NCBI RefSeq assembly: GCF_016406145.1
Contig: NZ_CP066306.1
Location: 4,526,001 to 4,590,000, forward strand
Length of the DNA: 64,000 nt
Source of the DNA: Pseudomonas putida
Lineage (GTDB): Bacteria > Pseudomonadota > Gammaproteobacteria > Pseudomonadales > Pseudomonadaceae
Reading direction: 5' to 3'
A program made the translations under genes and the position numbers. The notes beneath the pieces are model-generated. The model ran no database searches and was not told the DNA's origin. It saw nothing but the letters and a program-made list of their open reading frames with translations. Positions 1-64,000 of the stretch are shown here, in pieces; within the stretch, counting starts at the first letter, position 1; the number at the start of each line of letters is the position of its first letter.

Positions 1-470
1 GGCTGGCGGCACTGGTCGAACAGGGCCTGCTGCGCCGCGAAAACGACTTGTACGTGCGCCCGGCCCCCAGTTCGCGTCAGTTCGTTTTGCTAACGCTGCT
101 GGCCCGCACCATCACCCAGACCCTGCAGCGCTTCTACATGGCCACCTCGCTGCTGCTCAACAGCGGCCAGAACACCCTGAGCGCCGAAGCACTGGAAGAC
201 CTCTGCGTGATGATGGCCCAGCGCCTGTCGATACTGCATGGCCTCAACGCCCCCGAGTTCTTTGACAAGACACTGTTCCGCCACTTCATCCAGACCTTGG
301 TCGAGCAAGGGGTGCTGCGCCCGGATGGCAACGGCAAACTGGGCTACCACGACAAACTCGGCGAACTCGCCGAAGGGGTAGCCAAGCGCGTGCTGTCGGC
401 AGAACTGCGACTTTCGATCCGGCAGGTGGCCCTGCACCGTGAACATGCGCTGGAAGCATCGATCCTCTAA
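1..470 (+). CDS. plsB: Glycerol-3-phosphate 1-O-acyltransferase, C-terminal part (5' end outside window)
   Basis: The reading frame is open from base 3, so the gene begins upstream of the window; about 155 C-terminal residues are visible. The visible part ([32 protein letters not shown], and a tail containing [11 protein letters not shown]) resembles the end of bacterial PlsB, the inner-membrane enzyme that acylates sn-glycerol-3-phosphate at position 1 to begin phospholipid synthesis. The catalytic HxxxxD region lies outside the window, so activity cannot be judged. The gene ends with TAA and is followed 75 bases later by an unrelated lipoprotein gene on the same strand. Identification rests on C-terminal resemblance and gene order. 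Confidence 0.8.
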
Positions 471-545
471 GGCATCATCAGCCGGAAAAATCCGTTAAAG
501 TCCTTGGGCTTGGCCACAAGCCAGCCCAAGGACAACGGAGATTCC

Positions 546-944
546 ATGAAAAAGCTCGTTATGCTGTGTTGCGCATCCCTGCTTGCAGCCTGTTCCAGCC
601 ACACCCCATCGCCACAGGCCAGCCTGGACGGTGAAGTCTTCTACCTGCAGCGCATTGCCCTGCCGCCCAGCGCTACCTTGAGTGTTGAACTGCAAGACGT
701 GTCGCTGATGGACGCCCCTGCCGTGACACTGGCCCGCCAGGCCGGCCCGGTCAAAGGCAACGTGCCGCTGCCTTTCCACCTCACTTATGACCCAGCCCAG
801 GTCAAGCCAGGCCACCGCTATGCGGTTAGCGCCCGCATCGAGCTGGACGGCAAGCTGCTGTTCATCAACACAGAGCATCATGGCGTCAAACTCGACGGCA
901 GCGACGAGCAGCCAATACGGATCAAAGTCGATCCGGTGCGCTGA
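546..944 (+). CDS. YbaY-family lipoprotein
   Basis: A 132-residue protein with a classic lipoprotein signal: a short basic start (MKKLV), a hydrophobic core, and the lipobox LLAAC with the lipidated cysteine at residue 16. The body is a beta-rich YbaY-type domain (TLSVELQDVSLMDAPAVTLA, then LPFHLTYDPAQVKPGHRY). Family members are periplasm-facing lipoproteins of poorly defined role. The ATG at 546 was chosen over an in-frame upstream start at 504 because it opens exactly at the signal peptide and follows AACGGAG at a normal distance. The DUF4197 gene follows 33 bases downstream, so the two may be co-transcribed. Confidence 0.85.
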   Translation: MKKLVMLCCASLLAACSSHTPSPQASLDGEVFYLQRIALPPSATLSVELQDVSLMDAPAVTLARQAGPVKGNVPLPFHLTYDPAQVKPGHRYAVSARIELDGKLLFINTEHHGVKLDGSDEQPIRIKVDPVR

Positions 945-977
945 TACCCGCCTACTTCAGTTCAAAAGGAAAGCTTC

Positions 978-1667
978 ATGATTCGCTCCTCCCTGCGCTT
1001 CACCACCCTGTGCGCCGGCCTGCTGCTGTCGGCCAGCGCACTGGCCTTGTCACTTGGCGATCTGAGCCAGAAAGACGCCGCCGGCGGCCTGAAGGATGCC
1101 CTTACCCAAGGGGCGCAGCTCGCCGTCAAGCAACTGAGCACCCCAGGCGGGTTCAGCAATAACCCCGACGTACGCATCGAGTTGCCAGGCAACCTCGGCA
1201 AAGCCGCCAAAGCCATGAAAATGTTTGGCAAAGGTGATCAGGTTACCGCCCTGGAAGACAGCATGAACAAGGCCGCTGAAGCTGCGGTGCCGCAGGCACA
1301 GGCGATCCTGGTGGACGCGGTGAAGAACATGAGTGTGACCGACGCCAAGGGCATTTTGAGCGGCGGTGACGATTCGGCCACCCAGTATCTGAACAAGAGC
1401 AGCCGTGAGCAGATCCGCGCCAAGTTCTTGCCCATCGTCAAGGCGGCGACCGACAAGGTTGGCGTGGTTCAACAATACAACAGCTTTGCTGGCCAGGCGT
1501 CAGCCCTGGGCCTGGGCGATGCCAAGAGTGCCAATGTCGAGAGCTATGTAACCGAAAAAGCCCTCGACGGCCTGTTTGAAATGATCGCCAAACAAGAACA
1601 GAGCATTCGTCAGAACCCTGCACAGGCGGCTACCAGCCTGGCCAAAAAGGTATTTGGCGCCCTGTGA
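978..1667 (+). CDS. DUF4197 domain-containing protein, probably periplasmic
   Basis: A 229-residue protein with an N-terminal signal peptide of about 22 residues (core LCAGLLLSASALA). The rest is mostly helical and matches the DUF4197 pattern: a stretch beginning LGDLSQKDAAGGLKDAL, a central VTDAKGILSGGDDSATQYL, and a C-terminal ALDGLFEMIAKQEQSIR. No catalytic residues are evident and the function of the family is unknown. AAGG lies just upstream of the start. It follows the YbaY-type lipoprotein gene closely, and a perfect hairpin at 1676-1694 separates it from the convergent efflux operon. Confidence 0.8.
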   Translation: MIRSSLRFTTLCAGLLLSASALALSLGDLSQKDAAGGLKDALTQGAQLAVKQLSTPGGFSNNPDVRIELPGNLGKAAKAMKMFGKGDQVTALEDSMNKAAEAAVPQAQAILVDAVKNMSVTDAKGILSGGDDSATQYLNKSSREQIRAKFLPIVKAATDKVGVVQQYNSFAGQASALGLGDAKSANVESYVTEKALDGLFEMIAKQEQSIRQNPAQAATSLAKKVFGAL

Positions 1668-1675
1668 CCCGCGAA

Positions 1676-1694
1676 GGGAGGGCTAAGCCCTCCC
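1676..1694. terminator. Bidirectional hairpin between convergent genes
   Basis: GGGAGGGC at 1676-1683 and GCCCTCCC at 1687-1694 form a perfect 8-bp stem with a TAA loop. The hairpin lies directly after the DUF4197 stop codon and before the 3' end of the convergent RND gene. There is no strong T-run on either side, so termination efficiency is uncertain. Confidence 0.5.
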
Positions 1695-1703
1695 CCGCAG
1701 CCT

Positions 1704-4700
1704 TCAGCCCTTCTTCACCCTGAACCACGCCGCATACAATGCCGGCAGGAACAAAAGGGTGAGCACCGTGGCAACGATCAACCCGCCCATGATCGCCACC
1801 GCCATCGGCCCATAGAACACGCTTCTGGACAACGGAATCATCGCCAGCACCGCCGCCAGTGCGGTCAGCACGATCGGCCTGAAGCGTCGCACGGTAGCCT
1901 CGATGATCGCCTGCCAACGGTCCAGCCCCGAGGCGATATCCTGCTCGATCTGGTCCACCAGGATCACCGAGTTGCGCATGATCATCCCCGCCAGGGCAAT
2001 GGTGCCAAGCATGGCGACGAAGCCGAACGGCTGGCGGAACACCAACAGGAACAAGGTCACGCCGATCAGCCCCAGTGGCGCCGTGAGGAACACCATCACC
2101 GTGCGCGAGAAGCTGCGCAGCTGGATCATCAGCAAGCTGAGCACCACTACGATGAACAACGGCATACCGGCGTTCACCGACTTCTGCCCACGCTCGGAGT
2201 CCTCGACTGTGCCGCCCACTTCCAGCAGGTAGCCATCAGGCAGCTTGCCCTTGATCTCCTGCAAGGTCGGGGCAATCTGCCTGACCAGGGTCGCCGGCTG
2301 CTCCTTGTCATAGATGTCGGCGCGTACAGTCACCGTCGGCAAGCGGTTACGGTGCCAGATGATGCCTTCCTCGAAGCCGTAGTCCAGGGTCGCTACCTGC
2401 GATAGCGCCACGCTCTGGCCGTTGTCGGTGGGCAACGCGAGGCTGCCAAGGTTGCCCAGCTCGCCACGTTCCTTCTGCGTGCCGCGCAGAAGAATCTCGA
2501 TCAGCTCGTTGTCCTCCCGGTACTGGCTTACCGTGGTGCCGGTAAGCGAGCTTCGAAGGAAGCTCGACAGGTGCGCGGTACTTACGCCAAGTGCGCGTGC
2601 ACGGTCCTGGTCGATCGCCAGGAACACCGCCTTACTCGGCTCTTCCCAGTCAAGGTGCACGTTCACCACATGCGAGTTTTCACGCACCTTGTCCGCGACT
2701 TCGCGGGCCAAGGCGCGCACCTTCTCGATATGCTCGCCCGTCACCCGAAACTGCACCGGGTAGCCCACGGGCGGGCCGTTTTCCAGGCGGGTGACGCGGG
2801 CACGCAGGTCAGGAAATTGCTGGTCCACAGTGTTGATCAGCCAACTGCGCAAGCGCTCGCGCTCCTCCATGGACGTGGCCAGCACGACGAACTGGGCAAA
2901 GCTGGCGGCGGGCAGTTGCTGGTCCAATGGCAGATAGAAACGTGGCGACCCCGTGCCCACGTAGGCCACATAGTTGTCGATGCCATCCTGCTGCTTGAGC
3001 AGGGCCTCCAGTTGCTTGACCCGCTCGGTGGTATTGCCCAGCGACGCACCCTCGGCAAGTTTCAGGTCGACCATCAGCTCTGGGCGGCCTGACGCCGGGA
3101 AGAACTGCTGCGGCACGAAGCGGAACAACGCAATGCTGCCGACAAAGGCTGCGATAGTCAGCAGGATGACCGTCTTGCGCCGTCGCACGCACCACTCCAC
3201 CACACGTCGCACACGCTGGTAGAAAGGTGTGGCATAGGGGTCAGGCGCATGCCCATTACCGTCATGTCGGGCAGCATGCAGTTTGGCCAGGTCCGGCAGC
3301 AACCGTTCACCCAGGTAAGGGACGAACACCACGGCCACCACCCATGAGGTGAGCAACGCGATGGTCACCACCTGGAAGATCGAGCGGGTGTACTCACCCG
3401 TACTCGACGCTGCCGTAGCGATCGGCAGGAACCCGGCAGCGGTAATCAGCGTACCGGTCAGCATCGGGAAGGCCGTGCTGGTCCAGGCGTAACTGGCAGC
3501 CTTGAACCGGTCGAAGCCCTGCTCCATCTTGATCGCCATCATCTCCACGGCAATGATCGCGTCGTCCACCAGCAGGCCCAGGGCCAATACCAGCGCACCC
3601 AGCGAGATCTTGTGCAGGCCGATGCCGAAATAGTGCATGGCGGCAAACGTCATTGCCAGCACCAGGGGTATCGCCAAGGCCACCACCAGACCGGTACGCA
3701 GGCCAAGTGAGAAGAAACTCACCAACAGCACGATGACCAGCGCCTCGACCAGCACCCGGACGAACTCACCCACGCCCGCCTTGACCGCCGCCGGCTGGTC
3801 GGAGACTTTGCGCAGCTGCATGCCGGCCGGCAGGTTGCGCGCCAAGCGTTCGAACTCACCTTCCAGTGCCTTGCCCAGTACCAGGATGTCGCCGCCATCC
3901 TTCATCGACACGGCCAGGCCGATCGCGTCATCACCCATGAAGCGCATGCGCGGCGCAGGCGGGTCGTTGAAGCCACGGTACACCTCGGCGACATCGCCGA
4001 TACGGAAGGTACGATCCCCTACCCGAATGGGAAACTGACGAATCTGCTCGACACTGTCGAACTGCCCACTGACGCGCAGTTGCAAACGCTCGCTGGGGGT
4101 TTCGAAAAAGCCGGCGGTACTCACCGCGTTCTGCTCTCGCAACGCTTGCTGCACAGCATCCAGCGGCACGCCCAGGGTGGCAAGCTTGAGGTTGGACAGC
4201 TCGATCCAGATTTTCTCGTCCTGCAGGCCGATCAGTTCGACCTTGCCCACGTCCTTGACCCGTTGCAGCTGGATCTGGATGCGATCGGCATAGTCCTTCA
4301 GCACCGCGTAGTCGAAACCGGTGCCGGTGAGCGCATAAATGTTGCCGAAGGTGGTACCGAACTCGTCGTTGAAGAACGGCCCCTGGATTTCCGGGGGCAG
4401 GGTGTGGCGGATATCCGCGACCTTCTTGCGGATCTGGTACCACAGCTCGGGGATGTCCTTGGAATGCAGCGAGTCCCGGGCCATGAAGGTCACCTGCGAT
4501 TCGCCGGGACGGGAGAACGAGACGATCTTCTCGTACTCGCCTGTTTCCATCAGCTTCTTCTCAATGCGCTCGGTGACCTGGCGCGACACTTCCTCGGCCG
4601 TGGCCCCCGGCCACAGGGTACGGATGACCATGGCCTTGAAGGTAAAAGGTGGATCCTCGCTCTGCCCCAGCTTTGTGTAGGACATGGCGCCAATGGCAGC

Positions 4701-4769
4701 CAGCAAGATCATCAGGAACAGTACGATCTGGCGATTGCGCAGCGCCCAGGCGGAAAGGTTGAAACCCAT
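1704..4769 (-). CDS. RND-family multidrug efflux transporter, inner-membrane permease
   Basis: A 1021-residue RND (HAE1-type) proton-driven pump subunit. The N-terminus has a first membrane helix (IVLFLMILLAAIGAMSY) followed by a large periplasmic loop; a second half repeats the layout (RKTVILLTIAAFVGSIALF). The two adjacent aspartates in the fourth membrane helix that carry protons in AcrB-type pumps are present (GLLVDDAIIAVE, near residue 400). At 1021 residues it is slightly shorter than AcrB or MexB. The periplasmic adaptor gene lies 6 bases upstream on the same strand. No outer-membrane channel gene is adjacent, so the pump presumably uses a TolC/OpmH-type channel encoded elsewhere. The substrate cannot be deduced. 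Confidence 0.93.
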   Translation of the reverse strand: MGFNLSAWALRNRQIVLFLMILLAAIGAMSYTKLGQSEDPPFTFKAMVIRTLWPGATAEEVSRQVTERIEKKLMETGEYEKIVSFSRPGESQVTFMARDSLHSKDIPELWYQIRKKVADIRHTLPPEIQGPFFNDEFGTTFGNIYALTGTGFDYAVLKDYADRIQIQLQRVKDVGKVELIGLQDEKIWIELSNLKLATLGVPLDAVQQALREQNAVSTAGFFETPSERLQLRVSGQFDSVEQIRQFPIRVGDRTFRIGDVAEVYRGFNDPPAPRMRFMGDDAIGLAVSMKDGGDILVLGKALEGEFERLARNLPAGMQLRKVSDQPAAVKAGVGEFVRVLVEALVIVLLVSFFSLGLRTGLVVALAIPLVLAMTFAAMHYFGIGLHKISLGALVLALGLLVDDAIIAVEMMAIKMEQGFDRFKAASYAWTSTAFPMLTGTLITAAGFLPIATAASSTGEYTRSIFQVVTIALLTSWVVAVVFVPYLGERLLPDLAKLHAARHDGNGHAPDPYATPFYQRVRRVVEWCVRRRKTVILLTIAAFVGSIALFRFVPQQFFPASGRPELMVDLKLAEGASLGNTTERVKQLEALLKQQDGIDNYVAYVGTGSPRFYLPLDQQLPAASFAQFVVLATSMEERERLRSWLINTVDQQFPDLRARVTRLENGPPVGYPVQFRVTGEHIEKVRALAREVADKVRENSHVVNVHLDWEEPSKAVFLAIDQDRARALGVSTAHLSSFLRSSLTGTTVSQYREDNELIEILLRGTQKERGELGNLGSLALPTDNGQSVALSQVATLDYGFEEGIIWHRNRLPTVTVRADIYDKEQPATLVRQIAPTLQEIKGKLPDGYLLEVGGTVEDSERGQKSVNAGMPLFIVVVLSLLMIQLRSFSRTVMVFLTAPLGLIGVTLFLLVFRQPFGFVAMLGTIALAGMIMRNSVILVDQIEQDIASGLDRWQAIIEATVRRFRPIVLTALAAVLAMIPLSRSVFYGPMAVAIMGGLIVATVLTLLFLPALYAAWFRVKKG

Positions 4770-4775
4770 CGGGAC

Positions 4776-5876
4776 TTACTCCTTGGCCGTCAGGTTCACC
4801 ACACGGTTGGTACGGTCCACCGGCCGCACCTCCTGCCCTTCGCGCAGCACGTGGCCGCCGGCGGCAACCACCCAGTCGCCAGGGTTCAGGCCCTCAAGTA
4901 CGGGGACAGTGTCACTGCCATAAGGCCCCAGGCGCACGGCGGCACGCTCCAGTCGACGGTCCTGGTTGACTCGCCAGACGTACGCCTGGCCGTTTTCAGC
5001 GGTAATCGCCGAGAGAGGTACAGCCAGCGGGATCAGCCCGTCATGGGCGATGAATACCCGCGCGCTCTGCCCAAGATCGGCGGGCACCTTGGCCGAGTTG
5101 AAGGCGATGCGTGCGGCGAAGGTACGTGAACGAGGGTCGGCTGCGGGCGACAGCTCACGGATACGGCCCTGGAAGCGCTCATTGCGCCGCGACCACAGCT
5201 CGACACTGACCTGCTGGCCAACGGCGAAGCGGGCGAACTGCTGCTCCGGCAGGCCGATGACGACTTCGCGCTCACCGTCGGCCGCCAGCGTGAATACCGT
5301 CTGCCCGGCAGCCACCACCTGGCCGACCTCGACCTGACGCTTGGCGATCACGCCGGCCTGGGGCGCACGCAACACCGCGTATCCGGCCTGATTGCCAGCC
5401 ACGTCGAACTCCGCTTTGGCCTGCTTGAGCCGCGCGAGCCCGGCCCGGTAGAGATTCTCGGCGTTGTCGTACAGGGAATGGCTGACCATCTGCCGATCCA
5501 GCAGCTTGCGGTAGCGGTCACGCTCGGCGCGCACCAGCGCCAGGTTGGCTTCGGCGGCCGCCAACTGGGCACGATTGGCCTCAAGTTGCAGGCGCACGTC
5601 CTGGGGGTCGAGCTCTGCCAGTGGCTGATCGGCCTGGACCCGCTGCCCCTCCTCGACCAGGCGTTTGCTGACCTTGCCAGCGATGCGGAACGCCAGCTCC
5701 GGCTCGAAACGCGCTCGCACCTCGCCAGGGTAGCTGTCGGCTGAGGCTTGGGCCGGTTGCGGCTGGACCACCAGCGCTGGGCGCGGAGCAGTGGGCGGGG
5801 CGGCTTCCTGCCCACAGGCCGCCAGCAACAAGGCGGCAGCGGCAGGCAGAGCGAGGCACAAGGCATGACGCAACAT
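4776..5876 (-). CDS. RND efflux periplasmic adaptor (membrane fusion protein)
   Basis: A 366-residue HlyD/AcrA-type adaptor that links the inner-membrane pump to an outer-membrane channel. It has a lipoprotein signal with lipobox LLAAC (cysteine about residue 21), a biotinyl-lipoyl half-domain (LVEEGQRVQADQPLAELDPQ), a helical hairpin (residues about 105-170, LEANRAQLAAAEANLALVRA), and a beta-barrel half (GVIAKRQVEVGQVVAAGQTV). It is the first gene of a two-gene operon with the RND permease. Its promoter region is shared with the divergent TetR regulator at 6058, which probably controls it. Confidence 0.92.
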   Translation of the reverse strand: MLRHALCLALPAAAALLLAACGQEAAPPTAPRPALVVQPQPAQASADSYPGEVRARFEPELAFRIAGKVSKRLVEEGQRVQADQPLAELDPQDVRLQLEANRAQLAAAEANLALVRAERDRYRKLLDRQMVSHSLYDNAENLYRAGLARLKQAKAEFDVAGNQAGYAVLRAPQAGVIAKRQVEVGQVVAAGQTVFTLAADGEREVVIGLPEQQFARFAVGQQVSVELWSRRNERFQGRIRELSPAADPRSRTFAARIAFNSAKVPADLGQSARVFIAHDGLIPLAVPLSAITAENGQAYVWRVNQDRRLERAAVRLGPYGSDTVPVLEGLNPGDWVVAAGGHVLREGQEVRPVDRTNRVVNLTAKE

Positions 5877-5910
5877 GATGAATCCTTTCGCGACGAGCGC
5901 ATCGAATATT

Positions 5911-5926
5911 TATACTGTCGAGTATA
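5911..5926. promoter_or_regulatory. Inverted repeat, candidate operator of the divergent TetR regulator
   Basis: TATACT (5911-5916) and AGTATA (5921-5926) are perfect inverted arms separated by GTCG. The site lies 34 bases upstream of the adaptor start codon, in AT-rich DNA where its promoter is expected. TetR-family repressors typically bind such short dyads beside their own divergent target genes. Assigning it to the neighbouring TetR protein is an inference from position. Confidence 0.5.
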
Positions 5927-6057
5927 TTAAATCAGGGAACCGAAGCCGGGAAGCCAGCGTCGGAAAGAAAATCAACGTTAACGATGGGCCATTCCCTGAA
6001 GCCGGAAGGCAACCGAGCCGGTAAGATGGGGGCCCCTTAAACCAGACACGGATTCCA

Positions 6058-6693
6058 ATGCCCAACGACGCACCCATCGGCCCAGGTCGCCCCAAGGACC
6101 TGGCCAAGCGCGAGGCGATCCTCGAAGCGGCCAAGACGCTGTTCCTCAGCCTCGGCTATGCCAACACCAGCATGGATGCAGTCGCTGCGGCGGCGGGTGT
6201 TTCAAAACTGACGGTCTATAGCCACTTCAACGACAAGCAGACGCTGTTTGGCTCTGCGGTCATGGCTACCTGCCAGAATCAGCTACCCGACCTGATGTTC
6301 GAGTACCCCGAGGGCGCGGCCGTCGAACAGGTGTTGCTGAACATTGCCCGTGGGTTCCAGGCGCTGATCAGCAGTGATGAGGCGGTCAAGTTGAGCCGCC
6401 TGATCATGGCGCAGGGCAGTCAGGACCCAAGCTTTGGCGAGTTCTTTTACGAAGCCGGGCCAAAACGGGTGCTGGCGGGCATGGAAGGGCTGTTTGGCCT
6501 GCGCGGGGTCGCCGAGCGCGGCCTGTTGCGCATCGACAACCCGTTGCACGCGGCCGAGCACTTCTTCTGCCTAGTCAAAGGAGCGCCCGATTACCGATTG
6601 CTGCTGGGGTGTGCAGGGCCATTGGAGGGAGATGAGGCCGAGGCGCATGTGCGCGAGGTGGTGGGTGTATTCATTCGGGCGTTTCGACCCTGA
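6058..6693 (+). CDS. TetR/AcrR-family transcriptional regulator of the efflux operon
   Basis: A 211-residue regulator with an N-terminal TetR helix-turn-helix at about residues 20-62 (AILEAAKTLFLSLGYANTSM, AAGVSKLTVYSHFNDKQTLF). The C-terminal half is a ligand-binding and dimerisation domain of the AcrR/TetR_C type with no recognisable specificity. It is transcribed divergently from the adaptor/RND operon, and the 181-base intergenic region holds a dyad at 5911-5926. By analogy with AcrR, NalC and TtgR it probably represses the pump and is released by a pump substrate; this is inference. Confidence 0.88.
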   Translation: MPNDAPIGPGRPKDLAKREAILEAAKTLFLSLGYANTSMDAVAAAAGVSKLTVYSHFNDKQTLFGSAVMATCQNQLPDLMFEYPEGAAVEQVLLNIARGFQALISSDEAVKLSRLIMAQGSQDPSFGEFFYEAGPKRVLAGMEGLFGLRGVAERGLLRIDNPLHAAEHFFCLVKGAPDYRLLLGCAGPLEGDEAEAHVREVVGVFIRAFRP

Positions 6694-6748
6694 GGGCTTG
6701 GCTGACAGTGCCGAGGATAGAGCCGGTAGAGTCAGCACAAGATCCTGA

Positions 6749-7555
<807 letters not shown>

Positions 7556-7629
7556 TTAATGAATCGGCACCATCGGCCGATACAGGCAATATCCCGCTAT
7601 TCTGCCAGAGCACAACGCGCGCGACTGCC

Positions 7630-8250
7630 ATGACAGATACTCTTCCCATCGGCTTGACCTACCTGTCGCCCGTCGGCAACTACGGTCGGCAGAATACCCA
7701 GGCACTGGGGGGCGTCAGCCACCTGTGGCAGGATTTCTTTGCCCGCGCCATGGCCGAGCAGCAAGGGAATGAGGCAGACAGCACCCATCAGGCGCTGGTG
7801 CAATACGACAAAATCAGCGGCGAGCCAATTGGCGGAGCCAGGGCCCTGGCCCTGATCGATGCCCAACGCGCCTGCCCCGTGCTCGACACCATCGTTGCAC
7901 CACCCGAGCCCCTGTTCCTGCCCAAAGCCGAACTGGAAGCCAATCTGCTGGAGCCAGCGCCGGAGCCATTCAGCGCCGCCGAGATGATTCAGCAGCAGCG
8001 CCAACTGGACATCAGCAACAGTTGGCTGCGCCCGGTAGTCATGAGCCAGGGTCAGCCGCTCGCCGAGCCAGGCCCTGCACCCTCCCCGCGCCCGCTGCAC
8101 CTGCCTATCGCCGAGTTCGAGACAGATCTGCTCGACCCCGCGCCGGAGCCGTTCGACGCAGCGACAATGGCCAAGCAGCAGAACGATCTGGAATTCGACA
8201 TCCACTGGGCGCGCCCGGTAGTGCTGAACAACGTTCGCATCCACGCCTGA
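7630..8250 (+). CDS. Uncharacterised protein with two tandem 41-residue repeats
   Basis: A 206-residue cytoplasmic-looking protein with no signal peptide or membrane segment. Residues 97-137 and 158-198 form an internal duplication: both units start LP, contain a shared LL-(E/D)-PAPEPF core, and end W-x-RPVV, with 24 of 41 positions identical by my alignment. A proline-rich linker separates the units. The N-terminal third (LGGVSHLWQDFFARAMAEQQ) is different. Similar pseudomonad proteins are, from memory, sometimes labelled TonB-like energy transducers, but there is no transmembrane anchor or TonB C-terminal domain here, so I do not adopt that name. It is divergent from rsmJ. Function unknown. 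Confidence 0.7.
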   Translation: MTDTLPIGLTYLSPVGNYGRQNTQALGGVSHLWQDFFARAMAEQQGNEADSTHQALVQYDKISGEPIGGARALALIDAQRACPVLDTIVAPPEPLFLPKAELEANLLEPAPEPFSAAEMIQQQRQLDISNSWLRPVVMSQGQPLAEPGPAPSPRPLHLPIAEFETDLLDPAPEPFDAATMAKQQNDLEFDIHWARPVVLNNVRIHA

Positions 8251-8252
8251 GC

Positions 8253-8939
8253 TTAACGGCAGATCTGCCACAGCCCCATGTCCAGGTGAAAGTGATTGCG
8301 GTGGGCAGCATTGTAATCCGGTCCCAGCACCGTACTGAAGCTCTTACAGGCCGCTTGCTGCACTTGCCGCAGGAAGGCCGCCTTTTGCCCGCCTGCCTGC
8401 CAGTCCCGCGCCAGCACGATCCGCTGCCCGTCCTGCAGGCGAAAGCCGCTGATATCCAGCGCATTGGCCGTGGCATGCTGACTGAGCCGGCCCTGCTTGC
8501 GGTTATAGACGTTGCGGCAGGCAAAGCTGCCCAGATGATCGACCTGCGCCACCGGCTGGCCAAACACCTGCTGCGCTGCAGGTTGCAAGCCATGCTTTTC
8601 GAACAGCGCATAGGCCACCGCCAACGGGCAACTGGCCAGGAAGCTGCTACTCAACCGCGCCTCGCCTTGCTCTATACGCCAGACGTTTCGCAACGGGCAA
8701 TTGGCCGATGCAGGGCTATCAGCCTGCGCCCGATAGCGCAGGCTGGTGGTCGCCAACGCTTGGCGGCACAACTGCGGATCATCGCGCAGACGCGAAAGCT
8801 TATAGGGCGTCAGCAGGTTCGGCGGCTGACGAACGTCCAGTGCTGCCCACGGATCCCAGGCCTGCGGCAGGCGCCAACCCGACTGCCACAAAAAGCCTGC
8901 TACCAACAGCAGCCCGCACAGGAGCACCAATGCGCGCAC
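8253..8939 (-). CDS. Extensin-like C-terminal domain protein, membrane anchored
   Basis: A 228-residue protein with one N-terminal membrane segment (ALVLLCGLLLVAGFLW) and an extensin-like C-terminal domain. Family hallmarks are visible: paired cysteines (CPLRNVWRIEQGEARL, FLASCPLAVAYALF), a histidine/aspartate motif resembling D-Ala-D-Ala carboxypeptidase-like folds (HATANALDISGF), and the closing HFHLDMGLWQIC. The family is proposed to act on or bind cell-wall peptides, but this has not been shown for this protein. It starts with GTG at 8939 and its start nearly abuts the stop of the upstream enzyme gene (8946), so the two are probably co-transcribed. Confidence 0.82.
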   Translation of the reverse strand: MRALVLLCGLLLVAGFLWQSGWRLPQAWDPWAALDVRQPPNLLTPYKLSRLRDDPQLCRQALATTSLRYRAQADSPASANCPLRNVWRIEQGEARLSSSFLASCPLAVAYALFEKHGLQPAAQQVFGQPVAQVDHLGSFACRNVYNRKQGRLSQHATANALDISGFRLQDGQRIVLARDWQAGGQKAAFLRQVQQAACKSFSTVLGPDYNAAHRNHFHLDMGLWQICR

Positions 8940-8945
8940 CGCGCT

Positions 8946-9776
8946 TCAGCGCCGGAACAGGTCGTTGAGCTGGGCGAACGGCAGCGCCTGCTCACCATAG
9001 CTGAACGTACCCTGGTCACGAATCTCCAATGCCGCGCGCTGAAACGCACCGAGCGCCGCGCGGGCCAGTGAAGAGCCCACGCTGATGCGGCGTACGCCCA
9101 AGTCCTGCAACTGATTGACGCTCAATGGCACACCCGCCAGCCCCATCAGCACATTGACAGGTTTCGGCGCCACGGCCTGTACCACCGCGCGAATCTCTTC
9201 GACAGTGCGCAAACCCGGCGCATAGAGCACGTCGGCGCCCGCTTCGGCATAAGCCTGCAGACGCAGGATGGTGTCATCCAGGTCCATACGCCCATGCAGC
9301 AGGTTTTCCGCTCGGGCGCAGAGCATGAAGGGAAATGGCAGGCTGCGCGCCGCCTGCACTGCAGCCCTCACCCGCTCCACAGCCAGGCTCAGGTCATAGA
9401 TCGGCGCGTCGCTGCGCCCACTGGCATCTTCGATCGAGCCGCCGACCAACCCTGCTTCGGCGGCACGCAGGATGGCGTGGGCACAGTCATCCGGCAGGTC
9501 ACCAAAACCATTTTCCAGGTCGGCGGCAACGGGCAAGGCAGTGGCATCGACGATCATCCCGGCGTTGTCGAGTGTCTCGTCCAGGCTCAGCGCCGCTTCG
9601 GCATCCGCTCGCCCAAGGCTGAAGGCAAGGCCTGCACTGGTGGTAGCCAGCGCCTCGAAGCCGAGGCTTGCCAGGAGCTTGGCGGAGCCGGCATCCCACG
9701 GGTTGGGGATGACGAACGCGCCTTCTCGCTCATGCAGAGCTTTGAAGGCTTCGGCACGCAGGGTTTGTACATCCAT
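8946..9776 (-). CDS. Isocitrate lyase/phosphoenolpyruvate mutase-family protein
   Basis: A 276-residue member of the PEP mutase/isocitrate lyase superfamily (TIM-barrel enzymes forming or breaking C-C or C-P bonds next to a carboxylate). It shows the N-terminal FVIPNPWDAGSAKLLASLGF, the metal-site region (LPVAADLENGFGD), the EDASGR segment, and a C-terminal GVRRISVGSSLARAALGAF. The characteristic KKCGH motif of true isocitrate lyase is absent, so the exact substrate is unknown; oxaloacetate decarboxylase- or carboxyvinyl-carboxyphosphonate mutase-like activity is possible. The ATG at 9776 is preceded by GGAGG 8 bases away, which rules out the longer frame to 9809. Confidence 0.85.
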   Translation of the reverse strand: MDVQTLRAEAFKALHEREGAFVIPNPWDAGSAKLLASLGFEALATTSAGLAFSLGRADAEAALSLDETLDNAGMIVDATALPVAADLENGFGDLPDDCAHAILRAAEAGLVGGSIEDASGRSDAPIYDLSLAVERVRAAVQAARSLPFPFMLCARAENLLHGRMDLDDTILRLQAYAEAGADVLYAPGLRTVEEIRAVVQAVAPKPVNVLMGLAGVPLSVNQLQDLGVRRISVGSSLARAALGAFQRAALEIRDQGTFSYGEQALPFAQLNDLFRR

Positions 9777-9805
9777 GATCACAACCTCCGGCTGGTCGGT
9801 AAGGG

Positions 9806-10675
9806 TCAAAGTAGCCCCAGTTGTTCGACCTCAGGGGCCCGTGGCAATTCCGGCAAAGCTGCCAACCCCGGCAAGCGCGCCATCAGCCGCTGATGAAAAC
9901 GCTGAGCCAACGCGGCTGCCAGGCGGTTGTCCGAGGTGTGCAGGAAGATGTACGGGCTACGGCCTTCCTCGATCCAGCTGGCGACCTTTTCAACCCAGGG
10001 CGAAAGAAACGCTTCGTTGGCATCGAGCACGGGGTGGCCGATAAAACGGACCTGTGGATGCTGGCTGAAAGCTGCGGGGCGCGGGGGAACCTTGGGCTTC
10101 TTGGCTTGCGCATCGAGCACGGCGGCCTCACGCGAGGTACAGCTGAACAATGCACGCGGGTCCAGGCAAATACGTTCAACACCGCGATCGTGCAGCAAAC
10201 GGTTGAGCAGCCGCTCCTCCTCACCCTTGGTGAAAAAAGCCTGGTTACGCACTTCCACCGCCACAGGCACGCCGAGTTCATCGAGAAAATGCCCCAGCTC
10301 AGCCAGGCGAGCCGGGCCGAACTGAGCCGGTAATTGCAACCAGTACGGTGACACCCGCTGGCCGAGGGGCGCCATCAGCCGGGTGAAGTCCAATGCTGCT
10401 TCCAGTCGATCGCGCAGGTCGCCTTCATGGCTGACATCACGGGGAAACTTGGCAGTAAAACGAAAGTGCGCAGGCATGACCTGCGCCCAACGGTCGACAG
10501 TGCTCGACGCTGGGCGGGCATAGAAGGTGGTGTTGCCCTCAACTGCATTCAGCACCTGGCTGTAAAGGCCAAGAAATTCGCCGGTGCGGGCGTCAGCGGG
10601 ATACAGGTAGTCGCGCCAGGCGCTTTCGCTCCATGACGGGCAACCCAGGAAATAAGGCAGATGGGATGAACTCAT
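9806..10675 (-). CDS. DUF72 domain-containing protein (YecE-like)
   Basis: A 289-residue DUF72 protein, a TIM-barrel-like family of unknown function. Recognisable parts are the N-terminal YFLGCPSWSESAWRDYLYP, the region FYARPASSTVDRWAQVMPAH, FTAKFPRDVSHE, and the late VRFIGHPVLDANEAFLSPWV and FLHTSDNRLAAALAQ. No signal peptide is present. It lies between the PEP mutase-family gene and a small hypothetical gene, all on the minus strand with 3 to 29 base gaps, which suggests one transcription unit. The biochemical role of DUF72 proteins is not established. Confidence 0.85.
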   Translation of the reverse strand: MSSSHLPYFLGCPSWSESAWRDYLYPADARTGEFLGLYSQVLNAVEGNTTFYARPASSTVDRWAQVMPAHFRFTAKFPRDVSHEGDLRDRLEAALDFTRLMAPLGQRVSPYWLQLPAQFGPARLAELGHFLDELGVPVAVEVRNQAFFTKGEEERLLNRLLHDRGVERICLDPRALFSCTSREAAVLDAQAKKPKVPPRPAAFSQHPQVRFIGHPVLDANEAFLSPWVEKVASWIEEGRSPYIFLHTSDNRLAAALAQRFHQRLMARLPGLAALPELPRAPEVEQLGLL

Positions 10676-10678
10676 CCC

Positions 10679-10966
10679 TCAAATGTACAGGTCCAGCCCC
10701 AGCACTTCCATGTCCCAATCGGTAAAACCGGCAGTACTGAGGTAGCTGGCCAGCGCAGTGGCCGTGCGGCGGTCACGGGCACGTGGGAAAACCATGTCCT
10801 GCTGACGTGCAGGCAGGCCACCGGGGCGACGGCGCGGCGCCGCTTCCTGACCAGCATCGACCTCTTCGACGAGCTCGGCATCGTCGATGCTGTCATCGCG
10901 CACCGCCGCTTTGCGCGGCGCGCGCTTTACCGGATAGGACTGCGATGAGAAACCGTCGATACGCAT
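10679..10966 (-). CDS. Small hypothetical protein, upstream partner of the DUF72 gene
   Basis: A 95-residue protein starting MRIDGFSSQSYPVKR. The middle is charged and low complexity (acidic DDSIDDAELVEEVDAG, then RRRPGGLPAR), and the C-terminus is more ordered (ATALASYLSTAGFTDWDMEV). I recognise no domain. I chose the ATG at 10966 over an in-frame GTG at 10975. The stop codon lies 3 bases from the DUF72 start, so translation of the two may be coupled. It is probably real because of this spacing and its coherent C-terminal part. Confidence 0.65.
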   Translation of the reverse strand: MRIDGFSSQSYPVKRAPRKAAVRDDSIDDAELVEEVDAGQEAAPRRRPGGLPARQQDMVFPRARDRRTATALASYLSTAGFTDWDMEVLGLDLYI

Positions 10967-11095
10967 GATGAGCACTCAGGACCAATGATGGCAATTTAGC
11001 AGCATCAGGGCTCCATCGCTAATGCTCTAGTGATAACTGGACCACAGTTTGCACCAAAGGTTTTATCGACAAGCGCGATAACCGACGGACAGCCG

Positions 11096-11770
11096 TCAGC
11101 GGGCTTTGGGCGTAGCTACATTATCGCGCAGGTAAACCGGTTGCGCCTGATCGGCAACAATTGCCTCGCCGCGTGCCCAGGCGAAGCTGGCCAGGCTGAG
11201 GATGTCCAGCGCATTGGGCAACGCCGAAGGGTTGCTGGCACTGGCCTGTACGGCCAGACGCTCGGCATAGCCCCAGCCGGTACCGGCACCGTACCAATCG
11301 CCGCTGCTGCCATCAGGCAACGCCACGCGCTCCGGTGGTAGCACCGCTTCCAGGCCTTGAAGGCGCATTTCGCCATGCACCGCCTTGTAGCAACCCCAGT
11401 ACACCTCATCCATGCGCGCATCGATGGCAGCCGCTACCTGCTGCGCGCCATGTTCGCGCAACGCCCCCTGAGCCAGCGCGGCCAGGTTGGACACCGGCAG
11501 TACCGGGCGCTCCAGGGCGAAAGCCAAGCCTTGCACCACGCCGATGGCAATGCGCACGCCGGTGAAGGCGCCGGGGCCACGGCCGAAGGCAATGGCATCA
11601 AGGGCATTGAGCGCCACGCCGGAATCACCCAGCAGCTGCTTGATCATCGGCAGCAGCTTCTGCGCGTGCATGCGCGGGATCACCTCGTAATGGCTGGTTA
11701 CCTTGCCATCATGCAGCAGCGCGACGGAACAGGCTTCGGTGGCGGTATCCAGGGCCAGCAGGGTGGTCAT
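11096..11770 (-). CDS. tsaB: tRNA N6-adenosine threonylcarbamoyltransferase complex subunit TsaB
   Basis: A 224-residue TsaB (YeaZ), partner of TsaD, TsaE and TsaC in making the t6A modification at position 37 of ANN-decoding tRNAs. The actin-like ATPase fold signature is visible: MTTLLALDTATEACSVAL, HAQKLLPMIKQLL, and the family-specific FGRGPGAFTGVRIAIGVVQG. The reading frame extends 26 codons upstream, but the ATG at 11770 gives the canonical MTTLLALDTAT start. It lies downstream of adk on the same strand and is separated from it by a strong hairpin at 11819-11838. Confidence 0.95.
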   Translation of the reverse strand: MTTLLALDTATEACSVALLHDGKVTSHYEVIPRMHAQKLLPMIKQLLGDSGVALNALDAIAFGRGPGAFTGVRIAIGVVQGLAFALERPVLPVSNLAALAQGALREHGAQQVAAAIDARMDEVYWGCYKAVHGEMRLQGLEAVLPPERVALPDGSSGDWYGAGTGWGYAERLAVQASASNPSALPNALDILSLASFAWARGEAIVADQAQPVYLRDNVATPKAR

Positions 11771-11818
11771 CGAACGGGTATCCAGGAGCAAGTGAAAAGA
11801 GCGGCAGTATAAACGACA

Positions 11819-11838
11819 ACGGCCCGCAAGCGGGCCGT
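11819..11838 (-). terminator. Hairpin downstream of adk
   Basis: ACGGCCCGC (11819-11827) and GCGGGCCGT (11830-11838) are perfect inverted arms with only two bases between them (in practice a 4-base loop). In the minus direction the stem is followed by TGTCGTTTAT, a weak T-rich tract. It lies 20 bases after the adk stop codon and probably terminates or attenuates adk transcription before tsaB. Confidence 0.65.
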
Positions 11839-11857
11839 CGTGACGCACGGTGATGGA

Positions 11858-12625
<768 letters not shown>

Positions 12626-12765
12626 TCAGCCAGACAAGCGTCCCAAAGTTGCAGGAATGGGCCATCTGTAGCCAAGGCTGCAGGCGGTTGCGCCCGGCGC
12701 AACCACCTTCCCTGCCCTGGCTTGGCCCCCATGAAGGCCTTGCGCGTGGGCACCCAGGCATTGTC

Positions 12766-15393
12766 TCAGCCTGTGTTGCGCAGGCCTGCGGCGATCCCTG
12801 CCACTGTCACCAGCAGGGCCTGCTCCAACGGGCTGTCCAGAGCGGCTTCACGGCTGCGTGAGCGCGCCAGCAGCTCGGCCTGGAGCCGATGCAGCGGGTC
12901 CAGGTAGGTGTTGCGCAGGCTGATGAATTCCAGCGTTTCCGGGCTGTGCGCCAGTAGCACCTGCTGCCCGGTCAAGCCCAGTACCACCTGACAGGACTGC
13001 GACAATAGGTCGCGCAGATGTGCACCTAAAGGAAGCAACTCCGGTTGCACCAGACGTTCGTCGTAGGCCTCGGCAATCTGCGCATCCGCTTTGGCCAGGA
13101 CCATCTCCAGCATGTCGATGCGGGTACGGAAGAACGGCCACTGCTCACGCATCTGCGCCAGCAACTCACCCTGCCCCCGTGCCAGCGCATTGCTCAATGC
13201 GGTCTCCCATCCCAACCAGGCCGGCAGCATCAGGCGGGTCTGGGTCCAGCCGAAGATCCATGGAATGGCCCGCAGGCTTTCGATTCCACCGGCACGGCGC
13301 TTGGCCGGGCGGCTGCCCAGCGGCAGGCGACCCAGCTCCTGCTCGGGTGTGGACTGGCGGAAATACTCGACGAAATCCGGGTTCTCCCGTACCACGCTGC
13401 GGTAAGCCTTGACGCCATCGGCGGCCAGTTGGTCCATCAAGGCGCGCCAGGCCGGTTCAGGTGGCGGCGGCGGCAGCAAGGTGGCTTCCAGCACCGCAGC
13501 CAGGTACAGATTGAGGTTTTGCTCGGCGATACTTGGCAAACCAAACTTGAAGCGGATCATCTCGCCTTGCTCGGTGGTGCGGAACCGCCCCGCCACTGAC
13601 CCCGGTGGTTGCGAGAGGATCGCCGCGTGGGCCGGGCCACCGCCGCGGCCGACAGTGCCGCCACGGCCATGGAACAGCAGCAGTTCGACCTGATGGTCAC
13701 GGCAGATGCGTACCAGATTTTCCTGCGCCCGATATTGGGCCCAGGCCGCGGCGGTGGTCCCGGCGTCCTTGGCCGAATCGGAGTAGCCGATCATCACTTC
13801 CTGCGGCCCGCGCAAGCCCGCGCGATAGCCAGGCAGGCCGAGCAGCCGCTCCATCACTGGCCCCGCGTTGTCCAGATCGGCCAGGGTTTCGAACAGCGGC
13901 ACCACGCGCATCGGCCTGGTCAGGCCGGCTTCCTTGAGCAGCAACTGCACCGCCAATACGTCCGATGCAGCGCCCGCCATGGAGATGACATACGAACCGA
14001 GGGATGCGCCCGGCGCCGCAGCGATCTCGCGACAGGTGGCGAGCACTTCGGCGGTATCCGCCTGGGGCGTGAAGTGGGCCGGCAGCAATGGCCGGCGGTT
14101 TTTCAATTCGGCCTGCAGGAACGCGATACGCTTGTCTTCATCCCAGTCCGCATAACTGCCCATGCCCAGATAATCGGTGATCTCCGACAGTGCGTCGCGG
14201 TGTCGGGCGGCGTCCTGGCGCACGTCCAGCCGCCCCAGAAACAGGCCAAAAGTCACCGCACGCCGCAGACTGTCTAGCAATGGCCCATCGGCAATCACGC
14301 CCATGCCGCATTCGTGCAGGGACTGGTAGCACAGCTCCAGCGGCGCGATCAGGTCACGGTTGTCCACCAGCACATCGGCACTGGCCGGCTGGGTAGCGGT
14401 GAGCGACGCATGGGCCCAGGCGCGCGTCGCCCGCAAGCGGTCACGCAATTGTTTGAGGACAGCGCGGTAGGGCTCGGGGGTGTCCCCTACCCGCTCGCGC
14501 ACAGCGCTGCTGGCCTGCTGCATGGACAACTCTGCCGCCAGCGCGTCGACATCGCGCAAAAACAGGTCGGCCGCCATCCAGCGTGCCAGCAGCAACACTT
14601 CGCGGGTCACGGCGGCGGTCACGTTGGGGTTGCCATCACGATCACCGCCCATCCACGAGGCAAAGCGCACAGGTGCCGCTTCCAGTGGCAGGCGCAGGCC
14701 AGTGGCGTCGAACAGCGCCTTGTCCACCTTGCGCAGATGGCTGGGGATGGCATGCCACAGGGAATGCTCGATCACCGCGAAGCCCCATTTGGCTTCGTCT
14801 ACCGGCGTTGGTCGGGTACGGCGGATTTCTTCTGTGTGCCAGGCCTCAGCGATCAAACGGCGCAGGCGCTCGCGTACTTGCTGGCGCTCGCCCGGGGTCA
14901 GGTCGCGATGGTCCTGCGCGGCCAACTGACCGGCAATGGCATCGTACTTCTGGATCAATGTGCGGCGCGCCACTTCGGTGGGATGCGCAGTGAGCACCAA
15001 CTGGATATCGAGCTTGGCCAACTGCCTGGCCAAGGCATCGTCCTTGTGCCCGGCCCGCTTGAGACGCGCCAGCAACTCAGGCAGCACCCGCGCCTCGAAA
15101 GGCTCTGGCTGCTCGGCATCGCGGCGACGGATCAGCTGGTACTGCTCAGCCATGTTGGCCAGGTTGAGGAACTGGTTGAAGGCACGTGCCACCGGCAGCA
15201 AGTCTTCTTCAGCCAGGTTCGCCAAGGTAGAGCTCAGCTGTTCGCCGGCGCTGCGCCGGTCCGCCTTGGCGCTATGGCGAATGTCCTCGATTTTCTGCAG
15301 GAACGCGTCACCGTGCTGCTGGCGTATGGTTTCGCCGAGCAGCTCCCCCAAAACATGGACATCTTCACGCAAGCGCACATCGATATCAGTCAT
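12766..15393 (-). CDS. ppc: Phosphoenolpyruvate carboxylase
   Basis: An 875-residue PEP carboxylase, which adds bicarbonate to PEP to make oxaloacetate and replenish the TCA cycle. Conserved elements are the catalytic-histidine motif [14 protein letters not shown] near residue 138, the [16 protein letters not shown] segment, the glycine-rich catalytic loop ([16 protein letters not shown]), and the C-terminal region ([20 protein letters not shown]) ending in NTG, the usual PEPC terminus. Length fits the bacterial family (about 870-900). A long antisense frame covers its 5' half but shows no protein-like features. It stands upstream of adk on the same strand, as is typical in pseudomonads. Confidence 0.97.
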
Positions 15394-15563
15394 TGGCCCT
15401 CTCTTCGGCGCGGCTCGCCCGCGCTCTGCTCAGGAAACAGCACTGGCCCAAGAGTGCCCACAGCGGGGCCGCCATGGCAAGCCACAACCGGTAAAGCAAA
15501 CTAAAGTAAAACCACAGCAGTCCGATGCAGTGCAGCCTTTCCGAGGCGTTTACAGAGGTCATC

Positions 15564-15908
15564 ATGAAAATCCGCGAACTCGCCCAGCACTGGGAACAAA
15601 ACGCCGCAGGCACCCTGAGCCCGACCGGCCATACCTTGCACCTTGACCTTGAGTCGGAGGCGCGCCTGGCAGCGCTCATCGACATGTACCCCAAGCGCAC
15701 CGCCGAGGAACTGCTCGGTGAGCTGGTCGCAGCCGCGCTCGAGGAGCTTGAAGCCAGCTTCCCCTACGTGCAGGGCCACAAGGTCATTTCCACCGATGAA
15801 GAAGGCGATCCGCTGTACGAAGATATAGGCTCTACACCGCGTTTTCTGGCGCTTTCAAGGCGCCATCTGCACACGCTCAGCAACCCCGGCGAGAACAGCG
15901 GAAACTGA
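15564..15908 (+). CDS. Conserved small protein, annotated in pseudomonads as a pilin assembly protein
   Basis: A 114-residue soluble protein starting MKIRELAQHWEQNAAG. The middle (LESEARLAALIDMYPKRTAE, LLGELVAAALEELEASFPYV) resembles a ribbon-helix-helix-like helical segment, followed by GDPLYEDIGSTPRFLALSRR. Homologues next to ppc in Pseudomonas are, from memory, labelled pilin assembly or type 1 pili tip component, but no pilus gene is nearby and I see no direct evidence for that role. AGAGG lies 5 bases before the ATG at 15564. A hairpin at 15924-15948 follows. Confidence 0.75.
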   Translation: MKIRELAQHWEQNAAGTLSPTGHTLHLDLESEARLAALIDMYPKRTAEELLGELVAAALEELEASFPYVQGHKVISTDEEGDPLYEDIGSTPRFLALSRRHLHTLSNPGENSGN

Positions 15909-15923
15909 CGCGCCTGCCTCCTG

Positions 15924-15948
15924 TTCCGGGCTGCACTCCAGCCCGGAA
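15924..15948 (+). terminator. Hairpin after the pilin-assembly-like gene
   Basis: TTCCGGGCTG (15924-15933) and CAGCCCGGAA (15939-15948) make a perfect 10-bp stem with a CACTC loop, 15 bases after the stop codon. No T-run follows, so this may be a processing or Rho-associated hairpin rather than a complete intrinsic terminator. Confidence 0.5.
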
Positions 15949-15986
15949 TACCGCTTCTGACAGTGGAAGTTCCGCACCCACACCAC

Positions 15987-16000
15987 TGACCGATCAGTCA
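15987..16000. promoter_or_regulatory. TetR-type dyad upstream of the DUF4398/OmpA pair
   Basis: The 14 bases TGACCGATCAGTCA are palindromic around a central GATC at 12 of 14 positions, similar in look to operators bound by TetR-family repressors. The site lies 180 bases upstream of the lipoprotein start at 16180. Just downstream, AATAGTT (16003-16009) and AACTATT (16024-16030) form another inverted pair around a T-run. Function is inferred from form only. Confidence 0.35.
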
Positions 16001-16179
16001 GAAATAGTTGGCATTTTTTTCTGAACTATTCAAAAAACGACCCAGTCACAGCCAATAGCCATCACGCTAAAACCCTGCACACTGTCGTCGTGCACTGTTG
16101 AGCTGACGCACACGGCGATGCCAGGGATTGAGCGATGGGATGGACTGCTACGGACATCGTCGTTATCAGGAGTGATCCA

Positions 16180-16593
16180 ATGGAGCTGACCACCATGAAG
16201 ACCCGCACTTCGAAACTTTCCTCCACTCATGTGCGCGGGTTCAAGCTGGCCGCGCTGGCCCTGGGCAGTAGCCTGGTCCTGGCCGGCTGTGCGGGCAACC
16301 CGCCCACTGAGCAGTATGCCGTCACCCAGTCCGCCGTGAACTCCGCCGTCAGCGCTGGCGGTACCGAGTTCGCCGCCGTTGAAATGAAAGCGGCGCAGGA
16401 CAAGTTCAAGCAGGCCGAAATCGCCATGCACGACAAGAACTACGAGGACGCCAAGCGTCTGGCCGAGCAGGCCGAATGGGACGCTCGCCTCGCTGAACGC
16501 AAGGCCCAGGCGGCCAAGGCCCAGAAGGCCGTGCAGGACGCCCGCCAGGGCGTTCAGGACGTACGTCAGGAAGGCCTGCGTAGCGCTCAGTGA
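16180..16593 (+). CDS. DUF4398 domain-containing outer-envelope lipoprotein
   Basis: A 137-residue lipoprotein. After a basic start it has a hydrophobic segment ending in the lipobox LVLAGC. The mature part is a helical DUF4398 domain (AVNSAVSAGGTEFAAVEMKA, FKQAEIAMHDKNYEDAKRLA) followed by an alanine/lysine/glutamine-rich coiled-coil tail. GGAG stands 8 bases before the ATG at 16180; an internal ATG at 16195 is possible. It lies 50 bases upstream of an OmpA-domain lipoprotein that also carries a DUF4398-like helical region, so the two probably form one operon acting at the outer membrane-peptidoglycan interface. Confidence 0.85.
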   Translation: MELTTMKTRTSKLSSTHVRGFKLAALALGSSLVLAGCAGNPPTEQYAVTQSAVNSAVSAGGTEFAAVEMKAAQDKFKQAEIAMHDKNYEDAKRLAEQAEWDARLAERKAQAAKAQKAVQDARQGVQDVRQEGLRSAQ

Positions 16594-16643
16594 GCGCCGC
16601 CAAGCCTGCCTTAGCCTTCGCACTCGATCAAAGGATGAACACT

Positions 16644-17432
16644 ATGCGCAAACACGTCATGATTCCCGCCCTGCTGGCCCTGAGCGTCGGTCTCGCTGCC
16701 TGCTCGCACGACCCGAACGCCAACCTGGAGTCGGCCCGTACCAACTTCTCGTCGCTGCAGAGCGACCCGCAGGCGAGCAAAATCGCAGCCCTTGAAACCA
16801 AGGACGCACAGGACTGGCTGAACAAGGCCGACAAAGCCTACATGGAGCGTGAGGACAGCAAGAAAGTCGACCAGCTGGCCTACCTGACCAACCAGCGCGT
16901 TGAAGTGGCCAAGCAGACCATTGCTCTGCGCTCGGCCGAAAACGAGCTGAAAAACGCCTCGGCCCAACGTGCCCAGGCCAAGCTCGATGCCCGTGACGCG
17001 CAGATCGCCAAGCTTCAGGACAGCCTGAACGCCAAGCAGACCGACCGCGGTACGTTGGTGACCTTCGGCGATGTACTGTTCGACTTCAACAAGGCTGAAC
17101 TCAAGAGCAGCGCCTTGCCCAACGTCACCAAGCTGGCCCAGTTCCTTCAGGAAAACCCTGAGCGCAAGGTAATCGTAGAGGGCTACACCGACAGCGTCGG
17201 CTCGGCTAACTACAACCAGTCCTTGTCCGAGCGTCGCGCCGGTGCCGTGCGCATGGCACTGGTACGCGCAGGCGTGGACCCTGCGCGCATCGTCGCTCAG
17301 GGCTACGGCAAGGAATACCCGGTTGCTGACAACAGCAGCAACTCGGGCCGTGCGCAGAACCGCCGGGTGGAGGTGACCATCTCCAACGACAACCAGCCGG
17401 TAGCGCCGCGTTCGGTGAGCCAGGTGCAGTAA
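16644..17432 (+). CDS. OmpA-family lipoprotein with DUF4398 region
   Basis: A 262-residue lipoprotein with lipobox GLAAC near residue 18. Residues about 20-135 are a helical DUF4398-like and coiled-coil region (DAQDWLNKADKAYMEREDSK). Residues about 145-250 are an OmpA/MotB-type peptidoglycan-binding domain: GDVLFDFNKAELKSSALPNV, VEGYTDSVGSANYNQSLSER, and the terminal GRAQNRRVEVTI. Such proteins tether the outer membrane to peptidoglycan through diaminopimelate. The ATG at 16644 was chosen because AAGG lies 9 bases upstream; an ATG at 16635 is directly against that site. A strong terminator follows at 17450. Confidence 0.9.
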   Translation: MRKHVMIPALLALSVGLAACSHDPNANLESARTNFSSLQSDPQASKIAALETKDAQDWLNKADKAYMEREDSKKVDQLAYLTNQRVEVAKQTIALRSAENELKNASAQRAQAKLDARDAQIAKLQDSLNAKQTDRGTLVTFGDVLFDFNKAELKSSALPNVTKLAQFLQENPERKVIVEGYTDSVGSANYNQSLSERRAGAVRMALVRAGVDPARIVAQGYGKEYPVADNSSNSGRAQNRRVEVTISNDNQPVAPRSVSQVQ

Positions 17433-17449
17433 GGCTCACAGGTCGACAA

Positions 17450-17485
17450 AAGAACCCCGCCTTCATGGCGGGGTTCTTCATTTTT
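17450..17485 (+). terminator. Rho-independent terminator of the OmpA-family gene
   Basis: AAGAACCCCGCC (17450-17461) and GGCGGGGTTCTT (17467-17478) are perfect 12-bp arms with a TTCAT loop, followed by CATTTTT. The hairpin lies 17 bases after the stop codon and also faces the convergent gene at 17505. Confidence 0.85.
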
Positions 17486-17504
17486 CATCGTTGGTTCGAG
17501 CTGG

Positions 17505-17831
17505 TCATTGCACTTGTTGCGGGGTCTGCTCACCCATGCAACGCACCGCACGCTTGCGGTTGTCGACCAGTACCCCGGTAAGGCCCTTTTGCGCTGTGTC
17601 GAACAGCACCAGCACACCGTCCACACACTGCGCCACCTGCGGCGCTGGGTCGAGGGAAACCTTGTAGTCCTCACCAGGCACGGTCTTGAGCATGGTGAAA
17701 TCCTGCAGCAACAACGCATCCTCCGGCTTGGCGAAATGCAGGTAGCCGTAATACCACAGAGCCCCCACCGTCACGATGATGCTGCCGACACCGGTCAGGA
17801 TCAGCGGGATGGCGTTGCGTTCTTCACTCAT
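17505..17831 (-). CDS. Hypothetical single-pass membrane protein
   Basis: A 108-residue protein with one N-terminal membrane helix (IPLILTGVGSIIVTVGALWY) after a short charged start. The remainder is probably periplasmic and contains two cysteines (VAQCVDGVLVLF, RAVRCMGEQTP) that could form a disulfide. I recognise no family. Its ATG overlaps the stop codon of the alpha/beta-hydrolase gene by four bases (17828-17831), so it is translationally coupled to it and is the last gene of that unit. Confidence 0.7.
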   Translation of the reverse strand: MSEERNAIPLILTGVGSIIVTVGALWYYGYLHFAKPEDALLLQDFTMLKTVPGEDYKVSLDPAPQVAQCVDGVLVLFDTAQKGLTGVLVDNRKRAVRCMGEQTPQQVQ

Positions 17832-18751
17832 TGCTTGCTCTTCTCGTCAGGGTAGTTGGGCACTTCTGCCAGCCGTCGCAGGCCGTTGAAATGGCTGGGG
17901 TCATCAAGAAAACGCAGCATCACTTGGCGCCAGACCGGGTCGGCAAAGGTCTGCACATGGCCGCCTCGAGTCAGCTGCAGCACCCTTGGGGGCGGTGCGT
18001 GCTGGTACAAGCGGATGCCGTTGTTCATTGGTACCAGGTTGTCGTCGATGCTATGGAAGAACAGTTTGGGTGGGCTGCTCAAGCGCTCGACCGAACGGAT
18101 CGCGCTGTCACCATCGGGTACTAGCCAGGACAATGGCACCTGCAAGGGCCAGGTCAACCACGATGTACTCAACGCAAAGCGCCCGACATCACGGTAACTG
18201 GCCGGCACACCATCGAACACCAGTGCGCTGAAGCGCTGGCGCTGCTCGGGGTGGGCTGCCAGGTAGTGGATGGCCATTGCCCCGCCCAGGCTCTGCCCCA
18301 GCAATACCAAGGGTTTGCCCTTGACCTCGGGGGCCTGGTCGAGCCATGCCATGGCCGCTGCGATGTCATTGTAGACCTGTGGCAAGCCGGGCTTGCCCTG
18401 GGACAGGCCATAGCCCCGGTAATCGATCATCAGCACCTGATAGCCCTGCTCCGGCAGCCAATAGCTACCGCCCAGGTGCCCGGCCAGATTGCCGCCATTG
18501 CCGTGCAAGTGCAGCACCGTGCCCTTGACCTCGACACCCGCCTTGGCCGGCAGCCACCAGCCATGCAGGCGGACGCCGTCGGCGGTGGTCAGGGTGACAT
18601 CGCGGTACTGCAGCTTGGCACGCTCGGGCGTGAACGGCTGGCCCGGTTCCGGGTAGAACAACAGGCTGCTGCACCCGCCCAGGCCCAACAGCGCCAAACC
18701 CAGTGCCAGGCAGCGGCAGCGCTCAAAGAATGTTCGCGTAGTCGGCTTCAA
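17828..18751 (-). CDS. Alpha/beta hydrolase, lipoprotein
   Basis: A 307-residue serine hydrolase of the BEM46/YfhR-like type. The N-terminus is a lipoprotein signal (LALGLALLGLGGC), so the enzyme is anchored facing the periplasm. The oxyanion region (LHLHGNGGNLAGHLG), nucleophile elbow GQSLGG and a late histidine (LTRGGHVQTFADP) are visible; the acid is probably in DDNLVP. The substrate is unknown. The best start is an unusual TTG at 18751, overlapping the end of the upstream DUF1704 gene by 29 bases; there is no in-frame ATG before the signal peptide and no clear ribosome-binding site, so expression may depend on coupling. Confidence 0.82.
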   Translation of the reverse strand: MKPTTRTFFERCRCLALGLALLGLGGCSSLLFYPEPGQPFTPERAKLQYRDVTLTTADGVRLHGWWLPAKAGVEVKGTVLHLHGNGGNLAGHLGGSYWLPEQGYQVLMIDYRGYGLSQGKPGLPQVYNDIAAAMAWLDQAPEVKGKPLVLLGQSLGGAMAIHYLAAHPEQRQRFSALVFDGVPASYRDVGRFALSTSWLTWPLQVPLSWLVPDGDSAIRSVERLSSPPKLFFHSIDDNLVPMNNGIRLYQHAPPPRVLQLTRGGHVQTFADPVWRQVMLRFLDDPSHFNGLRRLAEVPNYPDEKSKQ

Positions 18752-20000
18752 TGCGATCCAGGCTCAGGTGGTTAAGGAAGTTGGAGAAGCACATCCAGGC
18801 CGACAGCGCATTGAGGTCGCGGAACTGCTCCGGCAGGTACTTGGGCGGTTCCACCAAGCCTTCTTCGACCAGCTGACGCAAGGTGCGCATGTCTTCGAGG
18901 GTAGTCTTGCCGCAGAACAGCAGCGGAATCTGCTCGAGCTTGCCCTTTCTCACGGCCAACTGAATGTAGTTGTAAACCATGATGAAACCCTTGAGGTAGG
19001 ACAGATCCTTGGTAAATGGCAGTCCATCAGGTACCGAGCCGCGGAATACCCGGCTTGCATTGCTGTAGCTCTGCGCCATTTCAAAGCCCTGGGCACGGAA
19101 GAACTCGAATACCTGAAGGAAATCGGCGCCCTCCTCGACCATATGGATGGCGCGCGTGCGGTTGGTGAGCTTGCGCAGACGGCTGGGGTAAGAGGCGAAG
19201 GCGATCACCTCCATGAGAATCGCCAAGCCCTCCTGAGTCACCGTCGATGAAGGCGGGCCCTTGGCCAGGAAGGTGCAGATCGGCTGGTTCAGGCCATTAA
19301 GCGTGGTGCCCACATGCACCAGCCCCTCATGCACTTCCAGCGCGCGCACATCACGGCTGTTGAACATGGCGTCGGCGCGCACCTTGATATAGTCGGCCCC
19401 CGCCGCCGCGTCGGCGACGATCCCGTCGGACTCGAACACCCGGATGGTTTCCTCGGCCTCGCCGAACACCTTGTTCAGGCGACGCTGGAGGATGTCCACG
19501 GCCTCCTTGGCAGTGAGGTTTTTCGGCTCGTCCTTGAGGTCACCACGGCCGTCGATGTTGTTCAGGTAATCGGAAAGCATCAGACCGAGGTCGGCCAGCG
19601 TCGGGTCGCCAGCGTGGAAAGCATCGGACGCCGCGCCATAGAGTTCCTGGGAGATCAGGCCGAAATCCTCGGTGCCGCGTGCCTCGAGCATGCGCACCAC
19701 CATGCGGTACTCCTTGCACATGCGCCGCATGATCTGCCCCACCGGGTTGAACTGCCCCAATTGACGGGTGATATCGCGCTCGATGCTCTGGAACTCGGCC
19801 TTGACCGCACTAGAGTCGAACGATAGCGGCCGCGACTGGTAATAGGCGCGGTCCACTGCAGGCGGCTCTTTGCCCTTGGCCTTCAGAAAGCCCTGGCGGA
19901 TGTTGTCGTCCCACTTGACCGCATCAAGCACACGGATCGGGGTTTGCGCGGTGACGATGCGATCGGACAGTGCGCGTATGGTCTGCTGGTACTCGTCCAC
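18723..20000 (-). CDS. DUF1704 (flavohemoglobin expression-modulating QEGLA motif) putative metallopeptidase
   Basis: A 425-residue protein of the DUF1704 family. Residues 224-229 read HEGLVH, an HEXXXH zinc-type motif, and residues 256-260 read QEGLA, whose glutamate is the likely third ligand. The same arrangement occurs in the vertebrate microtubule-associated tyrosine carboxypeptidases (MATCAP/KIAA0895 family), from established knowledge of that family. No signal peptide is present, so the protein is probably cytoplasmic. It starts with GTG at 20000, preceded by AAGGAG. The overlap with the downstream lipoprotein hydrolase gene suggests an operon. The bacterial substrate is unknown. Confidence 0.88.
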   Translation of the reverse strand: MDEYQQTIRALSDRIVTAQTPIRVLDAVKWDDNIRQGFLKAKGKEPPAVDRAYYQSRPLSFDSSAVKAEFQSIERDITRQLGQFNPVGQIMRRMCKEYRMVVRMLEARGTEDFGLISQELYGAASDAFHAGDPTLADLGLMLSDYLNNIDGRGDLKDEPKNLTAKEAVDILQRRLNKVFGEAEETIRVFESDGIVADAAAGADYIKVRADAMFNSRDVRALEVHEGLVHVGTTLNGLNQPICTFLAKGPPSSTVTQEGLAILMEVIAFASYPSRLRKLTNRTRAIHMVEEGADFLQVFEFFRAQGFEMAQSYSNASRVFRGSVPDGLPFTKDLSYLKGFIMVYNYIQLAVRKGKLEQIPLLFCGKTTLEDMRTLRQLVEEGLVEPPKYLPEQFRDLNALSAWMCFSNFLNHLSLDRIEADYANIL

Positions 20001-20054
20001 CGGGGAACTCCTTTCTAGAACAAGGCACCTGTACTGGCCCCATCGCCGGCACGG

Positions 20055-20603
20055 TCATTTGCCGCTGCGCTGGAAGCGCGCCACCTCGACGAACAGGTCG
20101 GAGTTGGCCGGGTCATCCAGATAGGCCAGCACCCGCGCCGACGGGCTGTCGATCAACACGCCCTCGCCATTGTCCTCCGGCACCTCGGTACTACGCCCGC
20201 TCAGCTCTTTTTTCTCGACCGCCTGCTGCACCTGTTCCACATCAAGGTTGTAGATCACCAGTTCCTTGCCATCGACGATATCGAAACCGCCAATCAGGAA
20301 ATGGCCGCCCAGGCGCTTGGGTACACCGGCGGAGAGGTACCAGCGGTTGCCATGGCGTGACACGGTGAATACGTACTCTTCGGGTTTCTTGCCCTTGGCC
20401 GTGGCCACGGCCTTGTAGGCATCGGCGCCACTGCGGCTGATGGCCAGCTTCAGTGGCTCGCCCCAGGCGTCCTTGCTGCTCCACTTGCCGAGCAGGGCCT
20501 TGGGCGCCGCCTGATTGCTCGGCAGCGGCTCATGGAAGGTCACCAGACAACCGCCCAGCAGGAGGAATGACAACGTCAACAACACCACACGCCAGGCTTT
20601 CAT
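20055..20603 (-). CDS. Hypothetical lipoprotein
   Basis: A 182-residue lipoprotein with the signal MKAWRVVLLTLSFLLLGGC (cysteine 19). The mature domain contains LLGKWSSKDAWGEPLKLAIS, a lipocalin- or META-like beginning, then YVFTVSRHGNRWYLSAGVP and VLAYLDDPANSDLFVEVARF. I recognise no named family with confidence. AAGGAG sits 6 bases before the ATG at 20603; the longer frame upstream overlaps the TetR gene and has no support. It lies between the TetR gene and the DUF1704 gene on the same strand, 29 and 54 bases from them. Confidence 0.75.
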   Translation of the reverse strand: MKAWRVVLLTLSFLLLGGCLVTFHEPLPSNQAAPKALLGKWSSKDAWGEPLKLAISRSGADAYKAVATAKGKKPEEYVFTVSRHGNRWYLSAGVPKRLGGHFLIGGFDIVDGKELVIYNLDVEQVQQAVEKKELSGRSTEVPEDNGEGVLIDSPSARVLAYLDDPANSDLFVEVARFQRSGK

Positions 20604-20632
20604 CAAGTTCTCCTTGAAAGTTCGTTCTAGGC

Positions 20633-21349
20633 TCAGGCCGATGCCAGCACCAGGTGCAGGTAACGGGTAAGCATAGCGAGCATCTGCCCATCGGCTTGCG
20701 CATCGGCATCCTTGAGCAGGCCCTGATATTCCATCTGCTCGATAATCGCCGTCAACATCTGGGCGTCCTGTTCCGGTTGCTGCGAACCGACCACATGCAA
20801 CAGCTGGCGCGTGCCATGCAGCAGAATCTGCTCGTGGGCGCACACCAACTCGGCCAGGCGCGGGCACAGCAGAGCCTCCTGGCGGAAGGCCTGCTCGGCC
20901 ATCAGGAAGTCGCGGCGGTTGGCCAACTGACGGGAAACGTAGTCGGCAGTCATCTGCGCCACTTCGTCAGCCAGACGCGCCCTTGATTGCGCACTGCCAT
21001 CACCCTGGGCAAGTAGCTGGCGCAGCACCACTTCGGTATTGGCCCACAGCTTGGCCATGTAGGCGGCACTGCGTTCGACGTACTGGGCGAAGGTATCGGT
21101 GAGCAGGTCCTCGATATCCTTGAAGTAGTAGGTCGTGGCCGACAGCGGCACACCGGCCTCGGCGGCGACCGCACGGTGGCGCACACCACGCACACCATCA
21201 CGCACGACAATGCGCATGGCGGCGTCGAGGATCAGCTGGCGGCGCTGTTCGCTGCCTTGGCGAGCGGTCTTGCGACCCTGGTATTGCACGCTTTCGGCGA
21301 CGGCGGTGGCAATGCCGGCGGCGCCTTGCTGGGCCATTGCGGGGGTCAC
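20633..21349 (-). CDS. TetR/AcrR-family transcriptional regulator
   Basis: A 238-residue TetR-family regulator. The helix-turn-helix domain is at about residues 35-80 (RRQLILDAAMRIVVRDGVRG, AAEAGVPLSATTYYFKDIED). The C-terminal domain is of the type seen in regulators close to Pseudomonas PhaD/PsrA-like proteins, but I cannot assign it. The GTG at 21349 has GAGG 7 bases upstream; an ATG four codons later (21337) is the alternative. It is first in a run of four minus-strand genes (regulator, lipoprotein, DUF1704, hydrolase) that it may control. Confidence 0.85.
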   Translation of the reverse strand: MTPAMAQQGAAGIATAVAESVQYQGRKTARQGSEQRRQLILDAAMRIVVRDGVRGVRHRAVAAEAGVPLSATTYYFKDIEDLLTDTFAQYVERSAAYMAKLWANTEVVLRQLLAQGDGSAQSRARLADEVAQMTADYVSRQLANRRDFLMAEQAFRQEALLCPRLAELVCAHEQILLHGTRQLLHVVGSQQPEQDAQMLTAIIEQMEYQGLLKDADAQADGQMLAMLTRYLHLVLASA

Positions 21350-21383
21350 GGGTGTACCTCATTGATCTTGGGGTGACTGCACC

Positions 21384-21415
21384 GGCCTTATCGCCGGCAT
21401 GCCGGCGATAAGGCC
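21384..21415. repeat. 32-bp perfect palindrome
   Basis: The half-site GGCCTTATCGCCGGCA (21384-21399) is followed directly by its exact reverse complement (21400-21415). It lies between the lysS terminator (21445-21469) and the TetR start codon at 21349. It could form a cruciform or RNA hairpin, or act as a binding site. It resembles GC-rich intergenic elements of P. putida that contain ATCGCCGGC. Confidence 0.75.
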
Positions 21416-21444
21416 CTGACAAACAACATAAGGCTTCAGGCAAG

Positions 21445-21469
21445 AAAAAGCCGCCCCGAAAGGCGGCTT
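21445..21469 (-). terminator. Rho-independent terminator of lysS
   Basis: AAGCCGCC (21448-21455) and GGCGGCTT (21462-21469) form an 8-bp stem; read in the lysS direction it is followed by a run of five T. It lies 12 bases after the lysS stop codon. Confidence 0.85.
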
Positions 21470-21480
21470 GTTCAATTCAC

Positions 21481-22983
21481 TCAAGCCTGTGGGCGCATGT
21501 GCGGGAACAGGATCACGTCGCGAATCGACGGCGAGTTGGTCAGCAGCATCACCAGGCGGTCGATGCCGATGCCTTCACCAGCAGTCGGTGGCATGCCGTA
21601 CTCCAGGGCGCGAACGAAGTCGGCATCGTAGTGCATGGCTTCGTCGTCACCGGCGTCCTTCTCGGCCACCTGGGCCAGGAAGCGCTCTGCCTGGTCTTCG
21701 GCGTCGTTGAGCTCGGAGTAGGCGTTGGCGATCTCGCGGCCACCGATGAACAGCTCGAAGCGGTCGGTCACGGCCGGGTTGTCGTCGTTACGGCGGGCCA
21801 ACGGCGAAACTTCGAACGGGTATTCGGTAATGAAGTGCGGCTGCTCCAGCTTGTGCTCGACCAGCTCTTCGAAAATCATCACCTGCAGTTTGCCCAGGCC
21901 TTCATGGCCCAACACCTTGGCACCGGCTTTCTTGGCGATGTCGCGGGCGCGGTCAACGTCCTGCAGGTCGGCTGCGGTCAGCTCCGGGTTGTACTTGAGG
22001 ATCGAGTCGAACACCGACAAGCGCACGAACGGCTCACCGAAGTGGAACACCTTGTCGCCATACGGTACATCGGTGCTGCCCAGGACCAGCTGGGCAAGCT
22101 CACGGAACAGTTCCTCGGTGAGGTCCATGTTGTCGCGGTAGTCAGCGTAGGCCTGGTAGAACTCGAGCATGGTGAACTCGGGGTTGTGCCGGGTCGAAAC
22201 GCCTTCGTTACGGAAGTTGCGGTTGATCTCGAACACTTTCTCGAAACCACCGACCACCAGGCGCTTGAGGTACAGCTCCGGCGCGATACGCAGGAACATG
22301 GCCATGTCCAAGGCGTTGTGGTGGGTCTCGAACGGTTTGGCCGCGGCACCGCCAGGAATGGTCTGCAGCATCGGCGTTTCGACTTCGAGGAAGTCGCGGT
22401 CGATGAGGAACTTGCGGATATGCGAGATCACCTGCGAACGCACGCGGAAGGTGTGGCGGGTTTCTTCGTTGACCATCAGGTCGACATAACGCTGGCGGTA
22501 GCGCTGCTCGGTATCGGTCAGGCCGTGGTGCTTGTCCGGCAGCGGGCGCAGCGACTTGGTCAGCAGGCGTACGTTGGTCATTTCGACGTACAGGTCGCCC
22601 TTGCCGGAACGGGCCAGGGTGCCTTCGGCGGCGATGATGTCGCCCAGGTCCCAGGTCTTGACCGCGGCCAGGGTTTCTTCCGGCAGGGTCTTGCGGTTGA
22701 CGTAGACCTGGATGCGCCCGGTCATGTCCTGGATCACCATGAACGAGCCACGGTTGAGCATGATGCGACCGGCTACCTTGACCGGGATCGCTGCAGCTTC
22801 CAGCTCTTCCTTGGTCTTGTCGACGTATTGCTTCTGCAGGTCGTTGCAGTAGCTGTCGCGGCGGAAGTCGTTGGGGAAGGCCTGACCCTTCTCGCGCTCA
22901 GCGGCAAGCTTTTCCTTGCGCAGGGCGATCAGGGTGTTTTCTTCCTGTTGCAGGTCTTGCGATTCGGTCTTGAGGTCGCTCAT
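21481..22983 (-). CDS. lysS: Lysyl-tRNA synthetase (class II)
   Basis: A 500-residue class II LysRS that charges tRNA-Lys. It has the N-terminal OB-fold anticodon-binding domain (about residues 60-160, [20 protein letters not shown]), motif 1 region ([20 protein letters not shown]), motif 2 ([20 protein letters not shown]) and motif 3 ([20 protein letters not shown]). Length matches the family. It lies 89 bases downstream of prfB on the same strand, the conserved prfB-lysS order of gamma-proteobacteria, and ends in a clear terminator. Confidence 0.98.
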
Positions 22984-23072
22984 GTCGTCATTCTTTCCAT
23001 CAGGTATTCGTTGCCCTTTTCGGGCAGGGCACGCGATGCCGGCGTGCGGGCATCGCGGCGGTGGTGTGCGGC

Positions 23073-24168
23073 TTACAGCCCCTGCTTGAGGCTCGCTTCC
23101 AGATACTGGTCGATGTCGCCATCCAGCACCTTGTTGCAGTCGCTGCGCTCGACGCCGGTACGCAGGTCCTTGATACGCGAGTCATCCAGCACGTAGGAGC
23201 GGATCTGGTGGCCCCAGCCGATGTCCGACTTGCTGTCTTCCAGCGCCTGGGAGGCGGCGTTGCGTTTTTGCATCTCCAGCTCGTACAACTTGGCCCGCAG
23301 CATTTTCATGGCGGTGTCCTTGTTGGCATGCTGGGAGCGTTCGTTCTGGCACGCCACCACGGTGTTGGTCGGCACGTGGGTGATACGTACCGCCGAGTCG
23401 GTGGTGTTCACGTGCTGGCCACCGGCACCGGAGGAACGGTAAGTGTCGATGCGCAGGTCGGACGGGTTGATGTCGATCTCGACCTTGTCGTCGATCTCGG
23501 GCGACACGAACACCGCCGAGAACGAGGTGTGGCGACGGGCACCGGAGTCGAACGGGCTCTTGCGTACCAGGCGGTGCACACCGATTTCGGTGCGCAGCCA
23601 GCCGAAGGCGTATTCGCCCTTGATGTGCACGGTGGCGCCCTTGATGCCGGCGACTTCACCTTCGGAAAGCTCGATGATGGTAGCGTCGAAACCGCGCTTG
23701 TCGGCCCAGCGCAGGTACATGCGCAGCAGGATGTTGGCCCAGTCCTGCGCTTCGGTACCGCCGGAGCCGGCCTGGATGTCCAGGTAGGCATTGTTCATGT
23801 CCATCTCGCCGCTGAACATGCGACGGAACTCAAGCTGGGCCAGTTTTTCTTCCAGGCCTTGCAGCTCGGTCACGACGTCGCTCACGGCGCTTTCGTCATT
23901 TTCCTCGACGGCCATGTCGAGCAGATCCTGGCAATCGGCCAGGCCGCCGGACATCTTGTCCAGGGTCTCGACGACCTGCGCCAGCATGGCACGCTCGCGG
24001 CCCAGGGCCTGGGCGTACTCGGGCTTGTTCCAGACGGCCGGGTCTTCCAGCTCGCGGTTGACTTCGATCAGGCGATCAGCTTTTTGATCGTAGTCAAAGA
24101 TACCCCCGAATGGACTGGGAACGCTCGGTGAGGTCCTTGATGGTGTTCAGGATCGGTTGGATTTCCAT
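23073..24168 (-). CDS. prfB: Peptide chain release factor 2, with programmed +1 frameshift
   Basis: RF2 recognises UAA and UGA stops and releases the peptide. The gene is read in two frames. A 24-codon first frame starts at ATG 24168 ([20 protein letters not shown]) and stops at TGA, 24094-24096; the rest continues in the +1 frame to 23073, giving 364 residues. The slip site is GGGGGTATCTTTGAC: an internal Shine-Dalgarno-like run, CTT, then TGA plus C, the classic autoregulatory arrangement. The tRNA-mimic motif SPF ([12 protein letters not shown]) and catalytic GGQ ([15 protein letters not shown]) are intact. A frame beginning at an internal ATG (23987) is not the real start. Confidence 0.97.
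24093..24108 (-). promoter_or_regulatory. prfB programmed +1 frameshift site
   Basis: In the gene's direction the bases read CGGGGGTATCTTTGAC. The G-run acts as an internal Shine-Dalgarno element, CTT is the slippery codon and TGA the in-frame stop recognised by RF2 itself. When RF2 is scarce, ribosomes shift +1 to GAC and complete the protein. This is the well-known E. coli mechanism; here the first base is C rather than A. Confidence 0.95.
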
Positions 24169-24378
24169 GGCGCGCGGCTCTCGTACGAATTCGGTGAAAA
24201 GCCCGCGAGTATAACCCATACAGACAAGCACGGTAGCCCGTTGAGCAGCCCGCACAGCGCCGGATCACGACCGCGCGTGATTTCCTGGTAATTCTGCCAG
24301 TAGCCCCCAGGCGTCGAGCAACGCAAGACTTGCCATCAGGCATGCGGATACTCCGCCGCCTCAATGGGAGCAATGAAA

Positions 24379-24774
24379 ATGAGTGATCACTTTGACCGCG
24401 CATTGAAAATTCTGGAAGGTTTCGAAATTCTTCCTCCTGAATTCACGAACGCCGTGAACGACACGCTAGAGTTCGACCCAGCGCCCGCCCGAAACCCTGT
24501 AAAAGTGCATTACCCGGGGTTGAAGGAGGAGATTCCCGGACTCGAACGCGTCACCGTCGGGTGTTACGGCGATAATTGGGGAACGGGACGATCACCTGCA
24601 GACCCCCAACGCGAAGAAACCCTTGAAGGTTATGCACCCGGTGCCGTCCTGACAGAGGCCGCCAGCTACAGAATATGGGCGGTCGTCAGGTTCAAGATGG
24701 CAGGCGAAGAAACGGAGCTCATCGTCCGCTCTGCAGATCGCACTTACAAGCTCAAAAGAAAAGAAGCTAAGTAA
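24379..24774 (+). CDS. Orphan hypothetical protein
   Basis: A 131-residue protein starting MSDHFDRALKILEGFEILPP and ending in a basic tail (TYKLKRKEAK). It is acidic in the middle with several prolines and shows no signal peptide or membrane segment; I recognise no domain. GGAG lies 8 bases before the ATG at 24379, favouring it over ATGs at 24364 and 24373. It lies alone on the plus strand between the divergent prfB and the convergent wspR. Its codons look more A/T-rich than those of its neighbours, which may mean recent acquisition, but that is an impression. Confidence 0.65.
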   Translation: MSDHFDRALKILEGFEILPPEFTNAVNDTLEFDPAPARNPVKVHYPGLKEEIPGLERVTVGCYGDNWGTGRSPADPQREETLEGYAPGAVLTEAASYRIWAVVRFKMAGEETELIVRSADRTYKLKRKEAK

Positions 24775-24814
24775 ACTTGACTGGCGGCTACCCCGCCCGT
24801 GCCAGCCAAGAGCC

Positions 24815-25819
24815 TCATGCGATACCCACTGTGTTCCGACCACTGTTCTTGGCCAGGTACAAGCCCTTGTCGGCAGCGGATATAAGCTGCCGGCAATGGC
24901 TGCCGATCGCCGGCGTCTGGGTCGCCAGGCCGATGCTCACGGTCAGTCGCGAATCGTCTTGCGGCGCGGTATGCGGGATATTCAGGCCATGTACGGTCTG
25001 GCGCAGCTTCTCTGCGACCAGCCGCGCACCGCCCGGGGAGGTGTTGGGCAATACCAGCGCGAATTCCTCGCCACCGTAGCGCGCCGGCAGGTCGGTAGGC
25101 CTCGAACAAGAGCCGCGAATGGCCTCTGCAACCTTGCGCAGCGCCTCATCACCCGCCAGGTGCCCGAAGCTGTCGTTGTAGACCTTGAAGTAGTCGACAT
25201 CGATCATCAGCAGCGACAGTTGCTGCTGCTCACGCATGGCCCGGCGCCACTCCAGTTCAAGGTACTCATCGAAATGGCGGCGGTTGGACAGACCCGTGAG
25301 GCCATCGGAGTTCATCAGCCGCTGCAGCATCAGGTTGGTGTCGAGCAGTTGCTGCTGGCTCACGCGCAGCGCCCGGTAGGCCTCGTCACGCTGCAGCAGG
25401 GTCAAGTAAGAGCGGGAGTGGTAGCGGATGCGGGCCACCAGTTCGATGGTGTCCGGCAGCTTGACCAGGTAGTCGTTGGCTCCGGCAGCGAAGGCCGCAC
25501 TCTTGACCAAAGGGTCTTCCTTGGTCGACAGAACGATGATCGGGATGTCCCGGGTAGCCGGATTGTTGCGGTATTCGCGCACCAGGGTAAGGCCGTCGAG
25601 GCCCGGCATGATCAGGTCCTGGAGGATCACCGTGGGTTTGATGCGCATGGCCTGGGCCACGGCCTGATGGGGGTCGGCGCAGAAATGGAAATCGATATTC
25701 TCCTCGTGGGCCAGGCCACGACGCACCGCTTCACCGATCATCGCCTGATCGTCGACCAGCAAGACCATCGCCGAATTTTCATTGGCGGTCGCAAACCCTT
25801 CGATCGGTAGATCAATCAT
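24815..25819 (-). CDS. wspR: Diguanylate cyclase response regulator WspR
   Basis: A 334-residue output protein of the Wsp system, which makes cyclic di-GMP to promote biofilm formation. It has an N-terminal receiver domain with the phospho-acceptor near Asp68 ([12 protein letters not shown]), a helical linker (about 140-170), and a GGDEF-class catalytic domain with GGEEF at 249-253. An RxxD product-inhibition site (RPTD, 240-243) lies five residues before it, so allosteric feedback is probably intact. It is the last gene of the wsp cluster, 51 bases after wspF. Confidence 0.96.
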
Positions 25820-25870
25820 CCCTATTCACCTGATCACGGCCGCAGAGGCGGTGTGATTCAATACATATCG

Positions 25871-26884
25871 TCATTGTGCAAAGATTTCCATCAGGCGCCC
25901 GGCGATTCGCTCCAGCGGACGGATTTCCACCGCTGCATCGATTGCCGCGGCGGCTTTGGGCATTCCGTAGACTGCGCTGCTGGACTGGTCCTGAGCAATG
26001 GTCAGGAAGCCTTGCTGGCGCATCAGTTTCAGACCTTGGGCACCATCGCGGCCCATGCCTGTAAGCAACACACCCACCGCCTGCCCGCGCCAATAGCGCG
26101 CCACACTCTCGAAGAACACATCGATCGAGGGGCGGTAGATTTCGTTGATAGGTTCGGCAGTGTAGGCCAACTGGCCGTTATGCAGCAGGCGTATATGGTG
26201 ATTGGTGCCCGCCAACAGGACCTGCCCGGGCTGCGGCGGCTCCCCTTCACGGGCCAGGCGCACCGGCATGCCACAGGCACTGCCGAGCCACTCGGCCATG
26301 CCTGCAGCAAACACTTGGTCAACATGCTGGACCAGCACTATGGATGCCGGGAACGCCTTGGGCAGCCCCTTTAGGAGCACCTCGAGGGCCGCAGGCCCCC
26401 CGGCCGAAGAGCCGATCGCCACCAAGCCGCGGCGCTGGGCGGCATCGCGTAACGGCGCGGCGACCGTTTTGGTCGCGCTGGGCCGCTGTTGGCCGATCAA
26501 CCAGCTGATGTTGAGGATCTTGCGTAGCAACGGAGCAGCCGCCTCCCGCGCATCACCCGCGCCGAGCGCCGGGGTGTCGACCACATCCAGGGCCCCATGG
26601 CCCATGGCCTCGAACACGCGATGCACGTTCTGCTTGCGGTCGACGGTAACGATGACGATGGCACACGGCGTCTCGGCCATGATCCGCCGGGTCGCCTCCA
26701 CACCATCCATCACCGGCATGATGAGGTCCATGAGAATCAGGTCAGGCGTTGCCTGGGCACACTGGCGCACGGCCTCGGCGCCATTGCTGGCCACCCAGAT
26801 CACCTCATGCGCAGGCTCCAGGGCCAGGGCCCGGCGCAACGCTTCTACCGCCATGGGCATATCGTTGACGATGGCGATCTTCAT
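25871..26884 (-). CDS. wspF: CheB-like methylesterase WspF
   Basis: A 337-residue chemoreceptor methylesterase with an N-terminal receiver domain (phospho-acceptor Asp53 in LILMDLIMPVMDG) and a C-terminal CheB catalytic domain: the serine in GSSAGGPAALE, a histidine in QHVDQVFAAGM and an aspartate in LLTGMGRDGAQG. It removes methyl groups from WspA and so damps the pathway; loss of WspF in other pseudomonads gives wrinkled, c-di-GMP-high colonies. The frame looks intact. Its ATG overlaps the wspE stop by four bases. Confidence 0.95.
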   Translation of the reverse strand: MKIAIVNDMPMAVEALRRALALEPAHEVIWVASNGAEAVRQCAQATPDLILMDLIMPVMDGVEATRRIMAETPCAIVIVTVDRKQNVHRVFEAMGHGALDVVDTPALGAGDAREAAAPLLRKILNISWLIGQQRPSATKTVAAPLRDAAQRRGLVAIGSSAGGPAALEVLLKGLPKAFPASIVLVQHVDQVFAAGMAEWLGSACGMPVRLAREGEPPQPGQVLLAGTNHHIRLLHNGQLAYTAEPINEIYRPSIDVFFESVARYWRGQAVGVLLTGMGRDGAQGLKLMRQQGFLTIAQDQSSSAVYGMPKAAAAIDAAVEIRPLERIAGRLMEIFAQ

Positions 26885-29148
26885 CCTTGAGCACCTCCGA
26901 TCAGTTCAACCACAGCGTCGAGCAACGCATCGTCGTGGAAGCTGGCTTTTGCCAAATAGTAGTCGGCGCCAGCATCCAGGCCTCGCCGGCGATCTTCCTC
27001 GCGGTCCTTGTACGACACCACCATCACGGGCAACGACTGCAGGCGCTGGTCGCGGCGTACCAAGGTAACCAGCTCGATACCGTCCATGCGCGGCATGTCG
27101 ATGTCGGTGATCAGCAGGTCGAAATCCTCGCTACGCAACGCATTCCAACCGTCCATGCCATCGACTGCCACCGCCACCTCGAACCCCCGATTGCTCAGCA
27201 GCTTGCGTTGCAGCTCGCGAACGGTGAGCGAGTCATCGACTACCAGGATGCGCTTGCTGCTGACGCCACGGCCGGCCTGCAGGCCGCGCTCGATGCGCTC
27301 CAGGCGGCCGGTACTGAGCAGCTTCTCGACCGAACGCAGCAAGTCTTCGACATCGACGATCAACACCACCGAGCCATCGTCCAGCAGCGCCCCCGCGGAA
27401 ATGTCCTGGACCTTGCCCAACCGCGCATCAAGCGGCATCACTACCAGCACCCGCTCACCGATCAGCCGCTCCACGGCCACACCGTAAAGCTGTTCACGTT
27501 CGCGGATCACCACGACCCGCAAACCGCCTTCATCACCTTGCGCGGTGGGCCGGTTGAGCAACTGGCTGGCCGCCACCAGACCGATATGCCGGCCCTCATG
27601 CCAAAAATGCTGACGCCCCTCGATTTGTACGATCTGCTCGGCAGTCACTTCCAAGGTGCGCTCGATATGCGCCAGAGGGAACGCATAAGCCTCCCCCCCG
27701 ACTTCCACCACAAGGCTGCGTACCACTGAAAGGGTCAACGGCACTTCCAGGTGAAAGCGGCAGCCCTGGCCGGCCTGCTGGGTCAGCTCGATCGAGCCGC
27801 GCAGGTCCCGGACCAGATGCTGCACAGCGTCCAGGCCAACACCGCGGCCGGAGACTTCGGTCACTTTGTCACGCATGCTGAAGCCCGGCAGGAACAGGAA
27901 GGTCAGCAGCTCCGCCTCGCTCATCTTCGCCACGGTATCCGCCGGGGACAAGCCGCGCTGAACGATACTGCGCTGCAGCCGTTGCAGATCGATGCCGGCG
28001 CCGTCATCGCTCAGTTCAAGGATCAACAGGCCGGCCTGATGGGAGGCTCGCAGGCGTATCGCACCTTCTTCCGGTTTGCCCGCCAGCAGTCGCTGCTCAG
28101 GCAGTTCAATACCATGGTCGACTGCATTGCGCAGCAGATGGGTCAACGGCGCTTCGAGCTTTTCCAGCACATCGCGGTCGACCTGGGTCTTTTCACCGTC
28201 TATCTGCAGACGCACCTGCTTGCCCAGCGAGCGACCCAGGTCTCGCACCATACGGCTCTGGCCGGTAAGCACATCGGCAAACGGGCGCATACGGCAGGCC
28301 AGAGCCGTGTCGTACAGCAACTGAGCCCGCTGGCTGGCCTGCCATCCGAATTCGTCGAGGTCGGCAGTCTGCTGTTGCAGGATCTGCTGGGTTTCCATCA
28401 GCAGCCGTTGCGTCTGGGCCAGTGCTTCCAACACCGGCAGGCTCTGGCCGCTGCCTTCCAATTGGGCTTTCAGGCCATCGAGGGCGCGCATGCCTTGGCC
28501 GTGCATGCGCTTGAGGCGCTGCAGGGTGGCCAGGTAGGGTTTGAGGCGCTGAGTCTCGACCAGCGACTTGCTCGACAAGTCGAGCAGGCTATTGAGTCGA
28601 TCGGCAGTTACCCGCAACACCCGCTCGCTGCCTTGCGCGCCACGTTTACCTGCCTTGCGCGGCACAAGAGGCTCTGCTTCTGGCTCAACCTCGGGGGTAA
28701 TCAGGTCGGCCGCAGGTAACGGTTGCGGGGCCGGCTCCCTGGAAGGCACAGGTGCAATGGGAGGATCCAGCAGGCCAGACATCTGGGCCAGAAAACCGGG
28801 TACCGCGCTCTCACCGGCCGGGTCCCCGGGCGTGGCGACATGCAGCAGCAGGTCGGTACCGCGCAGCAAGGCATCGATATGTTCAGCGCGCAGCAGCAGT
28901 CGGCCTTCCTGGGCCGCTACCAGGCAATCTTCCATCACATGGGCCACGCTGACCCCGTCGTCAATGCCAACGATGCGTGCAGCCCCCTTCAAAGAGTGCG
29001 CAGCACGCATGCAGGCTTCCAACTGATCGGCCTGGGTCGGGTTGCGCTCCAGCGCCATCAGCCCTGTGATGAGCACCTGGGTCTGAGCTTCCGCTTCCAG
29101 GCTGAACAGCTCGAGCAACGATGCGTCGCGCATTTGCTCAGGGGTCAT
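26881..29148 (-). CDS. wspE: CheA-like hybrid histidine kinase WspE
   Basis: A 755-residue hybrid kinase: an Hpt domain with the phosphorylated histidine at residue 51 (RAAHSLKGAARIVG), a dimerisation helix region, a HATPase domain (LTHLLRNAVDHGIELPEQR, ELSDDGAGIDLQRLQ, GRGVGLDAVQHLVRDL), a CheW-like domain, and a C-terminal receiver with Asp682 (FDLLITDIDMPRMDG). It phosphorylates WspR and WspF. The true start is the ATG at 29148 (MTPEQMRDAS), overlapping the wspD stop by four bases; the frame extends upstream without support. Confidence 0.95.
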   Translation of the reverse strand: MTPEQMRDASLLELFSLEAEAQTQVLITGLMALERNPTQADQLEACMRAAHSLKGAARIVGIDDGVSVAHVMEDCLVAAQEGRLLLRAEHIDALLRGTDLLLHVATPGDPAGESAVPGFLAQMSGLLDPPIAPVPSREPAPQPLPAADLITPEVEPEAEPLVPRKAGKRGAQGSERVLRVTADRLNSLLDLSSKSLVETQRLKPYLATLQRLKRMHGQGMRALDGLKAQLEGSGQSLPVLEALAQTQRLLMETQQILQQQTADLDEFGWQASQRAQLLYDTALACRMRPFADVLTGQSRMVRDLGRSLGKQVRLQIDGEKTQVDRDVLEKLEAPLTHLLRNAVDHGIELPEQRLLAGKPEEGAIRLRASHQAGLLILELSDDGAGIDLQRLQRSIVQRGLSPADTVAKMSEAELLTFLFLPGFSMRDKVTEVSGRGVGLDAVQHLVRDLRGSIELTQQAGQGCRFHLEVPLTLSVVRSLVVEVGGEAYAFPLAHIERTLEVTAEQIVQIEGRQHFWHEGRHIGLVAASQLLNRPTAQGDEGGLRVVVIREREQLYGVAVERLIGERVLVVMPLDARLGKVQDISAGALLDDGSVVLIVDVEDLLRSVEKLLSTGRLERIERGLQAGRGVSSKRILVVDDSLTVRELQRKLLSNRGFEVAVAVDGMDGWNALRSEDFDLLITDIDMPRMDGIELVTLVRRDQRLQSLPVMVVSYKDREEDRRRGLDAGADYYLAKASFHDDALLDAVVELIGGAQG

Positions 29149-29810
29149 GACAGGCTCCGCTGCACGGCAGACAGTAGTTGTTGATCGTCCAGCACACGCA
29201 CGCTGCGCCCGCGCCACTGCAACACGGCTGCGGTGAACGGTGCAGTATCTTCAGTGGCGCCCGGTAGTGCGGGCTCCAGGCGATGAATACCGTCGATCTC
29301 GTCCACCGCCAGTACCACTGGCCCGCCTGCCGCCGCCAGAATCAACATGCGCGGCATCGCCCGGCTGCTGCGCGCAGGCTCCGTAAAGAGCGCCAGCCCC
29401 AGCAGTTCGCTCAGCGACAGGCACGGCACCAGTGCACCACGCACATTGGCCACCCCTTGCAGCACCCTGGAACGCTGATGCGGCAAGGAATGCACCGGCT
29501 GCACCGGGGCGATCTCGGCCAGGCAGGCAGTCGCCAGGGCCAGCCACTCCTCCCCTAGACGAAACAGTAGCAGCGAGCGCCCGACGCTGGACTCGACCTG
29601 CGCCGCCTCATGCGACTGATCGTCCTGGGCCAGTGCATAGCGGTCCAGCAGACGGGTGGCGGCCGCAGCATAGACTTCACAATTGCGACAATGGATATGC
29701 CTTTGCAGCAGCGGGCATTGCTTGTCACCGTGCACGCCGATCCGGTTCCAGCAATCGTCGATACGCTCATCGTCCTGGGCGAGCAGCGCAATTGCGTGTT
29801 CGACGCTCAT
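29145..29810 (-). CDS. wspD: CheW-like coupling protein WspD
   Basis: A 221-residue protein. Residues 1-75 are a cysteine- and histidine-containing N-terminal extension (RHIHCRNCEVYAAAATRLLD). The rest is a CheW-like SH3-type domain (LLLFRLGEEWLALATACLAE, ANVRGALVPCLSLSELLGLA). It is one of two CheW homologues in the operon and helps couple the receptor WspA to the kinase WspE. It overlaps wspC and wspE by four bases at its two ends, so translation of these genes is coupled. Confidence 0.93.
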   Translation of the reverse strand: MSVEHAIALLAQDDERIDDCWNRIGVHGDKQCPLLQRHIHCRNCEVYAAAATRLLDRYALAQDDQSHEAAQVESSVGRSLLLFRLGEEWLALATACLAEIAPVQPVHSLPHQRSRVLQGVANVRGALVPCLSLSELLGLALFTEPARSSRAMPRMLILAAAGGPVVLAVDEIDGIHRLEPALPGATEDTAPFTAAVLQWRGRSVRVLDDQQLLSAVQRSLS

Positions 29811-31051
29811 CGTTCAGCCCCCATGCCAGCGCGTGCCGCGCGTTCGTGCAAGCGGCGAGCGCCGGCTTCGTCGCCCTGGGCCGCCAGCAACATGGCCAGG
29901 TGCAACAGCGCCTCAGGGTGCTGCGGCTCCAGATACAGGGCTTTGCGGTAGTGCATCTGGGCTTGCCGGGCATCGCCTTCGGTATCGCTGAGCAGTCCCA
30001 GCCAGTAATACACCTGAGCCTTGGGCTCGAACTGCTGCAGGTAGCGCTGGCAATTGGCACGCGCTTGCGCGCCCTCACCCGCGTTGGCCTGCCTCGCAAT
30101 GAGGGCCAGCAGTTCACTTTCGCTCTCGCGCTGCACCACTGTGGGCGGGGCAACCGGAACCGAACGCAATGGCCGCGAAATGGGCGCAGGTGCAGGCACA
30201 GGGCGGCTCGGTGCGAGTGGCGCCGGTTGGCTGACCCGCGGCTGCGCTGGCGCTTCCAACGTCTGGCGGACGTAGGCGAACGACTGGGCAATGCCCAGCG
30301 GCCGCATACCCAGCCTTGCCAGAAGGCTGCCCTCGGCCGGCCCGATAAACAGTACGCCGTGCTCGTGGGTAAGACGCTTGAGCACCTCGAATACTCGCTG
30401 CTGGGTCGCCACGTCGAAGTAGATCAGCAAGTTGCGGCAGAACACGAAGTCGTAATAACCGTCACGGCTGCCCAGCGCCGGGTCGAGCACATTGCCCACG
30501 GCCAGGTTCACCTGTGCACGCACCCGCTCATTCAGTTCATGGCCTTCGGCGAGCGCGTGGAAGTGGCGCTCGCGAAAGGCCAGATCAACGCCGCGGAACG
30601 AGTTGCGACCGTAGACCGCCTGCACGCCCTTGACCACCGAATTGGGACTGATGTCGATACCGTCGATGCGAAACGCAGCCGGGTTCATGCCTGAATCGAG
30701 CAGTGCCATGGCCAGGGAATAAGGTTCTTCACCCGTGGAGCACGGCAAACTCAGCAAGCGTAGCGGCCGCTCGCCGGCGAGTTCGGCCAGGCGTTTGTGG
30801 GCCAGCCCGACCAGCGCGGTAAACGACTCTGGGTAGCGGAAGAACCAGGTTTCCGGGACGATCACCGCTTCGATAAGCGCCTGCTGCTCATCTAAGGATT
30901 GCTGCAAGCACAGCCAATAGTCTTGCAGGTCTTGGGCATTGACCGCGACACAGCGCTGCTGCAGGGCACGCTCGACCATGGGCACGCCGACAGATTCGAC
31001 ATCCAGGCCGATGCGCTCTTGCAGAAAGCGGAAAAACCGTTGCTCGCTCAT
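29807..31051 (-). CDS. wspC: CheR-like methyltransferase WspC with TPR tail
   Basis: A 414-residue chemoreceptor methyltransferase. The N-terminal CheR domain includes VPETWFFRYPESFTAL, the SAM-binding LLSLPCSTGEEPYSLAMALL, and FCRNLLIYFDVATQQRVFEV. A proline-rich linker (about residues 270-300) leads to a C-terminal tetratricopeptide-like region (YYWLGLLSDTEGDARQAQMH), as in WspC of other pseudomonads. It methylates WspA and sets signalling gain against WspF. It overlaps wspB and wspD by four bases at each end. Confidence 0.95.
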   Translation of the reverse strand: MSEQRFFRFLQERIGLDVESVGVPMVERALQQRCVAVNAQDLQDYWLCLQQSLDEQQALIEAVIVPETWFFRYPESFTALVGLAHKRLAELAGERPLRLLSLPCSTGEEPYSLAMALLDSGMNPAAFRIDGIDISPNSVVKGVQAVYGRNSFRGVDLAFRERHFHALAEGHELNERVRAQVNLAVGNVLDPALGSRDGYYDFVFCRNLLIYFDVATQQRVFEVLKRLTHEHGVLFIGPAEGSLLARLGMRPLGIAQSFAYVRQTLEAPAQPRVSQPAPLAPSRPVPAPAPISRPLRSVPVAPPTVVQRESESELLALIARQANAGEGAQARANCQRYLQQFEPKAQVYYWLGLLSDTEGDARQAQMHYRKALYLEPQHPEALLHLAMLLAAQGDEAGARRLHERAARAGMGAER

Positions 31052-31554
31052 ACCGACACCTGCCCCGACTCTTGTGGGAACAGCAGTTCGCGCACAGTGT
31101 CTGACAGCAAGTCATCGACCTCGATACGCTGTAGCAGGCCATTGGCGTCCTGACGAACCGGGCCCAGGTAACGCGCTTCGGGGTTGTCCAGCCCATACGG
31201 CTGAAACTCATCAGCGAGGCAGCGCAAGGTTTCGGTAGCCTGTTCGAGGATCAGTCCCAACTGATGCTCGCCCCGATAGTGCACCAGCACCAGCCGTGTG
31301 CTGGTGCGCGCAGTGGCAGGCTGGCCAAAACTCAGGGCCGACAGGTCGACCACCGGCACCAGCACGCCACGATGGGCAACTATGCCAGCAACCCAGGCCG
31401 GCGCCTGGGCGATCGGCTTGAGTGGCCGGCGAGGTAGCACTTCGACCACCTCGCGCACATCAAGGGCGAAACGTTGGTCGTTGAGACGAAATAGCAGGTA
31501 CAGATTGCCCTTGGCGCTGGCCGCTGCTGCCGCATGCGTGTACATGTCACTCAT
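31048..31554 (-). CDS. wspB: CheW-like coupling protein WspB
   Basis: A 168-residue CheW-domain protein (LYLLFRLNDQRFALDVREVV, WVAGIVAHRGVLVPVVDLSA) that bridges the receptor WspA and kinase WspE. It is close to the size of ordinary CheW, without the N-terminal extension seen in WspD. The gene lies 5 bases after wspA and overlaps wspC by four bases (ATGA). No unusual features. Confidence 0.93.
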   Translation of the reverse strand: MSDMYTHAAAAASAKGNLYLLFRLNDQRFALDVREVVEVLPRRPLKPIAQAPAWVAGIVAHRGVLVPVVDLSALSFGQPATARTSTRLVLVHYRGEHQLGLILEQATETLRCLADEFQPYGLDNPEARYLGPVRQDANGLLQRIEVDDLLSDTVRELLFPQESGQVSV

Positions 31555-31559
31555 GGCGG

Positions 31560-33182
31560 TCAGACTTTAAAGCGCGATACACCACCGCGCAGGCCCGCGG
31601 CCACCTGGCTCAACTCGTCGATGGCGAAGCTGGCCTGGCGCAGCGATTCCACTGTCTGCGTGCTGGCATCGCTGAGCTGAGCCAGTGCCTGGTTGATCTG
31701 CTCGGCACCGGTAGCCTGGGCCTGCATGCCTTCGTTGACCATCAACACCCGTGGCGCCAGCGCCTGTACCTGATGGATGATCTGGCTCAGCTGCTCGCCC
31801 ACTTGCTGCACTTCGAACATGCCTCGGCGTACTTCTTCGGAAAACTTGTCCATGCCCATGACCCCTGCCGATACCGCCGACTGGATTTCCCGAACCATTT
31901 GCTCGATGTCGTACGTGGCGACAGCCGTCTGGTCCGCAAGGCGCCGCACTTCGGTGGCCACGACGGCAAAACCGCGCCCGTACTCGCCGGCCTTTTCCGC
32001 TTCGATGGCGGCATTGAGCGACAGCAGGTTAGTCTGGTCGGCGACCTTGACGATGGTCACCACCATCTGAGTGATGTTGCTGGCCTTTTCGTTGAGGATC
32101 GCCAGCTTGGCATTGACCAGGTCGGCTGCGCCCATGACCTGGTGCATGGTGTCCTCCATGCGCGCCAGGCCTTGCTGACCGGAACCGGCAAGGCTCGATG
32201 CCTGATCGGCGGCGCTGGTGACTTCGGTCATGGTGCGCACCAGATCGCGCGAGGTAGCGGCAATTTCACGGGAAGTGGCACCAATTTCCGTGGTGGTCGC
32301 AGCGGTTTCGGTGGCGGTGGCCTGTTGTTGCTTGGAGGTGGCCGCAATTTCAGTGACCGATGTGGTCACCTGTACCGAAGAGCGCTGGGCCTGGGACACC
32401 AGCTTGGCCAGCGCCTCGGCCATCTCGTTGAAGCCGCTTTCGATGGCGCCGAACTCGTCCTTGCGGTCCAGGCTCAGGCGCATGCTCAAGTCGCCCGAGC
32501 GCAGCTTGTCGAGGGCATGCACCACGCGCTGTACAGGCGCGGTGATGGCGCGCATCAACAGCAGCCCGCAGATGCCCGCCGCGATGATCGCCAACAGCAG
32601 CGAAACGATCATGCTGCCTTTGGCAGTGCTTACGGCACCGACGATCTGGTGGTTAGCGGCATCGGCGGCTTCGCGGTTGTACTCGATCATCGTGTTGAGA
32701 TGATTACGGCCCTCCGACCAGGCCGGTGTCAGAACGTCCTTGATCAACCGCTCTGCCTCGGCATAATCATGCCGACGGTAGGCTTCAATCACCTGGCCGA
32801 TGATATGGGTGTAGTTTGCCTCCATCTGGATGAAGGTGTCGAAATGGTCCTGGTCGTCCTTGTCGTGAATGGTGCCTTGGTAACTGGCCAGGTGTTGCTT
32901 GAGGCGTTCATCGAAGCTTTTGAACAGCTCCATGTCGGCTGCTGTGATCTCACGGTGGTCGGACAACCCCACCAGCTGCTGGCTGGTGACGTAGCTGTCG
33001 ACCCAGGCACTGCGGATCATCGAACTGTAGTAGACCCCGGGAATGCTGTCGGTACCAACTGCCTCCTCGGCACTTTCGATCGCCACCAGCCGCGAGTAAG
33101 CGGCTACGACCATCAGCAACATGATGGCGATGATCACGGCGAAACTTGCCAGGATCCGTTGGCGCAAGGTCCAGTTCTTCAC
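31560..33182 (-). CDS. wspA: Methyl-accepting chemoreceptor WspA, surface-sensing input of the Wsp system
   Basis: A 540-residue receptor and first gene of the wsp operon. It has a first membrane helix (about residues 10-29), a periplasmic four-helix-bundle-like domain (30-188), a second membrane helix (190-210), a HAMP domain (211-265) and a long cytoplasmic coiled coil with the conserved signalling tip ([40 protein letters not shown]). WspA senses surface contact or envelope stress in Pseudomonas. The 129-base upstream gap to the DUF533 gene should hold the operon promoter; I could not identify it with confidence. Confidence 0.95.
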
Positions 33183-33311
33183 ATTCAGCCCTCAGGAATT
33201 CACAACGAGCGGGAAAAATCGCCGAAGTATAGCCCAGGCGTCCTACGCTTATGCGGCTGAATATAAGGTGTTAATCAGGCATCCCTGCCTGGTGGCCAGG
33301 CCATTTACCCA

Positions 33312-33998
33312 TCATTGACCTGCGGCAAGTCGGACCTGACTCTCCAGTTCCTGGCGCAACGCCGGGTCCAGGCGAAGCTGACGGGCCAGTTCGTCCAGGT
33401 ACGCACGCTCCATGAAGTTCTCCTGATCGACCATCATCAGGCTGGCCAGGTACATCTCGGCAGCCATCTCCGGCGTTTGTGCGGCGCGCGCGACTTCGGC
33501 AGGGTCCAGTGGCTTGTTCAGCTCGGCGTGCAACCAGTGCTGCAGTTCACGGTCGCTGTCCAGGCGGGTGAATTCCCCTTCGATCAGCGCCCGCTCGCGC
33601 TCGTCGATGTGGCCATCGGACTTGGCCGCTGCCACCAACGCCCGCAATACCGCCTGGCTATGCTGCTCGACCTGGGCCGGCGGCAGGCGATCAAGGGTTT
33701 GCGGTTCGGCCCCCTGCCCTGCGCCCTGGCGGGCCTGCCAGTTGCCATAGGCCTTGTAGGCCAGTACGCCGAGCGCGGCGAGGCCACCGTAGGTGATCAC
33801 TTTGCCCCCGTACTTGCGCGCCTTCTTGCTGCCCAACAGCAAGCCCAGGGCGCCAGCCCCTAGCGCACCGCCCCCGGCGCCGGAAAGCAGGCTGCCCAAG
33901 CCTCCTGAGCCTGCAGCCGGCTTGCCTGCGCCGGCCTGTTTGTTCAACAGTTCCTGGCCGGATTTGAGCAGTTGATCGAGCAGACCCCGAGTATTCAT
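33312..33998 (-). CDS. DUF533/TerB-like protein (YebE-type)
   Basis: A 228-residue protein. The N-terminal half is glycine/alanine rich with a probable membrane segment (GGGALGAGALGLLLGSKKAR, then VITYGGLAALGVLAYKAYGN). The C-terminal half is a helical TerB/DUF533 domain with an acidic, EF-hand-like AAAKSDGHIDERERALIEGE segment and MYLASLMMVDQENFMERAYL. Such inner-membrane proteins are linked to envelope stress in some bacteria, but the function is unproven. It lies upstream of wspA on the same strand, 129 bases away, and is probably a separate unit. Confidence 0.85.
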   Translation of the reverse strand: MNTRGLLDQLLKSGQELLNKQAGAGKPAAGSGGLGSLLSGAGGGALGAGALGLLLGSKKARKYGGKVITYGGLAALGVLAYKAYGNWQARQGAGQGAEPQTLDRLPPAQVEQHSQAVLRALVAAAKSDGHIDERERALIEGEFTRLDSDRELQHWLHAELNKPLDPAEVARAAQTPEMAAEMYLASLMMVDQENFMERAYLDELARQLRLDPALRQELESQVRLAAGQ

Positions 33999-34202
33999 TC
34001 ACATGTCTCCACGCTGCGGAAAGTAACGTCCAGAGTAAGGCCTGCAGAGCCCATGGCCACCCGTGGATTTGCTTCCGGATGTTGCATCGGTAGGCAAAAA
34101 GCCAACTAGACTCGACTTCGCCCCAAGCGCATTACGCTTATAGCTATCGCTCCACTGCTTTCTTGATGACTGCCCCGACCAGGATCTAAAAGAGGGAACA
34201 CC

Positions 34203-35354
34203 ATGTCAGCGCACAAGACCGCATTGCTCGGCGCCGTGACCGGCGCACTGCTGGCCAGTGCAGGCCTGCAGGCCGCCGAGTTGCCCAAGGCCCTGGGCGC
34301 CGGTGAAGGCCGGCTGGATATCGTCGCCTGGCCCGGTTATATCGAGCGCGGTGAGAGCGACAAGGCCTATGACTGGGTCACAGGCTTCGAAAAGGAAACC
34401 GGGTGCAAGGTCAGCGTCAAGACCGCAGCCACCTCCGACGAAATGGTCAGCCTGATGAACAAGGGCGGTTACGACCTGGTAACCGCCTCCGGCGATGCCT
34501 CGCTGCGCCTGATCGCCGGCAAGAAGGTGCAGCCGATCAATACCGGGCTGATTCCCAACTGGAAAAACCTCGACCCGCGCCTGCAGGACGGTGGCTGGTA
34601 CGTGGTCGACAAACAGGTCTACGGTACCCCGTATCAGTGGGGGCCGAACGTTCTGCTGTACAACACCAACACGTTCAAGCAGCCACCCACCAGCTGGAGC
34701 GTGGTGTTCGAGCCGCAAGACCTGCCCGACGGCAAACCGAACAAAGGCCGCGTGCAGGCCTATGACGGGCCCATCTACATTGCCGATGCTGCGTTGTACC
34801 TGAAATCGGCCAAGCCCGAACTGGGCATTCAGGACCCCTATGAACTGAACGAAGCCCAGTACAAGGCAGTGCTCGAACTGCTGCGCCAGCAGCAACCGCT
34901 GATCCATCGATACTGGCATGACGCCACGGTGCAGATGAGCGATGTGAAGAACGAAGGCGTGGTCGCCTCCAGTTCCTGGGGCTACATGGTCAATAGCCTC
35001 AAGGCGGAGAACCAGCCGGTGGCCTCCACCCTGCCGAAGGAAGGTGCCACGGGCTGGGCCGACACCACCATGCTGCACAGCGAAGCCAAGCACCCCAACT
35101 GTGCCTATAAATGGATGGACTGGTCGTTGCAGCCAAAGGTACAGGGCGATGTAGCGGCCTGGTTCGGCTCATTGCCAGCAGTACCTGCTGCCTGCAACGG
35201 CAATGTGCTGTTGGGGGCCGAGGGCTGCAAGACCAATGGCTTCGACAACTTCGACAAAATCGCCTTCTGGAAGACACCGCAGGCACAGGGCGGCAAGTTC
35301 GTGCCGTATAGCCGCTGGACCCAGGACTACATTGCGATCATGGGCGGGCGCTAG
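34203..35354 (+). CDS. ABC transporter periplasmic substrate-binding protein (polyamine/GABA-type, YdcS-like)
   Basis: A 383-residue extracellular solute-binding protein with a signal peptide (AVTGALLASAGLQAAE, cleavage near residue 23). The fold is of the PotD/YdcS class: LDIVAWPGYIERGESDKAYD, YDLVTASGDASLRLIAGKKV, YQWGPNVLLYN, and VVASSSWGYMVNSL. Family length (E. coli YdcS about 381) fits. AGAGGGAA lies upstream of the ATG. It heads a five-gene unit (binding protein, ATPase, two permeases, aldehyde dehydrogenase); the dehydrogenase suggests putrescine or a related amine as substrate, which is an inference. Confidence 0.92.
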   Translation: MSAHKTALLGAVTGALLASAGLQAAELPKALGAGEGRLDIVAWPGYIERGESDKAYDWVTGFEKETGCKVSVKTAATSDEMVSLMNKGGYDLVTASGDASLRLIAGKKVQPINTGLIPNWKNLDPRLQDGGWYVVDKQVYGTPYQWGPNVLLYNTNTFKQPPTSWSVVFEPQDLPDGKPNKGRVQAYDGPIYIADAALYLKSAKPELGIQDPYELNEAQYKAVLELLRQQQPLIHRYWHDATVQMSDVKNEGVVASSSWGYMVNSLKAENQPVASTLPKEGATGWADTTMLHSEAKHPNCAYKWMDWSLQPKVQGDVAAWFGSLPAVPAACNGNVLLGAEGCKTNGFDNFDKIAFWKTPQAQGGKFVPYSRWTQDYIAIMGGR

Positions 35355-35403
35355 CGACCAAGAGCATCGTTGCATCAGCTGAAGGAACAGGGGCCGCCAG
35401 ATT

Positions 35404-35450
35404 TCTGTAGGAGCGGCCTTGTGTCGCGAAAGGGGCGCAGAGCGCCCCGG
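35404..35450 (+). repeat. P. putida-type repetitive extragenic element inside the importer operon
   Basis: The stretch TGTAGGAGCGGCCTTGTGTC (from 35406) followed by GCGAAAGGGGCGC has the look of a common P. putida intergenic repeat. GGGGCGC (35432-35438) and GCGCCCC (35442-35448) form a perfect hairpin. It lies between the binding-protein stop and the ATPase start. Confidence 0.7.
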
Positions 35451-35469
35451 CTTTAACCTGGAGCCCCCA

Positions 35470-36510
35470 ATGCCCCTAGCCGTCCAGTTCACCCAGGTGT
35501 CACGCACCTTCGGCGAGGTCAAGGCCGTTGACCAGGTCAGCATCGACATCATCGATGGGGAGTTCTTTTCGATGCTCGGCCCTTCAGGCTCGGGCAAGAC
35601 CACCTGCCTGCGCCTTATAGCCGGTTTCGAGCAGCCGGACAGCGGCTCGATCCGCATCCATGGCGTCGAAGCCGCTGGCGTGCCGCCTTACCAGCGCGAC
35701 GTCAACACCGTTTTCCAGGACTACGCACTGTTCCCGCACATGAACGTGCGCGACAACATCGCCTACGGGCTGAAGGTCAAAGGCATAGCCAAGGCCGAAC
35801 GCCATGCGCGCGCCGAAGAAGCCCTGGCTATGGTGGCCCTGGCAGGCTATGGGGAGCGCAAACCGGCACAACTTTCCGGAGGCCAGCGCCAGCGCGTGGC
35901 CCTGGCCCGCGCCTTGGTCAATCGGCCGCGGGTGCTGCTGCTCGACGAGCCGCTCGGCGCCCTCGACCTGAAACTGCGCGAACAGATGCAGGGCGAATTG
36001 AAAAAGCTGCAGCGCCAGTTGGGTATCACCTTCATTTTCGTCACCCATGACCAGACAGAAGCGCTGTCGATGTCAGACCGGGTGGCGGTGTTCAACCGCG
36101 GCCGCATCGAACAAGTCGATGCACCGCGCAATCTGTACATGAAACCGGCTACCACCTTCGTCGCCGAGTTTGTCGGCACCTCCAACGTAGTACGCGGCGA
36201 TCTGGCCCAACACCTCAGCGGCAGCCGCACGCCCTTCTCCATTCGCCCCGAGCATATTCGCCTGCTCGGCCAGCCCGAGGCCAGCCACGATGTACAGGTC
36301 AGCGGCCTGCTGCGCGACATCCAGTACCAGGGCAGTGCCACCCGCTATGAAGTGCAGCTGGACAGCGGCCAATTGCTGGCGGTCAGCCAGGCCAACGACC
36401 GCTGGCACGAGCAGCCACAAGACTGGCGGCCCGGCCAACGGGTGCAGGCACACTGGCCGCGTGAAGCGATGACGGTACTGCAGGAAACTGTCCTGACCGA
36501 GGGCCAGTGA
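35470..36510 (+). CDS. ABC transporter ATP-binding protein (PotA/YdcT-like)
   Basis: A 346-residue importer ATPase. The Walker A motif GPSGSGKTT is near residues 37-45, then the Q-loop region (NTVFQDYALFPHMNVRDNI), signature LSGGQRQRVALARALV, Walker B LLLDEPLGALD and the H-loop FVTHDQTEAL. The C-terminal third is a TOBE/MalK-type regulatory domain (FSIRPEHIRLLG). The ATG at 35470 follows GGAG with 7 bases between; an upstream GTG or TTG in the repeat is not a credible start. It ends one base before the first permease gene. Confidence 0.95.
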   Translation: MPLAVQFTQVSRTFGEVKAVDQVSIDIIDGEFFSMLGPSGSGKTTCLRLIAGFEQPDSGSIRIHGVEAAGVPPYQRDVNTVFQDYALFPHMNVRDNIAYGLKVKGIAKAERHARAEEALAMVALAGYGERKPAQLSGGQRQRVALARALVNRPRVLLLDEPLGALDLKLREQMQGELKKLQRQLGITFIFVTHDQTEALSMSDRVAVFNRGRIEQVDAPRNLYMKPATTFVAEFVGTSNVVRGDLAQHLSGSRTPFSIRPEHIRLLGQPEASHDVQVSGLLRDIQYQGSATRYEVQLDSGQLLAVSQANDRWHEQPQDWRPGQRVQAHWPREAMTVLQETVLTEGQ

Positions 36511-36511
36511 C

Positions 36512-37435
36512 ATGAGCCTGGCCCTGAGCCCGTTACGCAGGTTTTCCAACCTGCTCTACCGACGCCCCAACTTGTACCTGCTGTTACTGCTGACCCCACC
36601 GCTGACCTGGTTCGGCGCGATCTACCTAGGGTCGCTGCTCAACCTTTTGTGGCAAGGCTTTTACACCTTCGACGACTTCACCATGGCAGTCACCCCGCAA
36701 CTGACCGTGGGCAACTTCGCCGCGCTGTTCAACCCGTCGAACTTCGACATCATCCTGCGCACCTTGACCATGGCCGTGGCAGTCTCGCTGGCCTGCGCCG
36801 TGCTGGCTTTCCCCATCGCCTATTACATGGCGCGCTACACCCGCGGCAAGACCCGGGCGTTCTTCTATATCGCCGTAATGCTGCCGATGTGGGCTAGCTA
36901 CATCGTCAAGACCTACGCATGGACACTGCTGCTGGCCAAGGGTGGTGTGGCTCAGTGGTTCATTCAGCAACTGCACCTGGAGAGCCTGCTGCAGGCCCTC
37001 CTGACCTTGCCCGCGGTGGGCGGCAGCACGCTGTCGACCTCGCATCTTGGGCGCTTCCTGGTGTTCGTGTACATCTGGCTGCCGTTCATGATCCTGCCCG
37101 TGCAGGCGTCCCTGGAGCGCCTGCCGCCTTCACTGCTGCAGGCATCGGCAGACCTCGGCGCGCGGCCGGCGCAGACCTTCATACAGGTGATCCTGCCATT
37201 GTCGATCCCCGGCATCGCTGCCGGTTCGATCTTTACCTTCTCGCTGACCTTGGGCGACTTCATCGTGCCGCAGCTGATCGGCCCACCCGGCTACTTCATC
37301 GGTAGCATGGTCTACGCCCAGCAAGGCGCGATCGGCAACATGCCGATGGCCGCGGCGTTCACCCTGGTGCCGATCGTGCTGATCGCGGTGTACCTGTCCA
37401 TCGTCAAGCGTCTGGGGGCCTTCGATGCACTCTGA
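36512..37435 (+). CDS. ABC transporter permease (PotB/YdcU-like)
   Basis: A 307-residue inner-membrane permease with about six membrane helices, the first at about residues 22-45 ([20 protein letters not shown]). The binding-protein-dependent transport signature contacting the ATPase is visible near residues 207-230 ([20 protein letters not shown] followed by LPLSIPGI). It lies one base after the ATPase gene and overlaps the next permease gene by 11 bases, so the genes are translated together. Confidence 0.93.
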
Positions 37436-38231
37436 AAAAGCCTCCACCGGCCTGCGCCTGGCGGCTTGGGGCGGGTTATTGTTCCTGCACTTTCCGATCC
37501 TCATCATCTTCCTGTACGCCTTCAACACCGAAGATGCGGCGTTCAGCTTCCCGCCCAAGGGCTTCACCCTCAAATGGATCGCCGTGGCATTCGCCCGGCC
37601 GGACGTGCTCGAGGCCATCAAGCTGTCGCTGCAGGTGGCCAGCCTGGCCACGCTCATCGCGCTTGTGCTCGGCACCCTGGCCGCGGCGGCACTGTACCGG
37701 CGCAGCTTCTTCGGCAAGGAGAGCATCTCGCTGATGCTGATCTTGCCGATCGCACTGCCTGGCATCATTACCGGCATAGCCCTGTTGTCGGCGTTCAAGG
37801 CCCTGGGTATCGAGCCTGGGCTGTTCACCATCGTGGTCGGCCACGCCACCTTCTGTGTGGTGATCGTCTACAACAATGTGATTGCCCGCCTGCGGCGCAC
37901 CTCGCAAAGCCTGATCGAAGCCTCTATGGACTTGGGGGCCGATGGTTGGCAGACCTTCTGCTACATCATCCTGCCCAACCTAGGCTCGGCGCTGCTGGCC
38001 GGCGGCATGCTGGCCTTCGCCCTGTCGTTCGACGAGATCATCGTCACCACCTTCACTGCCGGTAACGAGCGTACCTTGCCCATCTGGCTGCTCAACCAAC
38101 TCAGCCGCCCGCGCGAAGTGCCGGTGACCAACGTGGTTGCCATGCTGGTGATGCTGGTGACCATGCTGCCGATCCTCGGCGCCTACTACCTGACCCGCGG
38201 CGGTGAAAGCGTTGCGGGCAGCGGCAAATGA
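37425..38231 (+). CDS. ABC transporter permease (PotC/YdcV-like)
   Basis: A 268-residue second permease of the importer with about six membrane helices (first [20 protein letters not shown]). The EAA-type signature is at about residues 162-185 ([20 protein letters not shown]). It starts inside the end of the preceding permease gene and its stop overlaps a possible upstream ATG of the dehydrogenase gene. It pairs with YdcU-like protein to form the membrane channel of the amine importer. Confidence 0.93.
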
Positions 38232-38248
38232 CCCACAAGGAGCCCCCG

Positions 38249-39673
38249 ATGCAAACCAACATGCTGATCAACGGTCGCCTGGTCGCTGGCGATGGCCCGG
38301 CCTGGACCGTGCTCAACCCCGCTGAAGGCAGTGCCTTGGCACAGATCAACGAAGCCACCGAGGCCCAGGTCGATACTGCAGTGCGCGCCGCCGACCTGGC
38401 CTTCGACAGCTGGTCGCAGACCAGCCCCAAGGAGCGCTCGCTGGCCCTGCTGGCGCTGGCTGACACGATTGAGGCGCATGCCGATGAGCTGGCCAGGCTG
38501 GAGTCGCAGAATTGCGGTAAACCGTTCGCAGCGGCCCTGAACGACGAGATGCCGGCCATCGCCGATGTGTTCCGCTATTTTGCCGGCGCCGCCCGCTGCC
38601 TTGGTGGCTTGGCGGCCGGTGAGTACCTGCCCGGGCACACTTCGATGATCCGCCGCGACCCGCTGGGCGTAGTGGCCTCGATCGCACCCTGGAACTACCC
38701 GCTGATGATGCTGGCGTGGAAGATCGCCCCCGCCTTGGCCGCTGGCAATACCGTGGTCATCAAACCGTCCGAGCTGACCCCGCTGACCGCCCTGCGCCTC
38801 GGCGAACTGGCCAAGGACGTACTGCCTGCCGGCGTGCTCAACATCCTCTTCGGCCGCGGCCAGACAGTCGGCAACCCACTGATTACCCATCCCAAGGTGC
38901 GTATGGTCTCGCTGACCGGATCGATCCCCACCGGCGCGCACATCATCGGCGCCACGGCCGACAGCGTAAAGCGCATGCACATGGAGCTGGGCGGCAAGGC
39001 GCCGGTGCTGGTATTCGATGATGCCGACATCGATGCCGCCATCGACGGTATCCGGACCTTCGGTTTCTACAACGCAGGACAGGACTGCACTGCGGCCTGC
39101 CGCCTGTATGTGCAGGCCGGCATCTACGAACGCTTCGTCGAACGCCTCGGCAAAGCCGTGGCCAGCCTAAAAACCGGCCTGCAGGATGCCGAAGACACCG
39201 AACTCGGCCCGCTGATCAGCGCCCAGCACCGTGACAAGGTAGCCGGCCTGGTCGGGCGCGCCATCGCCCAGCCGCACATTCGCCTGGTCACCGGAGGCAA
39301 GGCACTACCGGGGGATGGTTTCTTCTTCGAGCCAACAGTGCTGGCTGATGCGCTGCAGGATGACGAGATCGTGCGCCACGAGGTGTTTGGCCCGGTGGTG
39401 TCGGTGACACGCTTCACTGACGAAGCGCAGGCGCTGGAATGGGCCAACGACTCGGAGTACGGCCTGGCTTCATCGGTGTGGACCCGCGACACCGGCCGCG
39501 CCCACCGCCTGGCGGCCCGGTTGCAGTATGGCTGCACCTGGGTCAATACCCACTTCATGCTGGTCAGCGAAATGCCCCATGGCGGGCAGAAGCATTCGGG
39601 GTATGGGAAGGACATGTCGATGTATGGGCTGGAGGATTACACCTGTGTGCGGCACGTGATGATCAAGCATTGA
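38249..39673 (+). CDS. Gamma-aminobutyraldehyde (betaine-aldehyde-type) dehydrogenase
   Basis: A 474-residue NAD(P)-dependent aldehyde dehydrogenase close to YdcW/PatD, which oxidises 4-aminobutanal from putrescine breakdown to GABA. Conserved parts: [20 protein letters not shown] with the catalytic asparagine, glycine-rich [14 protein letters not shown], glutamate in [15 protein letters not shown], and the catalytic cysteine in [14 protein letters not shown]. The C-terminal [15 protein letters not shown] is typical. AAGGAG lies 6 bases before the ATG at 38249; an ATG at 38228 overlapping the permease stop is the alternative. Its place after the importer suggests uptake and oxidation of a polyamine-derived compound. 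Confidence 0.92.
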
Positions 39674-39687
39674 GCGTGATGTGAAGC

Positions 39688-39727
39688 TACCGGCCTCTCC
39701 TGAGACAAGTCAGCAAGGAGGCCGGTA
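39688..39727 (+). terminator. Hairpin after the dehydrogenase gene
   Basis: TACCGGCCTC (39688-39697) pairs with GAGGCCGGTA (39718-39727) across a 20-base loop, 14 bases after the stop codon. No T-run follows, so it may stabilise the 3' end rather than terminate alone. Confidence 0.45.
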
Positions 39728-39821
39728 CAAAGTGGCGATCGTCCTCGCATGAATACCTAGGACCTTTCCTTCAAGCACGGTCCCCTATCTCCTACAGTCC
39801 GGCTGTTGTGAAAAAAACGAC

Positions 39822-39842
39822 TGGTATCATAGTCTGATACCA
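39822..39842 (+). promoter_or_regulatory. hicAB operator, perfect inverted repeat over the hicA start
   Basis: TGGTATCA (39822-39829) and TGATACCA (39835-39842) are perfect 8-bp arms with a 5-base spacer. The last base of the right arm is the A of the hicA ATG. A TATCAT sequence that could serve as a -10 element lies inside the left arm. This is the expected place for autorepression by HicB. Confidence 0.8.
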
Positions 39843-40096
39843 TGAATAATCATCAAAGATCGGCCCTTGAAGCCATTTTCAGGAAACCAGTGCCCAAGAC
39901 CTTGGAATGGGTCCGGCTGGAGTCACTGTTGAGATCAGCTGGCACAAATGTCATCGAAGGTCGAGGTTCGCGAGTTCGCTTTGAGCTCAATGGGGCCGTT
40001 GCCACCTTCCATCGGCCTCACCCGGACAAACATGCCAAAACCTATCAATTGCGCGACGCCCGCCAGTTCCTTGAGCAGGCCGGAGTAACACCATGA
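39842..40096 (+). CDS. hicA: HicA-family toxin (type II toxin-antitoxin)
   Basis: An 84-residue HicA-like mRNA interferase with a small dsRNA-binding-type fold. Key parts are KTLEWVRLESLLRSAGTNVI, the glycine/arginine loop EGRGSRVRFELNG, and the histidine-bearing FHRPHPDKHAKTYQLRD that contains the catalytic histidine region of this subgroup. No Shine-Dalgarno sequence precedes the ATG, and the operator palindrome reaches into the start codon, so the mRNA may be nearly leaderless. Its stop overlaps the antitoxin start by four bases (ATGA). Toxin before antitoxin is the usual hicAB order. Confidence 0.9.
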   Translation: MNNHQRSALEAIFRKPVPKTLEWVRLESLLRSAGTNVIEGRGSRVRFELNGAVATFHRPHPDKHAKTYQLRDARQFLEQAGVTP

Positions 40097-40425
40097 ATGT
40101 CATGACCTACCGCGGCTATGCCGCAAGAATCGAATACAGTGACGAGGACCAGTTGCTGATTGGACACGTTGCGGGCATACGTGACGTGATTGGTTTTCAC
40201 GGCGAATCGATCAGTGAATTGCGACAAGCATTCGAGGAGGCCGTTGATGACTATCTCGAAACCTGTAAACGCCTTGGCCGTGAGCCGCAAAAGACCTATT
40301 CAGGGAAGCTGAGTCTGCGCCTTGAGCCCACCCTTCACGCCAGCGTGGCCGCAAAGGCCGAGCTGGCGGAAAAAAGCATCAATCAGTGGGTCAGCGATAT
40401 TCTGAGCAAGGCCGCTTACAGCTGA
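40093..40425 (+). CDS. hicB: HicB-family antitoxin
   Basis: A 110-residue antitoxin. The N-terminal degenerate RNase H-like domain (MTYRGYAARIEYSDEDQLLI, VIGFHGESISELRQAFEEAV) binds HicA. The C-terminal ribbon-helix-helix-like segment (GKLSLRLEPTLHASVAAKAE, SINQWVSDIL) should bind DNA, probably the palindrome at 39822-39842. It overlaps hicA by four bases, which couples translation and keeps antitoxin supply tied to toxin. It converges on the Old Yellow Enzyme gene, with a 9-base gap. Confidence 0.92.
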   Translation: MNVMTYRGYAARIEYSDEDQLLIGHVAGIRDVIGFHGESISELRQAFEEAVDDYLETCKRLGREPQKTYSGKLSLRLEPTLHASVAAKAELAEKSINQWVSDILSKAAYS

Positions 40426-40434
40426 GGTGGTCAA

Positions 40435-41541
40435 TCAGTCCCGCAGATCCGACTCATGTATCGGATTCGCCCGGCTGGTAGCCCGTTGATACTGCGCCGG
40501 CCACGTAGCCCTGTTACCGCCCAGGTCATCATCGGCATGCAACGGCCAGTAAGGGTCGCGCAGCAGCTCGCGGGCGAGGAAGATCAGGTCGGCCTGCCCG
40601 GTGCGCAGGATGTGTTCAGCCTGGGCCGGTTCGGTGATCATGCCCACCGTACCGGTGGCGATTTCCGATTCCTTGCGTACACGCTCGGCGAAGCGGGTCT
40701 GGTAGCCGGGGCCGGTGGGGATTTCGGCATTCATCGAAGTACCGCCGGAGGACACATCGATCAAGTCGACTCCGAGCGCTCGCAGGCGACGGGCCAGTTC
40801 TACTGTTTCGTCGGGGTTCCAGCCGTCTTCCACCCAGTCGGTCGCCGACACGCGAACGAACAGCGGCAGTTCCTTCGGCCAAACCTTACGCACCGCCTCG
40901 GTCACCTGCAGCGTAAGGCGGATGCGGTTTTCGAAACAGCTGCCATATTCGTCACGGCGCTGATTGCTTAGCGGCGAGAGGAACTGATGCAGCAGGTAGC
41001 CATGGGCGGCGTGGATCTCGACTACCTTGAAGCCCGCTTGCAATGCCCGTTCGGTGGCTTTGACAAACTCGGCTACAACATCCTGGATCTCGTCTTTGCT
41101 CAACTCACGCGGTGCCGTGTGTTCAGGGTCGAAGGCAATTTTCGACGGCCCCACCGGCTGCCAGCCTCCTTCCTCGATCTTGACGCTGCCATGCTTGCCC
41201 AGCCAGGGGCGATGGGTGCTGGCCTTGCGCCCGGCGTGGGCCAGCTGGATGCCCGGCACGGCGCCCTGCGCGGTGATGAAGCGGGTGATGCGTTGCAGTG
41301 GGGCGACCTGTTCATCGTTCCACAGACCAAGGTCCTCGGCAGTGATCCGGCCATCGGCGGTCACAGCGACCGCTTCGGTGATGACCAGCCCGGCACCACC
41401 GACGGCGCGGCTACCCAAATGGACAAGGTGCCAGTCGTTGGCCAGGCCATCGACAGCGGAATACTGGCACATCGGCGAGACAGCGATGCGGTTGGGCAAC
41501 GTCAGCTGACGCAGGGTGTAAGGCTCGAGCAGCAGGCTCAT
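40435..41541 (-). CDS. Old Yellow Enzyme-family NADH:flavin oxidoreductase (YqjM/XenA-like)
   Basis: A 368-residue FMN-dependent ene-reductase. The start (LLEPYTLRQLTLPNRIAVSP, MCQYSAVDGLANDWHLVHLG) with the MCQYS cysteine is typical of the YqjM/XenA class. Further motifs are GIQLAHAGRKASTHRPW, VEIHAAHGYLLHQFLSPLSN with the substrate-binding histidines, and a C-terminal ADLIFLARELLRDPYWPLHA FMN phosphate site. It probably reduces activated alkenes, quinones or nitro compounds; the natural substrate is unknown. The ATG at 41541 (MSLLLEPYTL) was chosen over an unsupported 18-codon extension. Confidence 0.93.
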   Translation of the reverse strand: MSLLLEPYTLRQLTLPNRIAVSPMCQYSAVDGLANDWHLVHLGSRAVGGAGLVITEAVAVTADGRITAEDLGLWNDEQVAPLQRITRFITAQGAVPGIQLAHAGRKASTHRPWLGKHGSVKIEEGGWQPVGPSKIAFDPEHTAPRELSKDEIQDVVAEFVKATERALQAGFKVVEIHAAHGYLLHQFLSPLSNQRRDEYGSCFENRIRLTLQVTEAVRKVWPKELPLFVRVSATDWVEDGWNPDETVELARRLRALGVDLIDVSSGGTSMNAEIPTGPGYQTRFAERVRKESEIATGTVGMITEPAQAEHILRTGQADLIFLARELLRDPYWPLHADDDLGGNRATWPAQYQRATSRANPIHESDLRD

Positions 41542-41800
41542 GAGGGCACCTCCCAAGGACTCCAATGGTGATCCGGCCCGGGCATTCAAGTGCACATCCC
41601 TGGCCCGGTGCCGGTCATTAATCAGACTAGACCAGATTGGTGGGGGGGAAGGTTCCCTGAGATTGCTGACTGCTCCGACGCGCGCATCAGATGTTTCCTA
41701 CACATATGAGCTAGCGATACCTAGATCAGGAAAATATCCTACGAATCTTGTCGACTCGCGGCTGATTGTCCCTGGAAACCCCACCCTTTAGGCTTTTCGT
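41542..41800. other. Gene-free stretch upstream of the Old Yellow Enzyme gene
   Basis: This stretch should contain the promoter of the minus-strand oxidoreductase gene and is more A/T-rich than the coding DNA around it. A weak plus-strand frame at 41540-41791 has no ribosome-binding site or protein-like features. I see no other defined element here; the structured leader begins at about 41825. Confidence 0.5.
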
Positions 41801-41824
41801 GTCGCTGATGTTTGGCGTCCGGGA

Positions 41825-41993
41825 GTGGAATCCTGTCAATTACTGAGTTGCTGTCGTCATGGCAGTTGTGCGCGGGAGGCCGCAAAGCCTACCGGGTTTA
41901 CTCGTAGCCTGGATTCCACACCGCGTACAACTGCCACCCATCCGTGTGGAATCGGACAGGTCGGTCAATCAGTAACCTTACGAGTCGTTCACT
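41825..41993 (+). promoter_or_regulatory. Highly structured leader upstream of the DUF6124 gene (candidate cis-regulatory RNA)
   Basis: Complementary segments read from the sequence: A 41825-41833 with A' 41911-41919 (9 bp perfect); B 41861-41875 with B' 41921-41935 (15 bp, one G-U); D 41840-41846 with D' 41969-41975 (7 bp); A'' 41912-41921 with C 41944-41953 (10 bp perfect); E 41900-41906 with E' 41979-41985 (7 bp). A small AGGC/GCCT hairpin lies at 41877-41890. B-B' nests within D-D'. A''-C nests within E-E', which covers the weak GAG ribosome-binding site at 41982-41984. The two folds cannot coexist, a design typical of riboswitches or attenuators. A role in DNA rather than RNA is not excluded. 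Confidence 0.6.
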
Positions 41994-42275
41994 ATGAAAA
42001 AACTAGTCCCCGATCCGCCCCACCATTTCGACCTTCCCTCCGACAAGACCCTGACCAACGCCGTGAGCGATGGCATCGTGCCAATCGATCACGTGTTGAT
42101 GAACGTCACCCACTACCTGATGCTCGCTTACAACCATTGCCATCGAGTCCTCGATGCCGTCGAAGATGACAGCTCCCGGGAATCGCTTGTGAATGGGCTG
42201 CGTGCCCTGCAGATTGCCTGGGGCCAAGCAGATGCGCTGTCATTGGCCTTGGAGCGTACTACTACCCTGCATTGA
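41994..42275 (+). CDS. DUF6124 (DUF3077-related) family small protein
   Basis: A 93-residue protein starting MKKLVPDPPHHFDLPSDKTL. The N-terminal PDPP segment and the helical middle (DHVLMNVTHYLMLAYNHCHR, GLRALQIAWGQADALSLALE) fit the DUF6124 family, formerly grouped with DUF3077, which is widespread and multi-copy in Pseudomonas; function unknown. Only a weak GAG ribosome-binding site precedes the ATG, and it can be paired in the upstream leader. It is followed by a REP pair and a broken DUF3077 gene. Confidence 0.8.
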   Translation: MKKLVPDPPHHFDLPSDKTLTNAVSDGIVPIDHVLMNVTHYLMLAYNHCHRVLDAVEDDSSRESLVNGLRALQIAWGQADALSLALERTTTLH

Positions 42276-42286
42276 GGTTGGATTCA

Positions 42287-42384
42287 CTGGCCTCTTCGCG
42301 GGTAAACCTGCGGCCACAGGCGCATCACAGACCTCAAAACTTGCAGATGACCTGTGGGAGCTGGCTTGCCCACAAAGAGGCCAG
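42287..42384. repeat. Inverted pair of P. putida REP sequences
   Basis: REP copy 1 at 42287-42320 begins CTGGCCTCTTCGCGGGTAAA. Copy 2 at 42351-42384 is in opposite orientation and, reverse-complemented, begins CTGGCCTCTTTGTGGGCAAG; both end CCACAGG. A 30-base spacer separates them. Such pairs (BIMEs) are dispersed in P. putida genomes and are mobilised by REP-associated tyrosine transposases; no such gene is in this window. Confidence 0.85.
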
Positions 42385-42418
42385 AACAGGCAATCGAGAA
42401 ACTTCAGGAGGGAATTCG

Positions 42419-42556
42419 ATGACCACAGACGGCACCCACTTTACTGTCGGGAAGACCACCTTCTTTCAGGGTGAACACCAGACTCACCCACTGTTCCGCA
42501 TCGAGCCAGGGAAATCGAGCGCCGCCCCCCGCAAAGACCAAGTCAGGCAATTGTAG
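42419..42556 (+). pseudogene. Truncated DUF3077-family gene
   Basis: A good ribosome-binding site (AGGAGGG) precedes an ATG at 42419 whose product begins FTVGKTTFFQGEHQTHPLFR, the characteristic N-terminus of DUF3077 proteins (usually about 90-100 residues). It stops after only 45 codons at TAG 42554-42556. The last codons read QVRQL then stop then TGC, where intact relatives have, as I recall, Q-x-x-LL(G)C, so a nonsense change is likely. The recJ 3' end begins 5 bases later, so the remaining C-terminal part has been lost. Confidence 0.7.
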
Positions 42557-42561
42557 TGCTT

Positions 42562-44271
42562 TCAGCGCGGCTCCATATGCGCAATCATCAACTGCACACT
42601 TTCATTACCTCGAAACTCGTTAACATCCAGCTTGTAGGCAAGCTCCACCCAACGCACGGTCGGGTTCGGCCAAACCTCGCGGTCGATGCCGAAGGCAATG
42701 CCATCCAGGCGTACCGAACCACATTCGCTCTTGAGCACCACTTTAAGGTGGCGCTCGCCGACCACACGCTGCTCCACCAACTGGAACACACCATGGAACA
42801 ACGGTTCGGGGAAGTGCTGCCCCCAGGGCCCGGCGTGGCGCAAGGCCTTGGCCAGGTCAAGGTGGAACTCCTCCACCGCCAGGCTTCCATCCGACAGCAG
42901 GCGCCCGGTGAGGTCTTCTTCACGCAGCTGGCGCCGCACTTCTTCGTCGAACGCCTCGGCAAACGCGGGGAAATTGCCTTCAGGTAGCGACAGGCCCGCG
43001 GCCATGGCATGGCCGCCAAACTTGCTGATCAACTGCGGATGGCGCGCTGCCACTGCATCCAGCGCATCACGGATGTGAAAGCCCGGTACCGACCGCGCCG
43101 AGCCCTTGAGCATGCCCTCACCGGCATCGGCGAAGGCGATGGTCGGGCGGTGGTAACGCTCCTTCAGGCGCGAGGCGAGAATACCGATCACGCCCTGGTG
43201 CCATTCGGCATCGAACAGGCATAGGCCGTAAGGCATGGACTCGACCGGCAAATCCTTGAGCTGGGCCAAGGCTTCGCGCTGCATGCCCTGCTCGATCGAC
43301 TTGCGGTCCTGGTTCAGGCCGTCGAGCTGCTGTGCCATGTCCAGGGCCAGCGCCTCGTCCTCGCACAACAGGCACTCGATACCCAGGCTCATGTCGTCCA
43401 GGCGCCCGGCGGCATTGAGCCGCGGGCCTAGAATGAAACCCAGGTCAGTGGAGGTGATGCGCCGGTGATCGCGACGTGCCACCTCCAGAATCGCCTTCAG
43501 CCCCGGCCGCGCCCTGCCGGCACGGATGCGCTCCAGGCCCTGATGCACGAGGATGCGGTTATTGGCATCCAGCGGTACCACGTCGGCTACGCTGCCCAGC
43601 GCGACCAGGTCGAGCAGTTCGCCGATGTTCGGTTGTGCCTGGGTTTCATATCGCCCCAGGCTACGCAGGCGTGCGCGCAAGGCCATCAGCACGTAGAAGA
43701 TCACCCCGACACCGGCCAACGACTTGCTCGGGAAGTCGCAACCTGGTTGGTTCGGGTTGACGATGGCGTCGGCAACCGGCAATTGCTGGCCCGGCAGGTG
43801 GTGGTCGGTGACCAGCACTTTGAGCCCGGCCGCTTTGGCTGCCGCCACACCCTCGACACTGGAAATGCCGTTGTCGACCGTGATCAGCAATTGCGGCTGG
43901 CGCTGCAGCGCCACCTCGACGATCTCCGGGGTCAGGCCATAGCCATATTCGAAACGGTTGGGCACCAGGTAGTCGACATGGGCCGCACCCAGCAGGCGCA
44001 GGCCGAGCACGCCGACAGTACTGGCGGTGGCGCCGTCGGCATCGAAGTCGCCGACGATGATGATGCGCTGGCGCTGGTCGAGCGCTTCGACCAGCAAGTC
44101 TACAGCGGCATCGATGCCCTTGAGCTGCTGGTACGGCAACAGCCGCGCCAGGCTCTTGTCCAGCTCGGCCTCGGACTGCACGCCGCGGGCGGCATACAAG
44201 CGGGTCAGCAAGGGTGGCAGGTTACCGAGAAACGGCAGGGTCGGCGGCAGCGGGCGGGGTTCGATACGCAT
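42562..44271 (-). CDS. recJ: Single-stranded-DNA-specific exonuclease RecJ
   Basis: A 569-residue 5'-3' ssDNA exonuclease used in recombination and mismatch repair. DHH-family motifs are intact: metal-binding aspartates in VGDFDADGATASTV, the DHH in LVTDHHLPGQQ, and the DHHA1 region with FGGHAMAAGLSLPEG. The C-terminal OB-like domain includes LKVVLKSECGSVRLDGIAFG. Length fits E. coli RecJ (577). It lies 12 bases downstream of yaeQ on the same strand. A very long antisense frame covers it but is a shadow. Confidence 0.96.
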   Translation of the reverse strand: MRIEPRPLPPTLPFLGNLPPLLTRLYAARGVQSEAELDKSLARLLPYQQLKGIDAAVDLLVEALDQRQRIIIVGDFDADGATASTVGVLGLRLLGAAHVDYLVPNRFEYGYGLTPEIVEVALQRQPQLLITVDNGISSVEGVAAAKAAGLKVLVTDHHLPGQQLPVADAIVNPNQPGCDFPSKSLAGVGVIFYVLMALRARLRSLGRYETQAQPNIGELLDLVALGSVADVVPLDANNRILVHQGLERIRAGRARPGLKAILEVARRDHRRITSTDLGFILGPRLNAAGRLDDMSLGIECLLCEDEALALDMAQQLDGLNQDRKSIEQGMQREALAQLKDLPVESMPYGLCLFDAEWHQGVIGILASRLKERYHRPTIAFADAGEGMLKGSARSVPGFHIRDALDAVAARHPQLISKFGGHAMAAGLSLPEGNFPAFAEAFDEEVRRQLREEDLTGRLLSDGSLAVEEFHLDLAKALRHAGPWGQHFPEPLFHGVFQLVEQRVVGERHLKVVLKSECGSVRLDGIAFGIDREVWPNPTVRWVELAYKLDVNEFRGNESVQLMIAHMEPR

Positions 44272-44283
44272 GGGTCGGTTGGC

Positions 44284-44826
44284 TCAGCCACGCTCACCGA
44301 GCAGCCACTGCAGCTGCACTTCGTGCTGGCCACGGTCATCAGTGACGAACACTGTGCCTTCACTGATCATCACGTCCCACTTGATGCTGCGCGGCATGTC
44401 CGTGGCAAGCACCTCGAGCACCTCTTGCGGCACAGCGGCGATGTTCAGGTTCTTCAGGTTCTTGACCGCGCCAACCACCTTGGTCTCCCATACACGCAGG
44501 CTGCCATAGGCCAGCAGGCTGGTGCGCTCGGTACGGCGCGAACACCAAGTCAGGCGATCAGCGTCCGGCTGGCCCACTTCGATCCAGTGCAGTACGCGGT
44601 CGTCCAGGCTCTTTTCCCACAGGGCAGGCTCGTCGACATCCGACAGGCCGCGGCCGAACGACAGATTCTCGTTGTACCAGAGTGCGTAGGCCAACAGCCG
44701 CACGGCCATGCGCTCCTCGGTTTCCGAAGGATGACGGGCGATGGTCTGCTTGACGCTTTCGTACACGCCGCGATCGAGATCGGTCAGATTCAATTCGAAT
44801 TTGTAGGTGGTGGACGGCTGGGCCAT
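44284..44826 (-). CDS. YaeQ family protein
   Basis: A 180-residue YaeQ protein, a PD-(D/E)XK nuclease-like fold of unknown cellular role. Hallmarks are the start TTYKFELNLTDLDRGVYESV, PSETEERMAVRLLAYALWYN, WHIEVGQP-type segment here VLHWIEVGQPDADRL, and the C-terminal VFVTDDRGQHEVQLQWL. The true start is the ATG at 44826 (MAQPSTTYKF), 11 codons into the longer frame. It is upstream of recJ and divergent from the CoA transferase gene. Confidence 0.9.
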   Translation of the reverse strand: MAQPSTTYKFELNLTDLDRGVYESVKQTIARHPSETEERMAVRLLAYALWYNENLSFGRGLSDVDEPALWEKSLDDRVLHWIEVGQPDADRLTWCSRRTERTSLLAYGSLRVWETKVVGAVKNLKNLNIAAVPQEVLEVLATDMPRSIKWDVMISEGTVFVTDDRGQHEVQLQWLLGERG

Positions 44827-44958
44827 GGTCGAAGGGCTACTTGCGCAAAGAAAAGTCACACAGTCTACCCGATCCTGATCTTCGTTGCGCCGCAGCAGTA
44901 TCTGCCGCTACCGACCTATGATAAAACCACGGCTCTGCCCAATTGCCACGGATGCCCC

Positions 44959-46158
44959 ATGTCTACGCCCAGCAAACCCCTCGCCGGCCTGAAAGTCATC
45001 GAGCTTGGCACCCTGATCGCTGGCCCGTTCGCTTCGCGCATCTGCGCCGAGTTCGGTGCCGAGGTGATCAAGGTCGAGTCGCCCGACGGCGGTGACCCGC
45101 TGCGCAAATGGCGCAAGCTGTACGAGGGTACTTCGCTGTGGTGGTTCGTGCAGGCGCGCAACAAGCAGTCACTGACGCTGAACCTCAAGCATCCCGATGG
45201 TCGCGAGATCCTCAAGCGGCTGCTGGCCGAGGCCGACATTCTCATCGAGAACTTCCGCCCGGGCGTGCTGGAAAAGCTCGGCCTGGGCTGGGATGTGCTG
45301 CACGAGCTCAACCCGAAACTGGTGATGGTGCGCCTGTCAGGCTTCGGCCAGACCGGGCCGATGAAGGACCAGCCAGGCTTCGGCGCCGTGGGCGAGTCGA
45401 TGGGTGGCCTGCGCTATATCACCGGCTTCGATGACCGCCCACCGGTACGCACCGGCATCTCCATCGGCGACTCGATCGCTGCATTGTGGGGCGTGATCGG
45501 TGCACTGATGGCGCTGCGTCACCGCGAGGTCAATGGTGGCCAGGGCCAGGTGGTGGACGTGGCGCTGTACGAGGCAATCTTCGCCATGATGGAAAGCATG
45601 GTCCCCGAGTTCGATGTGTTTGGCTTCATTCGCGAACGCACCGGCAACATCATGCCGGGCATCACGCCCTCCTCCATCCACACCAGCGCCGACGGCAAGC
45701 ACGTGCAGATCGGTGCCAATGGCGATGCGATATTCAAACGCTTCATGCAGGCCATCGGCCGTAACGACCTGGCCGCCGACCCAACACTGGCCAGCAATGA
45801 TGGCCGCGATGCGCGGCGTGACGAACTGTATGGGGTGATCGACCGCTGGGCCAACAGCCTGACCCTGGAGCAGGTCATGCAGATACTGACAGCCGCCGAA
45901 GTGCCGGCAAGCCGTATCTACTCGGCAGAAGACATGTTCAACGATCCACAGTACCTGGCCCGCGAGATGTTCCTGCAGGCCCGCCTGCCAGACGGTAAAG
46001 CGTTCAAGATGCCAGGCATTGTACCCAAGCTGTCCGAAACACCCGGCTCGGCCGAGTGGGTAGGCCCGGCGCTGGGCGAGCACACCGATGCACTGCTTGG
46101 CGCCCTGGGTTATGACGCCGCCGCCATCGCCAGCTTGCGCCAGGCAGGCACGGTCTGA
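44959..46158 (+). CDS. CaiB/BaiF family CoA transferase
   Basis: A 399-residue class III CoA transferase, which moves CoA between carboxylic acids. Signature parts are LAGLKVIELGTLIAGPFASR, FGAEVIKVESPDGGDPLRKW, LLAEADILIENFRPGVLEKL, and the catalytic-aspartate region (VDVALYEAIFAMMESMVPEF). The start is the ATG at 44959 (MSTPSKPLAG); the frame is open far upstream across recJ and yaeQ on the opposite strand, but that extension is a shadow. The substrate is not deducible. A periplasmic binding-protein gene follows after 14 bases. Confidence 0.92.
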   Translation: MSTPSKPLAGLKVIELGTLIAGPFASRICAEFGAEVIKVESPDGGDPLRKWRKLYEGTSLWWFVQARNKQSLTLNLKHPDGREILKRLLAEADILIENFRPGVLEKLGLGWDVLHELNPKLVMVRLSGFGQTGPMKDQPGFGAVGESMGGLRYITGFDDRPPVRTGISIGDSIAALWGVIGALMALRHREVNGGQGQVVDVALYEAIFAMMESMVPEFDVFGFIRERTGNIMPGITPSSIHTSADGKHVQIGANGDAIFKRFMQAIGRNDLAADPTLASNDGRDARRDELYGVIDRWANSLTLEQVMQILTAAEVPASRIYSAEDMFNDPQYLAREMFLQARLPDGKAFKMPGIVPKLSETPGSAEWVGPALGEHTDALLGALGYDAAAIASLRQAGTV

Positions 46159-46172
46159 GGTCGCCCCCGCCC

Positions 46173-47033
46173 GTGCGCGCGTTCCTGTCCCTGCTGTGCG
46201 GGCTGCTGCTCGCCATGGCCATCGCGCCAGTGCAGGCCAAGGAACGCCTGGTATGGCTGGTCCGCGACCTGCCGCCCTTCACCATCCTGGAGGGTGCGGC
46301 CAAGGGCCAAGGTGCGATCGACCGGATGCTGGCGCTGCTGATCGAACAGATGCCCGAGTACGACCACGACATCGTGCGGGTCACTCGGGCGCGCGGCATA
46401 CAGATGCTGCAGGACCCTACCAGCTTCACCTGCGATCCGACCATGCTGTGGACACCCGAGCGCGCGAAGTTCGTGCATTTCTCCGAACCGGTGCTGGGGG
46501 CGATGAGCGGTGGCCTGGTCGTACGCAAGCAAGCCGGATCTCTGCTGGCACCGTTTCTGGATGGTGCGCAGGTTGACCTCAAACGCTTGTTGAGCGACAC
46601 CCAACTGAAGCTTGGGATCGTCGCCGGACGCAGCTACAACACACAGATCGACGAGATCCTGCACCAGCTCCCCGACGCAGTCCTCAGCCGTCACTATGGT
46701 AACGATGCCACTGCCAATCTGCTGCAGATGCAGCGCCTCGGGCGCCTGCAACTGGTGCTCGGCTACTGGCCGGAAGTGCGCTACCTGATCCAGCAGCAAG
46801 GCGGCTCGCTCGATGAGTACCAGTTTCACCCGATACAAGGGGTGAACCGCTACCAGTTCCTGCATGTGGGCTGCTCCGATTCCCCCTTGGGGCAAGCGGC
46901 GGTCGCGCATATAGACCAACTGCTGCCCCCGCTACGCCGGGACACCCTGCCAGCGCTTTACGCCAAATGGCTGGATCCGGAGCTGCAAGAAGAATACCTG
47001 GAACAGAGCAAGCATTTTTTTGAAGGGCGATAA
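46173..47033 (+). CDS. Periplasmic substrate-binding-domain protein (SBP family 3-like, TIGR02285-type)
   Basis: A 286-residue secreted protein starting with GTG at 46173. The signal peptide FLSLLCGLLLAMAIAPVQA is followed by KERLVWLVRDLPPFTILEGA, the opening of a bacterial extracellular solute-binding protein family 3 domain. Later parts include FTCDPTMLWTPERAKFVHFS and NRYQFLHVGCSDSPLGQAAV. No permease or ATPase gene is adjacent, so it may be a sensory or orphan binding protein. It lies 14 bases after the CoA transferase gene and may be co-transcribed. Confidence 0.82.
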   Translation: MRAFLSLLCGLLLAMAIAPVQAKERLVWLVRDLPPFTILEGAAKGQGAIDRMLALLIEQMPEYDHDIVRVTRARGIQMLQDPTSFTCDPTMLWTPERAKFVHFSEPVLGAMSGGLVVRKQAGSLLAPFLDGAQVDLKRLLSDTQLKLGIVAGRSYNTQIDEILHQLPDAVLSRHYGNDATANLLQMQRLGRLQLVLGYWPEVRYLIQQQGGSLDEYQFHPIQGVNRYQFLHVGCSDSPLGQAAVAHIDQLLPPLRRDTLPALYAKWLDPELQEEYLEQSKHFFEGR

Positions 47034-47041
47034 AAAAGAAA

Positions 47042-47094
47042 CCCCGGGACGCTGGGGAGGACGCCCGGGGCCAATCGAAAGTCCTCATGGACTT
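47042..47094. other. Two hairpins in the gap after the binding-protein gene
   Basis: CCCCGGG (47042-47048) pairs with CCCGGGG (47064-47070), and AAGTCC (47079-47084) with GGACTT (47089-47094). They follow the stop codon of the binding-protein gene by 8 and 45 bases and face the convergent DUF3509 gene. They may terminate transcription or belong to a small RNA; no T-run is present on the plus strand. Confidence 0.4.
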
Positions 47095-47161
47095 CCCGTG
47101 ACAACCCGCCATCACCGGAGCTGTGTGCTGGCTGGCTGCCCTACTGTCTCTGATGCACCAC

Positions 47162-47443
47162 TCAGGCAAAGGTTCCCGGAGGATGCTGGCGTTGCTGCAA
47201 CGCCGCGATGACACAGGGCTGCAGGCGCCCTTCGGCTATCTGCAAGTCACGGTGGAGGCCATCGACGAGGTCGATCAGCAGGCTTTGCTCCTGCAACTGG
47301 CGCTGGCTGACCGTTCGGCGCAAGGTAATGCCACCGAGGCTGTCGAAAACGGTGAGTTGCCGGTTACCACTGGCATCGGCGGTGCCAAGCTGGGTCTGAT
47401 AGGGGCTCAGGGCGTCATTAAGCAGTCTGCAGATTCTTTCCAT
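47162..47443 (-). CDS. DUF3509 domain-containing protein
   Basis: A 93-residue soluble protein (MERICRLLNDALSPYQTQLG, then RQLTVFDSLGGITLRRTVSQ, ending in a helix LIDLVDGLHRDLQIAEGRLQ). This order, a short helix, a beta-rich centre and a C-terminal amphipathic helix, fits DUF3509, a small Pseudomonas-specific family of unknown role. The ATG at 47443 is preceded by a poor ribosome-binding site, and a GTG three codons upstream is an alternative. It lies downstream of the receiver-like gene in the same direction. Confidence 0.7.
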   Translation of the reverse strand: MERICRLLNDALSPYQTQLGTADASGNRQLTVFDSLGGITLRRTVSQRQLQEQSLLIDLVDGLHRDLQIAEGRLQPCVIAALQQRQHPPGTFA

Positions 47444-47522
47444 CCGGATCACTCGCTGCGTGGTGGTATATGAAGGAACTGACCAGCAAGCGCAGCGGAA
47501 AGTTCGTTACGCCTCAGCTGTT

Positions 47523-47921
47523 TCAATGAGCATGCGTGGGTGATGTGACCGTTTGAATACGCTGCAAGGCCTGTTGCCAGCGCCGCACCGGCAGCGGCCA
47601 CGGCAGGTCGGCCAGCACCCAGAGGCCACGCTCGCGAGCTTGCTCGGCAAGGTTGGGCCGGTGCTTGCTGGCACAGCCGACGAAAAGCAAGGCGCGTGAA
47701 CAGCGGTTGCGCTCCAGGCGTTCGAGCAGGGCCTGGCCGCCTTTCATCGCATGGTCGAGGATCAGCAGATCGGCACCGCGCTTGCGTGCCAGGCAGGCAT
47801 TGAGGTCAACCAGATCATGGGTGATGCGCACATCGAAAACGCCCAGGGCATTGCACGCCTGATGCAGGAGAATCTGGTGGGAAGGCCGAGCCTGGTGAAT
47901 CAACACGTAGGGCTGATGCAT
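47523..47921 (-). CDS. Stand-alone receiver-like protein with degenerate active site
   Basis: A 132-residue single-domain protein with a CheY-like layout. The third strand ends in an aspartate at residue 56 (ADLLILDHAMKGGQALLERL), the place of the phospho-acceptor. The acidic pair normally near residues 9-10 is replaced (YVLIHQARPSH), and no clear lysine follows the fifth strand (LWVLADLPWPLP), so phosphorylation by the usual magnesium-dependent route is doubtful. AGGAG lies 6 bases before the ATG. It is downstream of thrC, beyond its terminator, with no kinase gene nearby. Confidence 0.65.
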   Translation of the reverse strand: MHQPYVLIHQARPSHQILLHQACNALGVFDVRITHDLVDLNACLARKRGADLLILDHAMKGGQALLERLERNRCSRALLFVGCASKHRPNLAEQARERGLWVLADLPWPLPVRRWQQALQRIQTVTSPTHAH

Positions 47922-48011
47922 GAGCCGCTCCTGAGGGAAGGACGGGCCACTGTATGCAGCGCTTAACGCGTTTTACATAGGAAAAATCTGAATGAAACCA
48001 GGGAAAAGTCT

Positions 48012-48039
48012 AAAAAAGGGGCCGCGCAGCGGCCCCTTT
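48012..48039 (-). terminator. Rho-independent terminator of thrC
   Basis: AAAGGGGCCGC (48015-48025) and GCGGCCCCTTT (48029-48039) are perfect 11-bp arms with a 3-base loop; in the thrC direction a run of T follows (A-run 48012-48017 on the plus strand). It lies 9 bases after the thrC stop. Confidence 0.92.
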
Positions 48040-48047
48040 CATCACGA

Positions 48048-49457
48048 TTAAAGCGGCTTGCCGCGATTACCGTGCTGGCTGACGAAGGCCTGGACTGCCT
48101 TGAGGTCGTTGGCCAGAACCGTGCAGCGCTCCTCACGGCCGAACAGGTCGCTCAGGTGCGCAGGTAGTTCCAGCGCCTTGCCGACGCCCGCCTTCTCTAC
48201 GGCCTCAGGGAACTTGACCGGGTGCGCAGTGCCCAGCACCACCATAGGGGTATCCAGGCTGCGACGGCATTCGCGCGCGGCCTTTACGCCGATCGCGGTA
48301 TGCGGGTCGAGCACCTCACCTGTGCTGGCGAAGACCTCGGCGATGGTCTCGCAGGTCTGCTCGTCGCTCACTGCCAGCGAGTCGAACAGCTTGCGCGCCT
48401 CGGTCCAGCGGTCTTGGTCGACGCTGAAACCGCCGCCCTGCTTGAAGTTGGCCATCAGTTCGCCGATAGCCACACCGTTGCGACCATGGAGGTCGAACAA
48501 CAAACGCTCGAAGTTGGACGAGACCATGATGTCCATCGACGGCGACAAGGTCGCGTGCAGGGTTTCCTTGACGTACTGGTTGCCGCTCATGAAGCGGTGC
48601 AAGATGTCGTTGCGGTTGGTGGCAACCACCAGCTGGCTGACCGGCAGGCCCATGTTCCGTGCCAGGTAGCCCGCGAAGATGTCGCCAAAGTTGCCGGTCG
48701 GCACCGAGAACGCCACCGAACGCGCCGGGCCACCGAGCTGCAGGGCAGCGTGGAAGTAGTAGACGATCTGGGCCATGATTCGCGCCCAGTTGATCGAGTT
48801 GACTGCGACCAGGCGGGTGCCTTTGAGGAACGACTGGTCGGCGAAGCTAGCCTTGACCATCTCCTGGCAGTCATCGAAGTTGCCCTCGATGGCGATGTTG
48901 TGAATGTTGTCGCCGAAGATGGTGGTCATCTGGCGGCGCTGAACTTCCGACACACGCTGGTGCGGATGAAGGATGAAGATGTCGACGTTGTCGCAGCGAC
49001 GGCAGCCTTCGATGGCGGCAGAGCCGGTGTCGCCACTGGTGGCGCCAATGATCACCACGCGCTCGTTGCGCTTGGCCAGTACGTGATCAAGCAGACGACC
49101 AAGCAGCTGCAGGGCGAAGTCCTTGAAGGCCAGCGTCGGGCCGTGGAACAACTCAAGAACCCACTCGTTGCTGTTCAGTTGGCGCAGCGGAGCGACCGCG
49201 GCGTGGGCGAACTCGCCGTAGGTCTCTTCCAGGATCTTCTTGAAATCGGCATCGGCAATGCTGCCCTCGACGAACGGGCGCATCACACGGAAGGCCAGTT
49301 CGTGATACGGCAGGCCTGCCCAGGAAGCGATTTCTTCCTGGGTGAAGCGTGGGAGGTTCTCTGGCACGTACAGGCCGCCATCGCTGGCCAGGCCAGCCAG
49401 CAGGACGTCTTCGAAATTCAGGGCCGGTGCCTGGCCGCGGGTGCTGATATAGCGCAT
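48048..49457 (-). CDS. thrC: Threonine synthase
   Basis: A 469-residue PLP-dependent enzyme that converts O-phosphohomoserine to threonine. The N-terminal MRYISTRGQAPALNFEDVLL, the PLP-lysine segment FHGPTLAFKDFALQLLG, and the phosphate-binding IGATSGDTGSAAIEG are visible, with VPTGNFGDIFAGYLARNMGL further on. The ATG at 49457 was chosen over an 11-codon extension that reads into an inverted-repeat region. It lies 165 bases downstream of hom in the same direction; the repeat in between may affect their coupling. Confidence 0.97.
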   Translation of the reverse strand: MRYISTRGQAPALNFEDVLLAGLASDGGLYVPENLPRFTQEEIASWAGLPYHELAFRVMRPFVEGSIADADFKKILEETYGEFAHAAVAPLRQLNSNEWVLELFHGPTLAFKDFALQLLGRLLDHVLAKRNERVVIIGATSGDTGSAAIEGCRRCDNVDIFILHPHQRVSEVQRRQMTTIFGDNIHNIAIEGNFDDCQEMVKASFADQSFLKGTRLVAVNSINWARIMAQIVYYFHAALQLGGPARSVAFSVPTGNFGDIFAGYLARNMGLPVSQLVVATNRNDILHRFMSGNQYVKETLHATLSPSMDIMVSSNFERLLFDLHGRNGVAIGELMANFKQGGGFSVDQDRWTEARKLFDSLAVSDEQTCETIAEVFASTGEVLDPHTAIGVKAARECRRSLDTPMVVLGTAHPVKFPEAVEKAGVGKALELPAHLSDLFGREERCTVLANDLKAVQAFVSQHGNRGKPL

Positions 49458-49480
49458 ATGCAAACCTTCGGTTTGAGCGG

Positions 49481-49622
49481 CAAGTTGCAAGCTGAAAGCG
49501 CCAAGAAAAAGCTGTTCGGCATTTTTCTTACGCTCTGCACTGCCCTTGCCGCAAATTTAAACTGTTAGAAGCCTCAACACCGAACTGCTTTTTCTTGCAG
49601 CTTGCAGCTTGAAGCTTGCCGC
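49481..49622. repeat. Inverted AGCTTGC-type repeat between hom and thrC
   Basis: The left copy (49481-49500) reads GCGGCAAGTTGCAAGCTGAA. The right copy (about 49594-49622) is TTGCAGCTTGCAGCTTGAAG followed by CTTGCCGCTT, whose reverse complement begins AAGCGGCAAGCTTCAAGCTG. The two arms are therefore complementary over about 20 bases across a spacer of some 95 bases. The right arm abuts the hom stop codon. Confidence 0.7.
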
Positions 49623-50927
49623 TTAGTTGAGCTGTTCGACGCGGATGCGCACGACCTTGCCGACCACGTCCTGCAAGGCTTCAAGAGCAACGATGGCGTC
49701 GTTGATGCTCTGCTCGACCACACGGTGGGTCAGCAGGATCATCGGCACCAGGCCGTCCTGTTCCTCGACTTCTTTCTGCATGATCGACTCGATGTTGATG
49801 CCGCGCTCCGACAGGATGCTCGCCACCTGAGCCAGCACGCCTGGGTGATCCTTGGCATGGATACGCAGGTAGTAGGCGCTCTGGCAGGCTTCGATCGGCA
49901 GGATCGGGTGCGCCGACAGCGAATCCGGCTGGAAGGCCAGGTGCGGCACGCGGTTTTCAGGGTCGGAGGTCATGGCGCGGACCACGTCGACCAGGTCGGC
50001 GACCACCGAGGAAGCGGTGGGCTCCATGCCGGCGCCTGCGCCGTAGTAAAGGGTGGAGCCTGCCGCATCGCCATTGACCATCACGGCGTTCATCACGCCA
50101 TTGACGTTGGCGATCAGGCGATCGCTCGGGATCAGCGTCGGGTGCACGCGCAGCTCGATGCCTTCTGCAGTGCGACGGGCCACACCCAGGTGCTTGATGC
50201 GGTAGCCCAGGGCTTCGGCGTAGTTCACGTCGGCAGTGGTCAGCTGGGTGATGCCTTCGGTGTAGGCCTTGTCGAACTGCAGCGGGATACCAAAGGCGAT
50301 GGACGCCAGGATGGTCAGCTTGTGCGCAGCATCGATACCTTCGACGTCGAAAGTCGGGTCGGCTTCGGCATAACCCAGCGCCTGGGCTTCGGCCAGCACA
50401 TCGGGGAAGGCCCGGCCTTTTTCACGCATTTCGGTGAGAATGAAGTTGCCTGTGCCGTTGATGATCCCGGCCAGCCAGTTGATACGGTTGGCCGACAGGC
50501 CTTCGCGGATCGCCTTGATCACCGGGATGCCACCTGCCACTGCGGCTTCGAACGCAACGATCACGCCCTTCTCACGGGCCTTGGCGAAGATTTCGTTGCC
50601 GTGTACGGCGATCAGCGCCTTGTTGGCAGTCACCACGTGCTTGCCGTTTTCGATGGCCTTGAGCACCAGGTCGCGAGCGATGGTGTATCCACCGATCAGC
50701 TCGATGACAATGTCGATCTCCGGGTTGCTCGCAACGTCGAACACATCAGCGGTAATGGGGGTACCGGTAATCTGGCAGTTCGGGTTAGGCGAGCGCATGG
50801 CGATCTGTGCCACTTCAATACCGCGCCCGGCACGGCGGGCAATCTCCTCGGCGTTGCGCTGAAGTACATTGAAGGTACCGCCACCGACGGTCCCCAACCC
50901 ACAGATGCCTACTTTGACCGGTTTCAC
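49623..50927 (-). CDS. hom: Homoserine dehydrogenase
   Basis: A 434-residue monofunctional NAD(P)H-dependent homoserine dehydrogenase, which reduces aspartate semialdehyde in threonine/methionine synthesis. It has the Rossmann motif VKVGICGLGTVGGGTFNVLQ, the catalytic region GTGNFILTEMREKGRAFPDV and EADPTFDVEGIDAAHKL, and a C-terminal ACT regulatory domain (YYLRIHAKDHPGVLAQVASI), implying feedback control by threonine. It starts with GTG at 50927 preceded by GGAG; the longer frame to 50975 is not supported. It is upstream of thrC and downstream of dsbC. Confidence 0.96.
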   Translation of the reverse strand: MKPVKVGICGLGTVGGGTFNVLQRNAEEIARRAGRGIEVAQIAMRSPNPNCQITGTPITADVFDVASNPEIDIVIELIGGYTIARDLVLKAIENGKHVVTANKALIAVHGNEIFAKAREKGVIVAFEAAVAGGIPVIKAIREGLSANRINWLAGIINGTGNFILTEMREKGRAFPDVLAEAQALGYAEADPTFDVEGIDAAHKLTILASIAFGIPLQFDKAYTEGITQLTTADVNYAEALGYRIKHLGVARRTAEGIELRVHPTLIPSDRLIANVNGVMNAVMVNGDAAGSTLYYGAGAGMEPTASSVVADLVDVVRAMTSDPENRVPHLAFQPDSLSAHPILPIEACQSAYYLRIHAKDHPGVLAQVASILSERGINIESIMQKEVEEQDGLVPMILLTHRVVEQSINDAIVALEALQDVVGKVVRIRVEQLN

Positions 50928-51009
50928 TGTGAACTCCCCATTGAACGGCCGGCACCTGCGCCGACCGTGAAACATGCCGTCACCCCATGACGACGGCGTA
51001 CTGAATGAT

Positions 51010-51771
51010 TTACTTGGCGGCCTGCTGCTGGCCGGCCAGGGCCAGTTTGGCCACTTGCGGTGCCGGTTGGTAACCTGGAATCACCTGGCCGTTTTCGAGC
51101 ACGATCGCCGGCGTGCCGTTAACGCCGATCGACTGGCCCAGCTGGAACTGCTTACCGACCGGGTTGGCGCATTTGGCAGCCTTGATTTCCTTGCCGTCGA
51201 TCATCTTGTCCAGCGCTGCGCGGCGGTCACTGGAGCACCACACGGCCTGCAACTGCTCGTCACCCGGCGAGCCGAGGCCCTGGCGCGGGAAGGCGACATA
51301 GCGCACTTCGATACCGCGACGGTTGAGCTCTGGCACTTCGGCGTGCAGCTTGTGGCAATACGGGCAGGTGGTGTCGGTGAACACGGTGATGTGCGACTTG
51401 GTCTGGCCCTTGGCAGGATAAACCACCATCTCGGCGGCTGGAATGCCATTGATGAGCTTGGCTACGCCTTGGCGCTCGGTCTTCTCGGTCAGGTTTACCG
51501 GCTTGCCGTCCTGGATCTGGTACAGGTAGCCCTGCATCACGAACTGGCCATCGGCGCTGGCGTACAGCACACGGCCGCCCTGCAGCTTGACTTCATACAG
51601 GCCGTTGAGCGGGCTGCTGGCCACGCTCTCGACCGGCACTTCCAGCTCAAGGTTCTGCAACGACTTGCGAATCGCCTGCTCGGCAGCGGCATTGCTGTCG
51701 GTCGCCGCAGCAACGGCAAAGGTACTGGCCAGCGCCAACGCGGCGGCGGCGAAAATCTGGGTCACGCGCAT
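51010..51771 (-). CDS. dsbC: Thiol:disulfide interchange protein DsbC
   Basis: A 253-residue periplasmic disulfide isomerase. The signal peptide (IFAAAALALASTFAVAAA) is followed by the N-terminal dimerisation domain (AIRKSLQNLELEVPVESVAS) and a thioredoxin-fold domain with active site CPYC (FTDTTCPYCHKLHAEVPELN); the second cysteine pair of DsbC (AVWCSSDRRAALDKMI, AAKCANPVGKQF) is present. The ATG at 51771 opens the signal peptide. The xerD-dsbC-hom order is conserved in gamma-proteobacteria. Confidence 0.95.
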   Translation of the reverse strand: MRVTQIFAAAALALASTFAVAAATDSNAAAEQAIRKSLQNLELEVPVESVASSPLNGLYEVKLQGGRVLYASADGQFVMQGYLYQIQDGKPVNLTEKTERQGVAKLINGIPAAEMVVYPAKGQTKSHITVFTDTTCPYCHKLHAEVPELNRRGIEVRYVAFPRQGLGSPGDEQLQAVWCSSDRRAALDKMIDGKEIKAAKCANPVGKQFQLGQSIGVNGTPAIVLENGQVIPGYQPAPQVAKLALAGQQQAAK

Positions 51772-51923
51772 GGGAACTCCTGAGGGCGGACAGGGGCCGG
51801 AGGGTGTCACCTGCGCAAAAACGCGGCAACCGTGCGGCCCTTGGTGCAAACCGCCCAAGCCTACCACAACACGCTACCCGTGAAGGGGGCTGCGAGTACC
51901 GGCCGGCGGAACATGAAAAACAT

Positions 51924-52820
51924 TCATCCACGCGGATGGTGCTGAGCGTGCAGTTGCTGCAGGCGGGCCTTGGCCACATGGGTATAGATCTGCGTGGTCG
52001 ACAGGTCGCTGTGCCCCAGCAGCATCTGCACTACGCGCAGGTCCGCACCGTGGTTGAGCAGATGGGTGGCGAAAGCGTGGCGCAAGGTGTGCGGCGACAG
52101 CGGCTTGTCGATGCCGGCAATCCGGGCGTGATGCTTGATGCGGTGCCAGAAGGTCTGACGGGTCATCTGTTCACCCCGCAGGCTGGGGAACAGCACATCG
52201 CTCGGGCGCCCGTTGAGCAGCTCGACGCGCCCGTCACGCAGGTAGCGCTCCAGCCACAGCACCGCCTCTTCGCCCATCGGTACCAGGCGCTCCTTGCTGC
52301 CCTTGCCCATCACCCGCAGCACGCCCTGGCGCAGGTTCACCTGGTCCAGAGCAAGGCTGACCAGTTCGGTAACGCGCAGACCACAGGCGTACAGGACCTC
52401 AAGCATGGCACGGTCGCGCTGGCCAATGGCTTCGCCAAGGTCCGGAGCCTGCAGCAGGGCATCGACGTCGGCTTCCGACAAAGACTTGGGCAAGGGCTTG
52501 CCCAACTGCGGCATCTCTATTTGCAGGGTTGGATCGACGGCAATGAGCTTTTCCCGCAGCAAGTAGCGAAAGAAGCCACGCAGACCTGAGAGAAAACGCG
52601 CAGTGGAACGCGGCTTGTAACCCTGATCCAGACGCCAGGCCAGGTGATCGAGGATCAGCTCCCGACCGGCGGCAGGCAAGGCCAGGCCGTGATCCTGCAG
52701 CCAGCCGTTGAACAGCGCCAGGTCACTGCGATAAGAGACGCGAGTGTTGTCTGAAAGGCCTTTTTCCAGCCACAGGGCATCAAGGAACTGGTCGATCAAG
52801 GGGTGGTCAAGGGCTGGCAT
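51924..52820 (-). CDS. xerD: Site-specific tyrosine recombinase XerD
   Basis: A 298-residue tyrosine recombinase that with XerC resolves chromosome dimers at dif. It has the N-terminal SAM-like core-binding domain (IDQFLDALWLEKGLSDNTRV) and a catalytic domain with the full RKHRHY set: arginine in YACGLRVTELVSL, lysine in VMGKGSKERLVPM, the LSPHTLRHAFATHLLNHGAD box, and the tyrosine in DLSTTQIYTHVAKARL. Length is standard. It is the first gene of the minus-strand xerD-dsbC-hom-thrC series and diverges from the antiporter gene. Confidence 0.96.
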   Translation of the reverse strand: MPALDHPLIDQFLDALWLEKGLSDNTRVSYRSDLALFNGWLQDHGLALPAAGRELILDHLAWRLDQGYKPRSTARFLSGLRGFFRYLLREKLIAVDPTLQIEMPQLGKPLPKSLSEADVDALLQAPDLGEAIGQRDRAMLEVLYACGLRVTELVSLALDQVNLRQGVLRVMGKGSKERLVPMGEEAVLWLERYLRDGRVELLNGRPSDVLFPSLRGEQMTRQTFWHRIKHHARIAGIDKPLSPHTLRHAFATHLLNHGADLRVVQMLLGHSDLSTTQIYTHVAKARLQQLHAQHHPRG

Positions 52821-52888
52821 GAAAACTCGGTGGCAAACGACGAAATGACGCTTAGTCTTTCATAACAACGCCGGCATAGGGAGCCCGC

Positions 52889-54715
52889 ATGAACGAACAG
52901 CAGATCCTACTCAGTGTGGGCGGTATCGGTGCCGCCGCCCTTGCCTGCCAGTGGCTGGCCTGGCGCCTGAAGCTGCCAGCAATTCTCTTCCTGCTGCTGG
53001 CCGGCATAACGGTCGGCCCATTGCTCGGCTGGCTCGACCCGCAAGCGCTGTTTGGCCCACTGTTGATGCCGCTGGTGTCACTGGCGGTGGCACTGATCCT
53101 GTTCGAAGGCAGCCTGACCCTGCACCTCTCGCAATGGCGAGACATCGGCAGCGTGGTGCACCGCCTGGTCACTGTCGGCGCCCTGTCGACCTGGCTGGTG
53201 ATCGCCCTGGCGACACACTGGCTGCTGGGTTTCGACTGGCCGCTGGCGATCCTGTTCGGCACCTTGACCCTGGTGACAGGCCCTACGGTCATCGTGCCCA
53301 TGCTGCGCGTGGTACGGCCGAAAGCGACCATTGCCAACATCCTGCGCTGGGAAGGCATCGTCATCGACCCGATCGGTGCCCTGCTCGCCGTCGTGGTGTA
53401 CAGCTTTATCATCGCCAGCACCGATGGCAATGGCCTGAGCCAGAGCTTGGGCACCTTTGCCGGGGTCATCTTCTGCGGCAGCGCCCTGGGCGCCGCCGGT
53501 GGCTGGTTACTGGGGCAGATCATGCGCGAGCAGTGGCTGCCGGAATACCTGCACAACCTGGCGTCGCTGGCCGCCGTACTGGGTATTTTCATCGCCGCCA
53601 ACCAGATCGTTCACGAGTCCGGGCTACTGGCGGTGACGGTAATGGGCATGTGGCTGGCCAACATGCGTGGCGTCGATGTACGGCAGATCCTGCATTTCAA
53701 GGAGAACCTCAGCGTACTGCTGATCTCCGGCCTGTTCATCCTGCTCGCCGCGCGGCTCGATTTGCATGCCCTGCTGGGGCTGGGCCCGGCCGTACTGGCA
53801 CTGCTGCTGGTGATCCAGTTGGTGGCGCGGCCGCTGAATGTTTTGCTGTCGACGCTGGGGTCGTCCCTGAACTGGCGGGAACGGGCCCTGCTGGCCTGGA
53901 TCGCACCACGCGGTATCGTCGCCGCCGCAGTGTCGGCGATATTCGCCATCCGCCTGCATGAGGCCGGGCATCAGGACGCGCTGCTGCTGGTGCCGCTCAC
54001 CTTTGCCGTGATCATCGGCACTGTCGTGCTGCAGAGCGCTACGGCGCGCCCCCTGGCGCGCCTGCTCAAGGTGGCGGAGCCGGCGCCCAGCGGTTTTCTC
54101 ATCGTCGGCGCCAACCAACCCGCACGCACCATCGGCAAAGCACTGCAGCAACTGGGTTGCCGTGTGTTGCTGACCGATTCGAGCTGGGAAAACATTCGTG
54201 CGGCGCGCATGGAGGGGCTGCCGACCTACTTTGGCAACCCGGCCTCGCAGCATGCCGACGCGCACCTGGACCTCGTAGGCCTCGGCCACTTGCTGGGGCT
54301 GTCGCCTGCCGGGGAGATCAACGCCTTGGCCTGTGCGCGCTTTCGTCATGACTTCGGCCACGGCCGCTTGTATGTGCTTGCCAGCGGCCTGGAGAAGCAG
54401 CGCAGCGACAAACACCGGGCCAGCGAAGAGCACCGTGGCCAACTGCTGGGCTCAAGCCCGATGACCTACCAGCAAATGGCCAATCGGCTGCATCATGGCG
54501 CGGAACTGTACAGCACCAACCTTACCGAGGGCTTCGACTGGGACAATTACCAGGCATTGCATGGCGAGCGCGCACATCTTTTGTTTGCCCGGGATGCCCA
54601 GGGCTGGGTGCATGTATCAAGCCCCGAGAACCCGCTTGCGCCGCAACCTGGCTGGACCCTGGTGGCGCTGGTGGAACCGGCCCCCGTCACCGAGACGACT
54701 GCCGCACCGGGTTGA
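52889..54715 (+). CDS. Cation:proton antiporter, CPA family, with C-terminal TrkA-N-like domain
   Basis: A 608-residue protein. Residues 1-390 form about 12 membrane helices of a Na+(K+)/H+ exchanger, including LVSLAVALILFEGSLTLHL and the likely ion-binding GTLTLVTGPTVIVPMLRVVR and GIVIDPIGALLAVVVYSF. Residues about 395-500 form a Rossmann-like TrkA-N/RCK domain (FLIVGANQPARTIGKALQQL), which would regulate transport by nucleotide or ligand binding. The ion specificity is not evident. It diverges from xerD and converges on the thioesterase gene. Confidence 0.9.
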   Translation: MNEQQILLSVGGIGAAALACQWLAWRLKLPAILFLLLAGITVGPLLGWLDPQALFGPLLMPLVSLAVALILFEGSLTLHLSQWRDIGSVVHRLVTVGALSTWLVIALATHWLLGFDWPLAILFGTLTLVTGPTVIVPMLRVVRPKATIANILRWEGIVIDPIGALLAVVVYSFIIASTDGNGLSQSLGTFAGVIFCGSALGAAGGWLLGQIMREQWLPEYLHNLASLAAVLGIFIAANQIVHESGLLAVTVMGMWLANMRGVDVRQILHFKENLSVLLISGLFILLAARLDLHALLGLGPAVLALLLVIQLVARPLNVLLSTLGSSLNWRERALLAWIAPRGIVAAAVSAIFAIRLHEAGHQDALLLVPLTFAVIIGTVVLQSATARPLARLLKVAEPAPSGFLIVGANQPARTIGKALQQLGCRVLLTDSSWENIRAARMEGLPTYFGNPASQHADAHLDLVGLGHLLGLSPAGEINALACARFRHDFGHGRLYVLASGLEKQRSDKHRASEEHRGQLLGSSPMTYQQMANRLHHGAELYSTNLTEGFDWDNYQALHGERAHLLFARDAQGWVHVSSPENPLAPQPGWTLVALVEPAPVTETTAAPG

Positions 54716-54719
54716 GCCC

Positions 54720-55127
54720 TCAGGCTTGTGGCAACACCGGCACCGGGCGTTTGTCCTCGTCGATGGCGACAAAGCTGAACACACCATGGATTGCCCGCTC
54801 GCGCCCATCCAGGTACATGTTCTCGACGAATACGTCCACTTGAACCTGCAAGCTGGTGTTGCCGACCTTGATCACCGTCCCCACCAGCTCGACGATCGAG
54901 CCTGCCGGGATCGGGTGCTTGAAATCGATACGATCTGTGGACACGGTCACCAGTGGCAGCCGGCAGAAGCGCGTAGCGGCGATGAACGACACTTCGTCCA
55001 TCCAGGCCAGCGCAGTCCCGCCGAACAAGGTGTTGTGGTGGTTGGTGGTGTTGGGGAACACCGCTTTGGTCACGCGGGTCACCGACAACTCGGTGCGGCG
55101 CTGAATTTCCTGATCTCGGCTAGTCAT
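54720..55127 (-). CDS. Acyl-CoA thioesterase, hotdog fold (YciA/BFIT type)
   Basis: A 135-residue single-hotdog thioesterase of the YciA-like group, hydrolysing acyl-CoAs. The catalytic-region motif NHHNTLFGGTALAWMDEVSF is clear, with the substrate-binding RIDFKHPIPAGSIVELVGTV and a final AIHGVFSFVAIDEDKRPVPV. I chose the ATG at 55127 (MTSRDQEIQ); a GTG three codons upstream is an alternative. It follows the rplS terminator on the same strand and converges on the antiporter gene. Confidence 0.88.
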   Translation of the reverse strand: MTSRDQEIQRRTELSVTRVTKAVFPNTTNHHNTLFGGTALAWMDEVSFIAATRFCRLPLVTVSTDRIDFKHPIPAGSIVELVGTVIKVGNTSLQVQVDVFVENMYLDGRERAIHGVFSFVAIDEDKRPVPVLPQA

Positions 55128-55157
55128 GTCCGTCACTTCTTTCGGGTTTCAAAACGC

Positions 55158-55185
55158 AAAAAAGCAGCCCGAAGGCTGCTTTTTT
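55158..55185 (-). terminator. Terminator of the rpsP-rimM-trmD-rplS operon
   Basis: AAAAAAGCAGCC (55158-55169) and GGCTGCTTTTTT (55174-55185) form a perfect 12-bp stem with a CGAA loop and T-runs on both strands. It lies 37 bases after the rplS stop and just upstream of the thioesterase gene. Confidence 0.92.
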
Positions 55186-55221
55186 CTCGCTAGGCGGCCA
55201 AGGCCACCGGGCAAACTGTAC

Positions 55222-55572
55222 TCAGGACAGTTTTTCCTTGATGCGAGCGGCTTTGCCGGACAGGTCGCGCAGGTAGTACAGCTTGGCTTTACGCACGTCA
55301 CCACGACGTTTCACGGCCAGGCTGTCGATCTGCGGGCTGTAGGTCTGGAAGGTACGCTCAACGCCAACGCCGCTGGAGATTTTGCGCACGGTGAAGGCGC
55401 TGTTCAGGCCGCGGTTACGCTTGGCGATAACGACGCCTTCGAACGCCTGCAGACGGGAACGCTCACCTTCCTTCACTTTAACCTGAACGACGATGGTGTC
55501 GCCTGGTGCGAAGGTCGGGATTTCCTTGCTCATCTGCTCGGCTTCGAGCTGCTGGATGATCTTGTTGGTCAT
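55222..55572 (-). CDS. rplS: 50S ribosomal protein L19
   Basis: A 116-residue ribosomal protein L19, at the 30S-50S interface. Conserved segments are [60 protein letters not shown] and [20 protein letters not shown]. Length fits the family. It is the last gene of the rpsP-rimM-trmD-rplS operon, 42 bases after trmD, and ends before a perfect terminator. Confidence 0.98.
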
Positions 55573-55614
55573 GCTGTGCTCCTAAGATGGATACGTGATC
55601 CACCATCGATACGT

Positions 55615-56367
55615 TTAACTATCGTCCCGCTCGCGGAGATATTCCTCGAGCAGCTTCTTCTCTTCTCCAGAAAGCGAGCGACTTTCCAGAAGATCGGCGC
55701 GTCGTTCGAAGGTCCTACCAAGGGACTGCTTCATTCTCCAACGCCGGATGTGTGCATGGTTGCCACTTAGCAACACGTCGGGAACACGCTGATCCGCATA
55801 CACCTCAGGTCGGGTGTAGTGCGGGCAATCGAGCAGACCGTCGGTGAAGGAGTCTTCCTCCGCCGAGTCCACATGCCCTAAAGCTCCGGGCAGCAGCCGT
55901 GTAACCGCATCGATCAGTACCATGGCCGGCAGCTCGCCACCGGAAAGCACATAGTCGCCAATCGACCACTCCTCATCGACATGAGCCTCGATAAAACGCT
56001 CGTCGATGCCTTCATAACGACCGGCGATCAGGATCAGCGATTCCTGTTCGGCCAGGCCTTTGACCGCTTGCTGAGTCAGCTTGCGGCCTTGCGGCGAAAG
56101 GTAAATCACCTTTGCCGATGCTCCGGTCGCTTGCCTGGCGCTAACCAAGGCGTCTTCCAGAGGCTTGATTTTCATCACCATGCCCGGGCCACCGCCAAAC
56201 GGCCGATCATCCACTGTATGGTGGCGATCTGTGGTGTAGTCCCGCGGGTTCCAGCAGGTCACCTGAAGCAACCCCTGTTTTACCGCGCGGCTGGTAATGC
56301 CGTACTCAGTGATGGCCGAGAACATCTCGGGGAACAACGTGATGACGTCTACGCGAAGGTTACCCAT
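55615..56367 (-). CDS. trmD: tRNA (guanine37-N1)-methyltransferase
   Basis: A 250-residue SPOUT-class methyltransferase that forms m1G37 in tRNAs with G36, preventing frameshifts. Conserved parts are [40 protein letters not shown], the trefoil-knot region [20 protein letters not shown] and [20 protein letters not shown]. It lies 3 bases after rimM and upstream of rplS, the conserved operon order. Confidence 0.98.
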
Positions 56368-56370
56368 CGT

Positions 56371-56907
56371 TTAGAAGTCCGCGTCCCATTCAACCCGCAT
56401 CACGCCTGCTTCCAGGTCGATTGCCAGCACACATTGCGCCGTATAGGGCAACAGACGCTCGCGATCATCCAGGCTGCCTGCGCAGGGTTTGACCACCATT
56501 ACATCGTTCGCACCGGTCTCCAACAGGTGATCGACCTTGCCGAACAGCTGTTCGTCCTGGTTGATGACCTTCAGGCCCTGCAGCTGGTACCAGTAGTACT
56601 CGTCTGCGGCCAGGTTGGGCAAAAGGCTCCGCGGGATGCAGATTTCGAAGCCGCTCAGAAGACGCGCTTCATCACGATCATCGAGGCCTTTCAGTTTAAC
56701 GACCAGACCCTTTTGGGAGCCACGACCGCTGACCAGCTCGACCTGCTTTACCTTGCCTTCGTGCCGAAGCGTCCAGCGTGGATAATCCAACAGGTTTTCA
56801 ATCGGATCGGTAAAGGAATACACCTTCACCTCGCCGCGAACGCCGTGAACCGAAAAAATCTTGCCAACGACGATGAGGTCGTCAGCCTTTTCTGGCGTCG
56901 CGTTCAT
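56371..56907 (-). CDS. rimM: Ribosome maturation factor RimM
   Basis: A 178-residue 16S rRNA processing factor that helps assemble the 30S head near S19. It has an N-terminal RimM domain (LIVVGKIFSVHGVRGEVKVY) and a C-terminal PRC-barrel domain (EYYWYQLQGLKVINQDEQLF, LPYTAQCVLAIDLEAGVMRV). It lies 5 bases after rpsP and 3 before trmD. No unusual features. Confidence 0.97.
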   Translation of the reverse strand: MNATPEKADDLIVVGKIFSVHGVRGEVKVYSFTDPIENLLDYPRWTLRHEGKVKQVELVSGRGSQKGLVVKLKGLDDRDEARLLSGFEICIPRSLLPNLAADEYYWYQLQGLKVINQDEQLFGKVDHLLETGANDVMVVKPCAGSLDDRERLLPYTAQCVLAIDLEAGVMRVEWDADF

Positions 56908-56912
56908 ATTGC

Positions 56913-57164
56913 TCAGGCAGCGGCCTTGGCAGCGTCCTTCAGCAGCTGAGCAACACGCTCAGACGGCTGTGCGCCTTGGCTCAGCCAGTAGCTGACGCGC
57001 TCCTGGTTGACCGACAGCTTGACTTCAGCGCCAGCAGCGATCGGGTTGAAGAAACCTACGCGCTCAACGAAACGGCCGTCACGGGCGTTACGCGAGTTGG
57101 TCACGGTCAGGTGGTAGAAAGGGCGCTTTTTCGAGCCGCCACGGGCAAGACGGATGGTTACCAT
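56913..57164 (-). CDS. rpsP: 30S ribosomal protein S16
   Basis: An 83-residue ribosomal protein S16 ([40 protein letters not shown]) required for 30S assembly. The ATG at 57164 was chosen over an 18-codon upstream extension. It is first in the rpsP-rimM-trmD-rplS operon. The 235-base region upstream to ffh should hold the operon promoter and contains a 12-bp perfect palindrome at 57259-57270. Confidence 0.98.
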
Positions 57165-57258
57165 GTGAACATCGTTCCTATAGTCGGTGCTGCAAATCTG
57201 AATGCCAAATAGGCACACGGGTGCCCAAAAGGCCGCATATTCTCGGGGAATACACGGA

Positions 57259-57270
57259 CATTTGCAAATG
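57259..57270. promoter_or_regulatory. 12-bp palindrome upstream of the rpsP operon
   Basis: CATTTGCAAATG is a perfect palindrome 95 bases upstream of the rpsP start codon. It could be a protein-binding site or part of the promoter region; a site this short may also arise by chance. Confidence 0.3.
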
Positions 57271-57399
57271 ACTTTTTCGACAAGGCCTCGCCCTGCCGTC
57301 CAGATTTGCCGGTTGAGCCACGTATTGCGTGGCCGTTGCCCCGCCGCAGCGGGGGTTCTGAGCGCTCATCCTTCAAGAGACAAGCGCCCGGAATAAGGG

Positions 57400-58776
57400 T
57401 TACAGCTTCGGCATGCCGCCACCAGGCAGCATCCCGCCCAGGCCGCGCATCATCTTGGCCATGCCGCCCTTGGAGGAGAATTTCTTCATCATCTTCTGCA
57501 TCTGCTTGTGCTGCTTGATCAGCCGCCCGATGTCCTGCACCTGGGTACCGGAACCCAGGGCGATCCGGCGCTTGCGCGAACCGCTGATCAGGTCAGGATC
57601 GCGACGCTCGGCCGGGGTCATGGAGTTGATGATCGCCTCCATCTGCTTGAACTGCTTCTCTGCCGCGCCCTGAGCATTGCCCATCTGCGACAGATTTACC
57701 CCGCCGATGCTGGGCAGTTTGTCCATCAGGCCGCCCAGGCCACCCATGTTCTTCATCTGCTGCAGCTGATCGCGGAAGTCTTCGAGATCGAAGCCCTTGC
57801 CCTTCTTGAGCTTCTTGGCCAGCTTGTCGGCCTTGGCCTTGTCGATGGTCTGCTCGGCCTGCTCGATCAGGCTGAGCACGTCGCCCATGCCGAGGATGCG
57901 CGACGCCACACGGTCCGGGTGGAAAGGCTCAAGGGCCTCGGTTTTCTCACCCATACCGATGAACTTGATCGGCTTGCCGGTGATGGCACGTACCGAAAGC
58001 GCGGCACCGCCACGGGCATCACCGTCGACCTTGGTCAGCACCACGCCGGTAAGCGGCAGGGCTTCACCGAAGGCCTTGGCGGTATTGGCGGCATCCTGGC
58101 CGGTCATGGCATCGACCACGAACAGGGTTTCGACCGGCTTGACCGCAGCATGCAGCGCTTTGATCTCGTCCATCATGTCGGCGTCGATGTGCAGACGGCC
58201 GGCGGTATCGACAATGACCACGTCGATGAACTTGAGCTTGGCTTCGCGGATCGCCGCTTCGGCAATGGCCACAGGCTTCTGGCTGATATCGGACGGGAAG
58301 AAGGTCACACCGATGTCGTTGGCCAGCGTTTCCAGCTGTTTGATCGCTGCCGGGCGGTAAACGTCGGCCGAAACCACCATCACGCTCTTCTTCTTGCGCT
58401 CCTTGAGGAAGCGCGCGAGCTTGCCGGCGGTGGTGGTCTTGCCCGCGCCCTGCAAACCGGCCATCAGCACCACGGCAGGCGGGGCGGCATTGAGCGCGAG
58501 GTCTTCGTTGGCCGCGCCCATCAGGCTTTCCAGCTCGGCCTGGACGATCTTCACGAACGCCTGGCCCGGGGTCAGGCTGCGCGACACCTCGGTGCCGACC
58601 GCACGCTCCTTGACGCTGTTGACGAAATCCTTGACCACCGGCAGGGCAACGTCGGCCTCGAGCAGGGCCATGCGCACTTCGCGCAACGTATCCTTGATGT
58701 TGTCTTCAGTCAGCTTGGCCTTGCCGGTGACATGGCGCAGCGTCTGTGACAGGCGGTCGGTCAGGTTTTCGAACAT
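57400..58776 (-). CDS. ffh: Signal recognition particle protein Ffh
   Basis: A 458-residue SRP54-type GTPase that, with 4.5S RNA, targets nascent inner-membrane proteins to FtsY. The N-G domains show the P-loop LQGAGKTTTAGKLARFL, DVIVDTAGRLHIDAD and TKVDGDARGGAALSV. The C-terminal M domain is methionine-rich (QQMKNMGGLGGLMDKL, KQHKQMQKMMKKFS) and ends MLPGGGMPKL. The 4.5S RNA gene is not visible in this window. Its upstream region (58777-59071) includes a set of AGCTTGC-type repeats. Confidence 0.97.
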   Translation of the reverse strand: MFENLTDRLSQTLRHVTGKAKLTEDNIKDTLREVRMALLEADVALPVVKDFVNSVKERAVGTEVSRSLTPGQAFVKIVQAELESLMGAANEDLALNAAPPAVVLMAGLQGAGKTTTAGKLARFLKERKKKSVMVVSADVYRPAAIKQLETLANDIGVTFFPSDISQKPVAIAEAAIREAKLKFIDVVIVDTAGRLHIDADMMDEIKALHAAVKPVETLFVVDAMTGQDAANTAKAFGEALPLTGVVLTKVDGDARGGAALSVRAITGKPIKFIGMGEKTEALEPFHPDRVASRILGMGDVLSLIEQAEQTIDKAKADKLAKKLKKGKGFDLEDFRDQLQQMKNMGGLGGLMDKLPSIGGVNLSQMGNAQGAAEKQFKQMEAIINSMTPAERRDPDLISGSRKRRIALGSGTQVQDIGRLIKQHKQMQKMMKKFSSKGGMAKMMRGLGGMLPGGGMPKL

Positions 58777-58904
58777 GGTGATCCTTTCAGGCCAAGTAAA
58801 AGCCGAGGTTTGTCAGGCGCCCAGGTGAATATGCACACGCGCTGGGCACAGCAAGGCGGCGATTATAGCGAAGAGCGGCGGCGGCGCACACCTCGGCTTC
58901 CCGG

Positions 58905-59008
58905 CGGCAACTTTCAAGCCGCAAGCCTCAAGCCGCAAACCATCAGAAAATCCCGCCCCCGCACGAATCTGCCTTCGCTTGCAGCTTGCAGCCGGAAGCT
59001 TGCAGCTC
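58905..59008. repeat. Inverted AGCTTGC-type repeats between ffh and ypjD
   Basis: The left array (about 58905-58940) has the units CAAGCCGCAAG and CTCAAGCCGCAA. The right array (about 58977-59008) has CTTGCAGCTTGCAGCCGGAA followed by GCTTGCAGCTC. The arrays are partly complementary and lie between the divergently transcribed ffh and ypjD genes, inside a 295-base gap. Nothing else in the gap is clear apart from expected promoters. Confidence 0.65.
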
Positions 59009-59071
59009 ACTAGCCCCCCCAGCGCGATCTATGCCAAACTCCGTCTCTTTAAGGCTTGCCCACCAGGACTT

Positions 59072-59881
59072 ATGGTCTCCTCACCCAGCCTCATCCCCAA
59101 CCTGATCGCCGCCGGCCTATATATAGCAGCGACCGTTTATCAGGGTTCGCGCCTGGCCCAGTCGAGCAAAGCCGACAAACGGCTGCTCGGCCTGCTCGGC
59201 GCCCTCGCCGTGATCGCCCAGAGCGGCGCGCTTTTCTTTCAGCTGATCACTCCGCTGGGCCTGAGCCTGGACTTCTTCAGCGCCGCCAGCCTGATCGCCG
59301 TGGCGGTGATCACCCTGACCCTGCTGGCCTGCCTGCGCATACCGGTGGAAAACCTGCTGGTCCTGCTGTTCCCGCTCGGCGCCATCACGGCCCTGCTGGC
59401 CCAGTTCGCCCCACCCGGCACCGTTCCGCTGATCGATGAAGAGCCGGGGATCCTCGCTCATATCCTGCTATCGATCCTGGCCTATGGGCTGTTCACCATT
59501 GCGGTGTTCCAGTCACTGCTCCTGCTATTGCAGGACCACCAACTGAAAAACAAGCACCCTTCCGGCCTGATCCGCAACTTCCCACCGTTGCAGACCATGG
59601 AAAGCCTGCTGTTCGGCTTCCTTTGGGCGGGCTGGTGCCTGTTGTCGCTGTCGCTGATCTCTGGCTGGCTGTTCCTGGACAACCTGTTTGCCCAGCACCT
59701 GGTACACAAAACCCTGCTGGCCTGCGTGGCCTGGATCGTCTTCAGCGTACTGCTGTGGGGCCGCACCCGGCTGGGCTGGCGTGGCCACAAGGCGATCCGC
59801 TGGACACTGGCCGGTTTCTGCCTGCTGATGCTGGCCTATTTCGGCAGCAAGCTGGTCCGCGAATTCATCCTGCATATCTGA
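59072..59881 (+). CDS. Inner-membrane cytochrome c assembly-like protein (YpjD family)
   Basis: A 269-residue protein with about eight membrane helices and the CcsA/CcmC-type domain. Visible features are the first helices (LIAAGLYIAATVYQGSRLAQ, GALAVIAQSGALFFQLITPL), HILLSILAYGLFTIAVFQSL, and the tryptophan-rich LLFGFLWAGWCLLSLSLISG. Family members lie next to ffh in many gamma-proteobacteria and may bind haem; the role is unproven. AGGA precedes the ATG at 59072. The CorC-like gene follows after 9 bases. Confidence 0.88.
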   Translation: MVSSPSLIPNLIAAGLYIAATVYQGSRLAQSSKADKRLLGLLGALAVIAQSGALFFQLITPLGLSLDFFSAASLIAVAVITLTLLACLRIPVENLLVLLFPLGAITALLAQFAPPGTVPLIDEEPGILAHILLSILAYGLFTIAVFQSLLLLLQDHQLKNKHPSGLIRNFPPLQTMESLLFGFLWAGWCLLSLSLISGWLFLDNLFAQHLVHKTLLACVAWIVFSVLLWGRTRLGWRGHKAIRWTLAGFCLLMLAYFGSKLVREFILHI

Positions 59882-59890
59882 CGGTCGCCC

Positions 59891-61096
59891 ATGGACACCC
59901 TGCCGTACGCTCCGCTACTCGGCACTTTGGCACTGGCGCTGCTCTGGTCAGCGCTTTTCACCGCGGTGGATGCCGCCCGCCTGCAACTCAACGGCTCGTT
60001 GCGCCCCGGCGATGACGGGCAAGCGGTACTGCCAGCCCAGGCCCTGGTGCTGTGCGCCAGCCTGGGCAAGCTTCTGGTATTGGGCCTGGCCTGCCTGATC
60101 GGCCAACGCCTCAACGGCGAGCACGGTTTCTGGCTGGCCGGCCTGGCCGCAACCTCTGGCTTGCTGGTGTTCGCCGAATACCTGCCGCGGCGCCTGGCTC
60201 GGCGCAACCCGCTGGCCTTCATCAGCCTGGGCGCCAGCCTGCTGAAGCTCCCACTGGCGCTGGTGCAACCCTTGGCTTGCCTGCTGGACGGCTGCGCCAA
60301 GCTGATGTTGCGGCCGTTTCGCGTACCGCCCACCGCAGTGGCCCTGCACCCGCAGGCAGATGATGACTTTACCGAGGATGAAGACCAAGACATGCCGCGC
60401 CACGGCCTGCTCGATGGCCTGCACTCGCTGGACAAGGTCACCGTCAACGACATTCTGGTGCCGCGCAACGAGGTCGATGGCATCAACCTGGATGAGCCCA
60501 TCGAGCGCATCATCGAGCAGCTGATCCTCAGCCGCCACACGCGCCTGCCGGTCTACCACAACGACATCAACCAGGTAGAAGCCATCCTCAACACCAAGCT
60601 GATCAGCCACCTGCTGCCCAAGGCCGAGCTGACGCTGGAGAAGCTCCACAGCGCCTGCTACGAGCCCTACTTCGTCCCCGAAAGCACCCCCCTGCAATTG
60701 CAGCTGCTGAACTTCCACAAGCAGCAGCGTCGGCTGGGCGTGGTGGTAGACGAATACGGTGAGGTACTGGGTATCGTCACGCTGGAGGACATACTCGAAG
60801 AGATCGTCGGCGAGTTCGAGGAAGAGCACAGCCTCGACAACCCCCATGTACACCCACAGCCCGACGGTACCTTCGTCATCGAGGGCGCCGCTTCCCTGCG
60901 GGAAATAAACCGCACCCTCGGCTGGCACCTGCCCAGCGACGGAGGGCCGAAGACCCTGAACGGGCTGGTCACCGAGGCTCTGGAAAGCATCCCGGAAAGC
61001 GCTGTTTGCCTGAAAATCGGCCGCTATCGCCTGGAAATCCTCGAAACAGAAGACAATTGCGCCAGCAAGGTGCTGGTGTGGACCGTGACCCGCTAG
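59891..61096 (+). CDS. HlyC/CorC (CNNM)-family transporter with CBS domains
   Basis: A 401-residue protein with an N-terminal DUF21 membrane domain (about residues 1-140, several hydrophobic segments such as LLGTLALALLWSALFTAVDA), a pair of CBS domains (VTVNDILVPRNEVDGINLDE, TRLPVYHNDINQVEAILNTK, RLGVVVDEYGEVLGIVTLED) and a C-terminal CorC/HlyC domain (LREINRTLGWHLPSDGGPKT). Homologues such as YfjD are linked to magnesium or cobalt efflux. It is co-oriented with ypjD and probably in its operon. Confidence 0.9.
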   Translation: MDTLPYAPLLGTLALALLWSALFTAVDAARLQLNGSLRPGDDGQAVLPAQALVLCASLGKLLVLGLACLIGQRLNGEHGFWLAGLAATSGLLVFAEYLPRRLARRNPLAFISLGASLLKLPLALVQPLACLLDGCAKLMLRPFRVPPTAVALHPQADDDFTEDEDQDMPRHGLLDGLHSLDKVTVNDILVPRNEVDGINLDEPIERIIEQLILSRHTRLPVYHNDINQVEAILNTKLISHLLPKAELTLEKLHSACYEPYFVPESTPLQLQLLNFHKQQRRLGVVVDEYGEVLGIVTLEDILEEIVGEFEEEHSLDNPHVHPQPDGTFVIEGAASLREINRTLGWHLPSDGGPKTLNGLVTEALESIPESAVCLKIGRYRLEILETEDNCASKVLVWTVTR

Positions 61097-61375
61097 CTAT
61101 ACTCGGGTCACGCTTACCCAGCCCTGCCGTCCCGCCCGCTACCCGCACCCGGCGCCACACGGCCAGTGCGCTCCACTGACGCGCCCTGCGGTCCTGCTTC
61201 ATCACCCCGAACAGTGCCCGCTCCCGCCCCTATCCCTCTTGGGCTATCGTCAGTCGGGCGAACAAAAGAACAATACGCTCCGGCGTCCGCGAACCGTACT
61301 TGCCCTTTGCTGGCCAGTGCATACCTTTGCGGGCCAAGCCCATGGAGCACGACCAGACTGTTAGGGACCTACTTA

Positions 61376-62677
61376 ATGACAACCAGCAGCACTTATGCCC
61401 AAGCGCCTGCCGCGCCGGTCAACTCGCCCGCGCGGGTGGCCACCGCCAGCTTCATCGGCACGGCCATCGAGTTCTACGATTTCTACGTTTATGCCACTGC
61501 CGCCGCGCTGGTGATCGGCCCGGTGTTCTTCCCGTCCGGGTCGGGCACCGCGCAGATGCTGGCGGCCTTCCTTACCTTCGGCATCGCCTTCCTTGCCCGC
61601 CCGCTGGGCTCAGCGCTGTTCGGTCACTTCGGTGACCGCATCGGGCGCAAGTCGACGCTGGTTGCCTCGCTGCTGCTGATGGGGGTGTCGACCACGCTAA
61701 TCGGTGTACTGCCAGGCTACGACAGCATCGGCGTGTGGGCACCGATCATTCTTTGCCTGCTGCGCTTCGGCCAAGGCCTTGGCCTGGGCGGTGAATGGGG
61801 TGGCGCAGCGTTGCTGGCCACCGAGAACGCGCCGGCGGGCAAGCGCGCCTGGTTCGGGATGTTCCCGCAGCTAGGCCCTTCGATCGGCTTCCTGGCGGCC
61901 AACGGCCTGTTCCTGACCCTGGCCCTGCTGCTCAGCGACGAGCAGTTCCGTGAGTGGGGCTGGCGCATTCCGTTCCTGCTCAGTGCCGCGCTGGTACTGG
62001 TAGGCCTCTACGTACGCCTGAAGCTTGAGGAAAGTCCGGTGTTCGCGAAGGCCGTGGCCCGCCACGAGCGGGTGAAAATGCCGGTGGTCGACCTGTTCAG
62101 CAAGTACTGGCTGCCGACCCTGCTGGGCGCCGCCGCCATGGTGGTGTGCTATGCGCTGTTCTACATCTCGACAGTGTTCTCGCTGAGCTACGGCGTCACA
62201 ACGTTGGGCTATAGCCGCGAAATCTTCCTTGGCCTGCTGTGCTTCGCCGTGGTCTTCATGGCCCTGGCCACGCCGCTGTCGGCCTGGCTCAGCGACCGTT
62301 ACGGGCGCAAGCCGGTGCTGATCGTCGGCGGCCTGCTGGCGGTGGCCTCGGGCTTCACCATGGAGCCTTTGCTGACCTCCGGCTCGACTACTGGCGTAGC
62401 GTTGTTCCTGGCCATCGAGCTGTTTTTGATGGGCGTGACCTTCGCACCGATGGGCGCGTTGCTGCCAGAGCTGTTCCCTACTCACGTGCGTTATACCGGC
62501 GCGTCTGCGGCGTATAACCTGGGCGGCATCGTGGGGGCTTCGGCGGCGCCGTTCTTTGCCCAGAAACTGGTGAGCATGGGCGGCTTGAGCTGGGTGGGTG
62601 GGTATGTGTCGGTGGCGGCGGTGATCAGCCTGATTGCTGTGCTGTGCCTGAAAGAGACCCGCAATACAGAGCTGTGA
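61376..62677 (+). CDS. MFS transporter, metabolite:H+ symporter (MHS/ShiA-like) family
   Basis: A 433-residue carrier with twelve membrane helices. The start MTTSSTYAQAPAAPVNSPAR and the typical MHS opening ASFIGTAIEFYDFYVYATAA are visible; the conserved loop GHFGDRIGRKSTLVASLLLM and the second-half equivalent LSDRYGRKPVLIVGG are intact. The substrate is probably an organic acid or osmolyte and cannot be assigned. The frame is open 70 codons upstream, but only the ATG at 61376 opens the family N-terminus. The 279-base upstream gap should hold a promoter; I see no other defined element. Confidence 0.9.
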   Translation: MTTSSTYAQAPAAPVNSPARVATASFIGTAIEFYDFYVYATAAALVIGPVFFPSGSGTAQMLAAFLTFGIAFLARPLGSALFGHFGDRIGRKSTLVASLLLMGVSTTLIGVLPGYDSIGVWAPIILCLLRFGQGLGLGGEWGGAALLATENAPAGKRAWFGMFPQLGPSIGFLAANGLFLTLALLLSDEQFREWGWRIPFLLSAALVLVGLYVRLKLEESPVFAKAVARHERVKMPVVDLFSKYWLPTLLGAAAMVVCYALFYISTVFSLSYGVTTLGYSREIFLGLLCFAVVFMALATPLSAWLSDRYGRKPVLIVGGLLAVASGFTMEPLLTSGSTTGVALFLAIELFLMGVTFAPMGALLPELFPTHVRYTGASAAYNLGGIVGASAAPFFAQKLVSMGGLSWVGGYVSVAAVISLIAVLCLKETRNTEL

Positions 62678-62683
62678 TCTTTG

Positions 62684-62755
62684 AGCTGCAAGCTTCAAGC
62701 TGCAAGAAAAGGCATCCCCTAGCAGCTTGTAGCTTGCAGCTTGCAGCTTGCAGCT
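62684..62755. repeat. Inverted AGCTTGC-type repeat between the MFS gene and purT
   Basis: The left arm (62684-62706) begins AGCTGCAAGCTTCAAGCTGC. The right arm (62726-62755) is built of three CTTGCAG units after CTTGTAG. The arms are complementary over about 20 bases with a 19-base spacer. The right arm runs into the purT stop codon and the left arm starts 7 bases after the MFS stop, so it may serve as the shared terminator of two convergent genes. Confidence 0.75.
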
Positions 62756-63936
62756 TAGAACTCGACCTTGACCGCCTGCGCTGCACGGGTCGCCTTGGCC
62801 CGCGCCGCTTCGATCGACTCATCACGTGCCAGGCACACGCCCATGCGGCGCTGGCCGTTGATTTCCGGCTTGCCGAACAAGCGGATCGCGGTATCCGGCT
62901 CGCTCAACGCTGCGCCGAGGTTGGCGAAGCTGGTCTGCTGCGACTGGCCTTCAGGCAGGATCACCGCCGAAGCGGACGGGCCGAACTGGCGCACAACCGG
63001 GATCGGCAGGCCCAGAATGGCACGGGCATGCAGCGCGAACTGCGAGAGGTCCTGGGAAATCAGCGTGACCAAGCCGGTATCGTGCGGGCGCGGCGAGACT
63101 TCGCTGAACCACACCTGATCGCCCTTGACGAACAACTCGACGCCGAACAAACCACGGCCGCCCAGTGCATCGGTGACCGCCTTCGCCACACGCTGCGACT
63201 CGGCCAAGGCTTTCGGGCTCATCGCCTGAGGCTGCCACGACTCTTGGTAGTCGCCCTTCTCCTGGCGGTGACCGACCGGCTCCAGATACGTGGTACCACC
63301 AACATGGCGCACGGTCAGCAAGGTGATCTCGTAGTCGAAATCGATGAAGCCTTCGATGATCACCCGGCCCTTACCGGCGCGGCCACCCTCCTGGGCGTAG
63401 TCCCACGACTTCTGCAGGTCGGCATCGCTGCGCAGCAGGCTCTGGCCCTTGCCGGACGAGCTCATCACCGGTTTGACCACGCACGGGTAACCGACATCGG
63501 CCACGGCCTTGGCATAGTCTTCAAAGGTATCGGCGAAGTGGTAAGGCGAGGTCGGCAGGTCCAGCTCTTCGGCCGCCAGGCGGCGAATGCCCTCGCGGTT
63601 CATGGTCAGCTGCGTGGCGCGGGCGGTCGGCACGACATTGAAGCCTTCGTTCTCCAGCTCGACCAGCGTAGCGGTGGCGATGGCTTCGATTTCGGGGACG
63701 ATGTAATGCGGTTTTTCAGCCTCGATCACCGCGCGCAGGGCGACACCATCGAGCATGTTGACCACGTGGCTGCGGTGCGCGACCTGCATGGCCGGCGCAT
63801 TGGCGTAGCGGTCCACGGCGATCACTTCGACGCCCAGGCGCTGCAGCTCGATCACCACTTCCTTGCCCAGCTCGCCACAGCCGCAGAGCAGTACACGGGT
63901 CGCGGTAGGCGACAATGGGGTTCCGATACGGGTCAT
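62755..63936 (-). CDS. purT: Formate-dependent phosphoribosylglycinamide formyltransferase
   Basis: A 393-residue ATP-grasp enzyme that formylates GAR in purine synthesis using formate, an alternative to PurN. The N-terminal [20 protein letters not shown], the ATP-grasp region [20 protein letters not shown] and [20 protein letters not shown] are visible, with a C-terminal [20 protein letters not shown]. Length matches E. coli PurT (392). It starts with ATG at 63936; 64 bases remain beyond it to the window edge, without a further feature. Confidence 0.97.
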
Positions 63937-64000
63937 TTCAGGTCCTCGAAGGCGTCCGGGGCCGCGCCAGTCTTAGCGCCGCCCGCTGAAAAAGGACCCG

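Follow-up and report, generated by a model that had tools for sequence, protein, structure and literature searches.

The leader of a small gene starting at position 41994 of the window, the 64,000-nucleotide stretch of Pseudomonas putida DNA analysed here, raises the question of what its dense self-complementarity means. The first-pass annotation had read it as two mutually exclusive nested folds, one of which hides the ribosome-binding site (RBS), and had proposed a riboswitch, thermosensor or attenuator. The comparison with Rfam that it had suggested, run over the whole window, revealed a sole gathering-level match, which covers the full model (1-87) of the C4 antisense RNA (RF01695) and lies within this leader. 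The leader thus matches a known antisense RNA and not the proposed class. What had been read as two competing folds is a chromosomal copy of the phage C4 antisense RNA together with its two target sites: the first fold is the C4 molecule and the second is the duplex of C4 with its targets, so that the element is classed as an antisense RNA and not as a riboswitch or thermosensor. The features of the locus are as follows.

41694..41742, plus strand: TTTCCTAC...TCCTAC element, upstream of the promoter-like motif
41766..41794, plus strand: predicted promoter, TTGTCC, 17 nt, TAGGCT; predicted start about 41800-41802
41788..41839, plus strand: degenerate c4-a1b1 element (upstream targets), RF03163, 15.6 bits against a gathering score of 46.7
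41855..41941, plus strand: C4 antisense RNA, RF01695, 56 bits against a gathering score of 45
41860-41876/41920-41936, plus strand: C4 stem P1
41877-41881/41886-41890, plus strand: C4 stem P2
41891-41895/41908-41912, plus strand: C4 stem P3
41896..41907, plus strand: P3 loop, containing the loop segment 41900-41906, labelled a' here
41912..41921, plus strand: junction segment between P3 and the closing stem, labelled b' here
41944..41953, plus strand: junction target, upstream of the RBS, 10 bp, labelled b2 here (C in the first-pass annotation)
41979..41985, plus strand: loop target, -15 to -9 of the start codon, containing the GAG RBS, 7 bp, labelled a2 here (E' in the first-pass annotation)
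41994..42275, plus strand: first gene, encoding a 93-residue protein that starts MKKLVPDPP, predicted helical, a distant DUF3077 relative by profile
42419..42556, plus strand: second cassette gene, DUF3077-like, cut to 45 codons, ending next to recJ

All helices named in the first-pass annotation were found where it had placed them. Its B-B' (41860-41875/41921-41936, 16 nt, 94%) is the closing stem of C4, its A''-C (41912-41921/41944-41953, 10 bp) is the pairing of the junction with its target, and its E-E' (41900-41906/41979-41985, 7 bp) is the pairing of the P3 loop with the RBS, each of them supported by relatives. The segment 41825-41833, which it had described as complementary to 41911-41919, lies inside a 12-nt arm pair (92%) and corresponds to an upstream copy of the junction target. 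The outer helix D-D' (41840-41846/41969-41975, 7 bp) is likewise present, but as a helix it lacks comparative support. A D-D' run of at least 7 occurs in only 1 of 121 leaders, namely that of the window itself; the mean run over all 121 leaders is 4.40 versus 4.22 after permutation (53 of 5000 permutations as good), when the test is confined to the window's target class (23 leaders), permutations do as well in 475 of 5000 cases. D-D' was set aside as a functional helix, with nothing in its favour beyond this slight overall excess among the 121 leaders.

The membership of the window element in the C4 family is well supported, and comparison of sequences establishes the fold. Across 27 C4 sequences from the same genome, of which that of the window is the lowest-scoring, 94.6% of cells are paired in the C4 fold, compared to 33-41% in slid controls, and 17 of the 27 base pairs show changes on both sides. 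The covariation that the first-pass annotation had proposed to look for across homologues is therefore present, both in the pairs of the C4 fold and in the matches between loops and leaders. By analogy, the 5' end of the mature C4 is predicted at G41861, where RNase P probably cuts; P1 of the window starts with GGC, and GGW is the usual start of P1 in the accessible text of PMC5320573. Members of the C4 family are processed by RNase P to a length of about 77 nt.

The leader strand folds with a z-score of -2.41 (5 of 200 shuffles as good), and nested folding in cis gives -72.9 kcal/mol for the C4 fold versus -60.8 kcal/mol with both target duplexes. The mutual exclusivity claimed for the two folds holds for such nested folding in cis; judging from the coordinates, it need not extend to a pseudoknot or to pairing in trans. 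The junction segment 41912-41921 overlaps the closing stem by one to two bases and P3 by one base. With so small an overlap, P1 should not have to open for a folded C4, once released, to bind a different transcript, and the coordinates suggest that closing stem and target duplex may be compatible, either in a pseudoknot or in trans.

Upstream of C4, the promoter-like motif is conserved. The pattern TTG-N3-N17-TANNNT, picked after inspection of the loci in the window's own genome, lies within 170 nt before 149 of 169 C4s versus 6.3 in mononucleotide shuffles, which preserve base composition only, here as well as for the runs between loops and leaders. Spacings of 14, 16, 18, 19 and 20 are found before 3, 0, 7, 2 and 0 C4s, compared to about 5-6 in shuffles, and a spacing of 15 before 20 C4s (5.2 in shuffles); in the window's own genome, the 17-nt form precedes 21 of the 27 C4s. 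With a predicted start near 41801, all the elements would lie on one transcript, from the upstream target through C4 to the two downstream targets. The first-pass annotation had held that a start downstream of about 41950 would speak against a regulated leader; the promoter-like motif lies upstream of that point. A stricter sigma-70 scan reported no promoter in 41500-42500, nor is there a plus-strand terminator-like site in this interval, the single such site being on the minus strand and at chance frequency.

Further upstream, the TTTCCTAC...TCCTAC element has one match in the window versus 0.01 expected in shuffles, and may be the site of a regulator. Similar elements stand upstream of paralogues, as judged by eye.

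Matches as long as those of the two downstream targets seldom arise in shuffles. In mononucleotide shuffles of the 55-nt window leader, a P3-loop run of at least 7 arises in 367 of 20000, a junction run of at least 10 in 4 of 20000, and both together in 0 of 20000; the target pattern of the window occurs once in its own genome. Upstream of C4, a permissive Rfam scan of 41500-42500 gave the weak match to c4-a1b1 (RF03163), the upstream target element of C4 transcripts, of which the genome holds 18 copies, 10 over the cut-off. In the window copy one of the two targets is clear: 41825-41833 is a 9-nt copy of the junction target, labelled b1 here, whereas the loop target has no recognisable counterpart upstream of C4 here (run 4). 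Among the 121 leaders, upstream copies with a run of at least 7 are found for the junction target in 120 and for the loop target in 57. The loop target lies at a median of -13 to -6 of the start codon (104 of 123 leaders with a run of at least 6).

In the published mode of action, the loops of the processed C4 pair with target mRNAs (accessible parts of PMC5320573 and PMC12197685). In the geometry published for this pairing, b' partly occludes the RBS and the variable a' binds upstream, as far as the accessible text of PMC5320573 goes. By contrast, it is the more variable P3 loop that pairs at the RBS here, and the junction that pairs upstream; either the a/b labels used here are reversed relative to the literature, or the geometry differs.

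The loops and junctions of other loci indicate that C4s are matched to their own leaders. The set comprised 170 C4 entries, 40 of which, without a recognised VPDPP start, were left out (phage-like genes, window-family genes with a variant N-terminus, for example at L081, L094, L098 and L102, and gene-less or cut loci). Among the 130 VPDPP entries, 129 have enough upstream sequence, 123 are non-redundant and 121 encode a protein of at least 60 residues; the VPDPP genes were located by the VPDPP motif itself. As the 80 named VPDPP loci represent the top-ranking 80 of at least 196 confirmed relatives, the set is biased towards one protein family (87 of 121).

Within this set, the cognate complementarity is established by exact run lengths. 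Exact complementarity between a loop and its cognate leader averages 7.17 nt, compared to 4.03 nt with the leaders of other loci (n = 121; 0 of 5000 permutations), and 81 of the 121 loops reach at least 7. No comparable excess was found in any control: for the loop, the start of the coding sequence gave 3.73 versus 3.78, the coding sequence at +60 gave 3.80 versus 3.69 (388 of 5000 as good) and the DNA upstream of the promoter gave 3.88 versus 3.79 (684 of 5000 as good); P2 against the leader gave 3.81 versus 3.86. Similarly, the junction matches its own target with a mean run of 7.11 versus 5.06 (0 of 20000 permutations, n = 123). In the window's own genome, both sites reach a run of at least 6 in 20 of 23 own pairs (all but L001, L005 and L007) and in 7 of 598 foreign pairs. 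Duplex energies also rank own pairs above foreign ones overall (0 of 100000 permutations at each site); this test took in bases of the P3 stem and was noisy, so it was replaced by the exact run lengths with controls. For the window C4, its own loop target ranks 15th of 23 by duplex energy and its own junction target 1st of 23, which suggests that the specificity of the window copy comes mostly from the junction.

The junction target follows the protein family: it is GTGGAA in 22 of 22 leaders of the window family, TTGACAG in 75 of 87 and GTGAGA in 7 of 8 leaders of the other two. The same families have 14 distinct loop targets in 22, 58 in 87 and 7 in 8, and distinct loops number 18 in the window's target class (23 leaders) and 51 in the TTGACAG class (75 leaders). 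From these sequences, we read the pairing as a two-part address, in which the junction code would follow the protein family and the loop code the individual copy.

The cassette consists of C4, a VPDPP gene and usually a DUF3077 gene: a DUF3077-like open reading frame lies at most 1.4 kb downstream in 105 of the 125 VPDPP loci that have at least 1 kb of downstream sequence. The first-pass annotation had called the first gene a DUF6124 gene. The 93-residue window protein itself has no Pfam or NCBIfam match up to an E-value of 10; the relation to DUF3077/DUF6124 stands for paralogues and at the level of profiles, with a probability of 93% (E 3.2e-7) in the comparison of VPDPP with DUF3077 proteins and with the paralogue at L022 narrowly missing the DUF6124 threshold (24.5 bits, cut-off 27). 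The first gene has no match in the PADLOC defence library and no credible PHROG match (best E 0.19). Its product is predicted to form a helical hairpin (mean pLDDT 91.2), and a structure search with this model returned no PDB or viral match at E 0.001 (best 0.67 and 0.2). Clues to a ferritin-like or rubrerythrin-like fold were discarded, the structural matches not being significant.

Substitution patterns establish that the first gene is under purifying selection: its dN/dS is 0.10-0.35 against 20 relatives and about 0.10 against L077 and L096, and the median over VPDPP genes is 0.155 (2939 non-independent pairs). The K-x-VPDPP start is common to 13 otherwise divergent proteins, which were selected by that motif. 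Synonymous bases vary in the first nine VPDPP codons, and variant starts are seen in P0004, P0014 and L081; the constraint on these nine codons appears to act at the level of the peptide. The truncated second gene looks as if recombination had cut the right end of the cassette. The accessible part of PMC9630843 reports a DUF3077 pseudogene of P. putida that carries a one-base insertion.

Comparison with relatives establishes that the cassette is an insertion of roughly 0.9 kb. Its flanks, which we take to be the genes of an Old-Yellow-Enzyme-like reductase and recJ, are adjacent without the cassette in 17 relatives, and among the 25 loci compared at this site C4 is present only in the window's own genome. 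A 98% identical gene with near-identical upstream sequence exists in one further genome (L077). Relatives of the window protein occupy 28 loci in 15 of 298 genomes of the genus, including the window's own and one paralogue. C4 is present at all 28 and at 78 of the 80 named VPDPP loci. The expectation that a similar layout precedes relatives elsewhere is thus confirmed, and sequence comparison bears out the description of a regulatory leader, with a pairing that would hide the RBS, before a multi-copy family.

Scoring 150 of 1683 candidates in the window's own genome gave 27 C4s that exceed the cut-off, a lower bound, whereas none of 14 control genomes had one. An open reading frame of the form M-(x)-K-x-VPDPP follows 21 of the 27 within 60 nt; 20 are intact, and that of L005 stops directly after the motif. 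The six C4s without a VPDPP gene either precede other open reading frames (L002, L011) or have no assigned target gene (L003, L010, L012, L017). Across the genus, C4 was found in 138 of 149 genomes (137 over the cut-off), with a median of at least 13 per genome and 34 genomes with at least 27; in the rest of the class, it was found in 17 of 273 genomes, each with 1 to 6 copies or more, as no more than 15 candidates per genome were scored. Other loci of the genus show C4 ahead of different genes: one encoding a Bro-N protein at L060, and at L051 a DUF3077 gene that follows it directly. Two VPDPP proteins, that of the window and one paralogue, had no match in 50,697 phage records, and a search of 72,556 plasmid records with one VPDPP protein gave a single match, whose locus also carries C4 and a DUF3077 gene. 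In IMG/VR, five contigs carry VPDPP relatives, with C4 in all five, four of them at most 2 kb from the contig end.

We propose that one promoter would yield a transcript comprising, in order, the upstream target, C4, the junction target, the loop target with the RBS, the first gene and, where present, the second gene. C4 would be released from it, with RNase P as the probable nuclease and G41861 as its probable cleavage site; the junction and the P3 loop, both exposed in the released RNA, would pair with the two targets on further copies of this transcript. Pairing at the RBS would switch off translation of the VPDPP protein, and an early stop of transcription would probably follow, by Rho in analogy with P1, in which C4 leads to Rho-dependent termination. 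As the copies mostly have their own loop code, each cassette should mainly silence itself. A shortage of C4 would allow the VPDPP proteins to be made; entry into a naive cell, loss of C4 and titration of C4 are candidate triggers. On the sequence evidence, C4 and its targets probably silence the small downstream gene, and we put the probability that a self-silencing chromosomal C4 cassette explains the locus as a whole at roughly 0.87.

This arrangement resembles the C4 of phages P1 and P7 (RF01695) in the P1-P2-P3 fold with exposed loop and junction segments, and in having downstream targets at the RBS in the same transcript and an upstream target copy. Unlike phage C4, the window type is chromosomal and present in many copies per genome, with a loop code that differs between most loci, and it precedes a VPDPP/DUF3077 cassette and not icd/ant. 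It does not appear to belong to a P1-type immunity operon: as a candidate antirepressor or Icd target, the first gene has no Pfam, NCBIfam, PADLOC or credible PHROG match, the first gene and one paralogue have no match in the 50,697 phage records, and the cassette is inserted between two genes that adjoin each other in 17 relatives. The CI immunity RNA of phage P4 is an antisense RNA that RNase P releases from the leader of the transcript it targets, and the window C4 may be likened to it in coming from such a leader. In type I toxin-antitoxin systems an antisense RNA blocks the translation of a small protein; unlike these, the window antisense RNA shares both strand and transcript with its target.

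The closest chromosomal parallel described in the accessible part of PMC5320573 is the Group 1 sRNAs of A. baumannii, with 21 similar chromosomal RNAs (15 full-length), a C4-like fold in all but three, a variable a' loop and RNA-seq coverage that fits processing at GGW. That part of the paper leaves their targets open, whereas here 20 of 23 gene-linked C4s match their own leader at two sites. The C4 of P1/P7 and multi-copy chromosomal C4-like RNAs of A. baumannii are thus already published, according to the accessible parts of PMC5320573, PMC8201110 and PMC2864571; no title on self-addressed Pseudomonas C4-VPDPP cassettes appeared in the openly accessible literature searched. Since most gene-linked C4s adjoin their own matching target, mode of action and specificity are directly testable. 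The cassettes offer a large natural set of antisense key-lock pairs, relevant to the origin of private RNA codes and to the design of orthogonal riboregulators, and give a handle on protein families annotated without function (VPDPP, DUF3077).

Other explanations share part of this evidence. A cis-acting leader that switches from the C4 fold to the RBS-hiding one, and back, on sensing a ligand or temperature, as a riboswitch, thermosensor or attenuator would, agrees with the competition of the nested folds and with the sequestration of the RBS in one of them, but is very improbable: in cis the C4 fold is the more stable by 12 kcal/mol, the sole gathering-level Rfam match is to an antisense RNA family, 41500-42500 holds no plus-strand terminator-like site, and the pairing segments vary and match locus by locus, whereas a ligand-binding core would be conserved. 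We regard as doubtful a selfish, addiction-like module in the layout of a type I toxin-antitoxin system, with a harmful VPDPP protein and C4 as its antitoxin. It would account for a small protein apparently silenced by an antisense RNA, for the many copies with mostly private addresses and for an insertion missing at this site in 17 relatives, and icd of P1, within the C4-controlled region, blocks cell division (accessible part of PMC8201110). However, the protein has no Pfam, NCBIfam or defence-library match, and a dN/dS near 0.15 does not discriminate. Moreover, L130 has an intact first gene, a junction target and a promoter-like motif but a truncated C4, which argues against a strongly toxic first protein; at L158, with an intact first gene and junction target, neither C4 nor, over the 300 nt preceding the gene, a promoter-like motif was found.

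A domesticated phage-immunity RNA, in which C4s would act mainly in trans on matching phages and the small genes would be sensors or passengers, is unlikely. In its favour, the C4 at L060 stands before a Bro-N protein, which is of the antirepressor type. The heteroimmunity of P1 and P7 provides a precedent in the accessible part of PMC12197685. The small genes are nevertheless under purifying selection, and the two-site match is present in 20 of 23 own pairs versus 7 of 598 foreign pairs. Pattern scans of viral contigs for the window code gave 30 and 14 loci, counts that allow many spacings and carry no chance expectation. Returning to the self-silencing C4 cassette, a broader version of it holds that Pseudomonas carries many evolutionarily mobile, autonomous cassettes, in each of which C4 silences its own VPDPP and DUF3077 genes through the two-part address, with an addiction or phage-sensing function and with keys that diversify by coupled changes of loop and target; this version is tentative, the balance leaning against it. 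An addiction-like or phage-sensing role of the cassette proteins is possible and, if true, would make the cassettes a private-key antisense network acting as an addiction or phage-sensing system.

L130 and L158, upstream of 3001, may be natural cases of derepression. In the window's own genome, the C4s L002, L010 and L012 form a tandem triplet at C1 4993654-4994255, two of them without a gene directly after.
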